Assembly (NCBI RefSeq): GCF_034259325.1
Contig: NZ_JAXIVS010000010.1
Span: forward strand, 186,001 to 250,000
Length of the DNA stretch: 64,000 nt
Direction: 5' to 3'
Source of the DNA: Hyalangium ruber
Lineage (GTDB): Bacteria > Myxococcota > Myxococcia > Myxococcales > Myxococcaceae
Part shown: positions 1-64,000 of the stretch, piece by piece
How the letters are laid out: every line of letters starts with the position of its first letter
How positions within the stretch are numbered: the first letter of the stretch is position 1
Position numbers and translations under genes: made by a program
The notes under the pieces: generated by a model
What the model was told of the DNA's origin: nothing
The model's input: only the letters and a program-made list of their open reading frames with translations
Databases searched by the model: none

Positions 1-7
1 TGGCTGG

Positions 8-3000
8 GTGGCCGAGTCCGCCCGCCGCGTGCCAGCACCGGACGACTCCGTCCCCTTCCTGCCGCGCCCCGACGACTTCACGTGGGTGCCGCTGGAGCAC
101 GGGCCCGCCGGGCGCATCAACGTCACGCTGGTGGACCTGAGCGACCTGGAGCCCCCAGCGCGCTCCCGGATGCTTCAGCGGCTCGCGCGGGAGCTGGAGC
201 CGTACCCCGACGAGCCGCTCCGGCTCATCTACGTGTCGAGCAGGCCCAACGGCTATCCCCGCGCCGACTCCCTCCCGGAGCGCGCGCGGCTCGTGCCCAC
301 CGGCGTGCTCTCCCCCACCCTGCCCGTGGGCATCCAACCCACGCTGCGCCAGGCGTTCACCGAGAAGCCCCTGGCCGAGCGGCTGAGCACGCTGCGCAAG
401 GCCCTCACGGGCGCGAGGGACCTGGCCTCGGCCATGGGCAGCCACCTGCGGGACATGCTCAAGCCCGCCGAGCCCGAGGCCACCTGGCCCCTGGGCACCG
501 TGCGCGTGCGCTTCCCCTCCCCGTGGCGCCTGGGCGATGTGCCCCCGAGCGTGTCCTTCTCCGAGGAGCCCGCCCTGCGAGAGACGTTCGACCGCTGGGC
601 GCGGGCCGTCACGGACCGCCGCGTCGGGCTGGCGCTCGGCGGCGGCGGCGCCTTCGGCTACGTCCACCTGGCCCTGCTCGAACGATTGATGGAGCCTCCT
701 CGAACGGGAGCCACGCCAGGCACGCCCGAGGAGGCCGAGTCGCTCCGGGTGCCGGTGGACATGATCTCCGGCTCCAGCTTCGGCACGGTGGTGGGCGCCT
801 TCTACTGCGTGGCCGGCAAGCAGGGCCTGGAGCTGATGAAGAACGAGTGGCCCATGCTCGCCGCCGCCGTGCCCTTCGGCGTGGTGACGAGCGTGGGCAT
901 CCAATGGATCCTCGACGCCATCCTCGGCCCGGTGAAGCTGGAGCAGCTCGAGGTGCCCCTGTTCCCCGTGGTGGTGGACGCCGACGCGGGCGTGGAGTGG
1001 GACGTGCGCCAGGGCACCGTGGGCTATGGCATCCGTGCCAGCGGCTCCTTCCCGCCGGCCATGGGCCCGCTCATCTCCCTCAACCGGCGCCTGCTCGACG
1101 GCGGCTTCGTGGCCAACGTGCCGGTGAATGTCCTGCGCACCGAGGGCGCGGGCCTGCTCATCGCCTCCAACCCCATCCCCCGCGTGGCTCCGCGCAACCG
1201 CACCTTCCCGCGCCTGCGGCTGCTGGGCGCCCTGTGGCGCCAGGTGAACCCGCTGCTGCGCGTGGAGGACTCCTACCGGATGCTCACGCTGATCGGCCGG
1301 GTGGCGGGTGAGTCCCAGAGCCGCGCCGAGGGCATGGTGGTGTACCGACCCAAGTACAACTCCGGCTCCCTGGTGGGGATGAACAAGGGAGCCCGCGTCA
1401 GCGAGGAGGCCGAGCAGAGCCTCGAGCTGGGCCAGGCCATCCTCGAGGCCCGCGCCCTGTGGCGCTCGCGCCTCAACAACCCCGTCTCCCGCATCCGGTG
1501 GGACGCGCCATCGAGCCCGGTGGTGCTGAACGAGCCCGTGCTCTTCGACGGGGCGCACCTCGACCCGGTGAGCCAGCGCACCCTGCTGGCCGAGCTGGTG
1601 GACTTCCTCCAGCACCGAAAGAGCATCTCCGCATTCACGATCGTGGCCACCGGGCTGACGCGGCACGAGGCGGACGCACGCGCGCGGGCGCTCCGGGACT
1701 ACCTCATCGAGTCCTGCGTGCCCCAGCCGCCGGAGCAGGTGAAGTCCCGGGGCGAAGTCCTGGCGCAGCAGCCGGGACCGGGCAGCCGGGTGACGCTCGA
1801 GGTGGAGAGCGGCCAGGTGGCCTCCGGGTACGCCATGCGGATGGAGGAGTCCTGGCGTGAGCAGAAGGAGCTGGCGCGCCGGGCCCTCGCGGATGCCCAG
1901 GCCCGGCGGCTGCACCTGGCCTCGGAGCGACAGGGTCGGACCGGAGACCCCGATCTGGCGCGACTGCTCGCGCTGGAGGCCGTGCGGCTGGATCGCTCCG
2001 CCGAAACGGACCGGGCGTTGCGAGCGGTGCTCGATCGCCGGGGCACCCTGCTGCGTCACTTCCAGGCCGAGGTCTCCGCCCTCTGCCTCTCCTGGAGCCC
2101 CGATGGCCAGCAGCTGGTGGTGGGCTACAAGGACGGCGCGCTCCGGCTCTGGGACGTGGCGCGGGAGGAGCCGCTCTGGGACGGCATGGGCCACGAGGGC
2201 GGCACGGACGTGGCGACCAACACCGTGGCCTGGGCTCCCTCGGGACAGGTGCTGGCCAGCACCGGCAACGACTCCCAGCTCGTGCTGTGGTCGCCCACCC
2301 CCGAGGGACTCGTGCCTCGGCAGTCCGAGTACGTGAACACGTGGAATCATTGGGGGCTCGCCTTCTCCCCGTCGGGGGGACACCTGCTCGCTCCCTTCGC
2401 CGCGAGCGAGTTCGGCAAACGGTACGCGGCGGTCCTCCAGCTGAGTCGCCGGGGCACGCTCTCCGCGCTGCCGGGCGAGAACCTGCCCGAGTTCTCCATC
2501 GAATCCGCCGCGTGGGCCCCCGACACACGCAGCCCCAGGTTCGCCACCGTGGACAAGGACTCGGGCAAGGTCGCCGTTTGGAGCGTGTCGAAGGCGGGCG
2601 TGGAGCGGCACCAGGAGTTCTCGTTCCCAGGAGCGCGCAGGCTCGCCTGGAAGCCCGATGGAGAGGCGCTGGTGGTGGGAGGGGCTGGCGGGGCCTGCAT
2701 CCTCCGCCCGGGCACGCGGACCGAGCCACTGCGGCTCGACACGCACGGCCTCGAGGTCGAGCGGGTGGAGTGGAGCTCGGACGGCAAGCGCGTGCTGGCC
2801 ACCATCTCCGAGGGCGGCACGCTGTACGTCTGGGATGCATCGGGCGCGCTGCTGACGGTGATCCGCGTGGAGACCGAAGGGCTCCTCCAGGAGGTCCGCT
2901 GCCACCCCACCCGGCCCGAAGTGGCCCTCACGTGGGGCGGTGAGGCGGCCTGTGTCTGGGATGTCTCGACGGGCCGGCAGCTCGCATGGCTCGGCGGGCA

Positions 3001-4264
3001 CACGGGGAAGATCAACGAGGCGCGCTGGAGCACGGAGGGAGCGCGCGTGGCCACCGCCAGCCACGACGGCTCGGTGCGCATCTGGGAGCCCTTCGGCGGA
3101 GGCCCGGAGCGCTACCCCTGGAGCGCGGTGGAGGAGCAGCGCACGCCCGTCGGCTCGAGGAAGCGCTTCCACTGGCCCTCGGAGGGCTTGGCGCTGCCCC
3201 TCGACGCGGGAGAGAGTGGCCGGGTCTGGGTCTCCTCGCCGACCCCGGGTGGCGAGCGCATCGTTCCCGTACGCTCCCCGCGAGACGGGCGCCTGGTCTT
3301 GAAACCCTGGAGGCGCGGCAAGCCGTTGCCGGCGGGCGCCCTGCCCGAGTGGACCGATGCCATCTCCCTCCACTGGAGTCCGGATGGGAGTCAGGTGGCG
3401 CTGCGTGAGCCAGAGTGCATCTCGCTCTGGGATGCGACGACCTGGAAGCTGCGAGCGGAGTACGCGCCCTCGGGGCTCGGCGCCACCCGAGTGGCGTGGG
3501 ACCGCTCCGGCAAGCGCCTGGCCATTGGCCGATTCGTGGCCGGGTGGTCCGCGGTGATGCTGTGGGAGCCGGCACGCGAGCCCGAGCCGGTGCCTCTGGA
3601 AGGAGCGCAAGAGTCAGACGGAGTGTGGGACCTCGCCTGGAGCCCGGATGGAAGGCAGCTCGCCACCGCGTGCAACGACTCCTATGTCCGGGTCTACAGC
3701 GTTCCCCGCAGGGGAGCGTCCGCGAACCTGGTGCTGAGCATCCACCACTGGTTCGCGCCCTATCGGGTGGCCTGGAACCCTCGAGGTGATCTGCTGGCGT
3801 GCGGCGATGAGAGCGGCGCGGTGGAGATCTGGAACATCGAGGGAAGGGACCTCGTCGCCAGCCCCCAGCTTCGCCGCAAGCGCATCCGGCACCTCGTGTG
3901 GAGCCCGAATGGCGCGCACCTGTTCTCCGCGGACATGAACGGGCGCGCGCTGCTCTGGGGGCGCAACGAAGAGGACGCGTGGGTGACGGCGGCGGTGCTG
4001 GACACCGAGCCGGCCCGGCTGCACTGGGCCGCCTTCAGCGAGGACGGCGCGTGGGTGCTGGCGATGGAGCACGACGGGAGGGTGCGGCTCCATCCGGTGG
4101 ATCTCGACACACTGGCAGGCCGGGTGGCGGAGCGTCCCGGGCGCAAGGAGCTCACCCCCGCGGAACGCGCGCAGTACCTGGGCGGTGGCGCCAGCGCGCC
4201 TAGCCCGGCAGCCGCTTCTGCATTCTCAGCAACCCGTAGGCGGCGAGGGTCGAGCCGTCCTTGA
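8..4264 (+). CDS. Patatin-like phospholipase fused to WD40 repeats (5' end probably cut)
   Basis: A protein of 1418 visible residues. Residues about 205-385 form a patatin-type lipase domain: the oxyanion loop GGGGAFG (211-217), the nucleophile motif GSSFG with Ser257, and the DGG of the catalytic dyad with Asp364. The domain is expected to hydrolyse acyl esters of phospholipids. A linker with a weak OmpA-like look follows at about 500-590, and from about 675 to 1390 there are repeated WD-type blades (many 'W.P.G' and 'LWD/IWE' endings), enough for one or two beta-propellers. The frame is open back to base 2, so the GTG at 8 may be internal and the N-terminus may lie outside the window. No signal peptide is visible. 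The last 65 bases overlap the end of the opposite-strand NUDIX remnant. The propeller probably binds a partner protein; the target is unknown. Confidence 0.85.
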   Translation: MAESARRVPAPDDSVPFLPRPDDFTWVPLEHGPAGRINVTLVDLSDLEPPARSRMLQRLARELEPYPDEPLRLIYVSSRPNGYPRADSLPERARLVPTGVLSPTLPVGIQPTLRQAFTEKPLAERLSTLRKALTGARDLASAMGSHLRDMLKPAEPEATWPLGTVRVRFPSPWRLGDVPPSVSFSEEPALRETFDRWARAVTDRRVGLALGGGGAFGYVHLALLERLMEPPRTGATPGTPEEAESLRVPVDMISGSSFGTVVGAFYCVAGKQGLELMKNEWPMLAAAVPFGVVTSVGIQWILDAILGPVKLEQLEVPLFPVVVDADAGVEWDVRQGTVGYGIRASGSFPPAMGPLISLNRRLLDGGFVANVPVNVLRTEGAGLLIASNPIPRVAPRNRTFPRLRLLGALWRQVNPLLRVEDSYRMLTLIGRVAGESQSRAEGMVVYRPKYNSGSLVGMNKGARVSEEAEQSLELGQAILEARALWRSRLNNPVSRIRWDAPSSPVVLNEPVLFDGAHLDPVSQRTLLAELVDFLQHRKSISAFTIVATGLTRHEADARARALRDYLIESCVPQPPEQVKSRGEVLAQQPGPGSRVTLEVESGQVASGYAMRMEESWREQKELARRALADAQARRLHLASERQGRTGDPDLARLLALEAVRLDRSAETDRALRAVLDRRGTLLRHFQAEVSALCLSWSPDGQQLVVGYKDGALRLWDVAREEPLWDGMGHEGGTDVATNTVAWAPSGQVLASTGNDSQLVLWSPTPEGLVPRQSEYVNTWNHWGLAFSPSGGHLLAPFAASEFGKRYAAVLQLSRRGTLSALPGENLPEFSIESAAWAPDTRSPRFATVDKDSGKVAVWSVSKAGVERHQEFSFPGARRLAWKPDGEALVVGGAGGACILRPGTRTEPLRLDTHGLEVERVEWSSDGKRVLATISEGGTLYVWDASGALLTVIRVETEGLLQEVRCHPTRPEVALTWGGEAACVWDVSTGRQLAWLGGHTGKINEARWSTEGARVATASHDGSVRIWEPFGGGPERYPWSAVEEQRTPVGSRKRFHWPSEGLALPLDAGESGRVWVSSPTPGGERIVPVRSPRDGRLVLKPWRRGKPLPAGALPEWTDAISLHWSPDGSQVALREPECISLWDATTWKLRAEYAPSGLGATRVAWDRSGKRLAIGRFVAGWSAVMLWEPAREPEPVPLEGAQESDGVWDLAWSPDGRQLATACNDSYVRVYSVPRRGASANLVLSIHHWFAPYRVAWNPRGDLLACGDESGAVEIWNIEGRDLVASPQLRRKRIRHLVWSPNGAHLFSADMNGRALLWGRNEEDAWVTAAVLDTEPARLHWAAFSEDGAWVLAMEHDGRVRLHPVDLDTLAGRVAERPGRKELTPAERAQYLGGGASAPSPAAASAFSATRRRRGSSRP

Positions 4265-4542
4265 TGCGGCCTTCGCGAACGAAGGCCTCGAACTGTTCGA
4301 CGGACACCCGGGTACACACCAGGTCTCCCTCCTCGGGAGAGAGCTGCTGTGGCCCCGGAGATAGCTCCTCGGCCAGGAACACGTGCATGCCCTGGTTGGA
4401 GTAGCCGGGGGCATTGAAGACGTGCCCGAGGTACGTCATGCGCTTGGCGACCAACCCGGTCTCCTCCTGGAGTTCGCCCGCGGCGATGGTCTCGGGAGGC
4501 ACGAAGTCCGGCTTGCTGACGACGCAGCGTCTCGATGGTCAT
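4200..4542 (-). pseudogene. NUDIX hydrolase remnant (ADP-ribose pyrophosphatase-like), N-terminally broken
   Basis: About 100 residues readable from a GTG at 4502 carry only the second half of a NUDIX box (GELQEETG at residues 9-16) followed by a normal-looking NUDIX C-terminal half. The sheet-forming N-terminal half and the first Gly/Glu of the box are missing; intact relatives are about 180 residues. In another frame an ATG at 4542 starts MTIETLR and is followed, one frame away, by VVSKPDFV, which resembles an authentic N-terminus of the family. I infer an internal deletion plus frameshift. The truncated box should not bind the catalytic metal properly. Its 3' end overlaps the patatin-WD40 gene. 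Confidence 0.6.
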
Positions 4543-4553
4543 GGCACCGGACT

Positions 4554-5492
4554 CTAAACGCTCGGGTTCCACCACACCTTGCCCTTGCCCTCGATGGCGA
4601 GCGCGGCGCGGCGGCGCACGTCGGCGAGCTGCTCAAGCGTCAGGCGCTGGAAGGCCGCAGCAGCGGTGAGCGCGGCATCCTGCTCGTTGGTGAAGCTCAT
4701 GCCGAGCAGCGCGACATCCGGATCCACTGTGAGCGTGTAGTGGACGCACTCCTCCACGGAGAGGTGCGGCAGGGAAGGCGTGGAGGACTCATGCCCTCCA
4801 GAGCTCACCTTGCCACGCGGACGGGCCTCGAGCGGTCGCCCGTAGCCCTCGGTGTCCCCCAGCAGCTTGCCCGCGCCGAAGGTCTTGAAGCACACCGTGC
4901 CCACGCCCTTCTCTCGCGCCAGCGGGAGGATCTCTTCCACATAGCGAGGGTGGCAGAAGGGGCCCACCGGGAACATCACCACGTCACACAGCCCCGTCTC
5001 CAACGCCGCGCGCAGCACGTCCGGATGATGGCTGGAGATACCTCGGAAGCGCGCCTTGCCCGCTTGGATGCAGCGGCCCAGCTCCGCCATGCCTCCGTCG
5101 GGCGCGGCCAGCCGCTCCCAGACCGCCAGCTCCGAGACGTTGTGGAAGACGAAGAGATCCACCGCGTCCAGCTTCAACCGGCCCAGGCTTGTCTCGACCT
5201 GCGGCGTCACCGGCTGATCCAGGAAGTCGATCTTGTCGATGACGAACATCTCTTCGCGCCGGCCGCGCAGCGCCGCACCGACGATCTCCTCGCTGTAGCC
5301 GTCCTCGTAGCCCGGGGCGGTGTCGACGAGGTTGAGCCCTGAGTCCATGGCCCGGCGCAGCGTCGCCACACACTGGTCGAGCGGGACCGTGCGGTCCGCG
5401 AGATCTCCAATCCCCACCGCCGTCACCCGAAAGCCCGTGCGCCCGAGCTCCCGGCGAGGCTGAAAGCGAGGAAGAGGACGTCCATCCGCCAC
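4554..5492 (-). CDS. Aldo/keto reductase
   Basis: A 312-residue TIM-barrel NAD(P)H-dependent oxidoreductase of the aldo/keto reductase family. The catalytic tetrad is visible in order: Asp57 in VDTAPGYEDGYSE, a Tyr in the same stretch (Y62 or Y66), Lys87 in VIDKID and His117 in VFHN. The N-terminal RRELGRTGFRVTAVGIG is typical. The substrate is not predictable; members of this branch act on small aldehydes and ketones. It starts at the ATG at 5492 and is a single gene between the NUDIX remnant and a divergent YjbR gene. Confidence 0.9.
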   Translation of the reverse strand: MADGRPLPRFQPRRELGRTGFRVTAVGIGDLADRTVPLDQCVATLRRAMDSGLNLVDTAPGYEDGYSEEIVGAALRGRREEMFVIDKIDFLDQPVTPQVETSLGRLKLDAVDLFVFHNVSELAVWERLAAPDGGMAELGRCIQAGKARFRGISSHHPDVLRAALETGLCDVVMFPVGPFCHPRYVEEILPLAREKGVGTVCFKTFGAGKLLGDTEGYGRPLEARPRGKVSSGGHESSTPSLPHLSVEECVHYTLTVDPDVALLGMSFTNEQDAALTAAAAFQRLTLEQLADVRRRAALAIEGKGKVWWNPSV

Positions 5493-5624
5493 GGCTCACC
5501 TCCAAGTCAAAGCCGGACCATTACGTCACACGCCGTCCAACGTGTCTCCCGACCTTTCGAGCCTCATTGCGCCCGTGAACAGACTCCGCTCCGGACACGG
5601 GAACCCGTGGCGTAGAATCGCCGC

Positions 5625-6029
5625 ATGGCCGAACGCGATGCCGTACTCGAGCGGGTCCGAAAGCTCTGTCTCTCCCTGCCGGATGTCTTCGAGACCCAGT
5701 CCTGGGGTCACCCCAACTGGAAGGCGGGCAAGCGCATCTTCGCGGCGTTCAACCACTACCGCGGGCACGACTGCATCGCCTTTCTGGCCGAGGTGGGCTT
5801 TCGCGACGTCCTGGTGCGGGACGAGCGCTTCTTCGATGGCGGCTACGGGCGCGGCGACAAGACGTGGGTGTGCCTCAAGACCGACGTGGGTCGCCTGAAC
5901 TGGAAGGAAGTGGAGCAACTGCTCACCCAGTCTCACCGGCTCGCGTGGAGCCCGCCCAAGGCGCCCCGGAAGGCGGCAGCCGCGAAGAAGCCCGCGACGC
6001 GCCCTCGCCGGACGCGGACTCCGAAGTAG
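5625..6029 (+). CDS. MmcQ/YjbR family protein
   Basis: A 134-residue protein of the MmcQ/YjbR (DUF419) family. Family signatures seen are the N-terminal helix ending in LPDVFETQSWGHPNWKAGKR, the 'FAAF' strand, and a central LVRDERFFDGGYGRGDKTWVCL block. The last 25 residues are a Lys/Arg/Ala/Pro-rich tail (AKKPATRPRRTRTPK), suggesting nucleic-acid contact. Some family members have a DNA-binding-like fold, but no firm biochemical role is known. It is divergent from the aldo/keto reductase and convergent with the MATE pump. Confidence 0.85.
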   Translation: MAERDAVLERVRKLCLSLPDVFETQSWGHPNWKAGKRIFAAFNHYRGHDCIAFLAEVGFRDVLVRDERFFDGGYGRGDKTWVCLKTDVGRLNWKEVEQLLTQSHRLAWSPPKAPRKAAAAKKPATRPRRTRTPK

Positions 6030-6079
6030 AACCTCTACACAGTGACACCGGCTTCGAGCTCGCCCTGCCCTGAGCCGCG

Positions 6080-7498
6080 CTACACCGTGCGGAGCTTCCA
6101 CCGGCCCCGACGGAAGAGCACGATGCTCACCATGGCGAGCAGGCCGTAGCTGATGGTGACGGAGAGGAACGCGCCCGTGGGCCCCATCCCCGCTGTATGC
6201 GCCAGCACCCAGGCCAGCGGCAGCTCCACCACCCAGAAGCAGCTGATGTTGATGAGCGTGGGCGTCGTCGTGTCTCCCGCGCCGTTGAAGGCCTGCTCGA
6301 GCACCATGCCGAAGGCGTAGAAGAGGAAGCCCGCGCTGACGATGCGCAGGCACTGCACCCCGTACGCGGCCGAGGCCTCATCCTGGGTGAAGAGGCCGAT
6401 GATCGGCCTGGCGAAGATGATGAACAGCACCCCCTGGCTGCCCAGGAAGATCATGTTGTAGCGGGCCGCGGTCCACACCGCCTGCGCGCCGCGCTCGGGC
6501 TTCTTCGCGCCCAGGCTCTGGCCGACCAGGGTGGCCGCCGCGTTGCCCAGCCCCCACGAGGGCAGCAGCGCGAAGAGGATGATGCGCATGGCGATGGTGT
6601 AGCCGGCGATGGCCGTGCTGCCAAAGGAGGAGACGATGCGCGCCAGCACCAGCCAGCTCGTGGTGCTCACGAACGCCTGGAACATGCCCAGGCCCGACAG
6701 GCGCAACATGGCGAGCATCGTCCCCGGCTCCAGGCGCAGGTGCTCGCGGCGCACCCGCAGGTGGCCACTGCCTCGCGACAGCCGATAGAGCTGGTACACC
6801 ACGCCCAGGGTGCGCCCGAGCGAGGTGCCCACCGCCGCGCCCGTCACCCCCAGCTCCGGGAAGGGCCCCCACCCGAAGATGAAGCACGGGGCGAGGATGA
6901 TGTTGAGGATGTTGGCCAGCCACAGCACGCGCATGGCAATGGCCGCATCGCCCGCGCCTCGGAAGATGGCATTGATGAGGAACAGCAGGACGACGCTGCT
7001 CATGCTGGCCAGGGTGATCTGCGTGTAATGCACGCCGTGCTCCAGCACCCAGGACGAGCCGCCCATGAGCGCGAGCAGCGGCCGAGCGAAGAAGGCGCCC
7101 GCCAATGAGAGGGGCACTCCGAGCAGCACGCCCAACCCGATGGCCTGCACGGCGGTGCGCGCGGCCTGCTCGGGGTCCTTCTCGCCGATGCGGCGGGCCA
7201 CCATGGCCGTGGCGCCGATGCTCAGTCCCAAGGCCACGGCATAGATGAGCACGAGCATGGACTCGGTGAGGCCCACGGTGGCCACCGCGTCCGGCCCGAG
7301 CCGGCCGACGAGGAAGACGTCCACCACGGCGAAGATGGACTCCATCACCGTCTCCAGCACCATGGGGACGGAGAGCAGGAAGATGGCCCGGCCCAGGGGC
7401 CCTTCCGTGAAGTCCTGGTCCGAGCCGTGGAGGGATTCCTTCAGCGAGGCCCAGAGGCTCTGGGGCTGCTCCGCTTTCGTGGGTGGTGTCTCCGCCAT
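6080..7498 (-). CDS. MATE family efflux transporter
   Basis: A 472-residue inner-membrane protein with about 12 hydrophobic segments in two homologous halves, each starting with a 'P(M/L)...E..F...D..(M/L)VG' type helix (residues 28-60: LSVPMVLETVMESIFAVVDVFLVGRLG). This is the MATE/MatE architecture of Na+- or H+-driven multidrug exporters. The ATG at 7498 is chosen because AGGAAGGGCGAC precedes it; the longer upstream frame has no membrane character. The next gene upstream, for the 2TM protein, is on the same strand 50 bp away, so co-transcription is possible. The drug or metabolite exported is not inferable. Confidence 0.92.
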   Translation of the reverse strand: MAETPPTKAEQPQSLWASLKESLHGSDQDFTEGPLGRAIFLLSVPMVLETVMESIFAVVDVFLVGRLGPDAVATVGLTESMLVLIYAVALGLSIGATAMVARRIGEKDPEQAARTAVQAIGLGVLLGVPLSLAGAFFARPLLALMGGSSWVLEHGVHYTQITLASMSSVVLLFLINAIFRGAGDAAIAMRVLWLANILNIILAPCFIFGWGPFPELGVTGAAVGTSLGRTLGVVYQLYRLSRGSGHLRVRREHLRLEPGTMLAMLRLSGLGMFQAFVSTTSWLVLARIVSSFGSTAIAGYTIAMRIILFALLPSWGLGNAAATLVGQSLGAKKPERGAQAVWTAARYNMIFLGSQGVLFIIFARPIIGLFTQDEASAAYGVQCLRIVSAGFLFYAFGMVLEQAFNGAGDTTTPTLINISCFWVVELPLAWVLAHTAGMGPTGAFLSVTISYGLLAMVSIVLFRRGRWKLRTV

Positions 7499-7548
7499 GT
7501 CGCCCTTCCTCGCCACGCCGCACTCGGCGGTGGGCTCGGCCCCTCTGC

Positions 7549-7965
7549 CTACTTCGATTCGGTTCTCTTCATCTGAGCGAGGAACAGGCCCATGCAATGA
7601 AAGGCCAGCCCCATCCCCCACCCCAGCGCGGGCCACTGCACCCACCAGCCCGGCCCCGTCATGATGTCCACGATGGAGAGCCCGCTGATGACGATGCCAT
7701 AGCTCATGCCATGGGCCGCCAGCCCGATGCGCGCGCCCCGGCTCAGCGTGGGCGTCTTGCCCGTCCTCGACTTCTGGGCTCTCGCGGCGAGGACCTGCTC
7801 CACGGCCTCCTCGCTCACGCCCAGCTCGCGGGCCATGGCGAGCAGCTCTTCGCGCGTGAGCTGGCGATCGCCTTGGGCCGAGAGCATGTGCGAGGTGGCC
7901 TCGCGGATGATCTCCGCCACCTCGGCCTGGGTGAAGCGCGATGGGTGTTGCCGGGTGTCAGCCAT
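7549..7965 (-). CDS. 2TM-domain protein
   Basis: A 138-residue protein. Residues 10-65 are a soluble helical region with an 'LT.EEL...A.ELG.SEE.V..VL' element that looks like a short degenerate HTH or SHOCT-like helix pair. Residues 80-100 and 108-130 are two membrane helices joined by the Pro/Gly/Trp-rich loop TGPGWWVQWP, the pattern of the 2TM domain family. Both ends are predicted cytoplasmic. Function unknown. It lies just upstream of the MATE gene on the same strand and may be co-expressed with it. Confidence 0.75.
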   Translation of the reverse strand: MADTRQHPSRFTQAEVAEIIREATSHMLSAQGDRQLTREELLAMARELGVSEEAVEQVLAARAQKSRTGKTPTLSRGARIGLAAHGMSYGIVISGLSIVDIMTGPGWWVQWPALGWGMGLAFHCMGLFLAQMKRTESK

Positions 7966-8028
7966 TCTGGGCGGCAGACCCTAGCCGACGCGGCCCCTGG
8001 GGTCGATCCATCCCCGGGGGGGTGCCGC

Positions 8029-9870
8029 TCAGTTCAGCGGCTCTCCGGTCTTCTTCTTGTACCAGTCGAACGGACTCATCACCTGGACGTGCGACCCATT
8101 GGCGCCCGCCTCCACGCCGACGGGGAAGCCGGACACCTTCACCAGCAGCACGGCGCGGGGGGCGCCCTCGGCGCTCTCCGCCTTTCCGCGCACCTCGAGG
8201 CCCTCGCCCTTGGCGTAGAGCTGGCTCACCTTGGCGCCCTCCTCTCCGAGGCTCACGGTGCCGGAGAGCGACAGGTTGTTGGCGGTGAGCAGAGGCGAGA
8301 GCAGCTTGGGCAGGGCGCCCTTGTGGGTGAGCAGGGTGACGAAGGGGACGGCATTGGAGAAGCTGCCGGTGAAGCGCCCCTTGAAGGTGAGCGGTGACAA
8401 GGTGAGGGTGGCCTCGGGGAAGGCCAGGGTGCCATCCCAGCCGCGCGCACCGTCCTGCCCCGTGCGTACGGTGACCTCTCGCAGGTCGAGCCGGCTTCCG
8501 TGCAGCGTCACCGTGTGCCGGTCGCCGACGGGCTTCAGCGCGGTGGCGTTCAGGTGAGCGCTTCCGCGCATCAGGACTCCGCCCCAGTGGGCCTGGAACT
8601 GCTCCGTGTTCAGCGCCAGGCGAGCCGTGCCGCTGCCCTTCTCCGGATTGGCCTGGGAGGAGACCTCCAGCGTGGCGAGGCCGGACTGCACCTGGAAGGA
8701 GGGACCGAGCCACGCGTTGAGCATCTTGAGTTCCAACGGGTGGCTTCGCGTCGCGTGGAGCTCGAGGTGAACGTCCGGCAGGGACTCGCCCAGACGAGGG
8801 GCCTTCGCACCCATCAGGACGAGCAGCTCCGGCGTCTCCAGGGGCGGGCCCGCTTTGCCCTCCAGCCGCACGGGCCCCAGCGTGAGCTTGAGCCCCAGCC
8901 GCTCCGAGCCGTCTTCCTGCGTGTAGACGTCCGAGTGGAAGCGCCAGGGAGCCTTCAAGCGCAGCGCGCCCAAGGGCACCACGAGCGGCTCTCCCGAGCC
9001 CTTGAGCTGGGTGCCCATCGCGAGGCGGCCCTCCTTCACATGGAGCTCCGCATCGATCCTTCCCTTGCCTCCTCGCAGGGGGATTCCGGGGAAGCGGGGC
9101 GAGAGCGGCTGGAGCTCTTCGAGCGAGGGGAAGTTGACGGCGAACTGGAGCCGGCCTTCCTTCACGCCGGTGATGAGGTCGATTCCGTCATCGGCCCCTT
9201 GGCGTTGCGCCTCGATGGTGAACTCGGCCGAGCCCTGCTCCACGCTCGCGACGGCGTCGCCCTGGAAAGCGAACTGGCCCGGTCCGATGCGGACCCGCAC
9301 GTCCTTGGCGGAGATGCGCTGCCGAGGCAGCAGCTCCAGGCTGCCGGTGGCCTCGGTGATTCCCGTGAGGCTGACGTTCGTCCACTCCAACACGCGGACC
9401 TCCTGGACGCGCACGGCGTGCAACAACAGCTCCCAGGGTTCTGACTTTGAATTCGAAGAAGAGGGGCTCCGAGGCTTCTCCGCGCCCGCCTCCTCGGTGC
9501 CCGGTTGGATGCGGACATGCAGCCCTCGCACGTCCAAGGACTCGGTTCTCAGTTGCTTCCGGAACAAGGAGAAGAGGGCCAGGTCCACCTCAACTTCTTC
9601 CATCTCGAGCTGCCACTGGGTGCCAGGGGCTCCTTCGTTTCGCAGCTTCAGGTTGCGGACGTGGACATCGCCGGGCACGAGGCTCCAGGCCTGACTCCAT
9701 TCCACCTTCAGGTTCTTGGCGGAGCGATTGATCACCGTGGCCAGGAGCCCGGTGGCCAGCACGGTGTTGTAGAGCAGCTCCAGGACGACGAGGACTCCGA
9801 AGCCCCACGCGAGCGGACGGCGCCACTTCAGAAAGAGGCGGGACACAGGCTGCAGGGACGGGGGCGGCAT
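8029..9870 (-). CDS. AsmA/DUF748-like envelope protein
   Basis: A 613-residue protein with one N-terminal membrane anchor (about 18-45, WRRPLAWGFGVLVVLELLYN) and a long, beta-rich periplasmic part. The block after the anchor (NRSAKNLKVEWSQAWSLVPGDVHVRNLKLRN...) and the later alternating-strand segments resemble the AsmA/TamB/YhdP class, which form long grooves thought to move lipids between membranes or assist outer-membrane assembly. No enzymatic motif is seen. The assignment is by architecture, not by a diagnostic motif. It flanks the accessory block that starts with the SitI6 gene. Confidence 0.65.
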   Translation of the reverse strand: MPPPSLQPVSRLFLKWRRPLAWGFGVLVVLELLYNTVLATGLLATVINRSAKNLKVEWSQAWSLVPGDVHVRNLKLRNEGAPGTQWQLEMEEVEVDLALFSLFRKQLRTESLDVRGLHVRIQPGTEEAGAEKPRSPSSSNSKSEPWELLLHAVRVQEVRVLEWTNVSLTGITEATGSLELLPRQRISAKDVRVRIGPGQFAFQGDAVASVEQGSAEFTIEAQRQGADDGIDLITGVKEGRLQFAVNFPSLEELQPLSPRFPGIPLRGGKGRIDAELHVKEGRLAMGTQLKGSGEPLVVPLGALRLKAPWRFHSDVYTQEDGSERLGLKLTLGPVRLEGKAGPPLETPELLVLMGAKAPRLGESLPDVHLELHATRSHPLELKMLNAWLGPSFQVQSGLATLEVSSQANPEKGSGTARLALNTEQFQAHWGGVLMRGSAHLNATALKPVGDRHTVTLHGSRLDLREVTVRTGQDGARGWDGTLAFPEATLTLSPLTFKGRFTGSFSNAVPFVTLLTHKGALPKLLSPLLTANNLSLSGTVSLGEEGAKVSQLYAKGEGLEVRGKAESAEGAPRAVLLVKVSGFPVGVEAGANGSHVQVMSPFDWYKKKTGEPLN

Positions 9871-9942
9871 CCACCGGTTCTTTCAGGGGGGCCCCCTGGG
9901 CACAAGCCGCGCGTGGCCGGGCTCCCTCCTTGTGGACAGAAG

Positions 9943-11179
<1,237 letters not shown>

Positions 11180-11258
11180 CCTACAATGACCATTGAGCCC
11201 GGCTTTCGGAGTCGAGCCGCCAGCCCTCCGTGCGAATGCGATTCAGTTGCCGCACCCG

Positions 11259-11593
11259 TCAACCGCACTGCCAGTGGAAACGGCCCTCGTGCTCCGCGGG
11301 ACAGACGAAGAGGTAGCCCACGCTCGCGTCTCCGAAGTTGAGTTCGCCCTCCTGATCGTTGAGCTGGGCCACGAAGCGCATGGGCTTGTGGCACTTGCGG
11401 CACTTCTGCGGCTCTGCTGACTGGAGCCAGCCGGGATAGCCGCCCACCTTGTCGGCTCCCACCGGCCGAACCAGAACTTGTTGAAGCCGTCCTCTCGGAA
11501 GATCAGGAAGTGCTCTTGCTTCTTCTGCTTCGGGAGCTTCACCGCGGATGGGGCAGCTTTCCTGGGACGCGCGGGCGGGGTGCGCGGAGCCAT
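11259..11593 (-). pseudogene. Frameshifted zinc-ribbon protein (DUF1963-like)
   Basis: Two reading frames are needed. From the ATG at 11593, about 44 residues read sensibly (LPKQKKQEHFLIFREDGFNK, then FWFGR). Near 11466 the coherent sequence jumps one frame to VGADKVGGYPGWLQSAE, continues with CRKCHKPMRFVAQLND and ends FVCPAEHEGRFHWQCG at 11259. The joined protein (about 110 residues) has the GG.P.WLQ, CxxC.....FVAQL and final CP...W.C elements of DUF1963-like proteins. A single indel in CCGGTGGGAGCC explains it. It may be a genuine pseudogene or an assembly error. Its start is only 23 bp from the divergent next gene. Confidence 0.65.
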
Positions 11594-11616
11594 GTCTGGG
11601 TAGAGTACCCCGCACC

Positions 11617-12198
11617 ATGGACCATCTCCGAGCAGCGAGCGTCGCCTGGTACGTCACCGGCCGCTTCTACGTCACGCCCGACGGGGCCACTCAGGACCTG
11701 GGCTACTTCCTGCACCTCCAGGGCATCCAGGGCGAGCTCTTCACCGGCGAGCCCAGCGAGCAGACCGCCTGGTTCACCTTCAGATCGGATCCGTTCAAGG
11801 CCCGCCCCGTCACCAATGGAGATCTGTCCATCGGGCTCGACACCGTGGGCGGCTTCACCCTGTACCTCCAGCGTCCGCCCAGCGCGTCCTTCGACAAGCC
11901 CGACTCGTTTTCCCATGGCCTTCGCATCGCATCCTTCCGCCGGGTCAGCCTCGTCATGGGCACCACGCTCAGCACTCCCGGCGGCACCCAGGACCTGATG
12001 TCCCTCAACGTCTTCACCGCCGCGCTCACCTGGAGCCAGGAGTTCGAGTTCCACGGAGTGAAGTATGACCTCGCTCGGCTGCTCCCCCATGGCATCACCC
12101 AGTGGGGAGATGCCAGCGCCACGCCGCTCACACCCGTGCCTTCGGGTTTCGAGAAGGTCTTCGCGTTTGTCGGATCCGCGATCGCGGTCGGAAAGTAG
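11617..12198 (+). CDS. Conserved-looking hypothetical protein
   Basis: A 193-residue soluble protein with no signal peptide or membrane helix and no motif I can name. It has an alternating hydrophobic/aromatic pattern suggestive of a beta-sandwich (AWYVTGRFYVTPDG, then GYFLHLQGI, later GFTLYL), plus a C-terminal LTWSQEFEFHGVKYDL block and FVGSAIAVGK end. I chose the ATG at 11617; the frame is open upstream to 11548 but that part is overlapped by the divergent pseudogene. It is followed after 9 bp by the TPR gene, so the two are probably one transcript. Function unknown. Confidence 0.6.
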   Translation: MDHLRAASVAWYVTGRFYVTPDGATQDLGYFLHLQGIQGELFTGEPSEQTAWFTFRSDPFKARPVTNGDLSIGLDTVGGFTLYLQRPPSASFDKPDSFSHGLRIASFRRVSLVMGTTLSTPGGTQDLMSLNVFTAALTWSQEFEFHGVKYDLARLLPHGITQWGDASATPLTPVPSGFEKVFAFVGSAIAVGK

Positions 12199-12207
12199 GG
12201 ACCGCCT

Positions 12208-13056
12208 GTGAGCAGAAACCGTCCCCCCATGCACGAGGAGAACGCGCAGGCCCTGGCCTCGGCGCGGCAGAAGGTGGCGCAGGGTCGTCAGCGGCTCGCG
12301 GAGCAGCCCTCCGAGGAGGCGTCATTCCACGAACTCATCGACGGCCTCATGGAGCTGAGCACCGCCTACCTCTATCTGGAACAGCAGGACGACGCCCGCA
12401 CCACGGTCCAAGAGGCCGTGGGAGTCTGCCGCTCGCTGGAGGCGAACCATCCCGGCAAGGGCATCGGACGGCTGGCGCTACTCCTGGACTTCTTGAGCTC
12501 GATGCAGAACTCGGCTGGTCAGAGCGAGGACGCCCTGGCCTCCGTGCAGGAAGCGGTGGACCTCTTCCGTAAGCTGATGGCGACGCACGCCGAGCAGGTG
12601 CTCCCTCAGCTGATCAGCAGCCTCATCGGGCTCGGCATCATCCAGCAGTCCCTAGCACCCATGCGCGAGGCGGTGGACCTCTCGCGCACGCTGGCGGAGA
12701 AGAACCCGGAGGAGTTCCTTCCTCAGCTCGCGGAGAGCTTGGCCAACCTCGGCAACCAGCAGCGCGAGTTCGGCCTTCTTCAGGAAGCCCTGGCCACGTT
12801 GCAGGAGGAGACAGCGCTCCACCGGAAGCTGGCCCAGCAACAGCCTGGCAAGGCCCTCCATCGCATGAAGCTGACGAGCTGCCTGGAGCACCTCGGCACC
12901 CTGCAGTGGGAGCTGGGCCAGCGCACCCAGGCCCTTGTCTCGCTTCAGGAAGCTGTGGAGTTCCTCCGCCCGCTGGTTGAGGAGCGTCCCGAGATGTTCT
13001 TCCCGGCCCTCTCCCGGTGCCTGGCCATGCTCGAGAGAAAACCCACTCCGCTCTGA
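12208..13056 (+). CDS. Tetratricopeptide-repeat protein
   Basis: A 282-residue, all-helical protein with five or so TPR units of the long 'EALASLQEAVELYR.LA...P..FLP.LA.SL..LG' type. No signal peptide is seen. One repeat looks shortened: LGIIQQSLAPMREAVDLSR (about 146-164) lacks the usual 'G..EEA' turn between its two helices, as if about eight residues were lost in frame. The start is GTG at 12208; an ATG at 12229 is an alternative. It sits 9 bp after the hypothetical gene and 14 bp before the Cys-rich gene. Repeats of the same long type occur in the NTPase protein at 31731. It is probably a protein-interaction scaffold; partner unknown. Confidence 0.75.
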   Translation: MSRNRPPMHEENAQALASARQKVAQGRQRLAEQPSEEASFHELIDGLMELSTAYLYLEQQDDARTTVQEAVGVCRSLEANHPGKGIGRLALLLDFLSSMQNSAGQSEDALASVQEAVDLFRKLMATHAEQVLPQLISSLIGLGIIQQSLAPMREAVDLSRTLAEKNPEEFLPQLAESLANLGNQQREFGLLQEALATLQEETALHRKLAQQQPGKALHRMKLTSCLEHLGTLQWELGQRTQALVSLQEAVEFLRPLVEERPEMFFPALSRCLAMLERKPTPL

Positions 13057-13070
13057 CCCGTGAAGACGTC

Positions 13071-13442
13071 ATGCTCACGGTGCTGACGGGCGGCTGTTCC
13101 ACGGGAGCCCACACCACTGCTGTCCGTGCTCTCGCGCCGCTTTCCGTGACCGACCCGATCTTGCGCTCCACGACCGCCCCGAACCCACCTTCCGCAGTGG
13201 CTCAGCCTGCCGGAGCCTGCTGGAACTCGATGAGCTGCTGTATCCAGAACCACCCCCTGACCCCGGTGCAGAGTTGCGGTGCTCTCCCTCTGGAAGCGGC
13301 GGAGACCCTCGAAGCCCTCGGGCAATTCGCAGCCGCCGCACAGGTCTTGGAAGCGGCGGGGCGTCTCCCGAAGTGGAAGAAGGAGTGCATGAACAAGTAC
13401 ACCCAATGCATAGAAGAGAGGTGCTTCAAGGACACGGACTAG
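13071..13442 (+). CDS. Cys-rich protein, possible degenerate toxin-type lipoprotein
   Basis: A 123-residue frame starting MLTVLTGGC, which could be a shortened lipoprotein signal, followed by a low-complexity Ala/Pro/Thr stretch and a Cys-rich part: CWNSMSCC, VQSCGA, a helical AAETLEALGQFAAAAQVLEAAG segment, and WKKECMNKYTQCIEERC near the end. This CW...CC / KW..EC...Y..C arrangement resembles Cys-rich C-terminal domains of myxobacterial toxin-like lipoproteins, but the signal segment is too short and the Cys-rich tail ends early (CFKDTD, stop). It may be a decayed gene. It lies between the TPR and DUSAM genes on the same strand, which suggests a toxin/partner arrangement; this is inference. 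Confidence 0.4.
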   Translation: MLTVLTGGCSTGAHTTAVRALAPLSVTDPILRSTTAPNPPSAVAQPAGACWNSMSCCIQNHPLTPVQSCGALPLEAAETLEALGQFAAAAQVLEAAGRLPKWKKECMNKYTQCIEERCFKDTD

Positions 13443-13454
13443 GGAACTGCCATC

Positions 13455-14243
13455 ATGGCCGCTGAGCTTGACTGGGAACCCATTCGCGCACTGGGGCGAC
13501 GTGTACTTGAGCACGGCGAACCGCTCGAACTCTCGGACGAGGTACGCGCTCTCTTGCAGCGTTCCGCAGAAGAGGTCGCGCTCTCTCCTGAAGACACGGC
13601 GAGCGCTTTACGCAGTGTGCCCACGGCCGCAACGCTGCTTGGAGAGATCACGCGCCGCATCGATGAGGGCTCGCATCGACTTGGACGGGCTCAAACCCGC
13701 GCGTATCGCCTGCGGGATGCGGGAGACCTGGACGGCGCGTGCAGACAGATGGAAAAGGTGCTCGCCGTTGAGGTCGTTCCGCATTACCGGAGAATCGCCG
13801 AATCTGAGCTTCGCCAGATAACCCGGCTCAAGTCCGTTGCTGCGAGCGGGCAGCCAGATCCGGAGCGCTCCACCCGGGCTCAGATCCCGGTCCTTCTGCA
13901 CCGCGTCCAGCAAGGGCACCCGCTGGAACTCACAGAGGGGATGCGCGTCTTCCTACGATGGTCCGCCGCGGATGTGGGCATGAGCGAAGCCGAGACGGAA
14001 GAGGCGCTAGCAACCCCTGAGAGTGCCGGAGCGCTTCTCGGGCAGATCATGGGGCGCTTCCGTGACGCCTCGGACCGGCTCAAGGGTGCAACAGCCCGGA
14101 TGACGGAACTCCGGGATGCTGGAGATCTCGAAGGAGCACGCCAGCAGGTCCGCGACTGGCTCGCCGTGGAGGTCGTCCCGAGGTTCCGCCGTGCCGCCGA
14201 GGAGCAGCTCGCGTACCTGGACTCGCTGTCTCCAGCACCGTAG
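13455..14243 (+). CDS. Tandem DUSAM-domain protein
   Basis: A 262-residue soluble protein made of two copies of a myxobacterial domain of unknown function (DUSAM/DUF2379-like). Copy 1 covers about 5-125 and copy 2 about 140-258. Each has 'E....EL...(V/M)R.(L/F)L..SA..V..S..(D/E)....L' followed by 'A..LL..I..R...(G/A)S.RL..A..R...LRDAGDL.GA...(M/V)...LAVEVVP.(Y/F)R..AE..L'. The copies are clearly homologous but diverged, so the duplication is old. The ATG at 13455 follows the Cys-rich gene by 12 bp. DUSAM proteins are often next to such Cys-rich proteins; an immunity role is possible but unproven. Confidence 0.75.
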   Translation: MAAELDWEPIRALGRRVLEHGEPLELSDEVRALLQRSAEEVALSPEDTASALRSVPTAATLLGEITRRIDEGSHRLGRAQTRAYRLRDAGDLDGACRQMEKVLAVEVVPHYRRIAESELRQITRLKSVAASGQPDPERSTRAQIPVLLHRVQQGHPLELTEGMRVFLRWSAADVGMSEAETEEALATPESAGALLGQIMGRFRDASDRLKGATARMTELRDAGDLEGARQQVRDWLAVEVVPRFRRAAEEQLAYLDSLSPAP

Positions 14244-14280
14244 CCCCTGGGGCATCACCTCAAATCAGTGCCTACCGCGC

Positions 14281-15186
14281 TCAGAGGATGATGGTGCGGT
14301 GGCCCTCCACCACCACCCGCCGCTCCAGGTGCGCGCGCACGGCCCGGGCCAGCACCACGCGCTCCACGTCGCGCCCCACCCGCACCAGCTCCTCCGGCCC
14401 CATGGCGTGCGACACCCGCGCCACGTCCTGCTCGATGATGGGCCCCTGATCCAGGTTCTTCGTCGCGTAGTGCGACGTGGCGCCGATGATCTTCACCCCG
14501 CGCGCGTACGCCTGGTGGTACGGCTTCGCCCCCTGGAACGCCGGCAGGAAGCCGTGGTGGATGTTGATGACCGGCGGCGCCTGCTTCAGGAAGTCATCCG
14601 ACAGCACCTGCATGTAGCGCGCGAGCACCACCAGATCGATGTGGTGCCGCCGCAGCATCTCCAGCACCGCCGCCTCCTGCGCCGGCTTCGTCTCCGGCGT
14701 CACCGGCAGCGTGAAGAACGGCACCCGGAAGTTCTCCGCCACCGACTCCAGCGTGTTGTGGTTGCCGATGATCAGCGGGATTTCACACGGCAGCTCCCCG
14801 CTCTGCTGCCGCAGCAGCAAGTCGTAGAGGCACACCGGCTCCTTCGTCACCAGGATGGCCACTCGCGCCACCCGGTCGCTGTAGGCCACCGACCACTCCG
14901 CCTTCAGCCCGTCCGCCAGCTTCCCGAAGCTCTCCACCAGCGCCTTGCGCGTGCTCGAGCCTCCCAGCCCCTTCACCGCCTGCGGGCCCTCCAGCCCCGA
15001 CAGGTCCACCACCAGTCGCATGAAGAAGCGCGGCACCCCGCTCTCCGTGAAGACCTCGGTGTGGTTGCTGGCATCGATGATGTTCAGCCCCAGCTCGGAG
15101 AAGAACCCGGCCAGCCGGGCGACGAGCCCCGGCCCATCAGGGGCGGCAATCAGGAAGGTGGCTCTGGCGGCGGCGGTCGTGGACAT
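14281..15186 (-). CDS. purU: Formyltetrahydrofolate deformylase
   Basis: A 301-residue enzyme that hydrolyses 10-formyl-tetrahydrofolate to formate and tetrahydrofolate, balancing one-carbon units. Residues 8-90 are an ACT regulatory domain (FLIAAPDGPGLVARLAGFFS). Residues 105-301 are the formyltransferase-fold catalytic domain with the Asn/His/Asp triad: N208-I-H210-H in VINIHHGFLP and Asp246 in LDQGPIIEQD. Length and both domains are normal. It starts at the ATG at 15186; the frame upstream is open but lacks family sequence. The MFS gene is 43 bp upstream on the same strand. Confidence 0.95.
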   Translation of the reverse strand: MSTTAAARATFLIAAPDGPGLVARLAGFFSELGLNIIDASNHTEVFTESGVPRFFMRLVVDLSGLEGPQAVKGLGGSSTRKALVESFGKLADGLKAEWSVAYSDRVARVAILVTKEPVCLYDLLLRQQSGELPCEIPLIIGNHNTLESVAENFRVPFFTLPVTPETKPAQEAAVLEMLRRHHIDLVVLARYMQVLSDDFLKQAPPVINIHHGFLPAFQGAKPYHQAYARGVKIIGATSHYATKNLDQGPIIEQDVARVSHAMGPEELVRVGRDVERVVLARAVRAHLERRVVVEGHRTIIL

Positions 15187-15229
15187 GGCCCTCCGCACGT
15201 ACCCCAGCGCCTTCCTCCGGACAAGCCAC

Positions 15230-16408
15230 TCAGCCGCCGCGCCCCGGCCGCACCAGCGCTCCGCCCAGGCCCACCACCGCCAGGAACACCACCAGCAGCC
15301 CCAACGCCAGCGGCAGCCCGAGCTCATCCGCCAGGAAGCCCACCAGCGGCGGGCCCACCAGGAACCCGCAGTACCCCGCCGTCGACACCGAGGCGATGGA
15401 CACTCCCGGGGAGCTGCCCGGCGTGCGGCTCGCCGCGCTGAACAGCACCGGGATGAGGTTGGACAACCCCAACCCCACACAGCAGAAGCCCACCACCGCC
15501 GCCAGCGGGTGGTGCAGCAGCAGCGCGCCTCCCAGCCCGCAGGCCGCCAGTGCCCCGCCCACACGCACCAGCCGCTCCGGGCTGAACAGCGTGACGAGTC
15601 GGTCTCCCGTCAGCCGCCCCACGGACATGGCCAGCGAGAACACCGCATAGCCCAGGCCCGCCAGGCCCGCCTCCGCCCGCAGCGACTGGCGCAGGTACAC
15701 CGCGCTCCAGTCCGCCATCGCCCCCTCCACCACCAGCACGAAGAAGGCCAGCCCGCCCAGCCCGAGCAACGGCCCGCGAGGAAGCGCGAAGCGGACCGCC
15801 TCCCCGGCCTCGTCCGCCGCGCCCGGCAGCAGCATGCGCCCCACCCCGAGCACGATGAGCAGCCCCAGCGCTCCGGCCCCCATCATGTGTCCCGAGGGCG
15901 TGAGCCCCGAGGAGAGCGCCAGGATGGAGCCTCCCGAGCCCACCAGGCCGCCCAGGCTGAACAGCCCGTGGAACGAGGACATGACGGGGCGGCCCAGCTT
16001 GCGCTCCACCGCGACGGCGTGGGCGTTCATCGCCACGCCCATGGCCCCCGTCGCCGCGCCAAACGCCATCAGCGCCACCGCCAGCCACGACAGGCTCGGG
16101 GCATGCACCGGCAGCACCACCAGCGCGCAGAGCAGCACCGAGGTGACCAGCGTCACGGCGCGGCTGCCCCAGCGCGCCACCAGCCCTCCGGTGAGCGGCA
16201 TGGACACCAGCGAGCCGACGGCCATGCCCAGCAGCGCCACGCCGAGCTGGCCCGCTCCCAGCCCCAGCCGCGCCTGCACCGTGGGGATGTGCGGCACCCA
16301 GCTCGCGAAGGCGAACCCGTTGACGAAGAAGATGGCGGACACCGCGGCGCGCGCGGCGGGAGCAGAGGGCTCGGCGCGGCCCTCCCAGGCCAGGCTCGAG
16401 GTGCTCAT
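15230..16408 (-). CDS. MFS transporter
   Basis: A 392-residue, roughly 12-helix major facilitator protein. The loop after helix 2 (GGLVARWGSRAVTL, about 74-87) is the degenerate 'G...DR.GRR' motif, and residues 20-40 (FFVNGFAFASWVPHIPTVQ) match the YbjJ-like/FucP-type branch of putative sugar or inner-membrane exporters. Its ATG overlaps the stop of the DeoR gene (GCATGAGC), so the two are translationally coupled and the regulator probably controls this transporter. Substrate unknown; a sugar or sugar derivative is plausible because DeoR proteins usually sense sugar phosphates. Confidence 0.9.
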   Translation of the reverse strand: MSTSSLAWEGRAEPSAPAARAAVSAIFFVNGFAFASWVPHIPTVQARLGLGAGQLGVALLGMAVGSLVSMPLTGGLVARWGSRAVTLVTSVLLCALVVLPVHAPSLSWLAVALMAFGAATGAMGVAMNAHAVAVERKLGRPVMSSFHGLFSLGGLVGSGGSILALSSGLTPSGHMMGAGALGLLIVLGVGRMLLPGAADEAGEAVRFALPRGPLLGLGGLAFFVLVVEGAMADWSAVYLRQSLRAEAGLAGLGYAVFSLAMSVGRLTGDRLVTLFSPERLVRVGGALAACGLGGALLLHHPLAAVVGFCCVGLGLSNLIPVLFSAASRTPGSSPGVSIASVSTAGYCGFLVGPPLVGFLADELGLPLALGLLVVFLAVVGLGGALVRPGRGG

Positions 16409-17196
16409 GCGGTGAGGATCCTCAGGTTGAGCTTGCGGAAGGGCGCCAGCACGCTCTCGGGCGTGCGCGCCTCCGTGACGAGGGTGCCCAGCCGCTCGGC
16501 CGGAGCCACCACGAAGGGCGACAGCGTGCCGAGCTTGTCCGCCGTGAACACCGCCACCGTCTCGGCCGCGTTCTGCACCATCACCCGCTTGGTGGCGGCC
16601 TCCTCCGCGTAGGAGGCGGTGATGCCCCCGTCGATGTGCAGGCTGCACACCCCCATCAGGCACAGGTCCGCCCGCACCTGGCGCAGCGCCTCCACCGTCT
16701 CGGCCCCCACCACCGTGAGCGCCTCCGGGTGCAGGCGCCCGCCCACCAGCCGCACCTCGAGGCCCGGGTACTCGGCCAGCGCCAGCGCCACCGGAGGGCT
16801 CACCGTCACCACCGTGGCGCGCAGGTCCTTCGGCAGGTGGCGCGCGACTTCCAATGTGGTGGTGCCCCCGTCGATGAAGAGCACCTGCCCCGGCTGCACC
16901 AGTCCCGCGGCGACCTCGGCCAGGGCCTGCTTCTCGGACTGGTGGAGCCCCACCCGGGCCTGATGGCTCGGCGACATCTGGATGCGCGGCAGCGCCCCGC
17001 CATGCACCCGGCGCAGCAGCCCCGCCTCATCCAGTTCCCGCAGGTCCCGGCGGACCGTGTCCTCGGAAACCCGCAACAACCCGCACAGGTCGGCGGCGAA
17101 CACGCGCCCCTGGGTGGAGAGGCGCTCCAGAATGAGCCGCCGCCGCTCCTCGGGGAGCAGGGCGCTGCCGAAGTCTTCAGGGTTTTGCGCGGTCAT
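16405..17196 (-). CDS. DeoR-family transcriptional regulator
   Basis: 263 residues: an N-terminal DeoR winged helix (about 16-70; ERRRLILERLSTQGRVFAAD, then VSEDTVRRDLRELDEAGLLRRVHGG) and a C-terminal DeoRC sugar-phosphate sensor fold with the DGGTTT phosphate-binding loop (about 109-114). The start is fixed by an in-frame TGA three codons upstream of the ATG at 17196. The gene is preceded by three copies of TCATGCA, one covering the start codon, suggesting autoregulation. It overlaps the MFS gene by 4 bp. Confidence 0.92.
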   Translation of the reverse strand: MTAQNPEDFGSALLPEERRRLILERLSTQGRVFAADLCGLLRVSEDTVRRDLRELDEAGLLRRVHGGALPRIQMSPSHQARVGLHQSEKQALAEVAAGLVQPGQVLFIDGGTTTLEVARHLPKDLRATVVTVSPPVALALAEYPGLEVRLVGGRLHPEALTVVGAETVEALRQVRADLCLMGVCSLHIDGGITASYAEEAATKRVMVQNAAETVAVFTADKLGTLSPFVVAPAERLGTLVTEARTPESVLAPFRKLNLRILTA

Positions 17197-17231
17197 GCAG
17201 GTTCATGCATGATTACGCTGGTTCATGCAGG
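17192..17231 (-). promoter_or_regulatory. Phased TCATGCA repeats upstream of deoR: probable operator
   Basis: TCATGCA occurs at 17193, 17203 and 17223 on the + strand. The spacings are 10 and 20 bp, one and two helical turns. The middle copy sits in a palindrome, TCATGCATGA (17203-17212), and the first covers the deoR ATG. The longer unit GGTTCATGCA is shared by the second and third copies. Repeats on one face of the helix over a start site fit an autorepressor operator. No clear -35/-10 could be assigned. Confidence 0.55.
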
Positions 17232-17233
17232 TG

Positions 17234-17722
17234 TCAAGGCACCAGGACTTCCCGTAACAGCGCCAGGGCCCGCAGGGCCGCGGCATGGCGCACCGCGCGT
17301 CGGTCCCCGGGGAAGACGTGGCGCTCCACCACGGTCGCCGCGCCCCGTCGCGCCACCGCGAGGAAGACGAGCCCCACCGGCTTGGTCGCCGTGCCCCCTC
17401 CCGGCCCGGCAATCCCCGTCTCCGCCAGCGCCACCTGCGCCCGCGAGCGGCTCAGCGCCCCCTCGGCCATGGCGCGAGCCACCTCCGCGCTCACCGCCCC
17501 GTGCGCCTGGAAGAGCGCCGGGTCCACCCCGAGCAGCTCCGCCTTCGCCTCGTTCGAGTAGGGGACGATGCCCAGCTCCACCACGGCGGACGAGCCCGGA
17601 ATGTCCGTGAGGCTGGCGGCGATGAGCCCCCCCGTGCAGGCCTCCACCAGGCACAGCCGTGCGCCCGCCTCCCGGTAGCGCTCGAGTACCCGCCGGGCGT
17701 GCTCCTCCAGCGCTCCTTCCAT
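17234..17722 (-). CDS. CinA-family protein, PncC-type nicotinamide-nucleotide amidase
   Basis: A 162-residue stand-alone CinA C-terminal (PncC) domain that deamidates NMN to nicotinate mononucleotide in pyridine-nucleotide salvage. Family motifs are EACTGGLIAASLTDIPGSS (about 24-42), PYSNEAKAELLGV (54-66) and the GIAGPGGG...KPVGLV block (about 108-124). Length matches short PncC proteins. The ATG at 17722 has a strong ribosome site (AAAGGAGGGCGAACC). It precedes deoR by 38 bp on the same strand, with the putative operator in the gap. Confidence 0.88.
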   Translation of the reverse strand: MEGALEEHARRVLERYREAGARLCLVEACTGGLIAASLTDIPGSSAVVELGIVPYSNEAKAELLGVDPALFQAHGAVSAEVARAMAEGALSRSRAQVALAETGIAGPGGGTATKPVGLVFLAVARRGAATVVERHVFPGDRRAVRHAAALRALALLREVLVP

Positions 17723-17782
17723 GGTTCGCCCTCCTTTATATAGTCCGCGAACTTTCGAGCCACCCCACACCCCGAGGTTCGC

Positions 17783-18244
17783 ATGCTCCGCTCGTTGATG
17801 CTCCTTCCGCTCGTGCTGCTGCTGGGTTGCGGCGACGAGGGCTCCTCCTCTTCTGGAGACCCTTCCCGTGTCACCTACGCGTCCGAGCTCAACGTGGACC
17901 TGGCCGCCATGGAGCGCCGCGACAGCGGCCTCTTCGTGCAGGACCTCGTGGTCGGCGAGGGCAGCGAGGCCCTCGCGAACCGCCCGGTGACGGTCCACTA
18001 CACGGGCTGGCTGCCCAACGGCACCCGGTTCGACAGCAGCCGCACCCGCAACAAGCCGTTCCAGTTCACCCTGGGCAAGGGCGTCGTCATCCAGGGCTGG
18101 GACGAGGGCGTCGCCGGCATGCGGGTGGGCGGCCAGCGCAAGCTCGTCATCCCCGCCGCGCTCGCCTATGGCAATGAGCCCCGCGGCCAGATTCCCGCCA
18201 ACTCCGTGCTCGTCTTCGACGTGGAGCTGATCTCCGTCCCCTAG
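17783..18244 (+). CDS. FKBP-type peptidyl-prolyl isomerase lipoprotein
   Basis: 153 residues: a lipoprotein signal (MLRSLMLLPLVLLLGC, lipobox LLLGC with C16), a short Ser-rich linker and one FKBP domain (about 55-153). Motifs are VTVHYTGWLPNGTRFDSS, VIQGWDEGVAGMRVGGQRKL and the end block IPANSVLVFDVEL. It should catalyse cis-trans Pro isomerisation and assist folding of envelope proteins from the membrane surface. The Gly/Ser/Asp after the lipid Cys gives no firm inner-membrane retention signal. Its TAG stop shares the CTAG palindrome with the stop of the convergent kinase gene. Confidence 0.93.
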   Translation: MLRSLMLLPLVLLLGCGDEGSSSSGDPSRVTYASELNVDLAAMERRDSGLFVQDLVVGEGSEALANRPVTVHYTGWLPNGTRFDSSRTRNKPFQFTLGKGVVIQGWDEGVAGMRVGGQRKLVIPAALAYGNEPRGQIPANSVLVFDVELISVP

Positions 18245-19938
18245 GCCGCCGCGCCCGGCCGGGCCTGCTGCTCCACCGGGGCCATCGGCAGCACGAGCCG
18301 GAACGTGGTGCCCTTGCCCGGCTCGCTCACCACGCCGATCCGTCCTCCCAGCGTGGTGATGATGCTGTGGCACACCGAGAGCCCCAGCCCCGTGCCCTGC
18401 CCCATCGGCTTGGTGGTGAAGAACGGATCGAAGATGCGCTCCAGGTGCTCTGGAGCAATCCCGCTGCCCGTATCGCTCACCTCCACCAGCACCTGTCCCG
18501 GCTCTCCCGGCCGCGCCGACACGCGGATCTCGTTCTGCTCCGCCTTCCCCTCGGGGATGGCGTGCGCCGCGTTGAGCAGCAGGTTGAGGAACACCTGCCC
18601 CAGCCGCGCCGCGTTGCCCTGCACCGCCGGCGCCTGGGAGAGGTCCTCCACCAGCCGCGCGCGGCGGCGAATCTCGTGCGCCGCCATCTTCACCGCCCCC
18701 CGCACCACCGCGCCCAGCTCCACCGACCCGAGGCTCGCGTCATCCGGCCGCGACAACGTCTTGAGGTCCTGGACGATGACGCGCACCTTCTCGGCCCCGT
18801 CGCGCGCGTCCGCCATCGCCGAGAGCAGCTCGGTGCGCTCCTCCTCCGGAGTGCCGCTCAGTGCCCGGCCCAGCTCCTTGTTCACGAAGTTGAGGTTGCT
18901 GAGCACGTAGGCCAGCGGGTTGTTGATTTCATGCCCCACGCCCGCCGCCAGCCGCCCCATGGAGGCCAGCCGGTCGGCGAACATGAGCTGCGCCTGCGTG
19001 TCCCGCAACCGCTGGAGGCTGTCGGCCAGCTGCACGTTGGCTGTCTCCAGCTGCGCGGTGCGCGTGTGGACCGTCTCCTCCAAGAGCGCGTTGTAGCGGC
19101 GGAACTCGCGCTCGGCCGCCTGGGCCTCCGCCTGCATCAGCCGCTGCTTCTCCTCCAACGTCTGCCGCAGCTCGGCCGCCATCCGGTTGAACGCCGACGC
19201 CAGCGCGCCCAGCTCGTCGCGCCGCCGCGCCGGCAGCTCCACCTCGAAGTGGCCCTGGCCGATGCGCTCGGCCCCCATCCGCAGCTCGCGCAGCTCCCGC
19301 TGCAGCGGCACCAGGATGAGCCCCGCCAGCACCCCCACCAGCACGACACACAAGAGCGGCACCAGGGTGCCCACCCGCAGCGCGCTGCGGAAGCTCTGAT
19401 CGAAGAGCTGGCGCATCACCCGGAGCTTCTCGCGCTTGGCGCCATCCGCCTGAGCGATGTGCGGGCCCACCTCCTTCTCGAAGTCCGTGAACCCGCGCCA
19501 CCACACCTCCGGTGACAGCGGCGCCTGCGCCGAGGCCGAGCGCGCCATCGCCTCCACCCGCGTGGCCCACTGGCGCTGGGCCTGGTGGATGTCCGCGAGG
19601 TAGCGCAGCTCGTTCGGATCCTCCTTCACCTCGTCCCAGCCGCGCTCCTCCGGGATGCTCGCCTCGAGCTTCGCGAGGGCCTCGGCCACGCCCCGCTCGT
19701 ACTCGACCCGCAGCCCCCGCGTGTCCTGGCCTTCGCTCGAGGCCTGGCGCAGCCGCTCCAGGAAGTCCCAGGCGCGGTGGTACATCTGGTCATAGAGGCC
19801 CAACTGCTGGTGGACCGAGGCGAGGCGGACGCGCAGCCACTGTCCCCGGAAGGCGCCCTGGAAGAGCGCCCCGCCCATGGCCCCCATCAGGCCCACGGCC
19901 ACCGCCGCGAACAGCAGCACCTTCGCGCGCATCGTCAT
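18241..19938 (-). CDS. Membrane sensor histidine kinase
   Basis: 565 residues. Transmembrane helix 1 is at about 5-27, a periplasmic helical sensor at 30-185, helix 2 at 189-211, then HAMP (212-265), a coiled coil (265-315), HisKA with phospho-acceptor His336 in GHEINNP, and a HATPase_c domain ending with GTGLGLSVCHSIITTLGG and GTTFRLVLP. This is an orthodox class I kinase with no receiver. The ATG at 19938 is chosen for the GAGAGG site 7 bp upstream and for the signal-anchor that follows. The cognate regulator is not adjacent; the divergent receiver-kinase at 20190 is a possible partner. Confidence 0.92.
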   Translation of the reverse strand: MTMRAKVLLFAAVAVGLMGAMGGALFQGAFRGQWLRVRLASVHQQLGLYDQMYHRAWDFLERLRQASSEGQDTRGLRVEYERGVAEALAKLEASIPEERGWDEVKEDPNELRYLADIHQAQRQWATRVEAMARSASAQAPLSPEVWWRGFTDFEKEVGPHIAQADGAKREKLRVMRQLFDQSFRSALRVGTLVPLLCVVLVGVLAGLILVPLQRELRELRMGAERIGQGHFEVELPARRRDELGALASAFNRMAAELRQTLEEKQRLMQAEAQAAEREFRRYNALLEETVHTRTAQLETANVQLADSLQRLRDTQAQLMFADRLASMGRLAAGVGHEINNPLAYVLSNLNFVNKELGRALSGTPEEERTELLSAMADARDGAEKVRVIVQDLKTLSRPDDASLGSVELGAVVRGAVKMAAHEIRRRARLVEDLSQAPAVQGNAARLGQVFLNLLLNAAHAIPEGKAEQNEIRVSARPGEPGQVLVEVSDTGSGIAPEHLERIFDPFFTTKPMGQGTGLGLSVCHSIITTLGGRIGVVSEPGKGTTFRLVLPMAPVEQQARPGAAA

Positions 19939-20189
19939 GGGGAGCCTCTCCGTTCCATGCGTCAGATTGGCTGGACTGGCGGCAGGTGGATCCCCGGTGG
20001 GTCGCACACTGTCCGACTCCAGACAGAGCCAGCGCCTGCTCCCCTGCCTGTCCCCCCAGCGAGGCGCCAGGGAAATCCTTGCTCCGTCTCAAAGGGTTAA
20101 CCGGTGTTCACCCGCGTCACCCAGCTCCCATTCCAAGAATTCAGGGCGGTTATGCTCCCGGTAGCCAAGGCTGAAGGGTAGGTAAGCTG

Positions 20190-22535
20190 TTGATCCCCAC
20201 CGAGACGACTGTCACACCTTCACCTACGTGGTACGGAACGAGCCTGCAGAGCGCCTCCTTCCAGCACCTGGAGCTGGCGGACGAGCCGACCTGGTCCCGG
20301 ACGCCCGGGGGAGCGACCGAGCCCAGCGTGCTGCTGGTGGACGACAACCCGGCCAACCTCATCGCCCTGGAGGCCATCCTCGAGCCGCTGGGGGTGCGCC
20401 TGGCCAAGGCCAGCTCGGGTGAGCAGGCGCTGCGGCTGCTGCTGAGCGAGGAGTTCGCCGTCATCCTGCTGGACGTGCAGATGACGGGCATGGACGGCTA
20501 CGAGACGGCCGCCCTCATCAAGCAGCGCGAGCGCACGCGCAACGTCCCCATCATCTTCCTGACGGCGTACGGCCGGGGCGAGGCGGAGGTGCAGGAGGGC
20601 TACGCGCACGGCGCGGTGGACTACCTGCAGAAGCCCTTCTCCTCGGAGGTGCTGCGCTCGAAGGTGTCCGTCTTCATCGAGCTGTTCCGGACCCAGCAGC
20701 AGGTGCGACGCCAGACGGAGCTCCTGCGTCGGCAGGAGGCCTTCGCGCGGGAGGCGGCGCACCGGGCCGCCGGCCACATCGCCCGGCTCCAGGCGCTCAC
20801 CTCGGTGCTGGCGGAGGCCACCTGCGTGGAGCAGGTGATGCGGGCGCTCTTCGAGCAGGGGCTGACCTCGCTGGGAGTCACCGCCGGCTCGGTGTGCCTG
20901 TTGGATGAGACGGGACAGAACCTGGAGGTCATCCAGTCCACGGGCTACTCCGAGGCCACCCTCCAGCAGTGGCGGAGCATGCCGCTGTCGCTCCACGTGC
21001 CGCTGACGGACGCGGTGCGCGAGGGGCGGCCGCAGTGGCTGGGCTCGGAGGCCGACTGGGCGGCGCGCTACCCGCACCTGGCCGTGCTGGCCAACTCCTG
21101 CGCCGCCATCGCCTTGCCGCTGCTGGTCAAGGGCCGGGGGCTGGGCGCCATCGGGCTGTCCTTCGACGCCGAGCGCGTCTTCACCGTGGATGACCGCGCC
21201 TTCTTCCACGCGATGGCGCACGCGTGCGCGCAGGCCATCGATCGGGCCCGCTTATATGAGGAGGAGCGGCTGTCCAACGAGCTGCTGCGCATCGCCGCCG
21301 CGCGCCTCCAGGTGCTGGCCGAGGCCACCGACGCCTTCAGCGCGGCCAACCGCGATCTGCCCGCGCTCTTCGACGCCATCGCCCACCAGGTGGTGTGCCA
21401 CCTGGGAGACTCGAGCCTGCTCAGCCTGCTGTCCGCGGATGGGCAGCAGTTGGAGCCCGTCTCCTTGCGGCACATGGAGCCCGGGGCGCAGGTACACATG
21501 CGCCAGCTGTTCAGCGCCGCGCCGGTCCCCGCCAACCAGGGGCTGCTGGGCAAGGTGGCGCGGAGCGGACAGTCCCTGTTCATCCCCGTCACTCCCCAGG
21601 AGTCGCTGCTCTCCGGCGTCAAGCCCGAGTACCGCGCCATGCTGGAGCACTTCCCCGTCCACTCCTTCATGGCGGTGCCGCTGCGGGTGCAGGGACGCGT
21701 GATTGGAGCGCTGGCGGTCTCGCGCCACACCCCGGGGCGCCCCTTCACCTCCGAGGACCAGCGGCTGCTGGAGGAGCTGGCGGACAAGGCGGCGCTGTCC
21801 ATCGAGAACGCCCGCCTCTTCCAGCAGCAGCAGCGGGACCAGGAGGAGCTGCGCAGCCGCGCCGAGTTCGAGCAGCAGCTCATCGGCATCGTCTCGCACG
21901 ACCTGCGCAACCCCCTGGGCGCCATCACCATGGCGGCGGGGCTGCTCGAGGCCAGCCCCGGGCTCACCGAGCGGCAGCTCAAGGCGGCGCGCCGCATCGC
22001 CTCCTCGTGCGAGCGCGCCACGGGCCTCATCCGAGACTTCCTGGACTTCACCCAGGCCCGCCTGGGCACCGGCATCCCCTTGCGGCGTCGGCCCATGGAC
22101 CTGCACGAAGTCACCCAGCACGTGGTGGACGAGGTGCAGCAGGCGCACCCCACGCGGCAGGTCCACTTCGAGGCGAGCGGGGACGGGCACGGCGAGTGGG
22201 ACCCGGACCGCATCTCCCAGGTGCTCACCAACCTGGTGGGCAACGCGCTGGCCTACAGCGCCCCGGGCACGCCCGTGCAGGTGCGGACCGCGGGCGGCCC
22301 CGAGGGCGCCCTGCTCGAGGTCCACAACCACGGCATGCCCATCGCTCCCGAGCTGCTGCCGCGCCTGTTCGAGCCGCTCACGCGCGGGGCGCCCACCGAG
22401 GGCACCTCCAGCCGCAGCATCGGCCTGGGCCTCTACATCGTCCGGGAGATCATCCGCGGTCACGGAGGCAGGGTGGAGGTGCGCTCCAGCGTGGAGCGGG
22501 GCACCACCTTCACGGTGCTGCTGCCCCGGCCGTGA
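20190..22535 (+). CDS. Receiver-GAF-GAF-histidine kinase hybrid
   Basis: A 781-residue cytoplasmic kinase. An N-terminal receiver (about 46-165) has D51-D52, phospho-acceptor D95 (ILLDVQMTGMDG), T125 and K148. Two GAF-type sensor domains follow (about 200-365 and 380-545), separated by coiled-coil helices, then HisKA with His570 (VSHDLRNP) and a HATPase_c domain ending GLGLYIVREIIRGHGG. A receiver at the N-terminus suggests it takes phosphate from another kinase, perhaps the divergent 18241-19938 protein. The start is a TTG at 20190 after GAAGGGTAGG; this start is not certain. The 31-bp spacing to the next gene suggests co-transcription. Confidence 0.88.
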   Translation: MIPTETTVTPSPTWYGTSLQSASFQHLELADEPTWSRTPGGATEPSVLLVDDNPANLIALEAILEPLGVRLAKASSGEQALRLLLSEEFAVILLDVQMTGMDGYETAALIKQRERTRNVPIIFLTAYGRGEAEVQEGYAHGAVDYLQKPFSSEVLRSKVSVFIELFRTQQQVRRQTELLRRQEAFAREAAHRAAGHIARLQALTSVLAEATCVEQVMRALFEQGLTSLGVTAGSVCLLDETGQNLEVIQSTGYSEATLQQWRSMPLSLHVPLTDAVREGRPQWLGSEADWAARYPHLAVLANSCAAIALPLLVKGRGLGAIGLSFDAERVFTVDDRAFFHAMAHACAQAIDRARLYEEERLSNELLRIAAARLQVLAEATDAFSAANRDLPALFDAIAHQVVCHLGDSSLLSLLSADGQQLEPVSLRHMEPGAQVHMRQLFSAAPVPANQGLLGKVARSGQSLFIPVTPQESLLSGVKPEYRAMLEHFPVHSFMAVPLRVQGRVIGALAVSRHTPGRPFTSEDQRLLEELADKAALSIENARLFQQQQRDQEELRSRAEFEQQLIGIVSHDLRNPLGAITMAAGLLEASPGLTERQLKAARRIASSCERATGLIRDFLDFTQARLGTGIPLRRRPMDLHEVTQHVVDEVQQAHPTRQVHFEASGDGHGEWDPDRISQVLTNLVGNALAYSAPGTPVQVRTAGGPEGALLEVHNHGMPIAPELLPRLFEPLTRGAPTEGTSSRSIGLGLYIVREIIRGHGGRVEVRSSVERGTTFTVLLPRP

Positions 22536-22566
22536 ACACGGTGCCCCTCTCATGGAGGAGTTCGAG

Positions 22567-23058
22567 ATGAACACGCTCACCATGGCCACGGGCCAGCACG
22601 AGCGGTCCTTCGTCACCTATGCCCGCGTGCTGGCCGCGCAGATTCTCTACCTCACCCCGTTCTTCTGGCTGCTGGAGCTGGCGCAGAACCAGCTCTTCCG
22701 CGCCATCCAGGGCGAGTGGGGATGGGTTTACCCGGCCTCGCCCTACCGCTGGTTCTCGTTCAGCAGCCTGATGCTGTGGGCGGGCGCCGTCTGGCTGCTG
22801 TGGACGCTGCACTACTGCTGGTTCCAGCCGAAGCACGTGCGCTTCGGGTGGCGCGTGGCCTATGGCACCGCCTTCACCTGGTGCGGCGAGTGGCTCGGTG
22901 GCTTCGTGGCCGACAAGGTGCTCGGCACGCCGCTGCAGGTGTGGCCCGGCTCGCCGCTGGTCTACGTGAGCTTCGGCGCGGTGTTCTTCTGGGTGAGCAA
23001 CGTGCTCGTCTACCACCTGCTCACGATGAACGCGGTGGAGGTGGCGCCGAAGGACTAG
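22567..23058 (+). CDS. Four-helix membrane protein of unknown function
   Basis: A 163-residue protein with four hydrophobic helices (about 20-42, 62-82, 93-112 and 135-155) and many Trp/Tyr residues. No family motif recognised. The ATG at 22567 is preceded by GGAGTTCGAG. It is 31 bp after the hybrid kinase and 14 bp before the acyl-CoA ligase, so the three may be one operon. It could be a small membrane sensor or a lipid-associated protein; nothing in the sequence decides. Confidence 0.7.
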   Translation: MNTLTMATGQHERSFVTYARVLAAQILYLTPFFWLLELAQNQLFRAIQGEWGWVYPASPYRWFSFSSLMLWAGAVWLLWTLHYCWFQPKHVRFGWRVAYGTAFTWCGEWLGGFVADKVLGTPLQVWPGSPLVYVSFGAVFFWVSNVLVYHLLTMNAVEVAPKD

Positions 23059-23072
23059 GCTGCCGCCCCGTC

Positions 23073-24665
23073 ATGACGACCCCTGATGCGGATGATGACG
23101 ACCTGGGGCAGCCGCCCTTCAGCCTCCTCCAGGTCTTCATGGAGCACGCGCGGAACACGCCCGAGCGGCCCGCGCTGAGCTTCGAGGCGGAGCGCTACAC
23201 CTACGGCGAGCTGGCCCACCACGTCACCGCCTTCGCCCAGGCGCTCCTGCGCCATGGCCTGAAGCCCGGGGACCGGGTGGCCCTCTTCCTGGAGAACAGC
23301 CCGCGCTTCGTCATCGCCTACCTCGGCGTGCAGTACGCGCACGGCATCGTCGTGCTCGTCAACACGCAGTACCGGCAGGTGGAGCTGGACCACATCCTCA
23401 CCGACTCCGGGGCCCGCGCCTGCGTCACCGGCGCCGCCGGGGCCGAGGAGCTCGTCCCGCTGCTGCCGGGCCTGCCCGCCCTGGAGTGGCTCATCCCCGT
23501 GGAGCCGCCCACCGTGGCGCTGCCGCCCCGCCTCACCGTGCTGCCCTTCGACGCGCTGCTCGGCGAGCCCGTGGAGCCCAAGCGCCTCATGCTGCTGCCC
23601 GGCAGCATCAACATCGCCGTGCTCGGCTACACCTCGGGCACCACCGGGCGCTCCAAGGGGGCGATGCTGCGGCAGAGCAACCTGCTCTCCAACATCCGGG
23701 CCGTCACCGAGGCCTGGCGGTGGACGGCCGCGGACCGGCTGCTGCTGGCCCTGCCCCTGTTCCACACGCACGGGCTCATGGTGGGCCTGCACGGCACGCT
23801 CTACACCGGCGGCAGCGTGGACCTGCGCCGCCGCTTCGTGGCCTCGGAGGTGCTCGAGGCGCTGCGGGACGACACCTCCCTGACGATGTTCTTCGGCGTG
23901 CCCACCATGTACGGGCGGCTCCTGGAGGAGGCGCGGCGCACCGGAGTGCGTCCCCGCCCGCTGCGGCTGATGGTCTCCGGTTCGGCGCCGCTCAGCCCCC
24001 AGCTCTTCCAGGACATCGAGGCCACGTTCGACCAGCGCATCCTCGAGCGCTACGGGATGACCGAGACCCTCATGAACACCACCAACCCCTACGACGGAGA
24101 GCGGCGGCCCGGCACGGTGGGCATGCCCTTCCCCGGCCAGGAGGCGCGCGTGGTGGACGTGCGCACGCGCGTGCCGGTGGCCGACGGGGAGCTGGGAGAG
24201 ATTGAAGTCCGCGGCCCTCACGTCTTCGCCGGCTACTGGCAGAAGGATGAGGCCACGCGCGAGTCGTTCGATGCGAATGGGTGGTGGTTCCGCACCGGGG
24301 ACCTGGGCCTGCGGGACAAGGACGGCTACTTCCACATCACCGGCCGGGCGCGCGAGCTCATCATCAGCGGCGGCTTCAACGTCTACCCGCGCGAGGTGGA
24401 GGAGGTGCTCGCCACGCACCCGGGCGTCGCCGAGGTGGCGGTGCTGGGGCTGCCGGACGCCGACTTCGGCGAGCAGGTGGTGGCGGTGGTGGTGCCCGCC
24501 GCCGGCCAGCCTCCGCCCGAGGCGCAGGCCCTGGTGGACTGGTGCAAGGACCGACTGGCCAGCTTCAAGAAGCCGCGCCGGGTGGAGTTCGTGGACGCGC
24601 TGCCGCGCAACGCCCTGGGCAAGGTCCAGAAGCATGTGCTGCGCGAGCGGCTGAGCCCCCGCTGA
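23073..24665 (+). CDS. AMP-forming acyl-CoA synthetase, MatB-like (malonyl-CoA synthetase type)
   Basis: 530 residues of the ANL superfamily. The P-loop YTSGTTGRSKGA is at 186-197, followed by the ALPLFHTHGLMVGLHG block, the A5 motif ERYGMTET, the A7 motif with TGD, the hinge and GGFNVYP, and the C-terminal catalytic Lys517 in NALGKVQK. LPLFHTHGL and the NTTNPYDGERRPGTVG stretch after YGMTET are close to malonate-CoA ligase (MatB), so malonate or methylmalonate is the likely substrate, which could feed polyketide extender supply. Substrate assignment is by resemblance only; a fatty acid is the alternative. Confidence 0.85.
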   Translation: MTTPDADDDDLGQPPFSLLQVFMEHARNTPERPALSFEAERYTYGELAHHVTAFAQALLRHGLKPGDRVALFLENSPRFVIAYLGVQYAHGIVVLVNTQYRQVELDHILTDSGARACVTGAAGAEELVPLLPGLPALEWLIPVEPPTVALPPRLTVLPFDALLGEPVEPKRLMLLPGSINIAVLGYTSGTTGRSKGAMLRQSNLLSNIRAVTEAWRWTAADRLLLALPLFHTHGLMVGLHGTLYTGGSVDLRRRFVASEVLEALRDDTSLTMFFGVPTMYGRLLEEARRTGVRPRPLRLMVSGSAPLSPQLFQDIEATFDQRILERYGMTETLMNTTNPYDGERRPGTVGMPFPGQEARVVDVRTRVPVADGELGEIEVRGPHVFAGYWQKDEATRESFDANGWWFRTGDLGLRDKDGYFHITGRARELIISGGFNVYPREVEEVLATHPGVAEVAVLGLPDADFGEQVVAVVVPAAGQPPPEAQALVDWCKDRLASFKKPRRVEFVDALPRNALGKVQKHVLRERLSPR

Positions 24666-24701
24666 GCGAAGGCCCGCGCCGGGGCCCCCGGCGGCTCCGG
24701 C

Positions 24702-25253
24702 TTACGGAGGGTTGGCGCGGAAGAAGGTGTCTCGGTAGAACTGCAGCTCGGTGATGCTGGCGCGAATGTCCGCCAGCGCCGTGTGCCCGGCGACGCCCTT
24801 GCGCGGCTCGAACGTGTTCGGATACCACGCGCGCGAGAGCACCTTGAGGCTCGTCACGTCCACCATCCGGTAGTGCAGGAAGCGCTCCAGCATCGGCATG
24901 TACTTGATGAGGAAGCGCCGGTCCGTGTGGATGGAGTTGCCGCAGAGGATGCCCTCGTTGATGGCGCAGTGGTCGGCCACCAGCGCCGTCACGTCTCGCT
25001 CGGCGATGCGCAGCGAAGTGGGCGAGGAGCGCACCTTCCCCAGCAACCCGTTGCGCGTGTGCATGTCCTTGACCACGGGCTCCATGCGCAGCAGCACTTC
25101 CTCCGGCTGCCAGATGACGCGCTCCATCTCCGCCAGCGGCCGGAGGTCCGGCCCGGTGATGATGACGCCAATCTCGATGATGGCGCAGGTGTCCGGGTCC
25201 AACCCCGTCATCTCGAGGTCCAGCCAGACAAAGCGCGGTTCGGGAGCATTCAT
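24702..25253 (-). CDS. orn: Oligoribonuclease
   Basis: A 183-residue DEDDh 3'-5' exonuclease that degrades 2-5 nt RNAs (and pGpG from c-di-GMP breakdown) to mononucleotides. All catalytic residues are visible: D12 and E14 in WLDLEMTGLD, D111 in NSIHTDRRFL, H157 and D162 in GHTALADI. Length is standard for Orn. It starts at the ATG at 25253 and is convergent with the acyl-CoA ligase. Confidence 0.96.
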   Translation of the reverse strand: MNAPEPRFVWLDLEMTGLDPDTCAIIEIGVIITGPDLRPLAEMERVIWQPEEVLLRMEPVVKDMHTRNGLLGKVRSSPTSLRIAERDVTALVADHCAINEGILCGNSIHTDRRFLIKYMPMLERFLHYRMVDVTSLKVLSRAWYPNTFEPRKGVAGHTALADIRASITELQFYRDTFFRANPP

Positions 25254-25307
25254 GGATGCCCGACCCTATACCAGCCCCAGAGGCGGTACTCCCAACCTGA
25301 AGAAGCG

Positions 25308-25997
25308 CTACATCCATTCTCCTCGGCCCGCGCTGCCCGCTCCCTGAGCCGCCGAGGCCAGCTCGCGCGCCCGCGCCACCAACTGGCGCGCCTCCAGGTC
25401 CGGCACCTCGCGGAAGTCGTCATACGCGGGGGCCACCGTGTGCAGCGACCAGATGGGCTGCAGGCACACCACCTCGTCCGCCTCGGGGCGCAGCCGCTCC
25501 AGCTCCTCCGCCGAGGCCACCGGCGTGGCCAGCACCACCCGCCGCGCGCCCTGCCGCCGTAGCCCCCGCAGCGCCGCGTACACCCGCGCGTCCCCCTGAG
25601 CCAGGCCGTCCACCACCAGCACCACCGTGCAGTGGCCCGTGTCGAGCCGGGGGTGCCCCCCTCGCAGCCGCTGCGCCGCGAGCGCCACCTCGCCCGCCTC
25701 CGACTCCATCCACCGCGCTAGCTCGGCTGCTGGGGCAGCGGCCGAGCGGATGCCCTCCACTTCCAGGTAGAGCCCCCCTCCCTCGGACACGGCGCCCACC
25801 AGGTGCCCGGGCTCCTTGGGGGACTCCACCGCCCGCGCCGCCCACGCATCCAAGGGCGCGCCCAGGGCCTGGGCCACCTCGAAGCCCACCCGGAGCCCTC
25901 CGCCATCCAACCCGAACACCCGCGTCGCCTCACTCCGGTAGGCGACCAGGTTCGCCGCCAGTCTTCGGCCCGCGTCCGCCCGATCTCGAAAGCGCAT
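25308..25997 (-). CDS. Phosphoribosyltransferase-like protein with altered PRPP loop
   Basis: 229 residues with the fold order of the phosphoribosyltransferase family that includes stand-alone 'PRTase' proteins: RLAANLVAYRSEATRVFGLDGGGLRVGFEVA at the N-terminus, a central 'GAV.EGG' element and a strand-loop VVLVVDGLAQGDA (about 132-144). Active family members have 'R.GG' and a 'VDDG.ATG' PRPP loop; here these read DGGG and VVDGLAQG, so one acidic residue and the T/S of the loop are gone. Catalysis may be lost or changed. It starts at the ATG at 25997. The RNA- or nucleotide-related orn is the neighbour, but no link is evident. Confidence 0.6.
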   Translation of the reverse strand: MRFRDRADAGRRLAANLVAYRSEATRVFGLDGGGLRVGFEVAQALGAPLDAWAARAVESPKEPGHLVGAVSEGGGLYLEVEGIRSAAAPAAELARWMESEAGEVALAAQRLRGGHPRLDTGHCTVVLVVDGLAQGDARVYAALRGLRRQGARRVVLATPVASAEELERLRPEADEVVCLQPIWSLHTVAPAYDDFREVPDLEARQLVARARELASAAQGAGSAGRGEWM

Positions 25998-26184
25998 GGC
26001 TCCTCCGCCTCTAGAAGGAAAAGCATGGTGACTGCGCGTTGCGTCAAAGGAAGGGGCGAGGGCTCCCTCGCTGGATCGCTCTTCGACAAATGGGCTGTCC
26101 CCTCGGACAAGTACCCGTGGGGTTGCCGAGCGACCGTCCGTGCGCACCTTCGTCGAACCGTCAATCCCTCCCTCGGGTCCCACC

Positions 26185-27468
26185 ATGAGCCTACCCTCCG
26201 CCGGCCTGGCCCTGTCTCCCCTCGACATGGCAACGAAGCCGGGAGTGCCCGAGCCCGTCACGGCCCCCTCCTCCGGAGCGCCGTGCGGGATGAGCGCTCC
26301 CGATGAGGTGCCCACCTCGGCCGAAGCAGCGATGGAGGCGCTGCACGTGCGGCTGGCCTCTCACCCTTTCTGGGACAACCGCCTGCTGCGCGCCTGCCGC
26401 CGGGGGATGCTCACGCGCGAGGACCACGCGCTCATCTTCTCCCAGTACGCCCTGCTCACCCGCTCCGCCACGCGCTTCCTCCACGCGCTGCTGGCCCAGT
26501 GTGACAGCGAGACAGGGTGTGCCCGGCTCACGCAGGCGCTCTGGGAAGAGGTGGGCGCGCCCCCGCCGGAGAAGCGGCCCGCGGCGCTCTTCCGCCGCTT
26601 CCTGCGCGAGGGGCTCGGGGTGGATGCCGATGCCACGCGCTTCCTGGACGCCACGCGCTACTTCGTGCGCGAGTGCATGGATGTGTGCCTGCGCGCCCCG
26701 CCGTGCGAGGCCAGCGCCTTCCTGGCGTTGGGGCTGGAGGCGCCCCTGCCTCGGCTCTACAGCCTCTTCGTGGATGGGCTGCTCAAGGCCGGGGTGTCCG
26801 AGCGCCACCTGCCCTTCTTCTACCGGCGGATGGATCCGGGAAGCGCCCGCGCCAGCATGCTGGAGGCGCTGGTGCTCTCGCACGTACACGAGCCGGGCTG
26901 GTTCGAGCGGTGCGCCGGGGCCATGGAGCGGGCGCTGGAGTTGCAGGGCCACTTCTTCGATGGCCTGTTCGAGGCGGTGCAGCAGCGGCGGCTCAGCCCG
27001 CTGATGGAGCGCATCCAGGCCCGGCTCCCGCTGGCGCCCGAGCAGCCCGAGCCACGCACCATCCACCTGGGAGAGGTGTCCCAGCTCGTGCCGCACTACC
27101 GCCACGCGCACGAGTGGCGAGGCATCGACTTCACCGTGGACCCGGTGCCCTTCGGCGCCGAGGTGCTGGAGACGCAGGTGCTGCGCGTGGCCCCGGGCCG
27201 CACGGATGAGGCGCGGGAGCACGCACACGAGCTGCTGCTGGTGGTGCTCGCGGGCACGGGGCGGGTCCACGTGCGCGGCACGGCGGTGGACGTCAAACCC
27301 GGTGACGCCGTCTTCGTCCCGCGCTGGGCCTCGCACCAGGCTTGCAACACCGGCGCCGAGCCGCTGGCACTCCTGGCGGTGACGGACCACGGATTGACGC
27401 GCCGCGCGCACGAGGAGGAGCTGCTGCGCACCGCACGTATCCTGCGTGAAACAGGTAATACACGCTGA
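26185..27468 (+). CDS. Heme-oxygenase-like (iron redox) domain fused to a cupin
   Basis: 427 residues. About 55-290 is an all-helical domain of the iron-containing redox enzyme/TENA-heme oxygenase-like type: HPFWDNRLLRACRRGMLTREDH, then SQYALLTRSATRFL, WEEVG, and HVHEPGWFERC. About 310-410 is a cupin with the metal-binding HAHE, followed by GDAVFVPRWASHQACN, matching both cupin motifs. Fusions of this kind are often in small-molecule pathways, where the helical part oxidises a substrate at a di-iron centre. The start is uncertain: ATG 26185 was chosen, with 26227 and 26290 as alternatives. No substrate can be inferred. Confidence 0.75.
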   Translation: MSLPSAGLALSPLDMATKPGVPEPVTAPSSGAPCGMSAPDEVPTSAEAAMEALHVRLASHPFWDNRLLRACRRGMLTREDHALIFSQYALLTRSATRFLHALLAQCDSETGCARLTQALWEEVGAPPPEKRPAALFRRFLREGLGVDADATRFLDATRYFVRECMDVCLRAPPCEASAFLALGLEAPLPRLYSLFVDGLLKAGVSERHLPFFYRRMDPGSARASMLEALVLSHVHEPGWFERCAGAMERALELQGHFFDGLFEAVQQRRLSPLMERIQARLPLAPEQPEPRTIHLGEVSQLVPHYRHAHEWRGIDFTVDPVPFGAEVLETQVLRVAPGRTDEAREHAHELLLVVLAGTGRVHVRGTAVDVKPGDAVFVPRWASHQACNTGAEPLALLAVTDHGLTRRAHEEELLRTARILRETGNTR

Positions 27469-27616
27469 AAACACGTGTCTCCCGATGGCAGGCCTTCCCA
27501 GGAAAAATGAGCCTGGCGGGGTTTCCAAATACATCGGCCGTGTCTACTTCGTTTGCGTCCCAGCCTTTTCGCACGGCCCCCGTAGCACCCCTGCCCTCAG
27601 GCGGGGAGGAACCCCC

Positions 27617-28594
27617 ATGAAGCCACTTCCTGTGTCTCCGCTGCTCCCCCGCGGTGCGTTCCGGTGCGTCTCGCTGCTGCTTGTACTCACCGTGGTGGGT
27701 GGAGTGGGTTGCGGCCCGGAGGCGCTTTGGCCCGAAGGCGCGCCGGAGCTGGGCGCCCAGGAACAAGCGCTGGAGGACTTCCAAATCTTGCACCTCAGCG
27801 ACAACGGGCTGTCCGTCAATGGCCTGTCCGTCAACGGCCTGTCCGTCAACGGCCTGTCCGTCAATGGATTGTCCCTGAGCGCGCTGTCCGCGCTGTCGTT
27901 CCGGCTGTGGTTCGACACGAAGCCGTACGCCCATGACGAGCTCATGCGCTACGTCATCTACTGCGCCGTGCCGCAGGGGGAGAGCCGCAGCTACTTCAGC
28001 CTGACCACGCTGCGCACCTATACGTGGGTGGGCGGGTTGGGGCTGGCGCCGAACTGGGCCTACGGGTCGACGGCCACCCTGGAGGAGCAGCAGGTCGTCT
28101 CCGCGTGCCTGGCGGCTCACACCAACCCCTACCAGCAGCATGTCCCCATCTCCGTGCTGGGCCTCAAGGGCGACGGCACCCCGATGCCCATCGCGCCCTC
28201 GGAGCTGACCGACTACGAAACGACGGAGGCCTGCTTCTTCGGCAACCTGTTCGCCGGGGGAAACCTCTACGCGGGCAATGACCGTGCCGCGCTGGCCCCC
28301 GAGGAGAGCACCTCCCGGAGCTGCGCCCTGTCCTCCACGGCGAGCGGCGTGAACCCGGAGTGCCCGCCCGTCCTCCGGGTGGGCGCGTGCGAGGCGCTCT
28401 CCTGCACGATGGACGCCGACTCGCTGTACTACACGCAATGCACCTACGGAGGGGTGACGTACCGGCCCATCACCACGCGCATCCGCGCGGTGGACCTCAA
28501 CGTGTGCGGCGATGGCATCTGCCAGAAGACGGAGAGCTGCGGCACGGGCACCACGGCGAACAGCTGCCTGGCTGACTGTGGCGCCTGCCTCTGA
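27617..28594 (+). CDS. Secreted lipoprotein with NGLSV repeats and Cys-rich tail
   Basis: 325 residues: a lipoprotein signal (about 1-32; lipobox VGGVGC), a tandem repeat of NGLSV (about 63-87), a domain of about 190 residues of unknown function with several Cys, and a tail CGDGICQKTESC...DCGAC typical of extracellular Cys-rich repeats in myxobacteria. GGGGAGGAACCCCC precedes the ATG at 27617, a strong ribosome site. It is predicted to be outside the cytoplasm and lipid-anchored. A similar CGDAVCSAWETHASCSADC tail occurs in the lipoprotein at 48372. No enzymatic motif is recognised. Confidence 0.8.
   Translation: MKPLPVSPLLPRGAFRCVSLLLVLTVVGGVGCGPEALWPEGAPELGAQEQALEDFQILHLSDNGLSVNGLSVNGLSVNGLSVNGLSLSALSALSFRLWFDTKPYAHDELMRYVIYCAVPQGESRSYFSLTTLRTYTWVGGLGLAPNWAYGSTATLEEQQVVSACLAAHTNPYQQHVPISVLGLKGDGTPMPIAPSELTDYETTEACFFGNLFAGGNLYAGNDRAALAPEESTSRSCALSSTASGVNPECPPVLRVGACEALSCTMDADSLYYTQCTYGGVTYRPITTRIRAVDLNVCGDGICQKTESCGTGTTANSCLADCGACL
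27803..27877 (+). repeat. Five 15-bp in-frame tandem repeats (NGLSV)
   Basis: Units start at 27803, 27818, 27833, 27848 and 27863 with consensus AAC GGC CTG TCC GTC. The fifth has drifted (AAT GGA TTG TCC CTG) and is followed by a half-related SALSALS. Near-identical units in a coding region suggest length variation by slippage. Confidence 0.9.
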
Positions 28595-28648
28595 GGCAGT
28601 GCGCGAGGCGCTTCGCCATCCCCCGCGCGCGGAGTAGGCTGCGCGGCC

Positions 28649-29401
28649 ATGTCCGAGACCCTGCTGACGCAGGACGGGGAGGGCGTTCGCACCCTCACTT
28701 TCAACCGTCCCGAGAAGAAGAACGCCTTCACCCATGCCATGTACGAGGCCGCCACCGAGGCGCTGCTCCGGGCGGGCATGGAGGACAGCGTGCGCGTGGT
28801 GCTGCTCACCGGTGCCGGTGGCACCTTCACCGCGGGCAATGACATTGGTGACTTCCTGGAGCGCCCGCCCGCCGGCGAGGACAGCGCGGTGTTCCGCTTC
28901 CTGCGCGCGCTGGTGAACCACGACAAGCCCATCGTGGCCGCGGTGGATGGGCCGGCGGTGGGCATCGGCACGACGATGCTCCTGCACTGTGACTACGTGG
29001 TGGCCTCCGAGCGCGCGCGCTTCGTCATGCCCTTCATCAACCTGGGCGTGTGCCCGGAAGGCGCCTCCAGCCTGCTGCTGCCGCGCAACGCGGGCATGAC
29101 GCTGGCGAGCGAGCTGCTGATGTTCGGCGAGCCCTTCGACGCGGCCACCGCGCAGCGCGCCGGCTTCGTCAGCCGCGTGGTGCCCGACGCCCAGTTGATG
29201 GAGGTGGCCGGCGAGCGCGCCCGGGCCCTGGCCGCCAAGCCCACCGAGGCGCTGAAGGTGACCAAGCGCCTGCTGCGAGAGCCGCTGCGCGCCGAGGTGA
29301 ACGCCACCCTGCGCCGCGAGGGCGCCGAGTTCGTCAAGCGGCTCAACTCGGACGAGGCGCGCGAGGCCTTCCTCGCCTTCATGAACCGCAAGGCGAAGTA
29401 G
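28649..29401 (+). CDS. Enoyl-CoA hydratase/isomerase family protein
   Basis: 250 residues of the crotonase fold. The oxyanion-hole segment TAGNDIGDF (about 69-77) and the second loop GPAVGIGTTMLLHCDYVVAS (about 100-119) are clear, as is NLGVCPEGASSLLL. The classic catalytic Glu pair of true hydratases is not obvious, so it may be an isomerase or another crotonase. It acts in fatty-acid or CoA-thioester metabolism in the cytoplasm. It starts at the ATG at 28649. Confidence 0.88.
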   Translation: MSETLLTQDGEGVRTLTFNRPEKKNAFTHAMYEAATEALLRAGMEDSVRVVLLTGAGGTFTAGNDIGDFLERPPAGEDSAVFRFLRALVNHDKPIVAAVDGPAVGIGTTMLLHCDYVVASERARFVMPFINLGVCPEGASSLLLPRNAGMTLASELLMFGEPFDAATAQRAGFVSRVVPDAQLMEVAGERARALAAKPTEALKVTKRLLREPLRAEVNATLRREGAEFVKRLNSDEAREAFLAFMNRKAK

Positions 29402-29434
29402 CCCGGCTCCGAGGGGCACCACCGTGGCCTCGCC

Positions 29435-29839
29435 TCAGTCGGGCCCCTCGTTCGTTTTCTTCCGGAGCAGGAAGGCATCCGCGAAGCCCTGCACGCGGGC
29501 CTGCGGCCTCGAGAAGATGAAGGTGATGATGCTGACCCGCCGCTCCGAGTACGCGGTCGCCAGCTCCGCGATGGAGCGCACATCGTCGGAGCTCGCCGGA
29601 CTGTAGCGGTACGCCACCGGCGAGTCCCCGCTGCGGACGAGCAGCCGGCTCCCGGCGAGGTCCTCCAACCGGAGGGCCGCGGATGCTTCGGTGATGCGCA
29701 GCTCCAGTGCCACCGCGGATGCCGTCCATTCCCGCTCCGTCACGTTTCGAAGCAGGAGGAGGACCTCCAGCTTCTCGATGGAGTCGATGTGCGTCATGAG
29801 GAAGCGCTGGACCCGCTGTGTAAGAGCGGCTTCAGTCAC
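29435..29839 (-). CDS. Small winged-helix-like transcriptional regulator
   Basis: A 134-residue protein with a helix-strand pattern of a winged helix: IEKLEVLLLLRNVTEREWTA, VALELRITEASAALRLEDLAGSRLL (putative recognition helix), then RYSPASSDDVRSIAELATAY and a C-terminal helix SIITFIFSRPQARVQGFADAF. It resembles MarR/ArsR-sized regulators but no named family is certain. A GTG start at 29839 is chosen; the frame upstream lacks sense. Two 20-bp direct repeats lie 21-60 bp upstream and overlap the likely promoter, so it is probably autoregulated. Convergent with the enoyl-CoA hydratase. Confidence 0.6.
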   Translation of the reverse strand: MTEAALTQRVQRFLMTHIDSIEKLEVLLLLRNVTEREWTASAVALELRITEASAALRLEDLAGSRLLVRSGDSPVAYRYSPASSDDVRSIAELATAYSERRVSIITFIFSRPQARVQGFADAFLLRKKTNEGPD

Positions 29840-29847
29840 GCAGCTAC

Positions 29848-29899
29848 CTATTATCCTGGTTACTTTGAGCGTCAACCAATTACTTTGAACATCAACAAA
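29848..29899 (-). promoter_or_regulatory. Promoter overlapped by two 20-bp direct repeats
   Basis: Direct repeats at 29860-29879 and 29880-29899 on the + strand: TTACTTTGAGCGTCAACCAA and TTACTTTGAACATCAACAAA (17 of 20 matches), each holding the dyad TTGAnnnTCAA. On the - strand the first repeat supplies a -35 TTGACG (29875-29870) and, 16 bp on, TAATAG (29853-29848) could be the -10. Transcription would then start near 29841, almost at the GTG, so the message may be leaderless. An AT-rich patch in GC-rich DNA. Confidence 0.5.
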
Positions 29900-30071
29900 T
29901 AACTCGCATGGGACTGTTCCCCAGGAATCACGTGCCCGCGCCCGTCCGGTTGAGCGCCCAGGACCGGGCGTCCGCCGTCCTCCTGGGTTGCTGCCTCCTC
30001 CGGCCGTTCGTAGCTTTCGAGAAGCGCGCTCGGGCCGCGAGCGAGCACCGATCAGGAAGGACGGTGGCGGG

Positions 30072-30986
30072 ATGGGGAAGGAGCGCGCGGGCCCGATGGA
30101 GGCGCTTCGCAACCTGGCGTTGACGCTCAACCGCCTGGCGGTGCGCGAAGCCACGAGCGGCGCGGTGCGAGGGGCGGCTGACGGACTGCGTCAGGAGCTG
30201 CCGGAGTTCGACGCGCAGCTGCGCGCGCTGTTGGAAGACGCGCTCACGGTGCTGGGGCGGCTGGTGCATCAAGCGGCCGAGCGAGAGGGGCAGGAGCCGG
30301 GGGCGGCGGCCCGCACGCTGGCGACGTCGGCGATGCAAGGGGCGCTGGAGGTGCTGGAGCAGGAGTGGCAGGACGGGGGCATGCCGCTGCACTCCTTCGT
30401 GGAGCGCCTGAACCGGCTGCTGGACGAGGTGGTGGCCTTCGCCCACTCGCGCACCGAGGAGATTCACTCGCCAGGAGAGCGCGCCCAGGCCATGGCGCGG
30501 GGGGTGGTGACGGCGGCCATGGAGGGGCTCCACGGAGCTGTGCCGACCTTCGCGGAGGACGCGCGGCTGCTGGCGCCGCTGGGAGCGGAGGTGGCCTCGA
30601 AGGTGGGCCAGGGGCTCGTGGAGGGCGTGGCGTCGAAGCTCCAGGAGAACTCCGACCCCTTCGAGAAGCTGCTCGAGCGCGCCGGCCGAGGACTGGTGCG
30701 GGGCATCGCCGCGGGTATCCGCGAGGAGCTGGCGTCCAGCCCAGGGGCTTCGCGCGAGGCGCTGGGGGCGTCCCTGGAGACGCTCGTCGAGCGCTCCGCG
30801 GCCGCGACCGTCCGAGGTGCTGGCGGGGCGCTGTCGCAGCAGTGGCGGAGAACGAGCCGGGAGCTCACGAACGGCGCGCTGGAGGCACTGGGGACGGTGC
30901 TGCGCCGACCGCTGCGGGTCGCGGTGGGCGCGGGCAGTGCGCTGGTGGCCCTGTCCCTCTTATCGATGCGCTGGCGCCGCGCTTGA
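30072..30986 (+). CDS. Helical hypothetical protein with C-terminal membrane anchor
   Basis: 304 residues, almost entirely helical and rich in Ala/Glu/Arg/Leu with no Cys. Several segments have the loose pattern 'G(A/V)..GA...L..E' (AVRGAADGLRQELP, GLVRGIAAGIREEL, TVRGAGGALSQQW) that could be weak internal repeats. The last helix (about 277-296, VAVGAGSALVALSLLSMRW) is hydrophobic, making it a tail-anchored protein candidate. The ATG at 30072 was chosen; 30096 is an alternative. I do not recognise a family. It is convergent with the orphan immunity gene, 18 bp apart. Confidence 0.6.
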   Translation: MGKERAGPMEALRNLALTLNRLAVREATSGAVRGAADGLRQELPEFDAQLRALLEDALTVLGRLVHQAAEREGQEPGAAARTLATSAMQGALEVLEQEWQDGGMPLHSFVERLNRLLDEVVAFAHSRTEEIHSPGERAQAMARGVVTAAMEGLHGAVPTFAEDARLLAPLGAEVASKVGQGLVEGVASKLQENSDPFEKLLERAGRGLVRGIAAGIREELASSPGASREALGASLETLVERSAAATVRGAGGALSQQWRRTSRELTNGALEALGTVLRRPLRVAVGAGSALVALSLLSMRWRRA

Positions 30987-31004
30987 GACGGAGCAGAGCC
31001 GAGG

Positions 31005-35615
<4,611 letters not shown>

Positions 35616-35686
35616 CTCTGCACCTTCCTCGACGTCAGCGGTACAGGCCTTGACGTTGCCGGTGGCCTCTCTGTCAAAGTGCTGGG

Positions 35687-36520
35687 GTGATCCTCTGCCC
35701 AGAATGCGGTGCCTCCAACTCCGAGACACGCGAGTACTGCCTGGGCTGCATGGGCGATCTCCCTGAGAACCGTACGGCCAAGCCCGCTGCTGGAGGGCCC
35801 GGTACAAGCAGCGGCGCCCCGGACGGAGAGAGTGCCGCCATCACCGATAGTGCGCCCCCCGATGGGGTGGTGGCCTCGATGGAAGCGGCGAATCGCCTCG
35901 ACGTTCCAAGCGCCAGTGTCTCAACCGCCGCGTTCTCCGAGTCCGAGGCACTGACCATTCCGGGCTCTGCGTGTCCGCGTCACCCGGACATGCCCGCCGC
36001 TGGCACCTGCGTGCGGTGTGGGACGTTCTTCTGCGCGCAATGCGTCCCAAGCGTCCTCGAGAAGAACATCGAGTGCCCCAGCTGCCTCGAATCGAAGGAG
36101 GGACGCGACGCACCGGCGACGGTGAAGGCCATCATCCGGGAGCAGTGGAGCACCCTCGCGCTGCTGGGCCTGCTCGTCGGCGGAGTCAATTTCGCCTCCG
36201 TGATCGCGAACTCCGAGCGGTTCAACCTCGGTGGCGACACGGGACTCTTCGTCATCGCGTTGCTCACGGGTGCCCTCATGGCCCTGCCCTTCGCCATCGC
36301 CGCGCTGATGGTGGGCCTCGTTCGACGCATGTGGGCAATCTGGGTCGGCTATGTCATCGAGACCGTGATGTTCGTGCTGATCGCGCTCATCTCCTTCGGG
36401 TTCAACTTCATCACCGCCATCTCCATCGGCGTGCCCATCTGGTCACTGACTCGCGTCCTCAGATTGGGCGAACTCATGCAGAAGTATCCGAACGCGCTGG
36501 AAGCCAGTCGCAGCGCGTGA
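35687..36520 (+). CDS. Zinc-ribbon/B-box membrane protein
   Basis: 277 residues. An N-terminal zinc ribbon CPECGASNSETREYCLGC (C4, C7, C18, C21), a low-complexity Ala/Gly/Ser/Pro linker, a B-box-like finger CPRHPDMPAAGTCVRC...FFCAQC (about 95-121) plus CPSC, then four membrane helices (about 150-255) resembling a Yip1-like bundle. The start is GTG at 35687. It lies 71 bp after the NTPase gene on the same strand and could share its transcript. Function unknown; zinc-binding cytoplasmic parts suggest a scaffold or a regulator of a membrane event. Confidence 0.7.
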   Translation: MILCPECGASNSETREYCLGCMGDLPENRTAKPAAGGPGTSSGAPDGESAAITDSAPPDGVVASMEAANRLDVPSASVSTAAFSESEALTIPGSACPRHPDMPAAGTCVRCGTFFCAQCVPSVLEKNIECPSCLESKEGRDAPATVKAIIREQWSTLALLGLLVGGVNFASVIANSERFNLGGDTGLFVIALLTGALMALPFAIAALMVGLVRRMWAIWVGYVIETVMFVLIALISFGFNFITAISIGVPIWSLTRVLRLGELMQKYPNALEASRSA

Positions 36521-36543
36521 GCAGCGCTCCAAGGCCAAGGAGT

Positions 36544-37431
36544 TCAGAGTGGCTGCACCGAGTCGAGGATCGCCAGGTTGCGCGCCAGGGTGTGCTCGAG
36601 ATGGGCCAGCGGCGACTGGGTGTCGATGCACAGGAGCGTCGTGCCGTAGGTGCGTACCTCGCGAATTCGCACGGTCGGGTAGGTCTCCCGGGTGCCGTAT
36701 CGCATGGCCCGTGCGCTGGCGGACCGGGCCAGGGCTGGGTGATCGATAGGTGTCTCGACACCGAAGCCCTGAAGGTTGACCTCGGCCAATTCTTCCAGCT
36801 CCGCCGGGTCCACGTCGCGGACGACCTGCAGGAGAAACTGGTTGCGACAAGGGTTCTTCGACTGCTCCAGCCAATCGATCGCCGGCGCCGCGAACGTCAC
36901 CGCATCGGCCACTTCGCGCGTGAGCTGCCAGGTCTCCGGAAGCTGGAAGCGAAACCCTTGAGCCTCGACGACATGCAGCGGCACCGCGTAGGACGCTGCC
37001 AGCGCACGCAGCGCCAACAAGCCCGGCGTGGCGATCTTGGAGATGGAGGCGTTCTGGGTTCTGGCCAGCTTGTCGTCGAGCCGTTGCAGGGTCGCCGCAT
37101 CCAGCGGGGCCTGATTGAGGAAGAAGCGCACGCAGTCGTACTCGACCCAGTCGAAACCGTCATCCAGGTGTCGCAGCGCTAGCGGCGCAGCGTCGGCGTA
37201 CCAGCGATGCGCGATGGCCTCCAGCGCCAGGCTGCCCAGGCGCCGCATGTGCGGCGAAGCCTGATCAAACAACTGGCGGATCAGGGCGAAATCCCGCGCG
37301 TCCTCCACCGCTCCGGCCAGCCCCTGGCCGACACGCAACTGCTCGGCGAAATCAACCCTGCCGTCGCCTTCCGCCAGCGCCTCCTCGAACGAACGGATGC
37401 GGCGGTTCATCTCCTCGAGTTGGTCAGACAT
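36544..37431 (-). CDS. Hypothetical protein of a possibly foreign cassette
   Basis: A 295-residue soluble, mostly helical N-terminal half (SDQLEEMNRRIRSFEEALAE) with a beta-richer C-terminal half. No motif recognised. GAGAGGGTG precedes the ATG at 37431, and the first 8 bp overlap the end of the upstream gene, so the two are co-translated. Its protein style (few Ala/Arg runs, SDQLEEM start) looks unlike its neighbours and more like a gammaproteobacterial protein; this is an impression, not a measurement. Confidence 0.6.
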   Translation of the reverse strand: MSDQLEEMNRRIRSFEEALAEGDGRVDFAEQLRVGQGLAGAVEDARDFALIRQLFDQASPHMRRLGSLALEAIAHRWYADAAPLALRHLDDGFDWVEYDCVRFFLNQAPLDAATLQRLDDKLARTQNASISKIATPGLLALRALAASYAVPLHVVEAQGFRFQLPETWQLTREVADAVTFAAPAIDWLEQSKNPCRNQFLLQVVRDVDPAELEELAEVNLQGFGVETPIDHPALARSASARAMRYGTRETYPTVRIREVRTYGTTLLCIDTQSPLAHLEHTLARNLAILDSVQPL

Positions 37432-37939
37432 CACCCTCTCGTTGGGCGCGACTGATCCATTGAAAGAAAGCCGCATGTGCGGCCACCACCTCGGGAGGTA
37501 CGTTTCCGAGCGACAGTTGCAGACGGAAGTAGGCCGCCAGCTGGCGCTCGCCCTCCTTCGACAATGGCGACCCCAGCAGCGTCAGTGGCCGGGCCTGGAG
37601 GATCTCGAGTTCGGGGCCGGTCAGCGGCCGCACGCCGTGCCGAGGACCGGGCTCGATGACTTGTCGCAGCAGTTCCAGGCGCGACTCGCCGCTGTCCAGC
37701 ACATGGCGAATCCTGGCCCAGACCGGGCCGCGGAGCTCGCCCGACGTGAGCTGGGCGAGATTCAGGGCACGGGCGTACGCATAGAACACCAGCACACCGT
37801 CGCGTACCGGCCAGCTCGAGGGGATGGGGTCGGTCAGGACGTATTGCCAGACGAGATCACGGCCCCCGGGGCGGAGCGTTTCCCAGACCGGACGAACGAG
37901 GTCATCCACGAGGGCGAGGCGTTGCGAGTCCGTCAGCAT
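37424..37939 (-). CDS. Hypothetical protein, second gene of the cassette
   Basis: 171 residues, soluble, helical, with 'GVLVFYAYARALN' and 'GPVWARIRHVLDSGESRLELL' segments but no known motif. Its ATG overlaps the stop of the truncated upstream gene (ATGCTGA) and its own stop overlaps the next ATG by 8 bp. Such tight overlaps show the genes once worked as a three-gene unit. Function unknown. Confidence 0.6.
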   Translation of the reverse strand: MLTDSQRLALVDDLVRPVWETLRPGGRDLVWQYVLTDPIPSSWPVRDGVLVFYAYARALNLAQLTSGELRGPVWARIRHVLDSGESRLELLRQVIEPGPRHGVRPLTGPELEILQARPLTLLGSPLSKEGERQLAAYFRLQLSLGNVPPEVVAAHAAFFQWISRAQREGDV

Positions 37940-38095
37940 CGTCGGTCATCCAGGCTCTGGCCGTCGGGCTGCGGCACGTCGCGCCAGCCGTCGGTCCTGT
38001 CGTGGCGGTCGACCCCGAAGGACATCCCCCCTCGAAGCCGTTCATCACCGCCACATCGTCGTCGATCTCGCTGAAGAAACAAGCCGCACGGAGTA
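37933..38095 (-). pseudogene. Truncated and frameshifted 3' end of a lost upstream gene
   Basis: Read on the - strand, FFSEIDDDVAVMNGFEG continues one frame away as MSFGVDRHDRTDGWRDVPQP and ends DDRRC, stop, at 37933. The frame jump lies in a run of six G, consistent with one lost G. The 5' part is absent; non-matching sequence lies upstream. Its stop overlaps the ATG of the downstream gene as expected for an operon. Confidence 0.5.
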
Positions 38096-38104
38096 GCGAG
38101 CCGC

Positions 38105-38314
38105 TTACAGCTCGCGGTCCGCCTCCTCCTGAAAGGCGCGGTACTCGTCGTCTGTCGTGTTCTCCAACGCCTTGGCGTTCAGCTCATGAGGACGGTCAGC
38201 GAGGATCTTCCCGTGGTCGCCGGCCCAATCGAAGTTCAGATAGCGATTGTCGAAGAGAAAGTGGATGAACTCCTCCGCCACATAGACGCAGGAGAATTCT
38301 CGCAGCAGGTTCAT
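38105..38314 (-). pseudogene. Short fragment of an unrecognised gene
   Basis: A 69-residue frame beginning MNLLREFSCVYVAEEFIHFL and ending YRAFQEEADREL. Its composition is like a genuine protein C-terminus (balanced, acidic), but there is no ribosome site and the frame runs on upstream into EQEHHGVCETRA and then into the hairpin element. I infer a 5'-truncated gene end. It could also be a tiny intact gene. Confidence 0.35.
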
Positions 38315-38344
38315 CGCCCGGGTCTCGCAAACTCCATGGTGCTC

Positions 38345-38382
38345 CTGCTCAACCTGTCCGGCTGTCTGACAGGTTTGAGCAG
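38345..38382. repeat. 25-bp palindromic element, copy 1 (downstream of kinase gene)
   Basis: Core at 38351-38375, an imperfect palindrome AACCTGTC...GACAGGTT, extended by CTGCTC/GAGCAG arms into a longer stem with one bulge. It is 39 bp past the stop of the kinase gene. The core matches the element at 39794-39818 at 22 of 25 positions (same strand comparison). No T-run follows, so it is not a textbook terminator. Confidence 0.7.
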
Positions 38383-38420
38383 AGCCCGCCGGTCCGGGGC
38401 GACGGCGACCAGGACGGTGC

Positions 38421-39728
38421 TCAGCGGGCATTCGCGGGGGCCGAGGTAGGCAGCGGCTTGTCCGGGAGTTCGAGGGCGGGGGCGTAGCACTTGCCCTTGC
38501 TGTACGCGTAGCCGTTCTCCATGCACACCTCGGCGGTCGTCGCGGGTTGTTCCACCCAGCAGCCTCCGTTGATGGAAACCTGGGTGCTCCCCGGGCAGCG
38601 GCCCTTTCCATCGGGTCGGGTCTGTCCGGGGCGGGGCGCGAGGGGAACGGGCTGAGCCACGGGCTTTCGCTCGGCGGAAGGATGGGCGGCTGCGGGAGTG
38701 GTGAGCAAGGAGTCGCCCACGGCAGCGGTGCCTGCGTCTGGCAACTCGGCGTCCGCGTTCTCCTGCCCTCGCGTGGACACGGCCTGCACGGTCCACAGGA
38801 GGAGCGCGGACAGTCCCACGGCGGCCAGGGCGAGCCATGACTGCCTCCTGCGCACCCGCGCGCGAGACCTCTCGGGAAGACGCTCTTCGGCGACGGCCTC
38901 CAGCGCCTCGGCCAGCTCTGCCGCCGTGCCGCGAGCCTCGGGAGACTCCGAGAGCATGCGGAGGATCAACGCACGTAGACGCGGGTCGGGGTTCTCCAAT
39001 CGCCAGGCACGGGCTTCGTCCGCACGAGTCTCCATCGAGGGCGGATACTCGCCCATGACGAGGCGGTAGGCCGTCACGCCCAAGGCGAAGACGTCATCGG
39101 CGGGCGGGGCCGCATAGTGAGCGTCGCGGTCGCCGACGGAGTCGCGCAGGAACCGACACGCCTCGGGAGACCGATAGGCAGAGGTACCGGGAGGCAGGGA
39201 CTGCCACGTGAGACGGGTGGCGCCCTGGAAGTGGCCCGAGCCGAAGTCGATGAGGAAGGCCCGGCCATCGGAGTGGCGCACCAGAATGTTGCCCCCTTTG
39301 ACATCCCGGTGAACGGCGTGGGCGTCATGGGTAGCCGCGAGGGCCCGGGCAACCTGGGAGAGGAGCTGACACACCTGCCGGGAGGAAGGGGTGTGGCGCT
39401 CCGCCCAGGCATAAAGGGGTGTGCCGTCGATCCACTCCAGGATGAGGTAGGGATGCTCCACTCCAGAGGCATGGCGCAGAACACCGCGGCCGAGCAATCG
39501 CGGGACGCTGGCGTGGCGGAGGCGGTCGAGCAACTCCGCCTCGCGCACGAAGCGTGGGTCCCACGGGTACACGGAGAGCTTGAGGGCACCGGGGTCCGTA
39601 CTCTCCGGGCCGACGGGGAGGACACGGTAGACGACTCCGTAAGTGCCAGCGCCTACCCGCTCTGCCACACGCCAGTCCCCGACCTGCAGCCCAGAGGGAA
39701 GCGCCTTGAGGGCACGCTCGTTCGCCAT
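38421..39728 (-). CDS. Hanks-type serine/threonine protein kinase with extracellular tail
   Basis: 435 residues. Kinase domain about 15-280: glycine loop VGAGTYGVVY (25-34), Lys50 in ALKLS, catalytic HRDVKGGN (Asp142, Asn147) and DFG Asp161, with APE-like SPEA at 187-190. All catalytic residues are present, so it should be active. One membrane helix at about 297-315, then a Pro/Ala-rich outside part (about 320-385) and a Cys-containing motif CPGSTQVSINGGCWVEQ and CMENGYAYSKGKCY that recurs in myxobacterial kinases. It starts at the ATG at 39728. Palindromic elements lie on both sides. Confidence 0.92.
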   Translation of the reverse strand: MANERALKALPSGLQVGDWRVAERVGAGTYGVVYRVLPVGPESTDPGALKLSVYPWDPRFVREAELLDRLRHASVPRLLGRGVLRHASGVEHPYLILEWIDGTPLYAWAERHTPSSRQVCQLLSQVARALAATHDAHAVHRDVKGGNILVRHSDGRAFLIDFGSGHFQGATRLTWQSLPPGTSAYRSPEACRFLRDSVGDRDAHYAAPPADDVFALGVTAYRLVMGEYPPSMETRADEARAWRLENPDPRLRALILRMLSESPEARGTAAELAEALEAVAEERLPERSRARVRRRQSWLALAAVGLSALLLWTVQAVSTRGQENADAELPDAGTAAVGDSLLTTPAAAHPSAERKPVAQPVPLAPRPGQTRPDGKGRCPGSTQVSINGGCWVEQPATTAEVCMENGYAYSKGKCYAPALELPDKPLPTSAPANAR

Positions 39729-39793
39729 GAAACCCGGAGGCTACGTCACACGTAGGAAGTCGTCACCAGTCGCAGTGCGTAAGGCTCTGGTGC

Positions 39794-39818
39794 AACCTGT
39801 CTGGTTGTCAGACAGGTT
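39794..39818. repeat. 25-bp palindromic element, copy 2 (downstream of protease-nuclease gene)
   Basis: A perfect 10-bp stem AACCTGTCTG / CAGACAGGTT with a 5-base loop GTTGT, 24 bp past the stop of the protease-nuclease gene. With copy 1 it brackets the kinase gene. It may act as a 3' end hairpin or be a REP-like element. No T-run. Confidence 0.75.
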
Positions 39819-39842
39819 TATCCAGTGCCCCTACGCAGGGGT

Positions 39843-42320
39843 TCAGCCGAGCCCTTCGCTGAAGTCCACCAGCTCGGCCCACTCCGGATGGTCGATGAAG
39901 GGGTTGCGGTTGCCCTGGCGCTCGAAGATGGCTTCGTTGCGGTGCCGCTCGTACAGCGCGGGCGGGTCCTCCTGGTGCCAGTTCAGCAGCAACTCCAGCC
40001 GGCTCTCGTCGTACTCGGTGGAGGTGCGGTTGATCTCCCCCGGATAGCGCAGCAGGAAGTAGAGCGTCGCCCGCGCCACCGTGCCCTTGCCCCGCGTGGG
40101 CTCGAACTTGTTGCCCACCCGCTTGCCACACTCCTCTCGCAGCGCCTCCTCGAAGTCCGGGAAGTCGAAGTACGGCGTGTTGCCTCGGAAGCTGTTGCAC
40201 CCGGACTCGCACGCGAACAGGTGGTGCAGGTCCCCTCGCATCGGCTCGCGCTTGGCGAACCACGACTGCGGCACCACGTGCTCGCAGTTGTAGGGCAGCG
40301 CCGCCTCCAGCAACTCCAGCTCCGCCGTCATCGCCTCCGCGCCCAGCGCGCTCTCGGTCCCCAGCACCTCGCGGAAGCGCGCCGCACGCGCCTCGTCGAT
40401 GCGCGCATCCTCGCGGATGAAGTCCTCCGGCTCGTACTCCTTGCCCGAGTAGATGCTTCGCAGCAGCCCATCCGGATACAGCTCCACCCACGGGTAGACC
40501 TCGCGCATCGGCGCGTAGCGCACCAACGTGCGGTGGGTGCCACGCACCAGCTCGCTCAAGGCCGCGTAGTCCGGCTCCTCGCCGAGCGTCTCGTAGTAGC
40601 GCTCCCGCGCCACGCGCGCGGCGGCCTCGTCGAAGTATGGCCGGCTCCGCGACCGCTCCAGCTCACCGAGCGCCGCCTCCAGCATGAGCTCCGAGCCCGT
40701 CCGCGCTCGGGCCGCCTTCGCGGGCCTCCGCTTCAGCACATCCTGCGCGGAGACGATGAGCCCCGGCTCTCCTGTCCCCTCTCTCGCGGGAGCCGTCACG
40801 CCCGCCAGCCCGATCTGGATGCTCAAGCGCAGCGGCAGCGTCAATGTCGCGCCTCCGTCCGTCAAGATCACCCGCCCCTCCCCTGCCTCGGGCGAGGCGA
40901 TGATGCGCGGGCCGTCCTCCGCGCGCGCCTGCTCCTGCCTGCCCTCGGAGAGCGGCTCCGCGCCGGTGGGCTCCTCATCCATCATCGGCTCGGACGCCTG
41001 GGACTCCATGCGCTCCTGCTGGCCGTTGGGCTTCTTCCCCGTCTTGCGCCGACTGACCGTGGACTCCACCGGCCGCTTGCGCGAACTCGGACGCGCCCGC
41101 GCAGAGGCCTCGGAGATTCCCATGGGCTCGAGCAGCTCCGCGCGCAGCTTGCTCGCCGCGGCCGAGAGCGTCTGGGCGCGCACGTGCCGCACCAGGCTGC
41201 TCACGCGCGTGCCCTCGTTGGCCTTCCAGTCCAGCAGCGCCGGATCCATCCCCGGCTCCCAGGTCTCGCCCTCCAGCGTGAGCAGGCGCCCGTCCTCCGT
41301 GCGCTTGGGCACGCCCATGTGGTGCAGCGCCACCACCTCCCACTGGTCGTTGTACACGGGCGAGCCCGAGGAGCCCGGCGCCGTGTCCGTCAGGTAGTGG
41401 CAGAAGTCATCCAGCAGGTCGACGACCTGGTTCTCCCGCAGCGCCAGCTGCTTGGGCTCGCCGTTGGGGTGCTGGATGATGTTCACGTACTCGCCGAGCA
41501 GCACCTTGCCCTGCGCTTCGATGAGGCGGGTGAAGCCGAACTCGCTCAGCGACATGCCCGTCAGCGACTCGGGCTTCACCGCCACCAGCGTGTAGTCGAG
41601 CTTCACGTCCGTGAGGAAGAGGGCCGCCGGATCCAGCGCGAACACGACCGAGGGCAGCGCGCCCCCATCCAGCCCTGACTGGTAGTTGAACTCGATGCGG
41701 CTGTTGCCCGCCTCCGCCGCGGTCCGCAGCACGTGGTTGTTGGTCAGCATCAGCCGGGGCGACACCAGGAAGCCCGTGCCGTAGCCCACCACCCGCCCGC
41801 GCGAGTCACCGATGTGGACCCGCCCCACCGAGCGCGACACCTTCAGCCCTCGCTCCAGGAAGCATACGCTCGTCAGGTCGCTGCGCCCCAGCACCCGCTC
41901 GTACACCAGCTGCGCCGGCTCGGCGGTCGCGGGGACGATCTTCGTGCGCAGGCTCGCCGTGTCGATGCGCGGCTCGCCGCGCTCCACGCCCTCGATGCCC
42001 AGCCGCTTCATCCGCGCGTGGACTCGCTCCGGGCTGTCCACCTCGATGGGCGTGAGGCCCTCGTCCTCGAGCTGATGCAGCACGGTCTCTCGCACCGGGC
42101 TCCGCTCGCGGTAGCGCCGCTCGGCCTGCTCGAGCTGCTCGTGGACGCGCTGGTACCACCCCTCGGCGGTCCTCGGGCCGCCCGTCGCCTTCGCCGGAGG
42201 CACGGGAACCTCGACACCGCGCCCATGGCCGTTGCCGCGCTCTGCCCCCATGCCAAGCCCCGCCGCATAGCCCGTACCGTCCTTGCGAGGCGGCGTCTCC
42301 TCTCTCTTCACGTAGCCCAT
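39843..42320 (-). CDS. Trypsin-like serine protease fused to endonuclease I
   Basis: 825 residues, no signal peptide. About 120-345 is a chymotrypsin-fold protease with His196 (LTNNHVL), Asp242 (LDYTLVAV) and nucleophile Ser318 in APGSSGSPV. A Ser/Arg/Glu-rich linker (about 400-470) follows. About 560-825 is an endonuclease I domain: CEHVVPQSWF (H681), DLHHLF (697-702), the 'N.FRGN' loop (709-714), KGTVARATLYFLLRYPGEI, and RNEAIFERQGNRNPF (794-808). Both active sites look complete. The shared cytoplasmic location suggests a latent nuclease released or triggered by the protease, a logic seen in conflict systems; that is inference. GGGAGGTCGCC precedes the ATG at 42320. The kinase gene is 114 bp downstream. 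Confidence 0.85.
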   Translation of the reverse strand: MGYVKREETPPRKDGTGYAAGLGMGAERGNGHGRGVEVPVPPAKATGGPRTAEGWYQRVHEQLEQAERRYRERSPVRETVLHQLEDEGLTPIEVDSPERVHARMKRLGIEGVERGEPRIDTASLRTKIVPATAEPAQLVYERVLGRSDLTSVCFLERGLKVSRSVGRVHIGDSRGRVVGYGTGFLVSPRLMLTNNHVLRTAAEAGNSRIEFNYQSGLDGGALPSVVFALDPAALFLTDVKLDYTLVAVKPESLTGMSLSEFGFTRLIEAQGKVLLGEYVNIIQHPNGEPKQLALRENQVVDLLDDFCHYLTDTAPGSSGSPVYNDQWEVVALHHMGVPKRTEDGRLLTLEGETWEPGMDPALLDWKANEGTRVSSLVRHVRAQTLSAAASKLRAELLEPMGISEASARARPSSRKRPVESTVSRRKTGKKPNGQQERMESQASEPMMDEEPTGAEPLSEGRQEQARAEDGPRIIASPEAGEGRVILTDGGATLTLPLRLSIQIGLAGVTAPAREGTGEPGLIVSAQDVLKRRPAKAARARTGSELMLEAALGELERSRSRPYFDEAAARVARERYYETLGEEPDYAALSELVRGTHRTLVRYAPMREVYPWVELYPDGLLRSIYSGKEYEPEDFIREDARIDEARAARFREVLGTESALGAEAMTAELELLEAALPYNCEHVVPQSWFAKREPMRGDLHHLFACESGCNSFRGNTPYFDFPDFEEALREECGKRVGNKFEPTRGKGTVARATLYFLLRYPGEINRTSTEYDESRLELLLNWHQEDPPALYERHRNEAIFERQGNRNPFIDHPEWAELVDFSEGLG

Positions 42321-42395
42321 GGCGACCTCCCAGCGCGGAGCCCTGGTAGGGCTCACCCCCCGGCAGAGGTCTCAAAGGGGAGGATGTGACAGGGG

Positions 42396-42770
42396 CTAGA
42401 AGTCGACGCGCAGGAGAGGCAGGTAGGGAGAGACCGAGGTGGACGTCGCATCCTCCACGGCCGAGTCCGCCGTGGTGGTGAGGACCGGGAATGGCCCCGT
42501 GCGCCGCACCGCTCCTGGCAGCATGTCGAGCTGCCAGCCTTCTTCCGTGAGGCGCAGGTAGCCGAGCACCGGCTGGCGCGTGTCCGCCGGCTCCAGGTCC
42601 GGGGTGACGATGAGGGCCTCTTCCAGCTCCGTCATGGCCGACGTGCGAGCGCCCGGAGCCGCGGCCAGGGAGACCCCGGGTAAGAGGAGCCCAAGGCCAC
42701 AGGAAGCCGCGAACAAGCCCATGAGCGCGTTCCGGTTGCGCACCGCAGCGGCCGTCATGCCCAGAGCCAT
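42396..42770 (-). CDS. Small secreted protein of unknown function
   Basis: 124 residues with a signal peptide (about 1-36, RNRNALMGLFAASCGLGLLLPGVSLAAA) and a compact mature part with ALIVTPDLEPADTRQPVLGYLRLTEEGWQLDML and several Thr/Ser near the end. No family recognised. GGGAGG lies 9 bp before the ATG at 42770; an ATG at 42758 is an alternative. It is 75 bp upstream of the protease-nuclease gene on the same strand, so a link in expression is possible. Confidence 0.6.
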   Translation of the reverse strand: MALGMTAAAVRNRNALMGLFAASCGLGLLLPGVSLAAAPGARTSAMTELEEALIVTPDLEPADTRQPVLGYLRLTEEGWQLDMLPGAVRRTGPFPVLTTTADSAVEDATSTSVSPYLPLLRVDF

Positions 42771-42980
42771 TGTTCGCGACCTCCCTACTCTGGAAACACA
42801 TGAGGGGGCAGGGAGGTTTCCCAATGCCGGGCCGGCAGCGCGCCACCCGGCGGTACCGGGTTTCATTCCCGGCCGACGCAGGTGCCGGCCGCTTCACCGG
42901 TCCCTGGGGAAGGGCGCGGGAGCGACTTTGCGTAGGGCCGGCCTTGCCGGCCTGCCTGCTTCGGTGTGGAGTGCGCCGCC

Positions 42981-43976
42981 GTGTCCTCACCCGCCTCCGC
43001 ATCTGCTCCCGCTGCCCCACCCGTCCGGCTGACGTCCGCGCATTTGCGCCGCGTCATTGGAGAGCCTCCCGGCCCGCTCACCGGCTTCCTGGCCAACCTC
43101 GTGATGGGGCGGGTAGCGCGCCTGAGCTGGGCCGCACGGGAGCGCCTGGCGCGCTTCTTGGGAGGGCTGGCCTACCGGCTGGGCATCCGGCGCCGCGTCG
43201 CGCTGGACAACCTGGCGCAGGCGATGCCGGAGCGCTCCGAGGCGGAGCGGCACGCCATCGCCCGAGGCGCGTACATCACCATGGCGCGCGTGGTGCTGGA
43301 GGCGCTGGCGGACACGCACCGGTTGCCGCCGGGCTGGGAGCAGGAGGAGGTGGTAGGCCGCGAGGCGTGGGAGGCCCTCCAGGCGCACGTGGCCACGGGC
43401 AAGGGCGCGCTGCTGGTGACGGCGCACTTCGGCAATTGGGAATTGCTGGGGGAGATCCTCATCCGGCGCGGGGTGCCACTCAACGCGCTGGTGCGGCCGC
43501 TCAAGGGCGCGCTCAACACGCGCATCGCGGAGAACCGGGTGCGCGCGGGCGCGGGGCTCATCTACCCGAAGGGGGCGGTGCAGGAGACAGTGGACGCGCT
43601 GGGCCGGGGCGAGAGCGTGTACATGCTGTTGGACCAGGGCATCCCGAGCAAAGGGGTGTTCGTGCCGTTCTTCGGGCGGCTGGCGTCCACCACGCCGGCG
43701 ATGGCGGTGGCGTCGCAGCGCACCGGAATCCCCGCGTGGGTGGTGATGGGGGTGCGGGAGGGCGCTCGCATGCGCGTACACATCGAAGGCCCCATTCCTC
43801 CTCCGCCGCCCGAGGAGGGCAAGGACACCATCACCGAGCACACCGCGCGCGTCACCGCGGCGCTCGAGCGCGTCATCCGCCAGTACCCGGAGCAGTGGCT
43901 CTGGCTGCACCGCCGCTGGAAGTACGCTCCGCCCGCGCCGGAGAGCCCCGCGAGCAGCGGAACCCTGGCACGCTGA
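42981..43976 (+). CDS. Lipid A-type lauroyl/myristoyl acyltransferase (LpxL/HtrB family)
   Basis: 331 residues of the LPLAT-like/LpxL family that adds secondary acyl chains to lipid A or related glycolipids at the inner membrane. The catalytic H(x4)E motif is His149-F-G-N-W-Glu154 in TAHFGNWE. The block LDQGIPSKGVFVPFFG and LHRRWK at the end match the family. A short, low-complexity Ala/Pro/Ser N-terminus precedes it; GTG 42981 with GGAG upstream is chosen and 42966 is an alternative. Its TGA abuts the alr stop (TGATCA). Confidence 0.9.
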   Translation: MSSPASASAPAAPPVRLTSAHLRRVIGEPPGPLTGFLANLVMGRVARLSWAARERLARFLGGLAYRLGIRRRVALDNLAQAMPERSEAERHAIARGAYITMARVVLEALADTHRLPPGWEQEEVVGREAWEALQAHVATGKGALLVTAHFGNWELLGEILIRRGVPLNALVRPLKGALNTRIAENRVRAGAGLIYPKGAVQETVDALGRGESVYMLLDQGIPSKGVFVPFFGRLASTTPAMAVASQRTGIPAWVVMGVREGARMRVHIEGPIPPPPPEEGKDTITEHTARVTAALERVIRQYPEQWLWLHRRWKYAPPAPESPASSGTLAR

Positions 43977-45185
43977 TCAGTCCACCACCACGCGCCGCAG
44001 GTGCGCGCCCAGCCGCGTCACCAGCTCGTAGTGGATGGTCTGCGCCCAGGTGGCCAGCGCCTCGGCCGACACCGACTCTTCACCGTCGTGCCCCAGCAGC
44101 GTCGCCGTCACCGGCCGCTCGTCCGTCGTGGCCCGTGTCACGTCGACAATGAGGTGGTTCATCATCACGCGCCCCAGCACCGCGCACCGCCGCCCGTTCA
44201 CCAGCACGTGCGCCTTGCCCGACACCAGGCGCGGGTACCCGTCGAAGTAGCCCACCGGCAACACCGCGATGCGCGTGGGCTCCGAGCACCGGTACGTACA
44301 CCCGTAGCCCACGTAGCTGCCCGCCGGCAGCCACTTCACCGCCTGGCTCCGGCACTTCCAGGTGAGCACCGGCTTGAGCGCCGGCACCTCGCCCAACACC
44401 AACCGCGCCGACAGCCGCGTCTCTACCGAGGGCCACAGCCCATACAGCGCGATGCCCACCCGCAGCGCGTCGTAGCGCGCCCTCGGCAGCACCAGGCTCG
44501 CGGCGCTCGCGGCGATATGCCGCTCCAGCGGCCGCGCGGGTGACAGCTGCGCCACCAGCCGCGCCATCCCCGTCTCGAACGCGTCCAGCTGCGCCAGCGC
44601 GTAGCCCTGCTCCGTCACGTCCTCCGTGTTGGCGAAGTGGCTCAGCACCCCCACCACCTGGAGCACGTCCCGGTACTCCGAGAGAAAGCCCGTGTCGCGC
44701 GGGAGCTGCTCCAGCGTGAAGCCCTCGCGCCCCAGCCCCGTGTCGATGTGGACGTGGGCCCGCAACGGGCGCTCCAGCTTCGCCGCGCGCAGCAGCGCCC
44801 CCGCCTCCTCCCACGAGCGGTCCGCCACCACCGCGTCCACGCCCTCGCGCGCCAGCGCCACCGCCTCCTCCGGCGCCACCGCCCCCAACACGAGCACCTG
44901 CCGAGGCGCCAGCCCCTGCTCCCGCTCGAAGGCGCGCACCGCCAGCGCATCCAGCGGATCGATGAGGTACAGCAAGTCCACCCCTGCGTGAACCAGTGGC
45001 AGCGTCTGCCGGAAGCCGTGCCCGTAGGCGTTGCCCTTGAGCACCGCCCCCAGCCTCCGCCGAGGCCCGGCGGCCACAGCCTCCAGCGCGCGGAACACCT
45101 CCACGTTGTGCCGCAGGCTCGAAGCGCTCAGCTCCAGCCAGGATGCATGGGCCGCGAAACCCGCGCCCGGACCGCCGTGCTCCAC
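43977..45185 (-). CDS. alr: Alanine racemase
   Basis: 402 residues. A PLP-dependent enzyme making D-alanine for peptidoglycan. The PLP Lys50 sits in AVLKGNAYGHG (usually KANAYGHG; the Ala is a Gly here), and the second catalytic Tyr lies in GYGCTYR in the C-terminal beta domain. LGREGF, LSHFANTED and GYFDGYPRL are family blocks. GTG at 45185 is chosen because GGAGG lies 5 bp upstream; the frame runs further up without family sequence. Convergent with and directly abutting the acyltransferase. Confidence 0.93.
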   Translation of the reverse strand: MEHGGPGAGFAAHASWLELSASSLRHNVEVFRALEAVAAGPRRRLGAVLKGNAYGHGFRQTLPLVHAGVDLLYLIDPLDALAVRAFEREQGLAPRQVLVLGAVAPEEAVALAREGVDAVVADRSWEEAGALLRAAKLERPLRAHVHIDTGLGREGFTLEQLPRDTGFLSEYRDVLQVVGVLSHFANTEDVTEQGYALAQLDAFETGMARLVAQLSPARPLERHIAASAASLVLPRARYDALRVGIALYGLWPSVETRLSARLVLGEVPALKPVLTWKCRSQAVKWLPAGSYVGYGCTYRCSEPTRIAVLPVGYFDGYPRLVSGKAHVLVNGRRCAVLGRVMMNHLIVDVTRATTDERPVTATLLGHDGEESVSAEALATWAQTIHYELVTRLGAHLRRVVVD

Positions 45186-45352
45186 GTTCACCTCCAAGGG
45201 CCCACCGTGGCCCTCCGCCCGCACCCGCGCGGGCCCTCCGGTCTTACCAGCAACGCGGATGCCAGGGCGCCCCGAAGGCTTCGGCCCCACCGTCCGCCCG
45301 AAGGCGAGGCGGGCAGGCCGCGCGCGCGCAACCTTTAGTATACGGAGGGAAG

Positions 45353-46018
45353 ATGCGGACGCTGTTCATCGGAGACGTGCATGGGTGTGCCGACGAGCTG
45401 GACGCGCTCCTGAAGGAGTGCGGCTGGCAGCCAGGCGAGCGCGTGGTCCTCGTGGGGGACCTGGTGGCCAAGGGGCCTGACTCCGCGGGCGTGGTGCAGC
45501 GGGCGCGCGAGCTGGGCCTCAAGGCCGTGCGCGGCAACCACGACGAGCACGTGCTGCGCTGGTACCAGGGCCAGCAGAAGCCGGGAAAGAAGCTCAAGCC
45601 CGAGCACCAGCACGTGCTGGACACGCTGCGCCGGGCCGACTGGGACTACCTCGACGCGCTGCCGCTCTACCTGCGCCTGCCGGACGTCAACGCCCTGGCC
45701 GTCCACGGAGGGTTCCTACCGGGCGTCTCGCTCCGGCGGCAGCGCCAGGAACACCTGCTCAACCTGCGCAGCATCGCCTCGGATGGCACGCCCTCCAAGC
45801 GGGTGGACGGCGGAGCGCCCTGGGCGAGCCACTGGCGCGGGCCGGAGCTCGTCCTCTTCGGTCACGACGCGGTGCGGGGGCTCCAGCGCCACCCGCACGC
45901 CTTCGGGCTCGACACCGGCTGCGTCTACGGCGGCCGGCTCACCGCGTACGTGCTGCCCGAGGGCCGCTTCTACTCGGTGCCCGCCCGGCGCATGTACATG
46001 GACATGCACGCCGCCTGA
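45353..46018 (+). CDS. ApaH-like metallophosphatase
   Basis: 221 residues of the calcineurin-like phosphoesterase fold with metal motifs GDVHG (7-11), GDLVAKGPDS (35-44), GNHD (about 64-67), VHGG and GHD. This is the symmetrical bis(5'-nucleosyl)-tetraphosphatase/PrpE-like arrangement, so Np4N nucleotides are likely substrates, though protein-phosphate substrates are possible in this family. The ATG at 45353 has GGAGGGAAG in front. It is divergent from alr, with the upstream regions shared. Confidence 0.88.
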   Translation: MRTLFIGDVHGCADELDALLKECGWQPGERVVLVGDLVAKGPDSAGVVQRARELGLKAVRGNHDEHVLRWYQGQQKPGKKLKPEHQHVLDTLRRADWDYLDALPLYLRLPDVNALAVHGGFLPGVSLRRQRQEHLLNLRSIASDGTPSKRVDGGAPWASHWRGPELVLFGHDAVRGLQRHPHAFGLDTGCVYGGRLTAYVLPEGRFYSVPARRMYMDMHAA

Positions 46019-46031
46019 CGCGCGCGGGCGC

Positions 46032-46403
46032 TCACCCCGGCTCCATCCCCGAGAGCTGGCGCAGCCGGGCCAGCAACTGCCACAGGTCGAACGGCTTGTG
46101 GAAAAAGTCCACGCAGCCCAGCGCCCCGTCCCGCGCCAGGATGGACTGCGGCACGGCGCTCATGAGCACCACGGGGACGCCGCGAAAGCGCGGGTCCGCC
46201 TGCATCCGATGCACCAGCTCGCGCCCGTCCATGCCCGGCATCATCACGTCCACGAGCGCCACGTCCGGCACGCCCTCTTCCAACCGCGAGAGCGCCTCGC
46301 GCCCATTGGAAGCCGTCACCACCCGGAAGCCCTCGTCCTCGAGGATTCCCGCCAGCGCATCGATGATGGCGTGTTCGTCATCGACGAGGAGGACCGTCTT
46401 CAC
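46032..46403 (-). CDS. Single-domain response regulator
   Basis: 123 residues, a receiver only: acidic pair D8-D9, phospho-acceptor D52 in LVDVMMPGMDG, a conserved Ser/Thr (S83) and Lys105 in FFHKPF. It starts with GTG at 46403, overlapping the stop of the KaiC-like gene by GTGA, so both are translated together. Such stand-alone receivers act by protein contact; here the partner is probably the KaiC-like ATPase. Confidence 0.92.
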   Translation of the reverse strand: MKTVLLVDDEHAIIDALAGILEDEGFRVVTASNGREALSRLEEGVPDVALVDVMMPGMDGRELVHRMQADPRFRGVPVVLMSAVPQSILARDGALGCVDFFHKPFDLWQLLARLRQLSGMEPG

Positions 46404-47920
46404 TTCCGGCTCCCTCGTTTCTTCCGTGTGCGGGAGCCTCGCCCGCCCTCCATGCCGCGTCGCGAGGAGGGCGACAAGCTCGAGTCGGTGAGCACCGCCA
46501 CCGCGCTGTCGAAGCGGGGGCCGATGTGCAGGCCCTCGTCGTTGATGATGAGCTCGCGCAGCGACGGGTCATGCCCGCTCTCGCGCGTCTTGAGGATGGC
46601 GAGCACCCGCCGCAGCTCCCCCTTCCACTCGAGCTGCCGCAGGAAGAGGTGGTTCTCCACCAGCGCCGACAGCCCCTTGACGGGCGTCTCCACCTCCGGA
46701 CCGAAGAGCACCCGCGTCTCCTCGGTGAAGACCGTCGTCACCTCCATCGCCCGCAGCTCGTTGGTGAAGGCGGCGAAGAAGCGGTTGATGCGCTCGGGGT
46801 GAACCGTGGACTCCTTGAAGCCCACCAGCCCGTCGATGAGCAGCCGGCGGATGCCTCCTCGGCGCAGCGCGGCGAGGATCTTCACCGCCAGCGCGTCCAG
46901 CACCAGCTCCACCGGCGGCTGCCAGATCATCTCCAGCAGCCCCTTCTTCACCGGCCCCGCGATGTCCAGCCCGATGGACTCGCCCTTGCCCACCAGCCGC
47001 GGCGGCGACTCGTAGAAGCCGAAGTAGAGGCTCGGCTCGCCCAGCTGCGCGCCGTGCGCCAGGAACTGCAACCCCAGCAGCGTCTTGCCGCTGCCCGAGG
47101 GCCCCATCAGCAGCGTGGCGCTGCCGCGCTGCAGCCCGCCCCGCAACATCTCATCCAGTGTCGGCACGCCCACCGGCGCGCGCGCCTTGTACTCGCCCGG
47201 CATGGCGACGGGGTCCGACAGCATCGCCTCCGAGCGCGGGTAGACGGTGATGCCCTGCTGGGAGATTTGGAAGGTGTGCCGCCCGCGCAGGTGCGCGCTG
47301 CCGCGGAACTTGCGGACGATGAGCTCGCGCACCGCGCGCACGCCGATCAGCTCGTCCGTCAGCTCGATGAGGCCGTCCACCATGGTGTGCTCGGGGTGGA
47401 CGTCCTCGGGCGAGTGGCCGTTGGTGAGCAGGAAGGTGGTACAGCCAATCACGCTCACCAGCGTGTTGAGCTCGTGGATGAACTCCTTGAAGGCCAGCTC
47501 GTTGGGCGCCGAGGCGCTGGCGCTCACCAGCCCGTCCAGCACCAGCATCGAGGCGCGGTGCTCGCGGATGAGCTGGCGCAGCAGGTCCAACAGCCCCTTG
47601 AGCCCCTCCTGGGTGAGCACCCGGTAGGCGCTCACGTAGTGCAGCGCCGAGGCCAGCGGCTCCTCGGTGAAGAAGGCCATGCCGCGCAGGTGCGCCAGCA
47701 TCCGCCCGTGCGTCTCGGCCAGCAGGGTGACGTAGACGACGCGGCCGCCCTGGGCCACGTGGTGGAAGCAGATCTGGTTGCCGAGGATCGTCTTCCCCGT
47801 GCCCGGCATGCCCGCGATGATGTAGGTGCCTCCCTGGAGGAAGCCGGTGTCGAGCACGGCGTCCAGCCCGAGCACGCCGCTGGGGATGCGCTGGAGAGAG
47901 GGAGGGGGTACGGCCGTCAT
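46400..47920 (-). CDS. KaiC-like tandem RecA-fold ATPase
   Basis: 506 residues with two KaiC/RadA-type ATPase domains. Domain 1 has Walker A GMPGTGKT (37-44), domain 2 GPSGSGKT (about 283-290), each preceded by 'G...LD..L..G(L/F).(R/Q)G'. A Lys/Arg/Ser-rich tail (RRGMEGGRGSRTRKKRGSRK) closes the protein. KaiC relatives outside clocks are found next to two-component proteins, and here the 3' neighbour is a receiver. The ATG at 47920 is chosen. A signalling role coupling ATP state to an output is likely; the output is unknown. Confidence 0.9.
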   Translation of the reverse strand: MTAVPPPSLQRIPSGVLGLDAVLDTGFLQGGTYIIAGMPGTGKTILGNQICFHHVAQGGRVVYVTLLAETHGRMLAHLRGMAFFTEEPLASALHYVSAYRVLTQEGLKGLLDLLRQLIREHRASMLVLDGLVSASASAPNELAFKEFIHELNTLVSVIGCTTFLLTNGHSPEDVHPEHTMVDGLIELTDELIGVRAVRELIVRKFRGSAHLRGRHTFQISQQGITVYPRSEAMLSDPVAMPGEYKARAPVGVPTLDEMLRGGLQRGSATLLMGPSGSGKTLLGLQFLAHGAQLGEPSLYFGFYESPPRLVGKGESIGLDIAGPVKKGLLEMIWQPPVELVLDALAVKILAALRRGGIRRLLIDGLVGFKESTVHPERINRFFAAFTNELRAMEVTTVFTEETRVLFGPEVETPVKGLSALVENHLFLRQLEWKGELRRVLAILKTRESGHDPSLRELIINDEGLHIGPRFDSAVAVLTDSSLSPSSRRGMEGGRGSRTRKKRGSRK

Positions 47921-48371
47921 CGCGAGGAGCCTCGTGGCCCCGGTGGAGAGAGGCGAGGACCTGCCGGACCCAGTGGGCCAGCCGCCGGGGGCATAGCGGG
48001 GCGGGTCACCCCGGCCCACAGGGGGCGAGGCGCGCGCAAGCTAGCACCCAGAGATGCCGAGGTGTGCCGCGGTGAACGACACAGGGCCGAGAAGAATGGC
48101 GAGAGGGACGAGAGGGACGAGAGGGACAATCAAGACCGCCTGCCCACCATGAGACAGGCCCTTGGACCAAGGCGCACTTGTTTCTTCAGGTCATCGTCCA
48201 CCGGTGTCTCCTGGAAAGCAGAGCGCCCTCAGCCCGTAAAACCCCTAGCGATTCCAGAAATAATGGAATAGCGCGACATATTTTCACTCCATGTAATTAA
48301 AGTTTTGCTAGAAATACTGTTTCCCAGCTGACGGCACGCGCGACCCCGCGCCGCCGCACAGGAGGCAAACA
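47921..48371. other. 451-bp intergenic region with tandem repeat and AT-rich promoter zone
   Basis: No gene is seen. Near 48101-48128 the 9-bp unit GAGAGGGAC occurs three times in tandem. Around 48230-48320 the sequence turns AT-rich for this genome (AATAATGGAATAG, ATATTTTCACTCC, GTAATTAAAG), the likely promoter of the 48372 gene. At 48251-48269 there is a dyad ATTCCA-gaaataa-TGGAAT. GGAGGCAAACA ahead of GTG 48372 is the ribosome site. Confidence 0.6.
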
Positions 48372-49901
48372 GTGAAGACCCCGCACACGTGGAGAAGGGC
48401 GGCCCTCTTCGGGGCCACGATGTGGACCCTGGCGAGCGGCTGTGGCTCGGCGACGGACACGGACACGCCGGAGGCGACGCCCCCCAGTACGCCCGAGGTA
48501 GCGCAGTCGGAGAGCCTCCATCCCGAGCGCCGGGGCATCGGCGCCCTGCCGCTGGAGAAGCACACGGGCCCCTCGGCGATGACCGTCATCGTGGATCCCC
48601 GCCGCTCGCTGGTGGTGACGGACCAGGCCATCCTCACCAAGTTCCCCTTCCAGGCGGTGATGAACCAGCTGGTGTCCACCAGCGGGACACCGACGACGGC
48701 CCTGGGCCTGTTCAACCAGTGGTGGGACACGGCGCGGGTGGCGCCCGGCCTGGGCCTGGGCCCCAACTGCAACAGCCCGGGCGTGGCCAACATGAACGGC
48801 TTCCCGTACACCTGCCCCCGCCCCGAGGGCAGCCAGGCCCTGGTGGATCCGTTCACCAGCGCCACCACCAACCCGAACGCCTATATCGCCCTGGGCCTGT
48901 TCAACCGCTTCGACCTGGCGCCGGCCAACGGCGCCAACTGCGGTGAGTACCGCATCGTCTTCGCCAAGCGCTCTGGCATCACCAACGGCGGGGACCGCAA
49001 CCTCATCATCTTCGAGGCGGTGCTGCCCAACCCCCTGCCCACTCGGGGGCTGGACGGCTGCCGGCCGGTGACCGACTTCTGGACCAGCCTCACGTCGGAT
49101 CCGGACGTGAACTCGCGCGGCAACCGGCTGCGCGACTTCTACTTCACGGGCATTCCGTCATGGGGAGTCATGCCCGTGCTCCACATCGACAACCTGGGCA
49201 ACCGGCCCACCGACACCGGCCAGGTGCGCAGCAACCAGTTCATGCAGGCCAACTGGCTGCTGCGTGAGTTCAAGATGCGGCGCGACTGCAGCACCAGCCC
49301 CTGCACGCTGCGCTTCATCCCGGTGACGGTGAAGACCAACCCGGGCGGGACGCTCTTCAACCCCGCCTCGGCGCACGCGCTCGCCCCCAACTTCCAGGGC
49401 CTCACCTTCCCCGGACAGGTGGCGCCCCTGGCGGTCAATGACATCAACCTCTTCAACATGAACCTGCCGGACGCCTTCAACAGCGGCCAGAGCGACGCGC
49501 AGAACCCCCTCGAGAATCAGTACCTGAACCAGTTCGGCGCGGCGCCCAGCCCCTTCCGAACCAACATCCAGACGGCGCTGACCGCCATTCCCAGCACGCT
49601 CACGCCGGACCAGGTGGTGGCGCGCTCCCTGGCGCTGTCCTGCGCGGGCTGCCACCAGTTCAGCAACGGGGCGAACCTGGGCGGCGGAATCCTCTGGCCC
49701 TTCTCGCTGCGCTTCGTCCACATCTCCGAGCAGACGGAGCCGGGCCCGCACGGTCCGCGCCACCAGATCTCCCCAGCGCTCACGGGCACCTTCATCCCGC
49801 ACCGCAAGGCCGTGTTCGAGACCTTCATCAACTCCTCGTGCGGCGACGCGGTGTGCTCCGCCTGGGAGACGCACGCCTCCTGTAGCGCCGACTGCCCGTA
49901 G
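48372..49901 (+). CDS. Lipoprotein with CxxCH motif
   Basis: 509 residues: a lipoprotein signal (about 1-24, lipobox LASGC), a Thr/Pro-rich linker, a large extracytoplasmic domain, then one CxxCH (C424-A-G-C427-H428) in LALSCAGCHQFSNGANLGGG, and a Cys-rich tail CGDAVCSAWETHASCSADCP. CxxCH would bind c-type heme if the cytochrome maturation system acts on it. The block SLRFVHISEQTEPG and the ISPAL...FIPHRK stretch repeat in myxobacterial proteins. GTG start with a strong AGGAGG 7 bp upstream. Role unknown; electron transfer to an outside substrate is possible. Confidence 0.75.
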   Translation: MKTPHTWRRAALFGATMWTLASGCGSATDTDTPEATPPSTPEVAQSESLHPERRGIGALPLEKHTGPSAMTVIVDPRRSLVVTDQAILTKFPFQAVMNQLVSTSGTPTTALGLFNQWWDTARVAPGLGLGPNCNSPGVANMNGFPYTCPRPEGSQALVDPFTSATTNPNAYIALGLFNRFDLAPANGANCGEYRIVFAKRSGITNGGDRNLIIFEAVLPNPLPTRGLDGCRPVTDFWTSLTSDPDVNSRGNRLRDFYFTGIPSWGVMPVLHIDNLGNRPTDTGQVRSNQFMQANWLLREFKMRRDCSTSPCTLRFIPVTVKTNPGGTLFNPASAHALAPNFQGLTFPGQVAPLAVNDINLFNMNLPDAFNSGQSDAQNPLENQYLNQFGAAPSPFRTNIQTALTAIPSTLTPDQVVARSLALSCAGCHQFSNGANLGGGILWPFSLRFVHISEQTEPGPHGPRHQISPALTGTFIPHRKAVFETFINSSCGDAVCSAWETHASCSADCP

Positions 49902-49919
49902 CCCCCGTGGAGCAGGCGC

Positions 49920-51092
49920 CTACTTCGCCTTGCCGGAGCCTCCGACGCCGGTGGCGTCCTCGGGCGCCTGCTTCACCTTGCCCACCTGGTCGAGCTCCTC
50001 GCGGTTGTTGACGGAGAAGCGCACCAGGGCGCGCAGCACCCGGTTGCGCTTCACGTTGCCCAGCACCTGGCGCAGGTCCTCGTAGACGGTGGGGTCCGAG
50101 ATGAGCCCACCCACCGTGCCCTCGCCGCTGGCCACCGTGGAGGTGATCTTCTTGATGTCCGCCGCCGCGCTGCCCAGGTCCGCGAACATTCCCCGCGCAT
50201 CGCCGTACACCAATTGGTGTACCGCGCCGTTGGGGCTCTGCTTCGCGTCCTCGATGAGCCCGGCGAGCTGCCCCGCCGCCGCGCCCAGCTCGCTCAGCGC
50301 CTTGGCGCCCTCCTGGCCGTAGATGAGCGCGTGCGCCGTGCCGTCTCCCTTGCGCACCTCCTCCAGCAGCGCCTCCACGTGCCCCACCGCCGAGTCGATG
50401 CGCTGGGCCGCCTGCGCCGTGCTCGCCATCACCTCGCGCACCTGGCGCCCGGCCTCCTTGTCATAGACGAGCGCGTGCAGCACGCCGTCGCCCTTCTCCA
50501 CTTCCTCCAGCAGCGCCCGCAGGCTGCGCACCGTGCCCGCCACGTCCGCGGCGATCTGCGGATCCGAGTAGGCCTCCACCGCCACGCGGAGCGAGCGGCT
50601 GATGGCTTTGGAGTCGTCCATGATCTCCCCGGCCGCCTGCATCAGCGTGTTCAAGTCTCCGCCCGAGCCCGAGCGCAGCACGCCCCCCGAGGGCATGGCC
50701 GGCAGCTTCGGATCTCCCAGGGTGATGTCCACCGCCTTCTCGCCCAGCACGCCCAGGCTGGAGAGCCGCGCGATGGAGTCCTCGCGCACCCGGTTGGCGT
50801 ACTTCTCGGACAGCTCGATCTGGACCTCGATGCGGTGGTCCGCCCCGTTGTCCGCGAAGGCGATGCCCACCACCCGCCCCACCTCGAGGCCGCCGATCCA
50901 CACCGGCGACTCCTCGGTGAGCCCCTCCACATTGGGGAAGAAGGCGCGGTAGGTGACCTGCTTCTCGAAGAGGCGCGTCTGCTGGCCGATGAAGAAGACG
51001 ACCACGGCGGCCAGCACCAGCCCTCCGGCCACGAAGAGGCCCGCGCGCCAGGCCAGGCTCCGCTCACGCTCGGTGGAGGTGAACAGGCTCAT
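49920..51092 (-). CDS. MlaD/MCE-domain protein of lipid ABC transporter
   Basis: 390 residues: inner-membrane anchor at 15-38, one MCE domain (about 40-130; YRAFFPNVEGLTEESPVWIGGLEVGRVVGI), and a long periplasmic helical tail with repeated 'LLEEV(E/R)KGDG..HALIY' segments. It is the substrate-binding part of an Mla-type lipid transporter. The ATG at 51092 overlaps the stop of the ATPase gene by 4 bp. The helical tail may form a tunnel or reach an outer-membrane partner. Confidence 0.92.
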   Translation of the reverse strand: MSLFTSTERERSLAWRAGLFVAGGLVLAAVVVFFIGQQTRLFEKQVTYRAFFPNVEGLTEESPVWIGGLEVGRVVGIAFADNGADHRIEVQIELSEKYANRVREDSIARLSSLGVLGEKAVDITLGDPKLPAMPSGGVLRSGSGGDLNTLMQAAGEIMDDSKAISRSLRVAVEAYSDPQIAADVAGTVRSLRALLEEVEKGDGVLHALVYDKEAGRQVREVMASTAQAAQRIDSAVGHVEALLEEVRKGDGTAHALIYGQEGAKALSELGAAAGQLAGLIEDAKQSPNGAVHQLVYGDARGMFADLGSAAADIKKITSTVASGEGTVGGLISDPTVYEDLRQVLGNVKRNRVLRALVRFSVNNREELDQVGKVKQAPEDATGVGGSGKAK

Positions 51093-51907
51093 GACGCCAC
51101 CTCCATCCCTTCCATCTCCCCGCGCCGCGCGTCCATGAAGGCGCGCACCTCCGGCACCGTGGAGCGGCGCATCTCGTCAGGCGTGCCCACCTGGACGATG
51201 CGCCGGTTGGCCAGCATGGCGATGCGGTCAGCCACCGCGAAGGCGCTCAGCATGTCGTGAGTCACCACAATGGACGTGCAGCCCAGCCTCTGCTTCATCG
51301 AGTTGATCATCGCGTTGACGTTCGTGGTGGTGATGGGGTCCAACCCCGTGGTGGGCTCGTCCCAGAGGATGACCTCGGGGTCGGTGGCGATGGCGCGCGC
51401 CAGCCCCACGCGCTTGCGCATGCCGCCGGACAGGTCCGCGGGCATCATCCCCTCGGTGCCCGGAAGGTTGACCCAGGCGAGCTTCTCCGCCACGCGGCGG
51501 GAGATCTCCTGGGGTGACAGCTCGGGGAAGTGCTCGCGCAGCGGGTAGGCGACGTTCTCGCCCACCGTGAGCGAGTCGAAGAGCGCCGCGCCCTGGAACA
51601 CCATGGCCACGTGGCGGCGCACCGCGAAGAAGTCCTCCTCGTGGAAGCGCGTCAGGTCCTGCCCCTGGAAGAGGATGCGCCCCGCGTCCGGGTACAGCAG
51701 GCCGATGAGGCACTTGAGCAGCACGCTCTTGCCGGTGCCCGAGCCGCCGATGACCACCAGCGTCTCTCCCGCGCGCACGGTGAGGTCCAGGTCGTCGTAG
51801 ACGCGCTTGGGGCCAAAGGCCTTCTTCAAGTGCTCGAAGCGGATGAGCTCCTCGCCCGTGGTGGGCCGGCGGAACTCCAGGGTGGGGGTCGGTTCGTGCG
51901 AGCGCAT
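51089..51907 (-). CDS. mlaF: MlaF-like ABC transporter ATPase
   Basis: 272 residues with Walker A GGSGTGKS (about 53-60), the signature LSGGMRKRVGLARA (about 160-173), Walker B VILWDEPTTGLDP and the switch His in VVTHD. It energises lipid movement by the MlaE permease. Four bases separate it from mlaE and its stop overlaps the MCE gene. Standard length. Confidence 0.95.
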   Translation of the reverse strand: MRSHEPTPTLEFRRPTTGEELIRFEHLKKAFGPKRVYDDLDLTVRAGETLVVIGGSGTGKSVLLKCLIGLLYPDAGRILFQGQDLTRFHEEDFFAVRRHVAMVFQGAALFDSLTVGENVAYPLREHFPELSPQEISRRVAEKLAWVNLPGTEGMMPADLSGGMRKRVGLARAIATDPEVILWDEPTTGLDPITTTNVNAMINSMKQRLGCTSIVVTHDMLSAFAVADRIAMLANRRIVQVGTPDEMRRSTVPEVRAFMDARRGEMEGMEVAS

Positions 51908-51911
51908 GCGG

Positions 51912-52739
51912 CTAGAAGTAGAGGGTGAGCTTGGTGATGAAGAAGTCGGCCAGACACACGGACACGGAGGTGATGGCCACCGTCTGCGTGGTGGCGCGGC
52001 CCACGCCCTCGGTGCCGCCCTCCACGGTGAGGCCCTTGAAGCAGCCCACCAGTCCGATGATGACGCCGAAGACGGCGCCTTTGAGCACGCCGGAGGCGAA
52101 GTCCATCATCACCACCGTGTCCAGCGCGCCCTTGAAGAACATGTCGAAGGTGATGCCGTACTGGGCGTTGACGACGAGCGCGCCGGCCACCAGGCCGATG
52201 ACATCCGCCAGCACGGTGAGCGTGGGCATCACCAGCAGGCACGCCAGCACCCGCGGCACCACCAGCTTGCGCAGCGGGTCGGCCCCCAGCGCGCGAATGG
52301 CGTCCACCTGCTCGGTGACCGTCATGGCGCCCAGCTCGGCGGCCATGCCCGAGCCGATGCGCGCGCCCACCGTGAGCGCGGTAAGCACGGGCGCCAGCTC
52401 ACGGAACAGCGTGAGCACCACGACGCGGCCCACGGTGTACTGCACGCCGAAGCGCGCCAGGAAGAAGCCGAACTGCAGCGAGATGACGAGCCCCGCGAAC
52501 GTCGAGGTGAGCAGGGCGATGGGCATGGAGCGCACGCCCAGCGACTCGGTGTGGTAGACGAGCGCGCCCCAGTCGTATGGCGGGCGCACCGCGCGCGAGA
52601 AGACCTTGCCGGTCATCACCGTGATGGCCCCCAGCGTCTCCAGCCGCTGGCGGACGCGCGCTCCCAGCGAGGGCGCGGCCTCCTCCGTGGGGGCAAGCTC
52701 GGTGCCGGGGCCCGGGTGGGTCTCCACCGTGCTGCTCAT
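51912..52739 (-). CDS. mlaE: MlaE-like ABC transporter permease
   Basis: 275 residues with five or six membrane helices and the family blocks QFGFFLARFGVQYTVGRVV, the LTALTVGARIGSGMAAELGAM stretch, and QVDAIRALGADPLRKLVVPR. The N-terminal 40 residues are soluble. Its ATG overlaps the stop of the lipoprotein gene by 4 bp, so the four genes form one translationally coupled operon that maintains outer-membrane lipid asymmetry. Confidence 0.95.
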   Translation of the reverse strand: MSSTVETHPGPGTELAPTEEAAPSLGARVRQRLETLGAITVMTGKVFSRAVRPPYDWGALVYHTESLGVRSMPIALLTSTFAGLVISLQFGFFLARFGVQYTVGRVVVLTLFRELAPVLTALTVGARIGSGMAAELGAMTVTEQVDAIRALGADPLRKLVVPRVLACLLVMPTLTVLADVIGLVAGALVVNAQYGITFDMFFKGALDTVVMMDFASGVLKGAVFGVIIGLVGCFKGLTVEGGTEGVGRATTQTVAITSVSVCLADFFITKLTLYF

Positions 52740-53245
52740 GTGTCACGCTCCGTGTGGAAGCCCGCCAGCAGGGCGTCGAAGTCGGCCATGCGCGCCTGGG
52801 CCTCGCCCGGTGGCGCGATGTAGGTGAAGTCGAAGACGCAGCCGTTCTTCTTGAGCACCACCAGCTCCAGCTCCACCGGCACGCCATCCAGCTTGGCGAG
52901 GTAGCGCGAGCGCAGGGCCTCCCGGCCGTCCAGCATCATGAGCTGCTGGTCCTGCTCCTCGCGCTCGGTGAAGCCCATCAGCAGGTGGCGGGTGAGCACC
53001 GGCAGGGGCGGATCATCATGCCCCTCGCAGGTGGAGTTGATGGACAGCGCGCGCCCGGTGCCCACCTCCGAGAACGCCAGGTCATTGTCCTTGAGGTGGA
53101 CCCGGTGCCAGTGCTCGGGCAGGTCGCCCACGCTGTAGTTCACCGCCGGCTTGGTGAGGACGGAGTCCTCGAACTTCACGCGGCGGCAGCCCGCGAGCGG
53201 GGCCAGGGCCAGCAGCATGATCAGGATCCGCGTCATTCCTTCCAT
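52736..53245 (-). CDS. Lipoprotein, first gene of the Mla-type operon
   Basis: 169 residues: a lipoprotein signal (MTRILIMLLALAPLAGC, lipobox LAGC) followed by a DcrB/DUF1795-like domain: PEHWHRVHLKDNDLAFSEV, LLMGFTEREEQDQQLMML and a VELELVVLKKNGCVFDFTYIAP block. GGAGAG precedes ATG 53245; ATG 53236 is an alternative. It heads the operon and could be the periplasmic or outer-membrane partner of MlaD. There is no MlaC gene here, so this protein may take that place. Confidence 0.75.
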   Translation of the reverse strand: MEGMTRILIMLLALAPLAGCRRVKFEDSVLTKPAVNYSVGDLPEHWHRVHLKDNDLAFSEVGTGRALSINSTCEGHDDPPLPVLTRHLLMGFTEREEQDQQLMMLDGREALRSRYLAKLDGVPVELELVVLKKNGCVFDFTYIAPPGEAQARMADFDALLAGFHTERDT

Positions 53246-53280
53246 CTCTCTCCGAGTGGTCCGGAAGTTAGGCACGGACC

Positions 53281-53304
53281 GCCGGGTGCCTAGGGGTACC
53301 CGGC
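53281..53304. other. Hairpin in the divergent promoter region
   Basis: GCCGGGTGCC (53281-53290) and GGTACCCGGC (53295-53304) form 10-bp arms with one mismatch and a TAGG loop. It lies between the divergent Mla-operon and DMT-transporter genes. Operator, hairpin terminator and chance are all possible. Confidence 0.4.
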
Positions 53305-53401
53305 AGAAGGGTTGACTCGGCGTCACGGGAAAGCCGCGATGGCACGGCGCGGCGAGGGTTGGGCGGCCTCATGCCTGTGGCGTTCGCCCACCAGCCGACA
53401 T

Positions 53402-54259
53402 ATGCGTCCCCCGCCCTCCATGCTCCGCCCCCGCCTCTACATCCTCGCCGCCGCCGTGCTCTGGTCCACGGCGGGCGCGGCCGTGAAGCTGTCCACCCTG
53501 AGCGCCTACCAGATCGCCTCGGGCCGCTCGCTCATCGCCGCGCTGGTGCTGTGGCTGGCCTTCCCCGCCGGGCGCAAGCTCCCCTCCCTGCGCGCGCTCG
53601 GGGTGGCGGTGGCCTACGCCGCCACGGTGGTGCTGTTCATCATCGCCAACAAGCTCACCACCTCCGCCAACGCCATCTTCCTGCAGGACACCGCGCCGCT
53701 GTACGTGCTGGTGCTGTCACCGCTGCTCTTGAAAGAGAAGCCCTCCCGGAGCGAGCTGACCGCGGCGCCCATCTTCCTGGTGGGCCTGAGCCTCTTCTTC
53801 GTGGACAAGCTGGAGCCCGGGCAGATGCTGGGCAATGTGATTGCGCTGGGCTCGGGCGTGGCGTTCGCGCTCACCATCCTCGGGCTGCGCGCGGCGAGCT
53901 CCGAGGGGCAGGTGGTGCTGGTCTGGGGCAACCTGCTCGCGGGGCTGAGCGTGCTGGTGCCCGCGCTGGGCGGCCCCCTGCCGACACCGGTGGATGTGGG
54001 GCTGCTCGCCTTCCTCGGGGTGTTCCAGCTGGGGCTGGCGTACACGCTGTTCCACTGGGGCATCCGGGAGACGCCAGCGGTGGAGGCCTCGCTGCTCATC
54101 CTGCTCGAGCCCGTGCTCAACCCGGTGTGGACCTTCCTCCTGGCGGGCGAGCGACCAGGCCCCTGGGCGCTGCTGGGCGGCGGCATCATCCTGCTCGCGA
54201 CGGCGTGGCGCACGGTGCTGGGCGCTCGGAGCGCCAAGGCGTCCGCACCCGCACCCTAG
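53402..54259 (+). CDS. EamA/DMT-family transporter
   Basis: 285 residues with ten hydrophobic helices in two EamA halves (about 10-140 and 145-275). Blocks AVLWSTAGAAVKL, ANAIFLQDTAPLYVLVLSPLLLKEKPS and PAVEASLLILLEPVLNPVWTFL are family hallmarks. It is an inner-membrane exporter of metabolites or amino acids. Start ATG 53402 or 53420. Confidence 0.9.
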   Translation: MRPPPSMLRPRLYILAAAVLWSTAGAAVKLSTLSAYQIASGRSLIAALVLWLAFPAGRKLPSLRALGVAVAYAATVVLFIIANKLTTSANAIFLQDTAPLYVLVLSPLLLKEKPSRSELTAAPIFLVGLSLFFVDKLEPGQMLGNVIALGSGVAFALTILGLRAASSEGQVVLVWGNLLAGLSVLVPALGGPLPTPVDVGLLAFLGVFQLGLAYTLFHWGIRETPAVEASLLILLEPVLNPVWTFLLAGERPGPWALLGGGIILLATAWRTVLGARSAKASAPAP

Positions 54260-54350
54260 GCGGGCGCGGCGAGGGCTCGCCCGTCTGTCGTGCCTCGCCT
54301 CTTCGTCGTGGCGATGTTTTCTGCTGGACGCTGCAACGAGGAGGAATGCG

Positions 54351-54734
54351 ATGGACGGCGGCCTGGCACTCTTTGGCTTTGGTCTGTTCCTGCTCTCGAT
54401 CGCTGGCCTGTATGGCCGTACGGCCTTCGGGCTTTCGTGGTTCATCCTCGCCGTGGGGCTGGTCTCCATGGGGATGGCCTTCAGCGAGTCGAAGCGACTG
54501 CGGGAGATATCGCTCGGCTTCAGCGGGCTGCTGGTCGGCGCCGCGGCGGTGAGCCTGTTCCTGGGCGCCGCGTGGTGGATGGTGCTCGGCACCTTCCTGT
54601 TCGGCGTGGCCTATGCCGTGCTCTGGGCGGAGTTCCGCTTCCCGTTCTTCGGCAACGTCACGGCGGACCAGGTGCCGCATCACCAGCGTGGCCGCTGGCG
54701 CATCCACTGGCCCCGGCGCATGCACCGCGTGTGA
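54351..54734 (+). CDS. Small membrane protein
   Basis: 127 residues with three or four hydrophobic helices (about 5-45, 55-90) and a charged, His/Arg-rich C-terminus (PHHQRGRWRIHWPRRMHRV). GAGGAGG precedes the ATG at 54351. No family recognised. It follows the DMT transporter by 91 bp on the same strand. Confidence 0.65.
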   Translation: MDGGLALFGFGLFLLSIAGLYGRTAFGLSWFILAVGLVSMGMAFSESKRLREISLGFSGLLVGAAAVSLFLGAAWWMVLGTFLFGVAYAVLWAEFRFPFFGNVTADQVPHHQRGRWRIHWPRRMHRV

Positions 54735-54755
54735 GCCGGTGGGAAGCGCGGCGCG

Positions 54756-55562
54756 CTACTGACCGCTGTCGGGCAGGCCGACCCGCCACCCCGACAGCCA
54801 CCGCTCGACCCAGGTGGCCGCGCGGCTCACGGCGCCCTCGCGACGGGTCCGGTACCGGGCTCCGGCGTACGCCTTGGGCTCGGGCAGGGGCGCGCTGGGG
54901 GCCATGCCCTCGTTGAGCGCGGGCTCCACCTCGACGAGCAGCTTGCTCAGCCGGGTGGGCAAAGTCAGGCGCAGCTCGGCGGGGAGCTGCCGCATGCGCA
55001 GCCACACGTGCTCCCACTCGAGCATCTCTCGCACCGCGGCCTCGCCCTCGGCCGCGCCACAGGTGGCATGCACCACCTCGCCCTGGAAGAGGTGGAACTC
55101 GCCGCTGTGCCGCTCGGCGCCCACGCTCAGCAGGCACGTCTCGCGCTCCAGCCCGAGAATCTGGAGGAAGTCCTGGAGCGACAGGCTGCGGCGGTCTCTC
55201 CGCTGGAGGCTCTGCAGGTAGTCGCGCACGCGGGCGGCGAGCGCCTGGGCCCGGAGCGGCTTGCGCAGGTGGCCCACCCACGGGAGCACGGGCAGCTCGT
55301 CGTGCGGCTCCCACGGCTCGCTCATCACCATCACCGGCACTTCGGGGTAGCAGTTGGCCAGGTACATCAGCACCTGGAAGCCTTGCCGCTCTCGGAGGCC
55401 CAGGGACACCAGCACGAGGCCGACGGGGTACTCCTCCAGGCCCCAGAGCGCCTCCTCGTACGTGGCCACGGGGACCACGGAGAACTCGGAGTCCGAGGCG
55501 AAGGCCTCCTGCACCTGGGCCTGGGCGTTCCGGTCTTCGTCGATCAGCAGGAGGGTCTTCAT
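54756..55562 (-). CDS. Degenerate receiver plus DUF4388-like regulator
   Basis: 268 residues. The first 120 form a receiver fold (MKTLLLIDED, LVLVSLGLRERQG) but the phospho-acceptor position holds Ser53 instead of Asp, so it cannot be phosphorylated in the normal way. Residues about 125-210 look like a DUF4388 (PATAN-type) domain, LSLQDFLQILGLERETCLLSV and GEFHLFQGEVVHATCGAAEGEAAVREML, found in myxobacterial signalling proteins. A third, charged part ends in WLSGWRVG. ATG 55562 was chosen; no ribosome site is obvious. Confidence 0.8.
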   Translation of the reverse strand: MKTLLLIDEDRNAQAQVQEAFASDSEFSVVPVATYEEALWGLEEYPVGLVLVSLGLRERQGFQVLMYLANCYPEVPVMVMSEPWEPHDELPVLPWVGHLRKPLRAQALAARVRDYLQSLQRRDRRSLSLQDFLQILGLERETCLLSVGAERHSGEFHLFQGEVVHATCGAAEGEAAVREMLEWEHVWLRMRQLPAELRLTLPTRLSKLLVEVEPALNEGMAPSAPLPEPKAYAGARYRTRREGAVSRAATWVERWLSGWRVGLPDSGQ

Positions 55563-55762
55563 GGTGAGAGGGCAGAGCAACACTGTGCCGTGCTCCTCGC
55601 CAAGACCACTCCCCCCCACACCCTGGTACCCTCAAACGCTCGCGAGGCAACACACGCCGGCACTGTGCGTGTGGCACGACACCCTGCCACATGTGCGCCC
55701 ATTTCAGCAAAAGTTTGTACAGGACTGGTCTCTTCGCACACTGGCGTACAGGCCCGGACTCC

Positions 55763-57286
55763 ATGACGCCTCTCCCCTCCCCAGCAGTCCCATCCGCCGC
55801 GTCGCTTCTTCCACCTTTAGAGGTGGGCCCATCCCGGTGGGGATGGGTGGTGCTGGTGCTGTGGGTGGGAGTGACAGGCTGTGCCACCACCGGAAGCGCG
55901 GCGCGCGAGCTTCGACAGAGCCGAAGCCCTGTGTCCCAGCCGAACGGTGCAGCCGTCAGCGCGGGGCTGTTCGAGCTCTTCGGCGAGGAGCGGGATGCGT
56001 TCCAGCGACTGCAGGAGGCAGCGGGCCTGGAAGAGGGGGCGCGGCACGAGGAGGGCGAGGAACTGGAGCCCGAGGACGCGCGCGAGTTGTGGGAGGCGCT
56101 CGCGGGCACCCGGGCCACGGTGAAGCACTTCGGCCCCCGCCGCACGCTGGCCTTCTTGCTGCGCCAGGTTCTCAGCGCGAACGAGGATGTGCCCTATGGG
56201 GCGTTGCTGGAGCGAACCCAGCGCTTCCGCTTCCTGGTGGTGATGCGACCGGACGGATACCTGACGGGTGCGCTGAGCGGTCGGCCCTTGCAGCACATGG
56301 GACGGTTGAGGCTACACGCGGGCCGGCTGATGGCGGGGCCGTTCGAGGTCGGCGCCTTCTACCGGGACCGAGGCGGCGTCTTCCACGCGGTGGACGAGAC
56401 GCTCCAACCGCTCCCCCAGCCTCCGGTGGGTGAGTTCGAGCTGGAGCGCGACTGGTTCAACGCCGCGCTGGATGGGGCGGAGGATGCGCTGGAGGAGATG
56501 GTCGTGGGGTTGGCGGGACTGGTGACTGACCCCATCCGGGGTGTGGAGGGGCTGGCGCAGCTGCCCTCCGCCGTGGCGGGCCTCATCGCCTCCTCGCCCG
56601 AGTACTTCGCTCGCTATGGGACGCGGCCGTTGCAGGAGCAGATCCGCGAGGCGGCGCGGCTGTCGACCCACCTGCTCATGCTCTACGGCAGCGCGGCCGG
56701 AACCTCGACGCGCATGGGTACCGCGGGGGCGAAGCTGCCTGTGCTGTCTCTCAACGCCGAGGGGGCACTGGCCCTCGAGCAGGTGGCGGTGCCCGTGGGG
56801 AGCACGGCGGCGGTGCTCGGCGCGGGGGCAGGGGCCGTCTACGTCGTCATGGGGGCGGAGAAAGCTCCGGAGAAGGGAGACACGTCAGCGGATGCGAGGG
56901 GGCCCGGAGCGTGGAAGCACAAGAAGTTCTCTGGCTCCGAGCGCGCACGGCGCTACCAGGAGCAGATCACCGGCAGCTCCGCGGACGAGGTCTACTTCAT
57001 CGGCAAGGTGGAGTACGACGGCTTCAAGGCAGGCCTCCTGAAGGAGGCCAAGGGCCCCGGCTACCTCGAGTTCTTCGAGAAGAATGGACAGCCCAAGCAG
57101 TGGTACAGGGATTCGGGAAGGTTCCAGGAACTCCTCGATCAGGCGGCCGCACAATCACGAGCAGCCCGCAGCCTTCCCGTACAATGGCATGTGGCCGAGC
57201 ACGAACTGGTCGACTTCCTCCGCAGACACTTCGAGAGAGCAGGAATTGAGAACATCGAAATCCTCCACACTCCGCCCGTTCCCTGA
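55763..57286 (+). CDS. Lipoprotein toxin with C-terminal Tox-REase-5 domain
   Basis: 507 residues: a lipoprotein signal with lipobox VTGC (C40), a long alpha/beta region (about 60-380) that may carry the toxin outside, and a C-terminal nuclease-like domain (about 390-500): KVEYDGFKAGLLKEAKGPGYLEF, then FQELLDQAAAQSRAARSLPVQWHVAE. This is the restriction-endonuclease-fold toxin 5 pattern (D...(L)KEAKG...Q...W). The immunity gene follows after 13 bp. A lipoprotein toxin plus cytoplasmic immunity fits Sit-type transfer by outer-membrane exchange, but that route is inference. The ATG at 55763 was chosen because the signal starts there. Confidence 0.8.
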   Translation: MTPLPSPAVPSAASLLPPLEVGPSRWGWVVLVLWVGVTGCATTGSAARELRQSRSPVSQPNGAAVSAGLFELFGEERDAFQRLQEAAGLEEGARHEEGEELEPEDARELWEALAGTRATVKHFGPRRTLAFLLRQVLSANEDVPYGALLERTQRFRFLVVMRPDGYLTGALSGRPLQHMGRLRLHAGRLMAGPFEVGAFYRDRGGVFHAVDETLQPLPQPPVGEFELERDWFNAALDGAEDALEEMVVGLAGLVTDPIRGVEGLAQLPSAVAGLIASSPEYFARYGTRPLQEQIREAARLSTHLLMLYGSAAGTSTRMGTAGAKLPVLSLNAEGALALEQVAVPVGSTAAVLGAGAGAVYVVMGAEKAPEKGDTSADARGPGAWKHKKFSGSERARRYQEQITGSSADEVYFIGKVEYDGFKAGLLKEAKGPGYLEFFEKNGQPKQWYRDSGRFQELLDQAAAQSRAARSLPVQWHVAEHELVDFLRRHFERAGIENIEILHTPPVP

Positions 57287-57299
57287 GGAGTGAAGCGGC

Positions 57300-58037
57300 A
57301 TGGTGGATGAGTGCTACTACGCTGGCGCCTACTGGGGTCCTCGTCGCGAGGACGTAGGCGAGTGCGCCCGGCGCGCGGAGCTCTTCTTCCACATGCTCGC
57401 GCGGTGTGATGCATCGCTCAACCAGTGGTACCGGCGAGGGCGCGTGGCACGTGGTCTTCCCGGTCATCGGGTGCGGATGGAGCATCGGGAAGAACTCGAA
57501 GAACTCCTTCTGCGTGGCAGGAACCGGGCCACCCTCGACAAGTCCGCCATCGAGGATCTGGGCTTCAGCCTCGAAGTCTGGAACCAGCGGCCTGCCGCCA
57601 CGGCCACGAATGTGAGCGTTCGCTGCGGGGGCTATACAGAGCACGTCAGCAATGCCTGCCTCGTGGATCCGCCCAGTGAAGGAGAAGCGGCGGACCGCAT
57701 GCTCCATGTCTCTCCTCTGGCGCAAGTCCTGGAATGCATGGCCACTGCCTGGGAGCCGTCCTGGGGTGTGGTCAACACGAACCTGGGGTTGGACCTCCTG
57801 CCCAAAGCCCAGAAGGGAGCGGCACGCGTGGGGTGGATGACGTACTTCGCGCGACGCCGAGGCACTGTCCCTCCCTTGCCCGCCCCCGTGCGCATCGAGC
57901 CCATTGGCGCATTGGGGACGCTCGTCATCCTCACCCCCGAGCGCTTCACCGTCTCCAACCCCGAGCACCTCGCCCTGGGCCGCCGCGTGCATGAGCTGCT
58001 GGACCGGGCGGGACTGCTGAAACCCGAGCTGTCCTGA
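57300..58037 (+). CDS. Imm52-family immunity protein
   Basis: 245 residues, soluble, with the Imm52 blocks YYAGAYWGPRREDVGECARRAELFFHMLA, a central LGFSLEVWNQ and the end segment GTLVILTPERFTVSNPEHLALG. Imm52 proteins pair with Tox-REase-5 toxins, and the toxin gene ends 13 bp upstream with GAGGAG before the ATG at 57300. It should bind the nuclease domain in the cytoplasm of the producing and sister cells. Confidence 0.85.
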   Translation: MVDECYYAGAYWGPRREDVGECARRAELFFHMLARCDASLNQWYRRGRVARGLPGHRVRMEHREELEELLLRGRNRATLDKSAIEDLGFSLEVWNQRPAATATNVSVRCGGYTEHVSNACLVDPPSEGEAADRMLHVSPLAQVLECMATAWEPSWGVVNTNLGLDLLPKAQKGAARVGWMTYFARRRGTVPPLPAPVRIEPIGALGTLVILTPERFTVSNPEHLALGRRVHELLDRAGLLKPELS

Positions 58038-58097
58038 GTTCGAGCCCGGACAGCCAAGCGAGCAACCCCGAGGGTATTCGTGGTTTGCTCCAACCCC

Positions 58098-59471
58098 ATG
58101 CGACCGCTGCGCGCTCGGCTGCTGGCCCCTGTCGACATCGCGCCCCTGGCCTACTTCCGGATCATCTTCGGCGCCACGCTGCTGGTGGAGGTGTTCCGCT
58201 TCTTCTCCAAGGGATGGATCAAGACCTACTACATCCGGCCGGACTTCTTCTTCAGCTACTACGGCTTCGAGTGGGTCAAGCCCTGGCCCGGCCTGGGGAT
58301 GTACGTCCACTTCGCGGTGCTGGGCGTCCTGGCGGCGATGCTCACCGTGGGCCTGTTCTACCGCGTGGCCGCGCCCCTGTTCTGGCTGGGCTTCTCCTAC
58401 GTCTTCCTGCTGGATCCAGCGAACTACCTCAATCACCTGTACCTGGTGTGTCTGCTGGCCTTCCTCCTCATCTGGGTGCCCGCAGGCAGGGCGTTCTCGC
58501 TCGACACACGGCTGGGGCTGGCGCGCCCGAGCAGCACTGCTCCCACCTGGACGCTCTGGCTCATCCGCGCCCAGGTGGGCCTGGTCTACTTCTTCGGAGG
58601 CATCGCCAAGTTCGACGCGGACTGGCTCAGCGGCGTGCCCGGCGCCATGTTCCTGCGCAAGTGGGAGCTCACCGCGCCGCTGGCGGAGAAAGCGTGGGCG
58701 GCTCGGCTGTTCGCCTTCAGCGGCACCGCCTTCGACCTGCTGGTGGCGCCCGCCCTGCTCTGGCGGCGCACGCGCCCCTGGGCCGTCGCCGCCGCGGTCG
58801 CGTTCCACCTCACCAACGCGAACCTCTTCCGGATCGGCATCTTCCCCTGGCTCATGATCGCCGCCCTGCCCTTGTTCTTCGAGCCTTCCACCGTGCGCCG
58901 GTGGCTCGAGCGGGTGTGGCCCTGGCGCGCTTCCGAAGCAGCGGAGACGCCCGCCACTGGCTCCTGGACACAGCAGGCCGGGGTGGCCTTCTTCGCCCTC
59001 TGGCTCACGCTCCAGGCCTTGCTGCCCCTCCGCCACTTCCTCTACCCGGGCGAGGTCAACTGGACCGAGCAGGGCCACAACTTCTCCTGGCACATGAAGC
59101 TGCGGAACAAGAAGGGCTCGGTCATCTTCGAGGCGAGAGATCCGCGCACGGGTGAGCGCTGGGACGTGGACCCCGAACCGCTGCTCAGCAAGCGCCAGTA
59201 CTCGAAGATGACGACGCGGCCCGACCTGGTCTTGCAGTTCGCCCAGCGAATTGCCCGCCAGTATGAGCACCAGGGACGACCGGGGATTCAGGTCTTCGCG
59301 GACGTATGGGTGTCGCTGAATGGCCGTCCGCATCAGCCGCTGGTGGACCCCACGGTCGACCTCGCCGCCCAGCCCCACAGCTTGCGGGCCGCGACGTGGA
59401 TCCTCCCCCTGCGAGAGGAGGCGGTGGCGCTCTCCTCCGACGAGGAGGATGCCGACGCTCAGGAGCCCTGA
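58098..59471 (+). CDS. HTTM-domain membrane protein (gamma-carboxylase-like)
   Basis: 457 residues with about six to eight membrane helices followed by a soluble C-terminal third. YFFGGIAKFDADWLSG (about 157-172) holds the Lys aligned with the catalytic Lys of vitamin-K-dependent gamma-carboxylase, and NYLNHLYLVCLL has the family His. Bacterial HTTM proteins mostly have unknown function. The start may be ATG 58080 or 58098. Its end overlaps recF by 13 bp. Confidence 0.82.
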   Translation: MRPLRARLLAPVDIAPLAYFRIIFGATLLVEVFRFFSKGWIKTYYIRPDFFFSYYGFEWVKPWPGLGMYVHFAVLGVLAAMLTVGLFYRVAAPLFWLGFSYVFLLDPANYLNHLYLVCLLAFLLIWVPAGRAFSLDTRLGLARPSSTAPTWTLWLIRAQVGLVYFFGGIAKFDADWLSGVPGAMFLRKWELTAPLAEKAWAARLFAFSGTAFDLLVAPALLWRRTRPWAVAAAVAFHLTNANLFRIGIFPWLMIAALPLFFEPSTVRRWLERVWPWRASEAAETPATGSWTQQAGVAFFALWLTLQALLPLRHFLYPGEVNWTEQGHNFSWHMKLRNKKGSVIFEARDPRTGERWDVDPEPLLSKRQYSKMTTRPDLVLQFAQRIARQYEHQGRPGIQVFADVWVSLNGRPHQPLVDPTVDLAAQPHSLRAATWILPLREEAVALSSDEEDADAQEP

Positions 59472-60604
59472 GGCGCGGGCGTATCCACGGGCCGGGGCGT
59501 CACCTGCCCCCCGTGTACGTCCATCCACAGCGTGTCCGCGGCCGCCGCGCCGCGCACCAGGCTCGCGTCCGTGGTGGTGAGGAACACCTGCGCGCCGCTG
59601 CCAGCCAGGTAGCTCATCAGGTACGCGTTGCGCTCCGGATCCAGCTCGCTGGACACGTCATCCAGCATCAACAGCGGAAGGAAGCCCAACGACGCGTGCA
59701 GGTTTTCGATCTCCGCGATCTTCCACCCCAACACCAGCGCCCGCTGCTGCCCCTGGCTCGCATAGGCCCGCGCGCTGCGGCCTCCCAGCGTCACCGCCAC
59801 GTCGTCCACGTGCGGCCCCACCGAGGTGAAGCCCCGCTCCAAGTCGCGCCGCCTGCGCCCCGCCAACGCCTCCAGCAGCGCGTCGGCCAGCTTCGCATCA
59901 TCCGCCTCGGCGAAGTCCTGCCCCAGGTGCGCCGGGTGATAGCCGTACGTCGCCGGATCCGGCGTGCGGCCAATGGAGGCGAACGTGGCCTGCGCCCGGG
60001 GCGACAGCTCCGCCATCAACGCCCGCCGCCGCACGTAGATCCGCGCCCCCGCGCGCGCGAGCGTCTCGTCATACGCGTCCAGATAAGCGGGGTCCGCCGC
60101 CGGCCCCTCGCGCAGCAGCCGGTTGCGGTTCTTCAGCGCCCGCGTGTAGTCGCGGCTCTCCTTCAGGAACGCAGGGAAGCGGTTGAACACCGCCCGGTCC
60201 ATGAAGGTGCGCCGCGCCTCCGGGCCGCCCTTGATGACCTCGAGATCATCCGGCGTGAACGCCACCACCGCCACGCCGCCGAAGTACTCCTCCAGGCTCG
60301 CGGCCTTCTTTCCGTCCACGAAGGCCTGCCGCACCCCGCCGCCCACCTCCACGGAGATCTCCCGCTCGGCCCCCTTGAGCAGGAACCGGCCCGTCACCCG
60401 GGCGTTCTGCGCGCTCCAGCGCACCAGCTCCGACAGCCGGCCGGCGCGCAGCGGCTTGAGCGTGGCCAGGAAGTAGAGCGCCTCCAGCAGGTTCGTCTTG
60501 CCCTGGCCGTTCTGCCCCACGGCGATGGTGGCGTGGGGGCTCGGCGCCAGGGAGACCTGGTGGAGGTTTCGGAAGTCCTGGACGTGGAGCGCGAGCAGGC
60601 GCAA
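59459..60604 (-). CDS. recF: RecF DNA repair ATPase
   Basis: 381 residues. Walker A GQNGQGKTNLLEAL (about 31-44), then FLATLKPLRAGRL, the ABC-type signature SQGQQRALVLGWKIAE and Walker B PLLMLDDVSSELD. RecF loads RecA at gaps with RecO/RecR. The start is TTG (60604) in line with the family N-terminus RLLALHVQDFRNL. It is not next to dnaA/dnaN here. Convergent overlap with the HTTM gene. Confidence 0.94.
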   Translation of the reverse strand: MRLLALHVQDFRNLHQVSLAPSPHATIAVGQNGQGKTNLLEALYFLATLKPLRAGRLSELVRWSAQNARVTGRFLLKGAEREISVEVGGGVRQAFVDGKKAASLEEYFGGVAVVAFTPDDLEVIKGGPEARRTFMDRAVFNRFPAFLKESRDYTRALKNRNRLLREGPAADPAYLDAYDETLARAGARIYVRRRALMAELSPRAQATFASIGRTPDPATYGYHPAHLGQDFAEADDAKLADALLEALAGRRRRDLERGFTSVGPHVDDVAVTLGGRSARAYASQGQQRALVLGWKIAEIENLHASLGFLPLLMLDDVSSELDPERNAYLMSYLAGSGAQVFLTTTDASLVRGAAAADTLWMDVHGGQVTPRPVDTPAPQGS

Positions 60605-60675
60605 GGCCCCTGAACCCTAACCGCTCCCGGCCAGCATGGGCATTAATCGTACTGCCCTGGCCAGCCGCCAGGCAG

Positions 60676-61872
60676 TCAGCCCGAGGCGCGGGACGCGGCG
60701 GCACGGGCCGCCTGGACCAATCCAGGCAGGTCCGTCACCTCCGCGCTCACCTCATGAGCGGCCACCGCCGCGCGCTCCGGGGAGAACAGTCGCGCGGGCG
60801 TCCGCGCCTGCCCCCGCAGGAGGATGAACAGCCGCAGCGCCTCGCGCAGGCGCTCCACGTCCGGCCCCGTCTCCTCCCGGGCCCGCTGCGCCGCCGTCCA
60901 CAGCCGCACCCAGGCGGCCTCCTCGTTCCACACCCCCACGGGCCGGGCGCGGGACAGCAGCGCCAGCTCCAGGGCCAGCTCGAACAGGCCCGCCCGCCCC
61001 TCTCCGAAGGCCTCGCCCGCCGTCAGCCGCGCCTCCGGGGAACCCTCGCGCGCCGCCAGCCACACCAACAGTTGGGGCACCTCCGCCTCGCGAGGCACCA
61101 CCGGGGCCAGCCGCGCCTCCATCAGTGCGCCCAGCCGCGCGCGCGCCACGTCCTGCCAGAAGGCCGCGTGCAGCAGCAGCTCCGGCCCGCTGCGCGGCAC
61201 CCGCTGGGGCGCGCGGCGCACGCGGCGCTCGAGGAAGGTGCGCACCCGTCCGCTCTCATCGAAGCGCTCCAGCCGCTCCCACAGGGCGAGCAGCGCGGCC
61301 TCCGCCAGGGGCAGCGCGCGACAGAGCTCCTCCGCCTCGGCGGGGTTGAAGGGCAGCACCCCCTCGGGCGTGGGGCGCTTGAAGACGCGCTCGAACACCT
61401 CGGCCGAGACGCACGCGGCGCGCAGCTCCGGGAGGTTTCGCGGCAACACCTCCACCGCCCGGGCCCACGCGCGGCGCCCCAGCAGCGGCCCGGTGGCGAG
61501 CACCTCCTCCTCCAGCCGCAGCAGCGCCTCGCTCAGCGTACCGGGCGCCGCCGCTGCCGAGGCCAGCCGCCGCGCCACCGCCACTGCCACCGCCTCGCGC
61601 AGGTGCCCCACCTCGGTGAACAACTTCACCGGCGCCGAGCCCCGAGGCCACCCCTCGGCGGCGGCCCGGCGCTCCACGGCGGCCAGGGTGGCGACCACCT
61701 CCGGCTCGGCCTGGGCCACCTCGCGCAGCAGCTCCAGGTTGGCCCGCACCCGGTCCCTCCAGAAGAAGGCCTGGAGCATCCCCTGCAGCGCGCGGTAGCG
61801 CAGGCGCGAGGCCTCCAGGAGGTCCGCCCGGTCCTCCAGCCGCGCCCGCAGGATGTCGGGATGGGTCGCCAC
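60676..61872 (-). CDS. Hypothetical all-helical protein
   Basis: 398 residues, Ala/Leu/Arg/Glu-rich and helical throughout, with several 'R...LL...' segments but no repeat of fixed length and no membrane helix. GGAGGGAAC precedes the GTG at 61872, a strong ribosome site. It is 71 bp upstream of recF on the same strand and may be co-transcribed. No function can be assigned. Confidence 0.65.
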   Translation of the reverse strand: MATHPDILRARLEDRADLLEASRLRYRALQGMLQAFFWRDRVRANLELLREVAQAEPEVVATLAAVERRAAAEGWPRGSAPVKLFTEVGHLREAVAVAVARRLASAAAAPGTLSEALLRLEEEVLATGPLLGRRAWARAVEVLPRNLPELRAACVSAEVFERVFKRPTPEGVLPFNPAEAEELCRALPLAEAALLALWERLERFDESGRVRTFLERRVRRAPQRVPRSGPELLLHAAFWQDVARARLGALMEARLAPVVPREAEVPQLLVWLAAREGSPEARLTAGEAFGEGRAGLFELALELALLSRARPVGVWNEEAAWVRLWTAAQRAREETGPDVERLREALRLFILLRGQARTPARLFSPERAAVAAHEVSAEVTDLPGLVQAARAAASRASG

Positions 61873-62009
61873 GTTCCCTCCACTATAAGGAGGAGCCCGG
61901 CTGGTGACAGGCCTGGCAGCCAGGGATTGGCACCGGTGAACGGTAGACTCCCCCCTTGGCACGGGGCAGGCGCCCCGGCGATGTTGACTGCCTGCACACG
62001 AGGCCCCCC

Positions 62010-62549
62010 ATGAAGCCGCAGCTCCCCTCCCTGGCCGCCCTCTCCCTCTCGTTGCTGCTCGCCCCGCCGGCGCTCGCCATGGACAAGCGGCAGGCGGATG
62101 CCGCCTGTGGCTCCTGGACGCTGGAGTGCCCCGAGGGCGCCACCTCCACCCCGGGCCCGGCGAAGAAGACCGGCCCGCTGGAGTGCAAGGCGAAGGTGAA
62201 GGAGCGGGTAGTGAAGGAGGGCCCCGCCGTGGTGTGCAAGAACGGCGAGGGGCAGGCCTTCGGAGACTGGAAGGAAGGCAAGAAGCACGGCCGCCACGTC
62301 ACGATGAGCCCGGACGGCTCGTGGACGGAGGAGGACTTCGTGGAGGGCAAGCTGGAGGGGCGCCAGGTGAAGTACAGCGCCGAGGGCCAGCTCCTCTCGG
62401 AGACGCACTTCCAGGGCGGCAAGAAGCACGGGCGGGCGCGAACCTACTCCGCGGATGGGCGCCTCGCCTCCGAGGAACTCTGGGACAAGGGCCTGAAGGG
62501 CAAGAAGCCCGAAGCGGCCCCCGCGCGGGCCGCCACGCCCGAGCCGTAG
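62010..62549 (+). CDS. Secreted MORN-like repeat protein
   Basis: 179 residues: a signal peptide (about 1-23, LAALSLSLLLAPPALA) then MORN-type repeats, each GxWxxGKKHGxxxxxxxDG: GDWKEGKKHGRHVTMSPDGS, EEDFVEGKLEGRQVKYSAEGQ, ETHFQGGKKHGRARTYSADGR, EELWDKGLKGKKP. Four or so units, after a Cys pair. The tail is Ala/Pro-rich. It is probably an envelope protein that binds a partner or membrane surface. Confidence 0.8.
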   Translation: MKPQLPSLAALSLSLLLAPPALAMDKRQADAACGSWTLECPEGATSTPGPAKKTGPLECKAKVKERVVKEGPAVVCKNGEGQAFGDWKEGKKHGRHVTMSPDGSWTEEDFVEGKLEGRQVKYSAEGQLLSETHFQGGKKHGRARTYSADGRLASEELWDKGLKGKKPEAAPARAATPEP

Positions 62550-62606
62550 CACGCTCCGCACGGGGGTTTTCCCCGCGAAGCCACACCCGCGAAAACGTCA
62601 GACCCG

Positions 62607-62650
62607 CATGGTTTAAGAACCATGAAGTCCCCGTTTTCCACGGAAACGGG
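62607..62650 (+). other. Two tandem hairpins before the repeat-protein gene
   Basis: CATGGTT-taag-AACCATG (62607-62624), a perfect 7-bp stem, and CCCGTTT-tccacgg-AAACGGG (62630-62650), a second 7-bp stem, sit between the MORN gene and the next start at 62698. They could be a bidirectional end signal or a leader element of the following gene. No known riboswitch core is seen. Confidence 0.45.
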
Positions 62651-62697
62651 AGTGACGTACCGAATCCTCCCCAGTGCTTTCGCGGAGCCAACCCCCC

Positions 62698-64000
62698 ATG
62701 TCCTTACGCGCTTCTCTTCGTCACACGGCCCTGCTGGCCGTGGTCCTGTTGTGCCTGCCCGGCGCTGCCTGGGCGCAAGTAGCCCTGAGCGGCCAGGTCC
62801 ACTTCGCCGACGGCAGCATCGCCGCGGGCGTCACGGTGTACGCCAAGGCCGGCAACATCACCCATCGAGCCACCACGGACGCGTCCGGCAACTACCTGCT
62901 GCAGTTCGCCGCGGGCACCTACGACGTCGGTGTCTCCTTCAATTCCAATGGCTTCAGCGGCTCCCAGACGCTCTTCTCCGCTCAGCCTTTCAGCTCCAAC
63001 ACCACCCTCAACCTGATCACCTCCGACATCCTGCTCAATGGCCGCATCCTCAACAGCAGCGGCCAGCCCGTGCCCGACATCCGGATGACCGGCTACGTCT
63101 ACGGCGGCGACAGCTGGAATGATCTGTTCCCCGTCTCTGGCGCCGATGGTCGCTTCCAGGTCCGCATGCTGCCCGGCACCTACACCAACGTGCGGCTCCA
63201 GCCTCCCTCCGGCTCCTCCTACGTCCTCACCCCGCTGCCCAATCAGACCTTCACCGCCTCGCTCTCCAAGGACTTCACCTTGGCCAGCACCATCACTCTC
63301 AGCGGCCAGGTCCACTTCGCCGACGGCAGCATCGCCGTGGGCACCTCGGTGTACGCCGAGGCCGGCAACATCATCCACCGGGCCACCACGGACGCGTTCG
63401 GCAACTACATGCTGCAGCTGGCCGCGGGCACCTACGACGTCGGCGTCTCCTTCAACTCCAATGGCTTCAGCGGCTCCCAGACGCTCTTCTCGGCTCAGCC
63501 CCTCAGCTCCAACGCCATCCTCAACCTGACCACTTCCGACATCCTGCTCAACGGCCGCATCATCAACAGCAGCGGCCAGCCCGTTCCCGATGTCCGGATG
63601 ACCGGCTACGTCTACGGCGGCAACAGCTGGAATGATCTGTTCCCCGTTTCTGGCGCCGATGGTCGCTTCCAGGTCCGCATGCTGCCCGGCACCTACACCA
63701 ACGTGCGGCTCCAGCCTCCCTCCGGCTCCTCCTACGTCCTCACCCCGCTGCCCAATCAGACCTTCACCGCCTCGCTCTCCAAGGACTTCACCTTGGCCGG
63801 CACCATCACCCTGAGCGGCCAGGTCCACTTCGCTGACGGCAGCATCGCCGCGGGCACCTCGGTGTACGCCGAGGCCGGCAACATCATCCACCGGGCCACC
63901 ACGGACGCGTCCGGCAACTACCTGCTGCAGTTGGCCGCGGGCACCTACGACGTCGGTGTCTCCTTCAATTCCAATGGCTTCAGCGGCTCCCAGACGCTCT
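62698..64000 (+). CDS. Secreted protein of carboxypeptidase-regulatory-like repeats (cut by window end)
   Basis: At least 434 residues, no stop before the end of the window. A signal peptide (about 1-26, ending AAWA-QV) is followed by repeating beta-sandwich units. Each 171-residue unit contains two CarboxypepD_reg-like/SdrB-type folds: LSGQVHFADGSIAAG..VYA.AGN..HRATTDASGNY and NGRI.NSSGQPVPD.RMTGYVYGG, then GADGRFQVRMLPGTYTNVRLQPPSG. Likely an extracellular adhesive or structural protein. Full length and any anchoring domain lie outside the window. Confidence 0.85.
   Translation, partial: MSLRASLRHTALLAVVLLCLPGAAWAQVALSGQVHFADGSIAAGVTVYAKAGNITHRATTDASGNYLLQFAAGTYDVGVSFNSNGFSGSQTLFSAQPFSSNTTLNLITSDILLNGRILNSSGQPVPDIRMTGYVYGGDSWNDLFPVSGADGRFQVRMLPGTYTNVRLQPPSGSSYVLTPLPNQTFTASLSKDFTLASTITLSGQVHFADGSIAVGTSVYAEAGNIIHRATTDAFGNYMLQLAAGTYDVGVSFNSNGFSGSQTLFSAQPLSSNAILNLTTSDILLNGRIINSSGQPVPDVRMTGYVYGGNSWNDLFPVSGADGRFQVRMLPGTYTNVRLQPPSGSSYVLTPLPNQTFTASLSKDFTLAGTITLSGQVHFADGSIAAGTSVYAEAGNIIHRATTDASGNYLLQLAAGTYDVGVSFNSNGFSGSQTL
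62785..64000 (+). repeat. Near-identical 513-bp tandem repeats (third copy cut)
   Basis: CTGAGCGGCCAGGTCCACTT-type starts are at 62785, 63298 and 63811, exactly 513 bp apart (171 codons). Whole stretches over 100 bp are the same between copies, for example the block around TACACCAACGTGCGGCTCCA. This points to recent tandem duplication or gene conversion and may cause assembly collapse or copy-number variation. Confidence 0.9.

Follow-up and report, generated by a model that had tools for sequence, protein, structure and literature searches.

Does one gene of the myxobacterium Hyalangium ruber encode two enzymes and, if so, might the first control the second? The question is raised by a 64,000 nucleotide stretch of the genome, referred to here as the window. 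The gene concerned is on the reverse strand (39843..42320) with its ATG at 42320 and a stop codon ending at 39843. The sequence GGGAGG, resembling a ribosome binding site, is directly ahead of the ATG. The 825-residue product has two modules: a trypsin-like serine protease (aa 136-400) and an endonuclease I (aa 542-825). Both are recognized by Pfam, with scores far above cut-off, as Trypsin_2 (residues 181-332, E 1e-22) and Endonuclease_1 (residues 674-813, E 6e-33). On balance, we lean towards the protein being a single-gene nuclease effector, controlled by its protease, of a cytoplasmic suicide or antiviral conflict system. It would then be an endonuclease I variant of the NucA-trypsin type described below.

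The two enzymes and their linker

The protease module is encoded by positions 41121..41915 of the reverse strand. Its catalytic triad, H196, D242, and S318, is identical in all 64 fusions that were aligned. Around the S1 pocket, H333, T313, and D312 are also invariant. Judged by sequence, H333 and T313 appear similar to residues in the S1 pocket of glutamyl endopeptidases. Note that D312 has no such likeness; it is an additional invariant residue compared to FAM111A, the V8/ESP glutamyl endopeptidases, and the Deg/HtrA proteases. These Trypsin_2 proteases have the same fold and catalytic triad as the fusion, with approximately 13-20% identity in structural alignments. Foldseek searches, using residues 136-400, recovered FAM111A, glutamyl endopeptidases, and Deg proteases. 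The best match was the serine protease domain of human FAM111A, a DNA-replication-linked protease, with many trypsin-like folds scoring almost equally. On the basis of the structural model, bacterial relatives of FAM111A may exist. Sequence matches in the PDB were to proteases of the glutamyl-endopeptidase and exfoliative type.

Endonuclease I is a well-known family of periplasmic DNases. The domain in the fusion (39846..40697, reverse strand) scores 115 bits against the PF04231 profile, for which the curated cut-off is 25, and has matches in the PDB. Residues E680, H681, N709, R794, N795, and N806 are the same in all 64 aligned fusions, and E705 is present in 62. With an alignment to solved enzymes alongside, we take E680, H681, and N709 to be equivalent to E79, H80, and N127 of Vvn. 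This Glu-His and Asn catalytic core is common to EndA, Vvn, and NucM, and the C-terminal QGN.NP motif of these enzymes has a similar counterpart in the fusion. Conversely, the N-terminal part of the domain has diverged, and the whole is joined to a protease. Four cysteines (C679, C704, C708, and C731) are invariant in the 64 fusions and may form a structural metal site. None of the solved endonuclease I enzymes aligned has C704 or C708 and, in one, Ala and Val occupy the positions. The other endonuclease I of the Hyalangium ruber genome (L176) is a separate gene with no protease.

Both enzymes of the fusion look active, on the basis of these residues. A preliminary description of the locus had already called the two active sites complete. 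The numbering given there, for H196/D242/S318 and H681, is correct. Moreover, the six catalytic residues do not vary among the 64 fusions, and neither catalytic set is degenerate in homologues. Comparisons among four close relatives indicate purifying selection on both domains; dN is approximately 0.11, dS approximately 0.3, and dN/dS approximately 0.3-0.4, these rates being rough because the genome is GC-rich.

Ahead of the protease is a helical region (aa 51-135; 41916..42170, reverse strand) common to other family members. AlphaFold2 predicts helices at residues 51-106 and, for distant family members, homology begins at residue ~57-63. Known endonuclease I enzymes are periplasmic or secreted, and have an export signal, although this is not a strict criterion for the family. 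In contrast, no N-terminal hydrophobic segment, signal peptide, or transmembrane segment was found in the window protein or any of the 64 aligned fusions. The preliminary description had likewise reported no signal peptide.

The linker between the enzymes had been described as 70 residues of flexible Ser/Arg/Glu sequence. The AlphaFold2 model, which has pLDDT >90 along most of both domains, has pLDDT<50 over residues 402-538. The disordered linker is thus ~137 residues long (40707..41117, reverse strand). It is also fast-evolving. In comparisons with the window gene, dN is 0.57-0.67 and close to dS, at 0.60-0.91, synonymous rates again being rough in this GC-rich genome. For the four close relatives, a dN/dS of 0.7-0.95 indicates hardly any purifying selection. 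Even so, the linker is more than a flexible spacer, because it contains a conserved, strand-like motif, DGGATLTLPLRLSIQIG (aa 488-504; 40809..40859, reverse strand). The consensus is D-G-x-[AV]-T-[WL]-T-[IV]-P-L-x-[IV]-[ST]-V-x-L-G, or DGxATWTIPLxVSVxLG in short form, and it typically lies 45-60 residues ahead of the nuclease. We found the motif in 77 of 83 distinct linkers, where shuffled sequences predict 0.42. The motif is present, too, in 7 of 22 fusions with a NucA-type nuclease (0.1 expected), and in three loci (L041-L043) where the protease is strongly diverged. It was not found in the subtilisin-associated, stand-alone endonuclease I proteins examined. Our literature search recovered no earlier description of the motif.

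One strongly conserved element, within such a linker, suggests regulation. We hypothesize that the motif is a gate or an assembly element. A more detailed version of this idea, which we put forward tentatively, is that the motif could be a switch. Strand-like, and unstructured in the monomer, it might mask the nuclease or drive ordered assembly of multiple copies, the outcome being trans activation of the nuclease by the protease. If so, the same regulatory element would serve nucleases that are unrelated (endonuclease I and the NucA of some fusions) and would move with different protease clades. AlphaFold2 monomers, of the window protein and a Nostoc homologue, do not dock the motif onto either domain; they leave it disordered, at low confidence, and provide no usable inter-domain arrangement (pTM 0.50-0.52). 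No conserved cleavage site was found in the linker. A Glu/Asp-specific site was considered and rejected; the best position, ahead of the motif, is acidic in only 52% of sequences, which is too weak.

Distribution and modular evolution of the family

We scanned one genome for each of 84,980 species and obtained 319 matching stretches, 311 of which encode relatives. Of the best 80 loci, 75 encode trypsin with endonuclease I, and one encodes trypsin, EEP, and endonuclease I. The remainder are contig ends or broken frames. Recurrence of the fusion, in 76 of the best 80 loci and across many phyla, rules out a chance event or an assembly artefact. The preliminary description had allowed for the latter, and had proposed this kind of search by domain architecture. 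Hosts include Myxococcota, Actinomycetota (many Streptomyces), Cyanobacteriota, Nitrospirota, Planctomycetota, Chloroflexota, Acidobacteriota, and several Proteobacteria; among the genera are Nostoc, Nitrospira, and Methylobacter. Within the source organism's own family, three genomes encode the full fusion, with 69-72% identity. In six further matches from the same search, a related fusion has a protease that is more diverged. Distribution of the protease module is patchy. In the class to which a Leptolyngbyaceae cyanobacterium belongs, 12 of 194 genomes carry it; in the order of a Microvirga, the figure is 15 of 199. Viral contigs yielded no relatives and phage records gave partial domain matches only, so we rejected a virus- or phage-borne element.

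The protease module has several partners. Its relatives carry a NucA-type nuclease (Endonuclease_NS), EEP (DNase I-like), EEP with endonuclease I, a GDSL hydrolase, or a subtilase. A quick tree was made for 78 protease modules, with many branches left open. On this tree, partner labels require 13 changes, a number well below the 34 obtained when they are shuffled. The forms containing EEP fall in a clade of their own (starred on the tree), separate from the main endonuclease I rows. Phyla are intermixed, as would be expected for horizontal transfer.

Triple fusions, of trypsin, DNase I-like EEP, and endonuclease I, are encoded in Myxococcus (L040:7162-10314, reverse strand) and on a Mesorhizobium conjugative plasmid (L032:5827-8598, forward strand). 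At L041-L043, endonuclease I is fused to the strongly diverged protease. On plasmids of Priestia and Lysinibacillus, a subtilisin (S8) gene overlaps, or abuts, an endonuclease I gene that stands alone and belongs to the same clade (L036:3593-5735 and L053:3970-5741). Since there are trypsin, diverged-trypsin, and trypsin-EEP fusions, in addition to overlapping subtilisin genes, it is probable that endonuclease I became associated with proteases on several occasions.

Other combinations do not involve a nuclease. A Geminocystis plasmid encodes a trypsin module fused to a GDSL hydrolase (L035:1468-3456) and a more distant trypsin joined to an M74 murein endopeptidase (L035:5863-7431). In Hymenobacter, the trypsin module is fused to a subtilase (L050:4905-7856). 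The clusters also hold amidase genes and resemble an assortment of lytic enzymes with an N-terminal trypsin. Separately, three fusions have an extra domain C-terminal to endonuclease I; this is DUF1353 in L079, with a similar sequence in L078 and L130. What seemed to be separate trypsin and NucA genes, in Rhizobium 007, are more likely one frameshifted fusion, because the first frame ends within the start of the nuclease.

Known systems and possible functions

A NucA-trypsin conflict system, termed 'System 3', was predicted by Kaur et al. 2020 (PMC7159879). Proteolytic deployment of the NucA nuclease was proposed and occasional partners, in a subset of operons, are EAD1-trypsin, trypsin-STAND, and subtilisin (PMC7159879). 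As in System 3, the fusions described here place a trypsin-like peptidase and an endonuclease in one polypeptide or operon. In both cases, many hosts are multicellular bacteria. There are also differences. The System 3 nuclease is NucA (PF01223), whereas the window protein matches endonuclease I (PF04231) only. Furthermore, the endonuclease I fusions are not mainly alphaproteobacterial, are usually a single gene with no EAD1 or STAND partner, and nearly all have the linker motif found in a minority of NucA-type fusions. Because the NucA domain is lacking, we class the fusion as a variant, rather than a member, of System 3. Most likely, it is a widespread form of the NucA-trypsin design in which NucA is replaced by a nuclease type previously unreported for such systems.

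Pairs of proteases and nucleases are also known from Hachiman, AVAST, Lamassu, DRT, and Canu (Tuck et al. 2025, PMC12799240). For some of these pairs, a trypsin-like partner was shown to activate a pro-nuclease; the experiments concern MBL-fold pro-nucleases in Hachiman and AVAST, with a caspase in the case of Canu (PMC12799240). The fusion similarly couples a trypsin-like protease to a DNase. PADLOC matches its protease, weakly, to those of DRT-XI and Lamassu, and has no model for the fusion beyond weak matches, chiefly these. Both DRT-XI and Lamassu are among the systems that pair a nuclease with a trypsin-like protease (PMC12799240). However, in the described pairs the nuclease has an MBL fold, gating loops, and conserved isoleucines, and is encoded separately. 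In the fusion, endonuclease I is in the same chain and no gating loops were identified. Our search of open-access literature found no trypsin-endonuclease I fusion. Within that literature, the preliminary statement that no example has been described holds for endonuclease I. The underlying idea, however, was predicted with NucA in 2020 (PMC7159879), protease-activated MBL-fold pro-nucleases being shown in 2025 (PMC12799240).

The strongest functional clue is an operon of Nannocystis poenicansa (L110). Genes for trypsin-NACHT, EAD1-trypsin, and trypsin-endonuclease I stand in succession, separated by 2 and 29 bp. The trypsin-NACHT protein, of a sensor type, has 1266 residues and the triad is apparently present. 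A NucA-type gene is close to the operon. This matches the System 3 arrangement, with endonuclease I in the effector. Other neighbourhoods are varied. At a Planctomycetota locus, a CHAT protease adjoins the fusion. In Cyanobium, a subtilase gene is upstream and a gene for an AEGDSW-type hydrolase is 11 bp downstream; the hydrolase has no Pfam match and an apparent counterpart is fused to trypsin in Geminocystis. Microvirga has genes for an animal-type haem peroxidase and a subtilase upstream. Among 88 neighbours of non-Streptomyces loci, a few subtilases, TIRs, and trypsins were the only recurrent partners. Similarly, no recurrent neighbour family was found that could be a constant adjacent immunity gene, of the kind expected for toxin-antitoxin systems or polymorphic toxins. 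We rejected subtilase neighbours as system components. They are within 8 kb in approximately one quarter of loci, many of which are Streptomyces and so not independent, and there are 2-17 subtilases per genome in eight of the genomes concerned.

How might the fusion work? It would be made in the cytoplasm and held inactive. A trigger, such as a phage or damage signal, would assemble copies of the protein or activate the protease. In some species, a trypsin-NACHT or EAD1-trypsin partner could relay this trigger. The active protease, working in cis or in trans, would then cleave either a masking element or the disordered linker. Endonuclease I, freed or unmasked, would degrade DNA, resulting in cell death, growth arrest, or destruction of the invader. 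Latency, cleavage, the trigger, and the defence outcome are all steps that we infer. We argue for latency because a nonspecific DNase with no signal peptide would share the cytoplasm with host DNA and, as no inhibitor is apparent, has to be kept inactive. Release by the protease is favoured for the same reason, because the nuclease is covalently joined to a protease with an equally conserved active site, and because analogous systems deploy a nuclease by proteolysis (predicted in PMC7159879 and experimental in PMC12799240). The preliminary description had seen the logic of abortive infection, in the cytoplasm. This gains from the invariant sites, the missing signal peptide, the patchy spread across phyla, and the Nannocystis operon; control or release of the nuclease by its own protease is, here too, presumed.

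Further observations in favour of a conflict system are the proteases repeatedly paired with endonuclease I enzymes of this clade, the alternative NucA-type, EEP, GDSL, or subtilase partners of the same protease module, the weak match to DRT-XI and Lamassu, and purifying selection that acts on both domains and hardly on the linker. Counted against it are the lack of a constant neighbour or sensor, with no EAD1 above cut-off in the Hyalangium ruber genome, and the absence of matches in viral contigs. The same applies to the failure to find a cleavage site or a usable inter-domain arrangement. Finally, the fusion gene has a stable chromosomal place in close relatives, unlike a mobile defence island. 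Note also that no EAD1-trypsin or STAND-trypsin genes were seen near the fusion gene in the window.

Might the two activities be independent? Each could degrade foreign, or the cell's own, nucleoprotein, with the linker a mere tether and no activation of the nuclease by the protease. The AlphaFold2 model of the window protein, with folded, well separated domains and a long, disordered linker, is consistent with this. So too is the assortment of non-nuclease hydrolases, GDSL and subtilase, carried by the same protease. However, a cytoplasmic DNase that is always active, with no inhibitor, would be toxic, and the conserved linker element suggests regulation. We consider this explanation unlikely. 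A role in digestion or predation, following non-classical export by an injection apparatus, vesicles, or lysis, is quite improbable. Here, the protein and DNA of prey or competitors would be degraded. Myxobacteria are predators, loci elsewhere include genes for amidase, murein endopeptidase, subtilase, and PHB-depolymerase, and a type II secretion locus surrounds one NucA-type relative. In addition, a small gene upstream of the fusion in the window clade (42396..42866, reverse strand) appears to encode a secreted protein. Conversely, all 64 fusions lack a signal peptide, non-predators such as Nostoc, Nitrospira, and Methylobacter have the fusion, and the Nannocystis partner genes encode NACHT and EAD1 proteins. 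Repair of DNA-protein crosslinks or nucleoprotein, by analogy with FAM111A as best structural match, is hardly credible given that many trypsin-like folds score nearly as well, and that the sporadic distribution, swapped partner enzymes, and NACHT/EAD1 context are unlike housekeeping repair.

If the preferred reading, of a nuclease held under protease control, is correct, endonuclease I joins the nucleases that bacteria have apparently placed under proteolytic control. The logic would parallel, by analogy, that of the caspase-activated DNase of animals. Being compact, the one-gene arrangement opens protease-to-nuclease control to study within a single polypeptide. The linker motif is a precise, mutable target for understanding how cytoplasmic nucleases stay silent.

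Surroundings of the gene in the window

The small upstream gene, at 42396..42866, has a likely signal peptide and no Pfam match. It is kept in two related genomes, was seen only in the window clade, and is an uncertain candidate for membership of the system. On the other side, a 10.4-kb stretch of lower GC content (29,405-39,839) separates the fusion gene from an enoyl-CoA hydratase gene. Two related genomes have the same flanks and, in these, the fusion and enoyl-CoA hydratase genes are direct neighbours. Hence, the stretch has the appearance of an insertion, unless the relatives have lost it. Two of its genes are of interest. One, for a Ser/Thr kinase (38421-39728), is also on the reverse strand and lies downstream of the fusion at a distance of 115 bp; no such gene was seen beside the fusion in the related genomes examined. 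The other is on the forward strand, where positions 31731-35615 encode a 1294-residue protein with a phosphorylase (PNP)-like N-terminus, an NTPase-like middle, and TPR repeats. PADLOC matches this to PDC-M60C and a PN-superfamily effector, and it is likely to be a defence or conflict protein.
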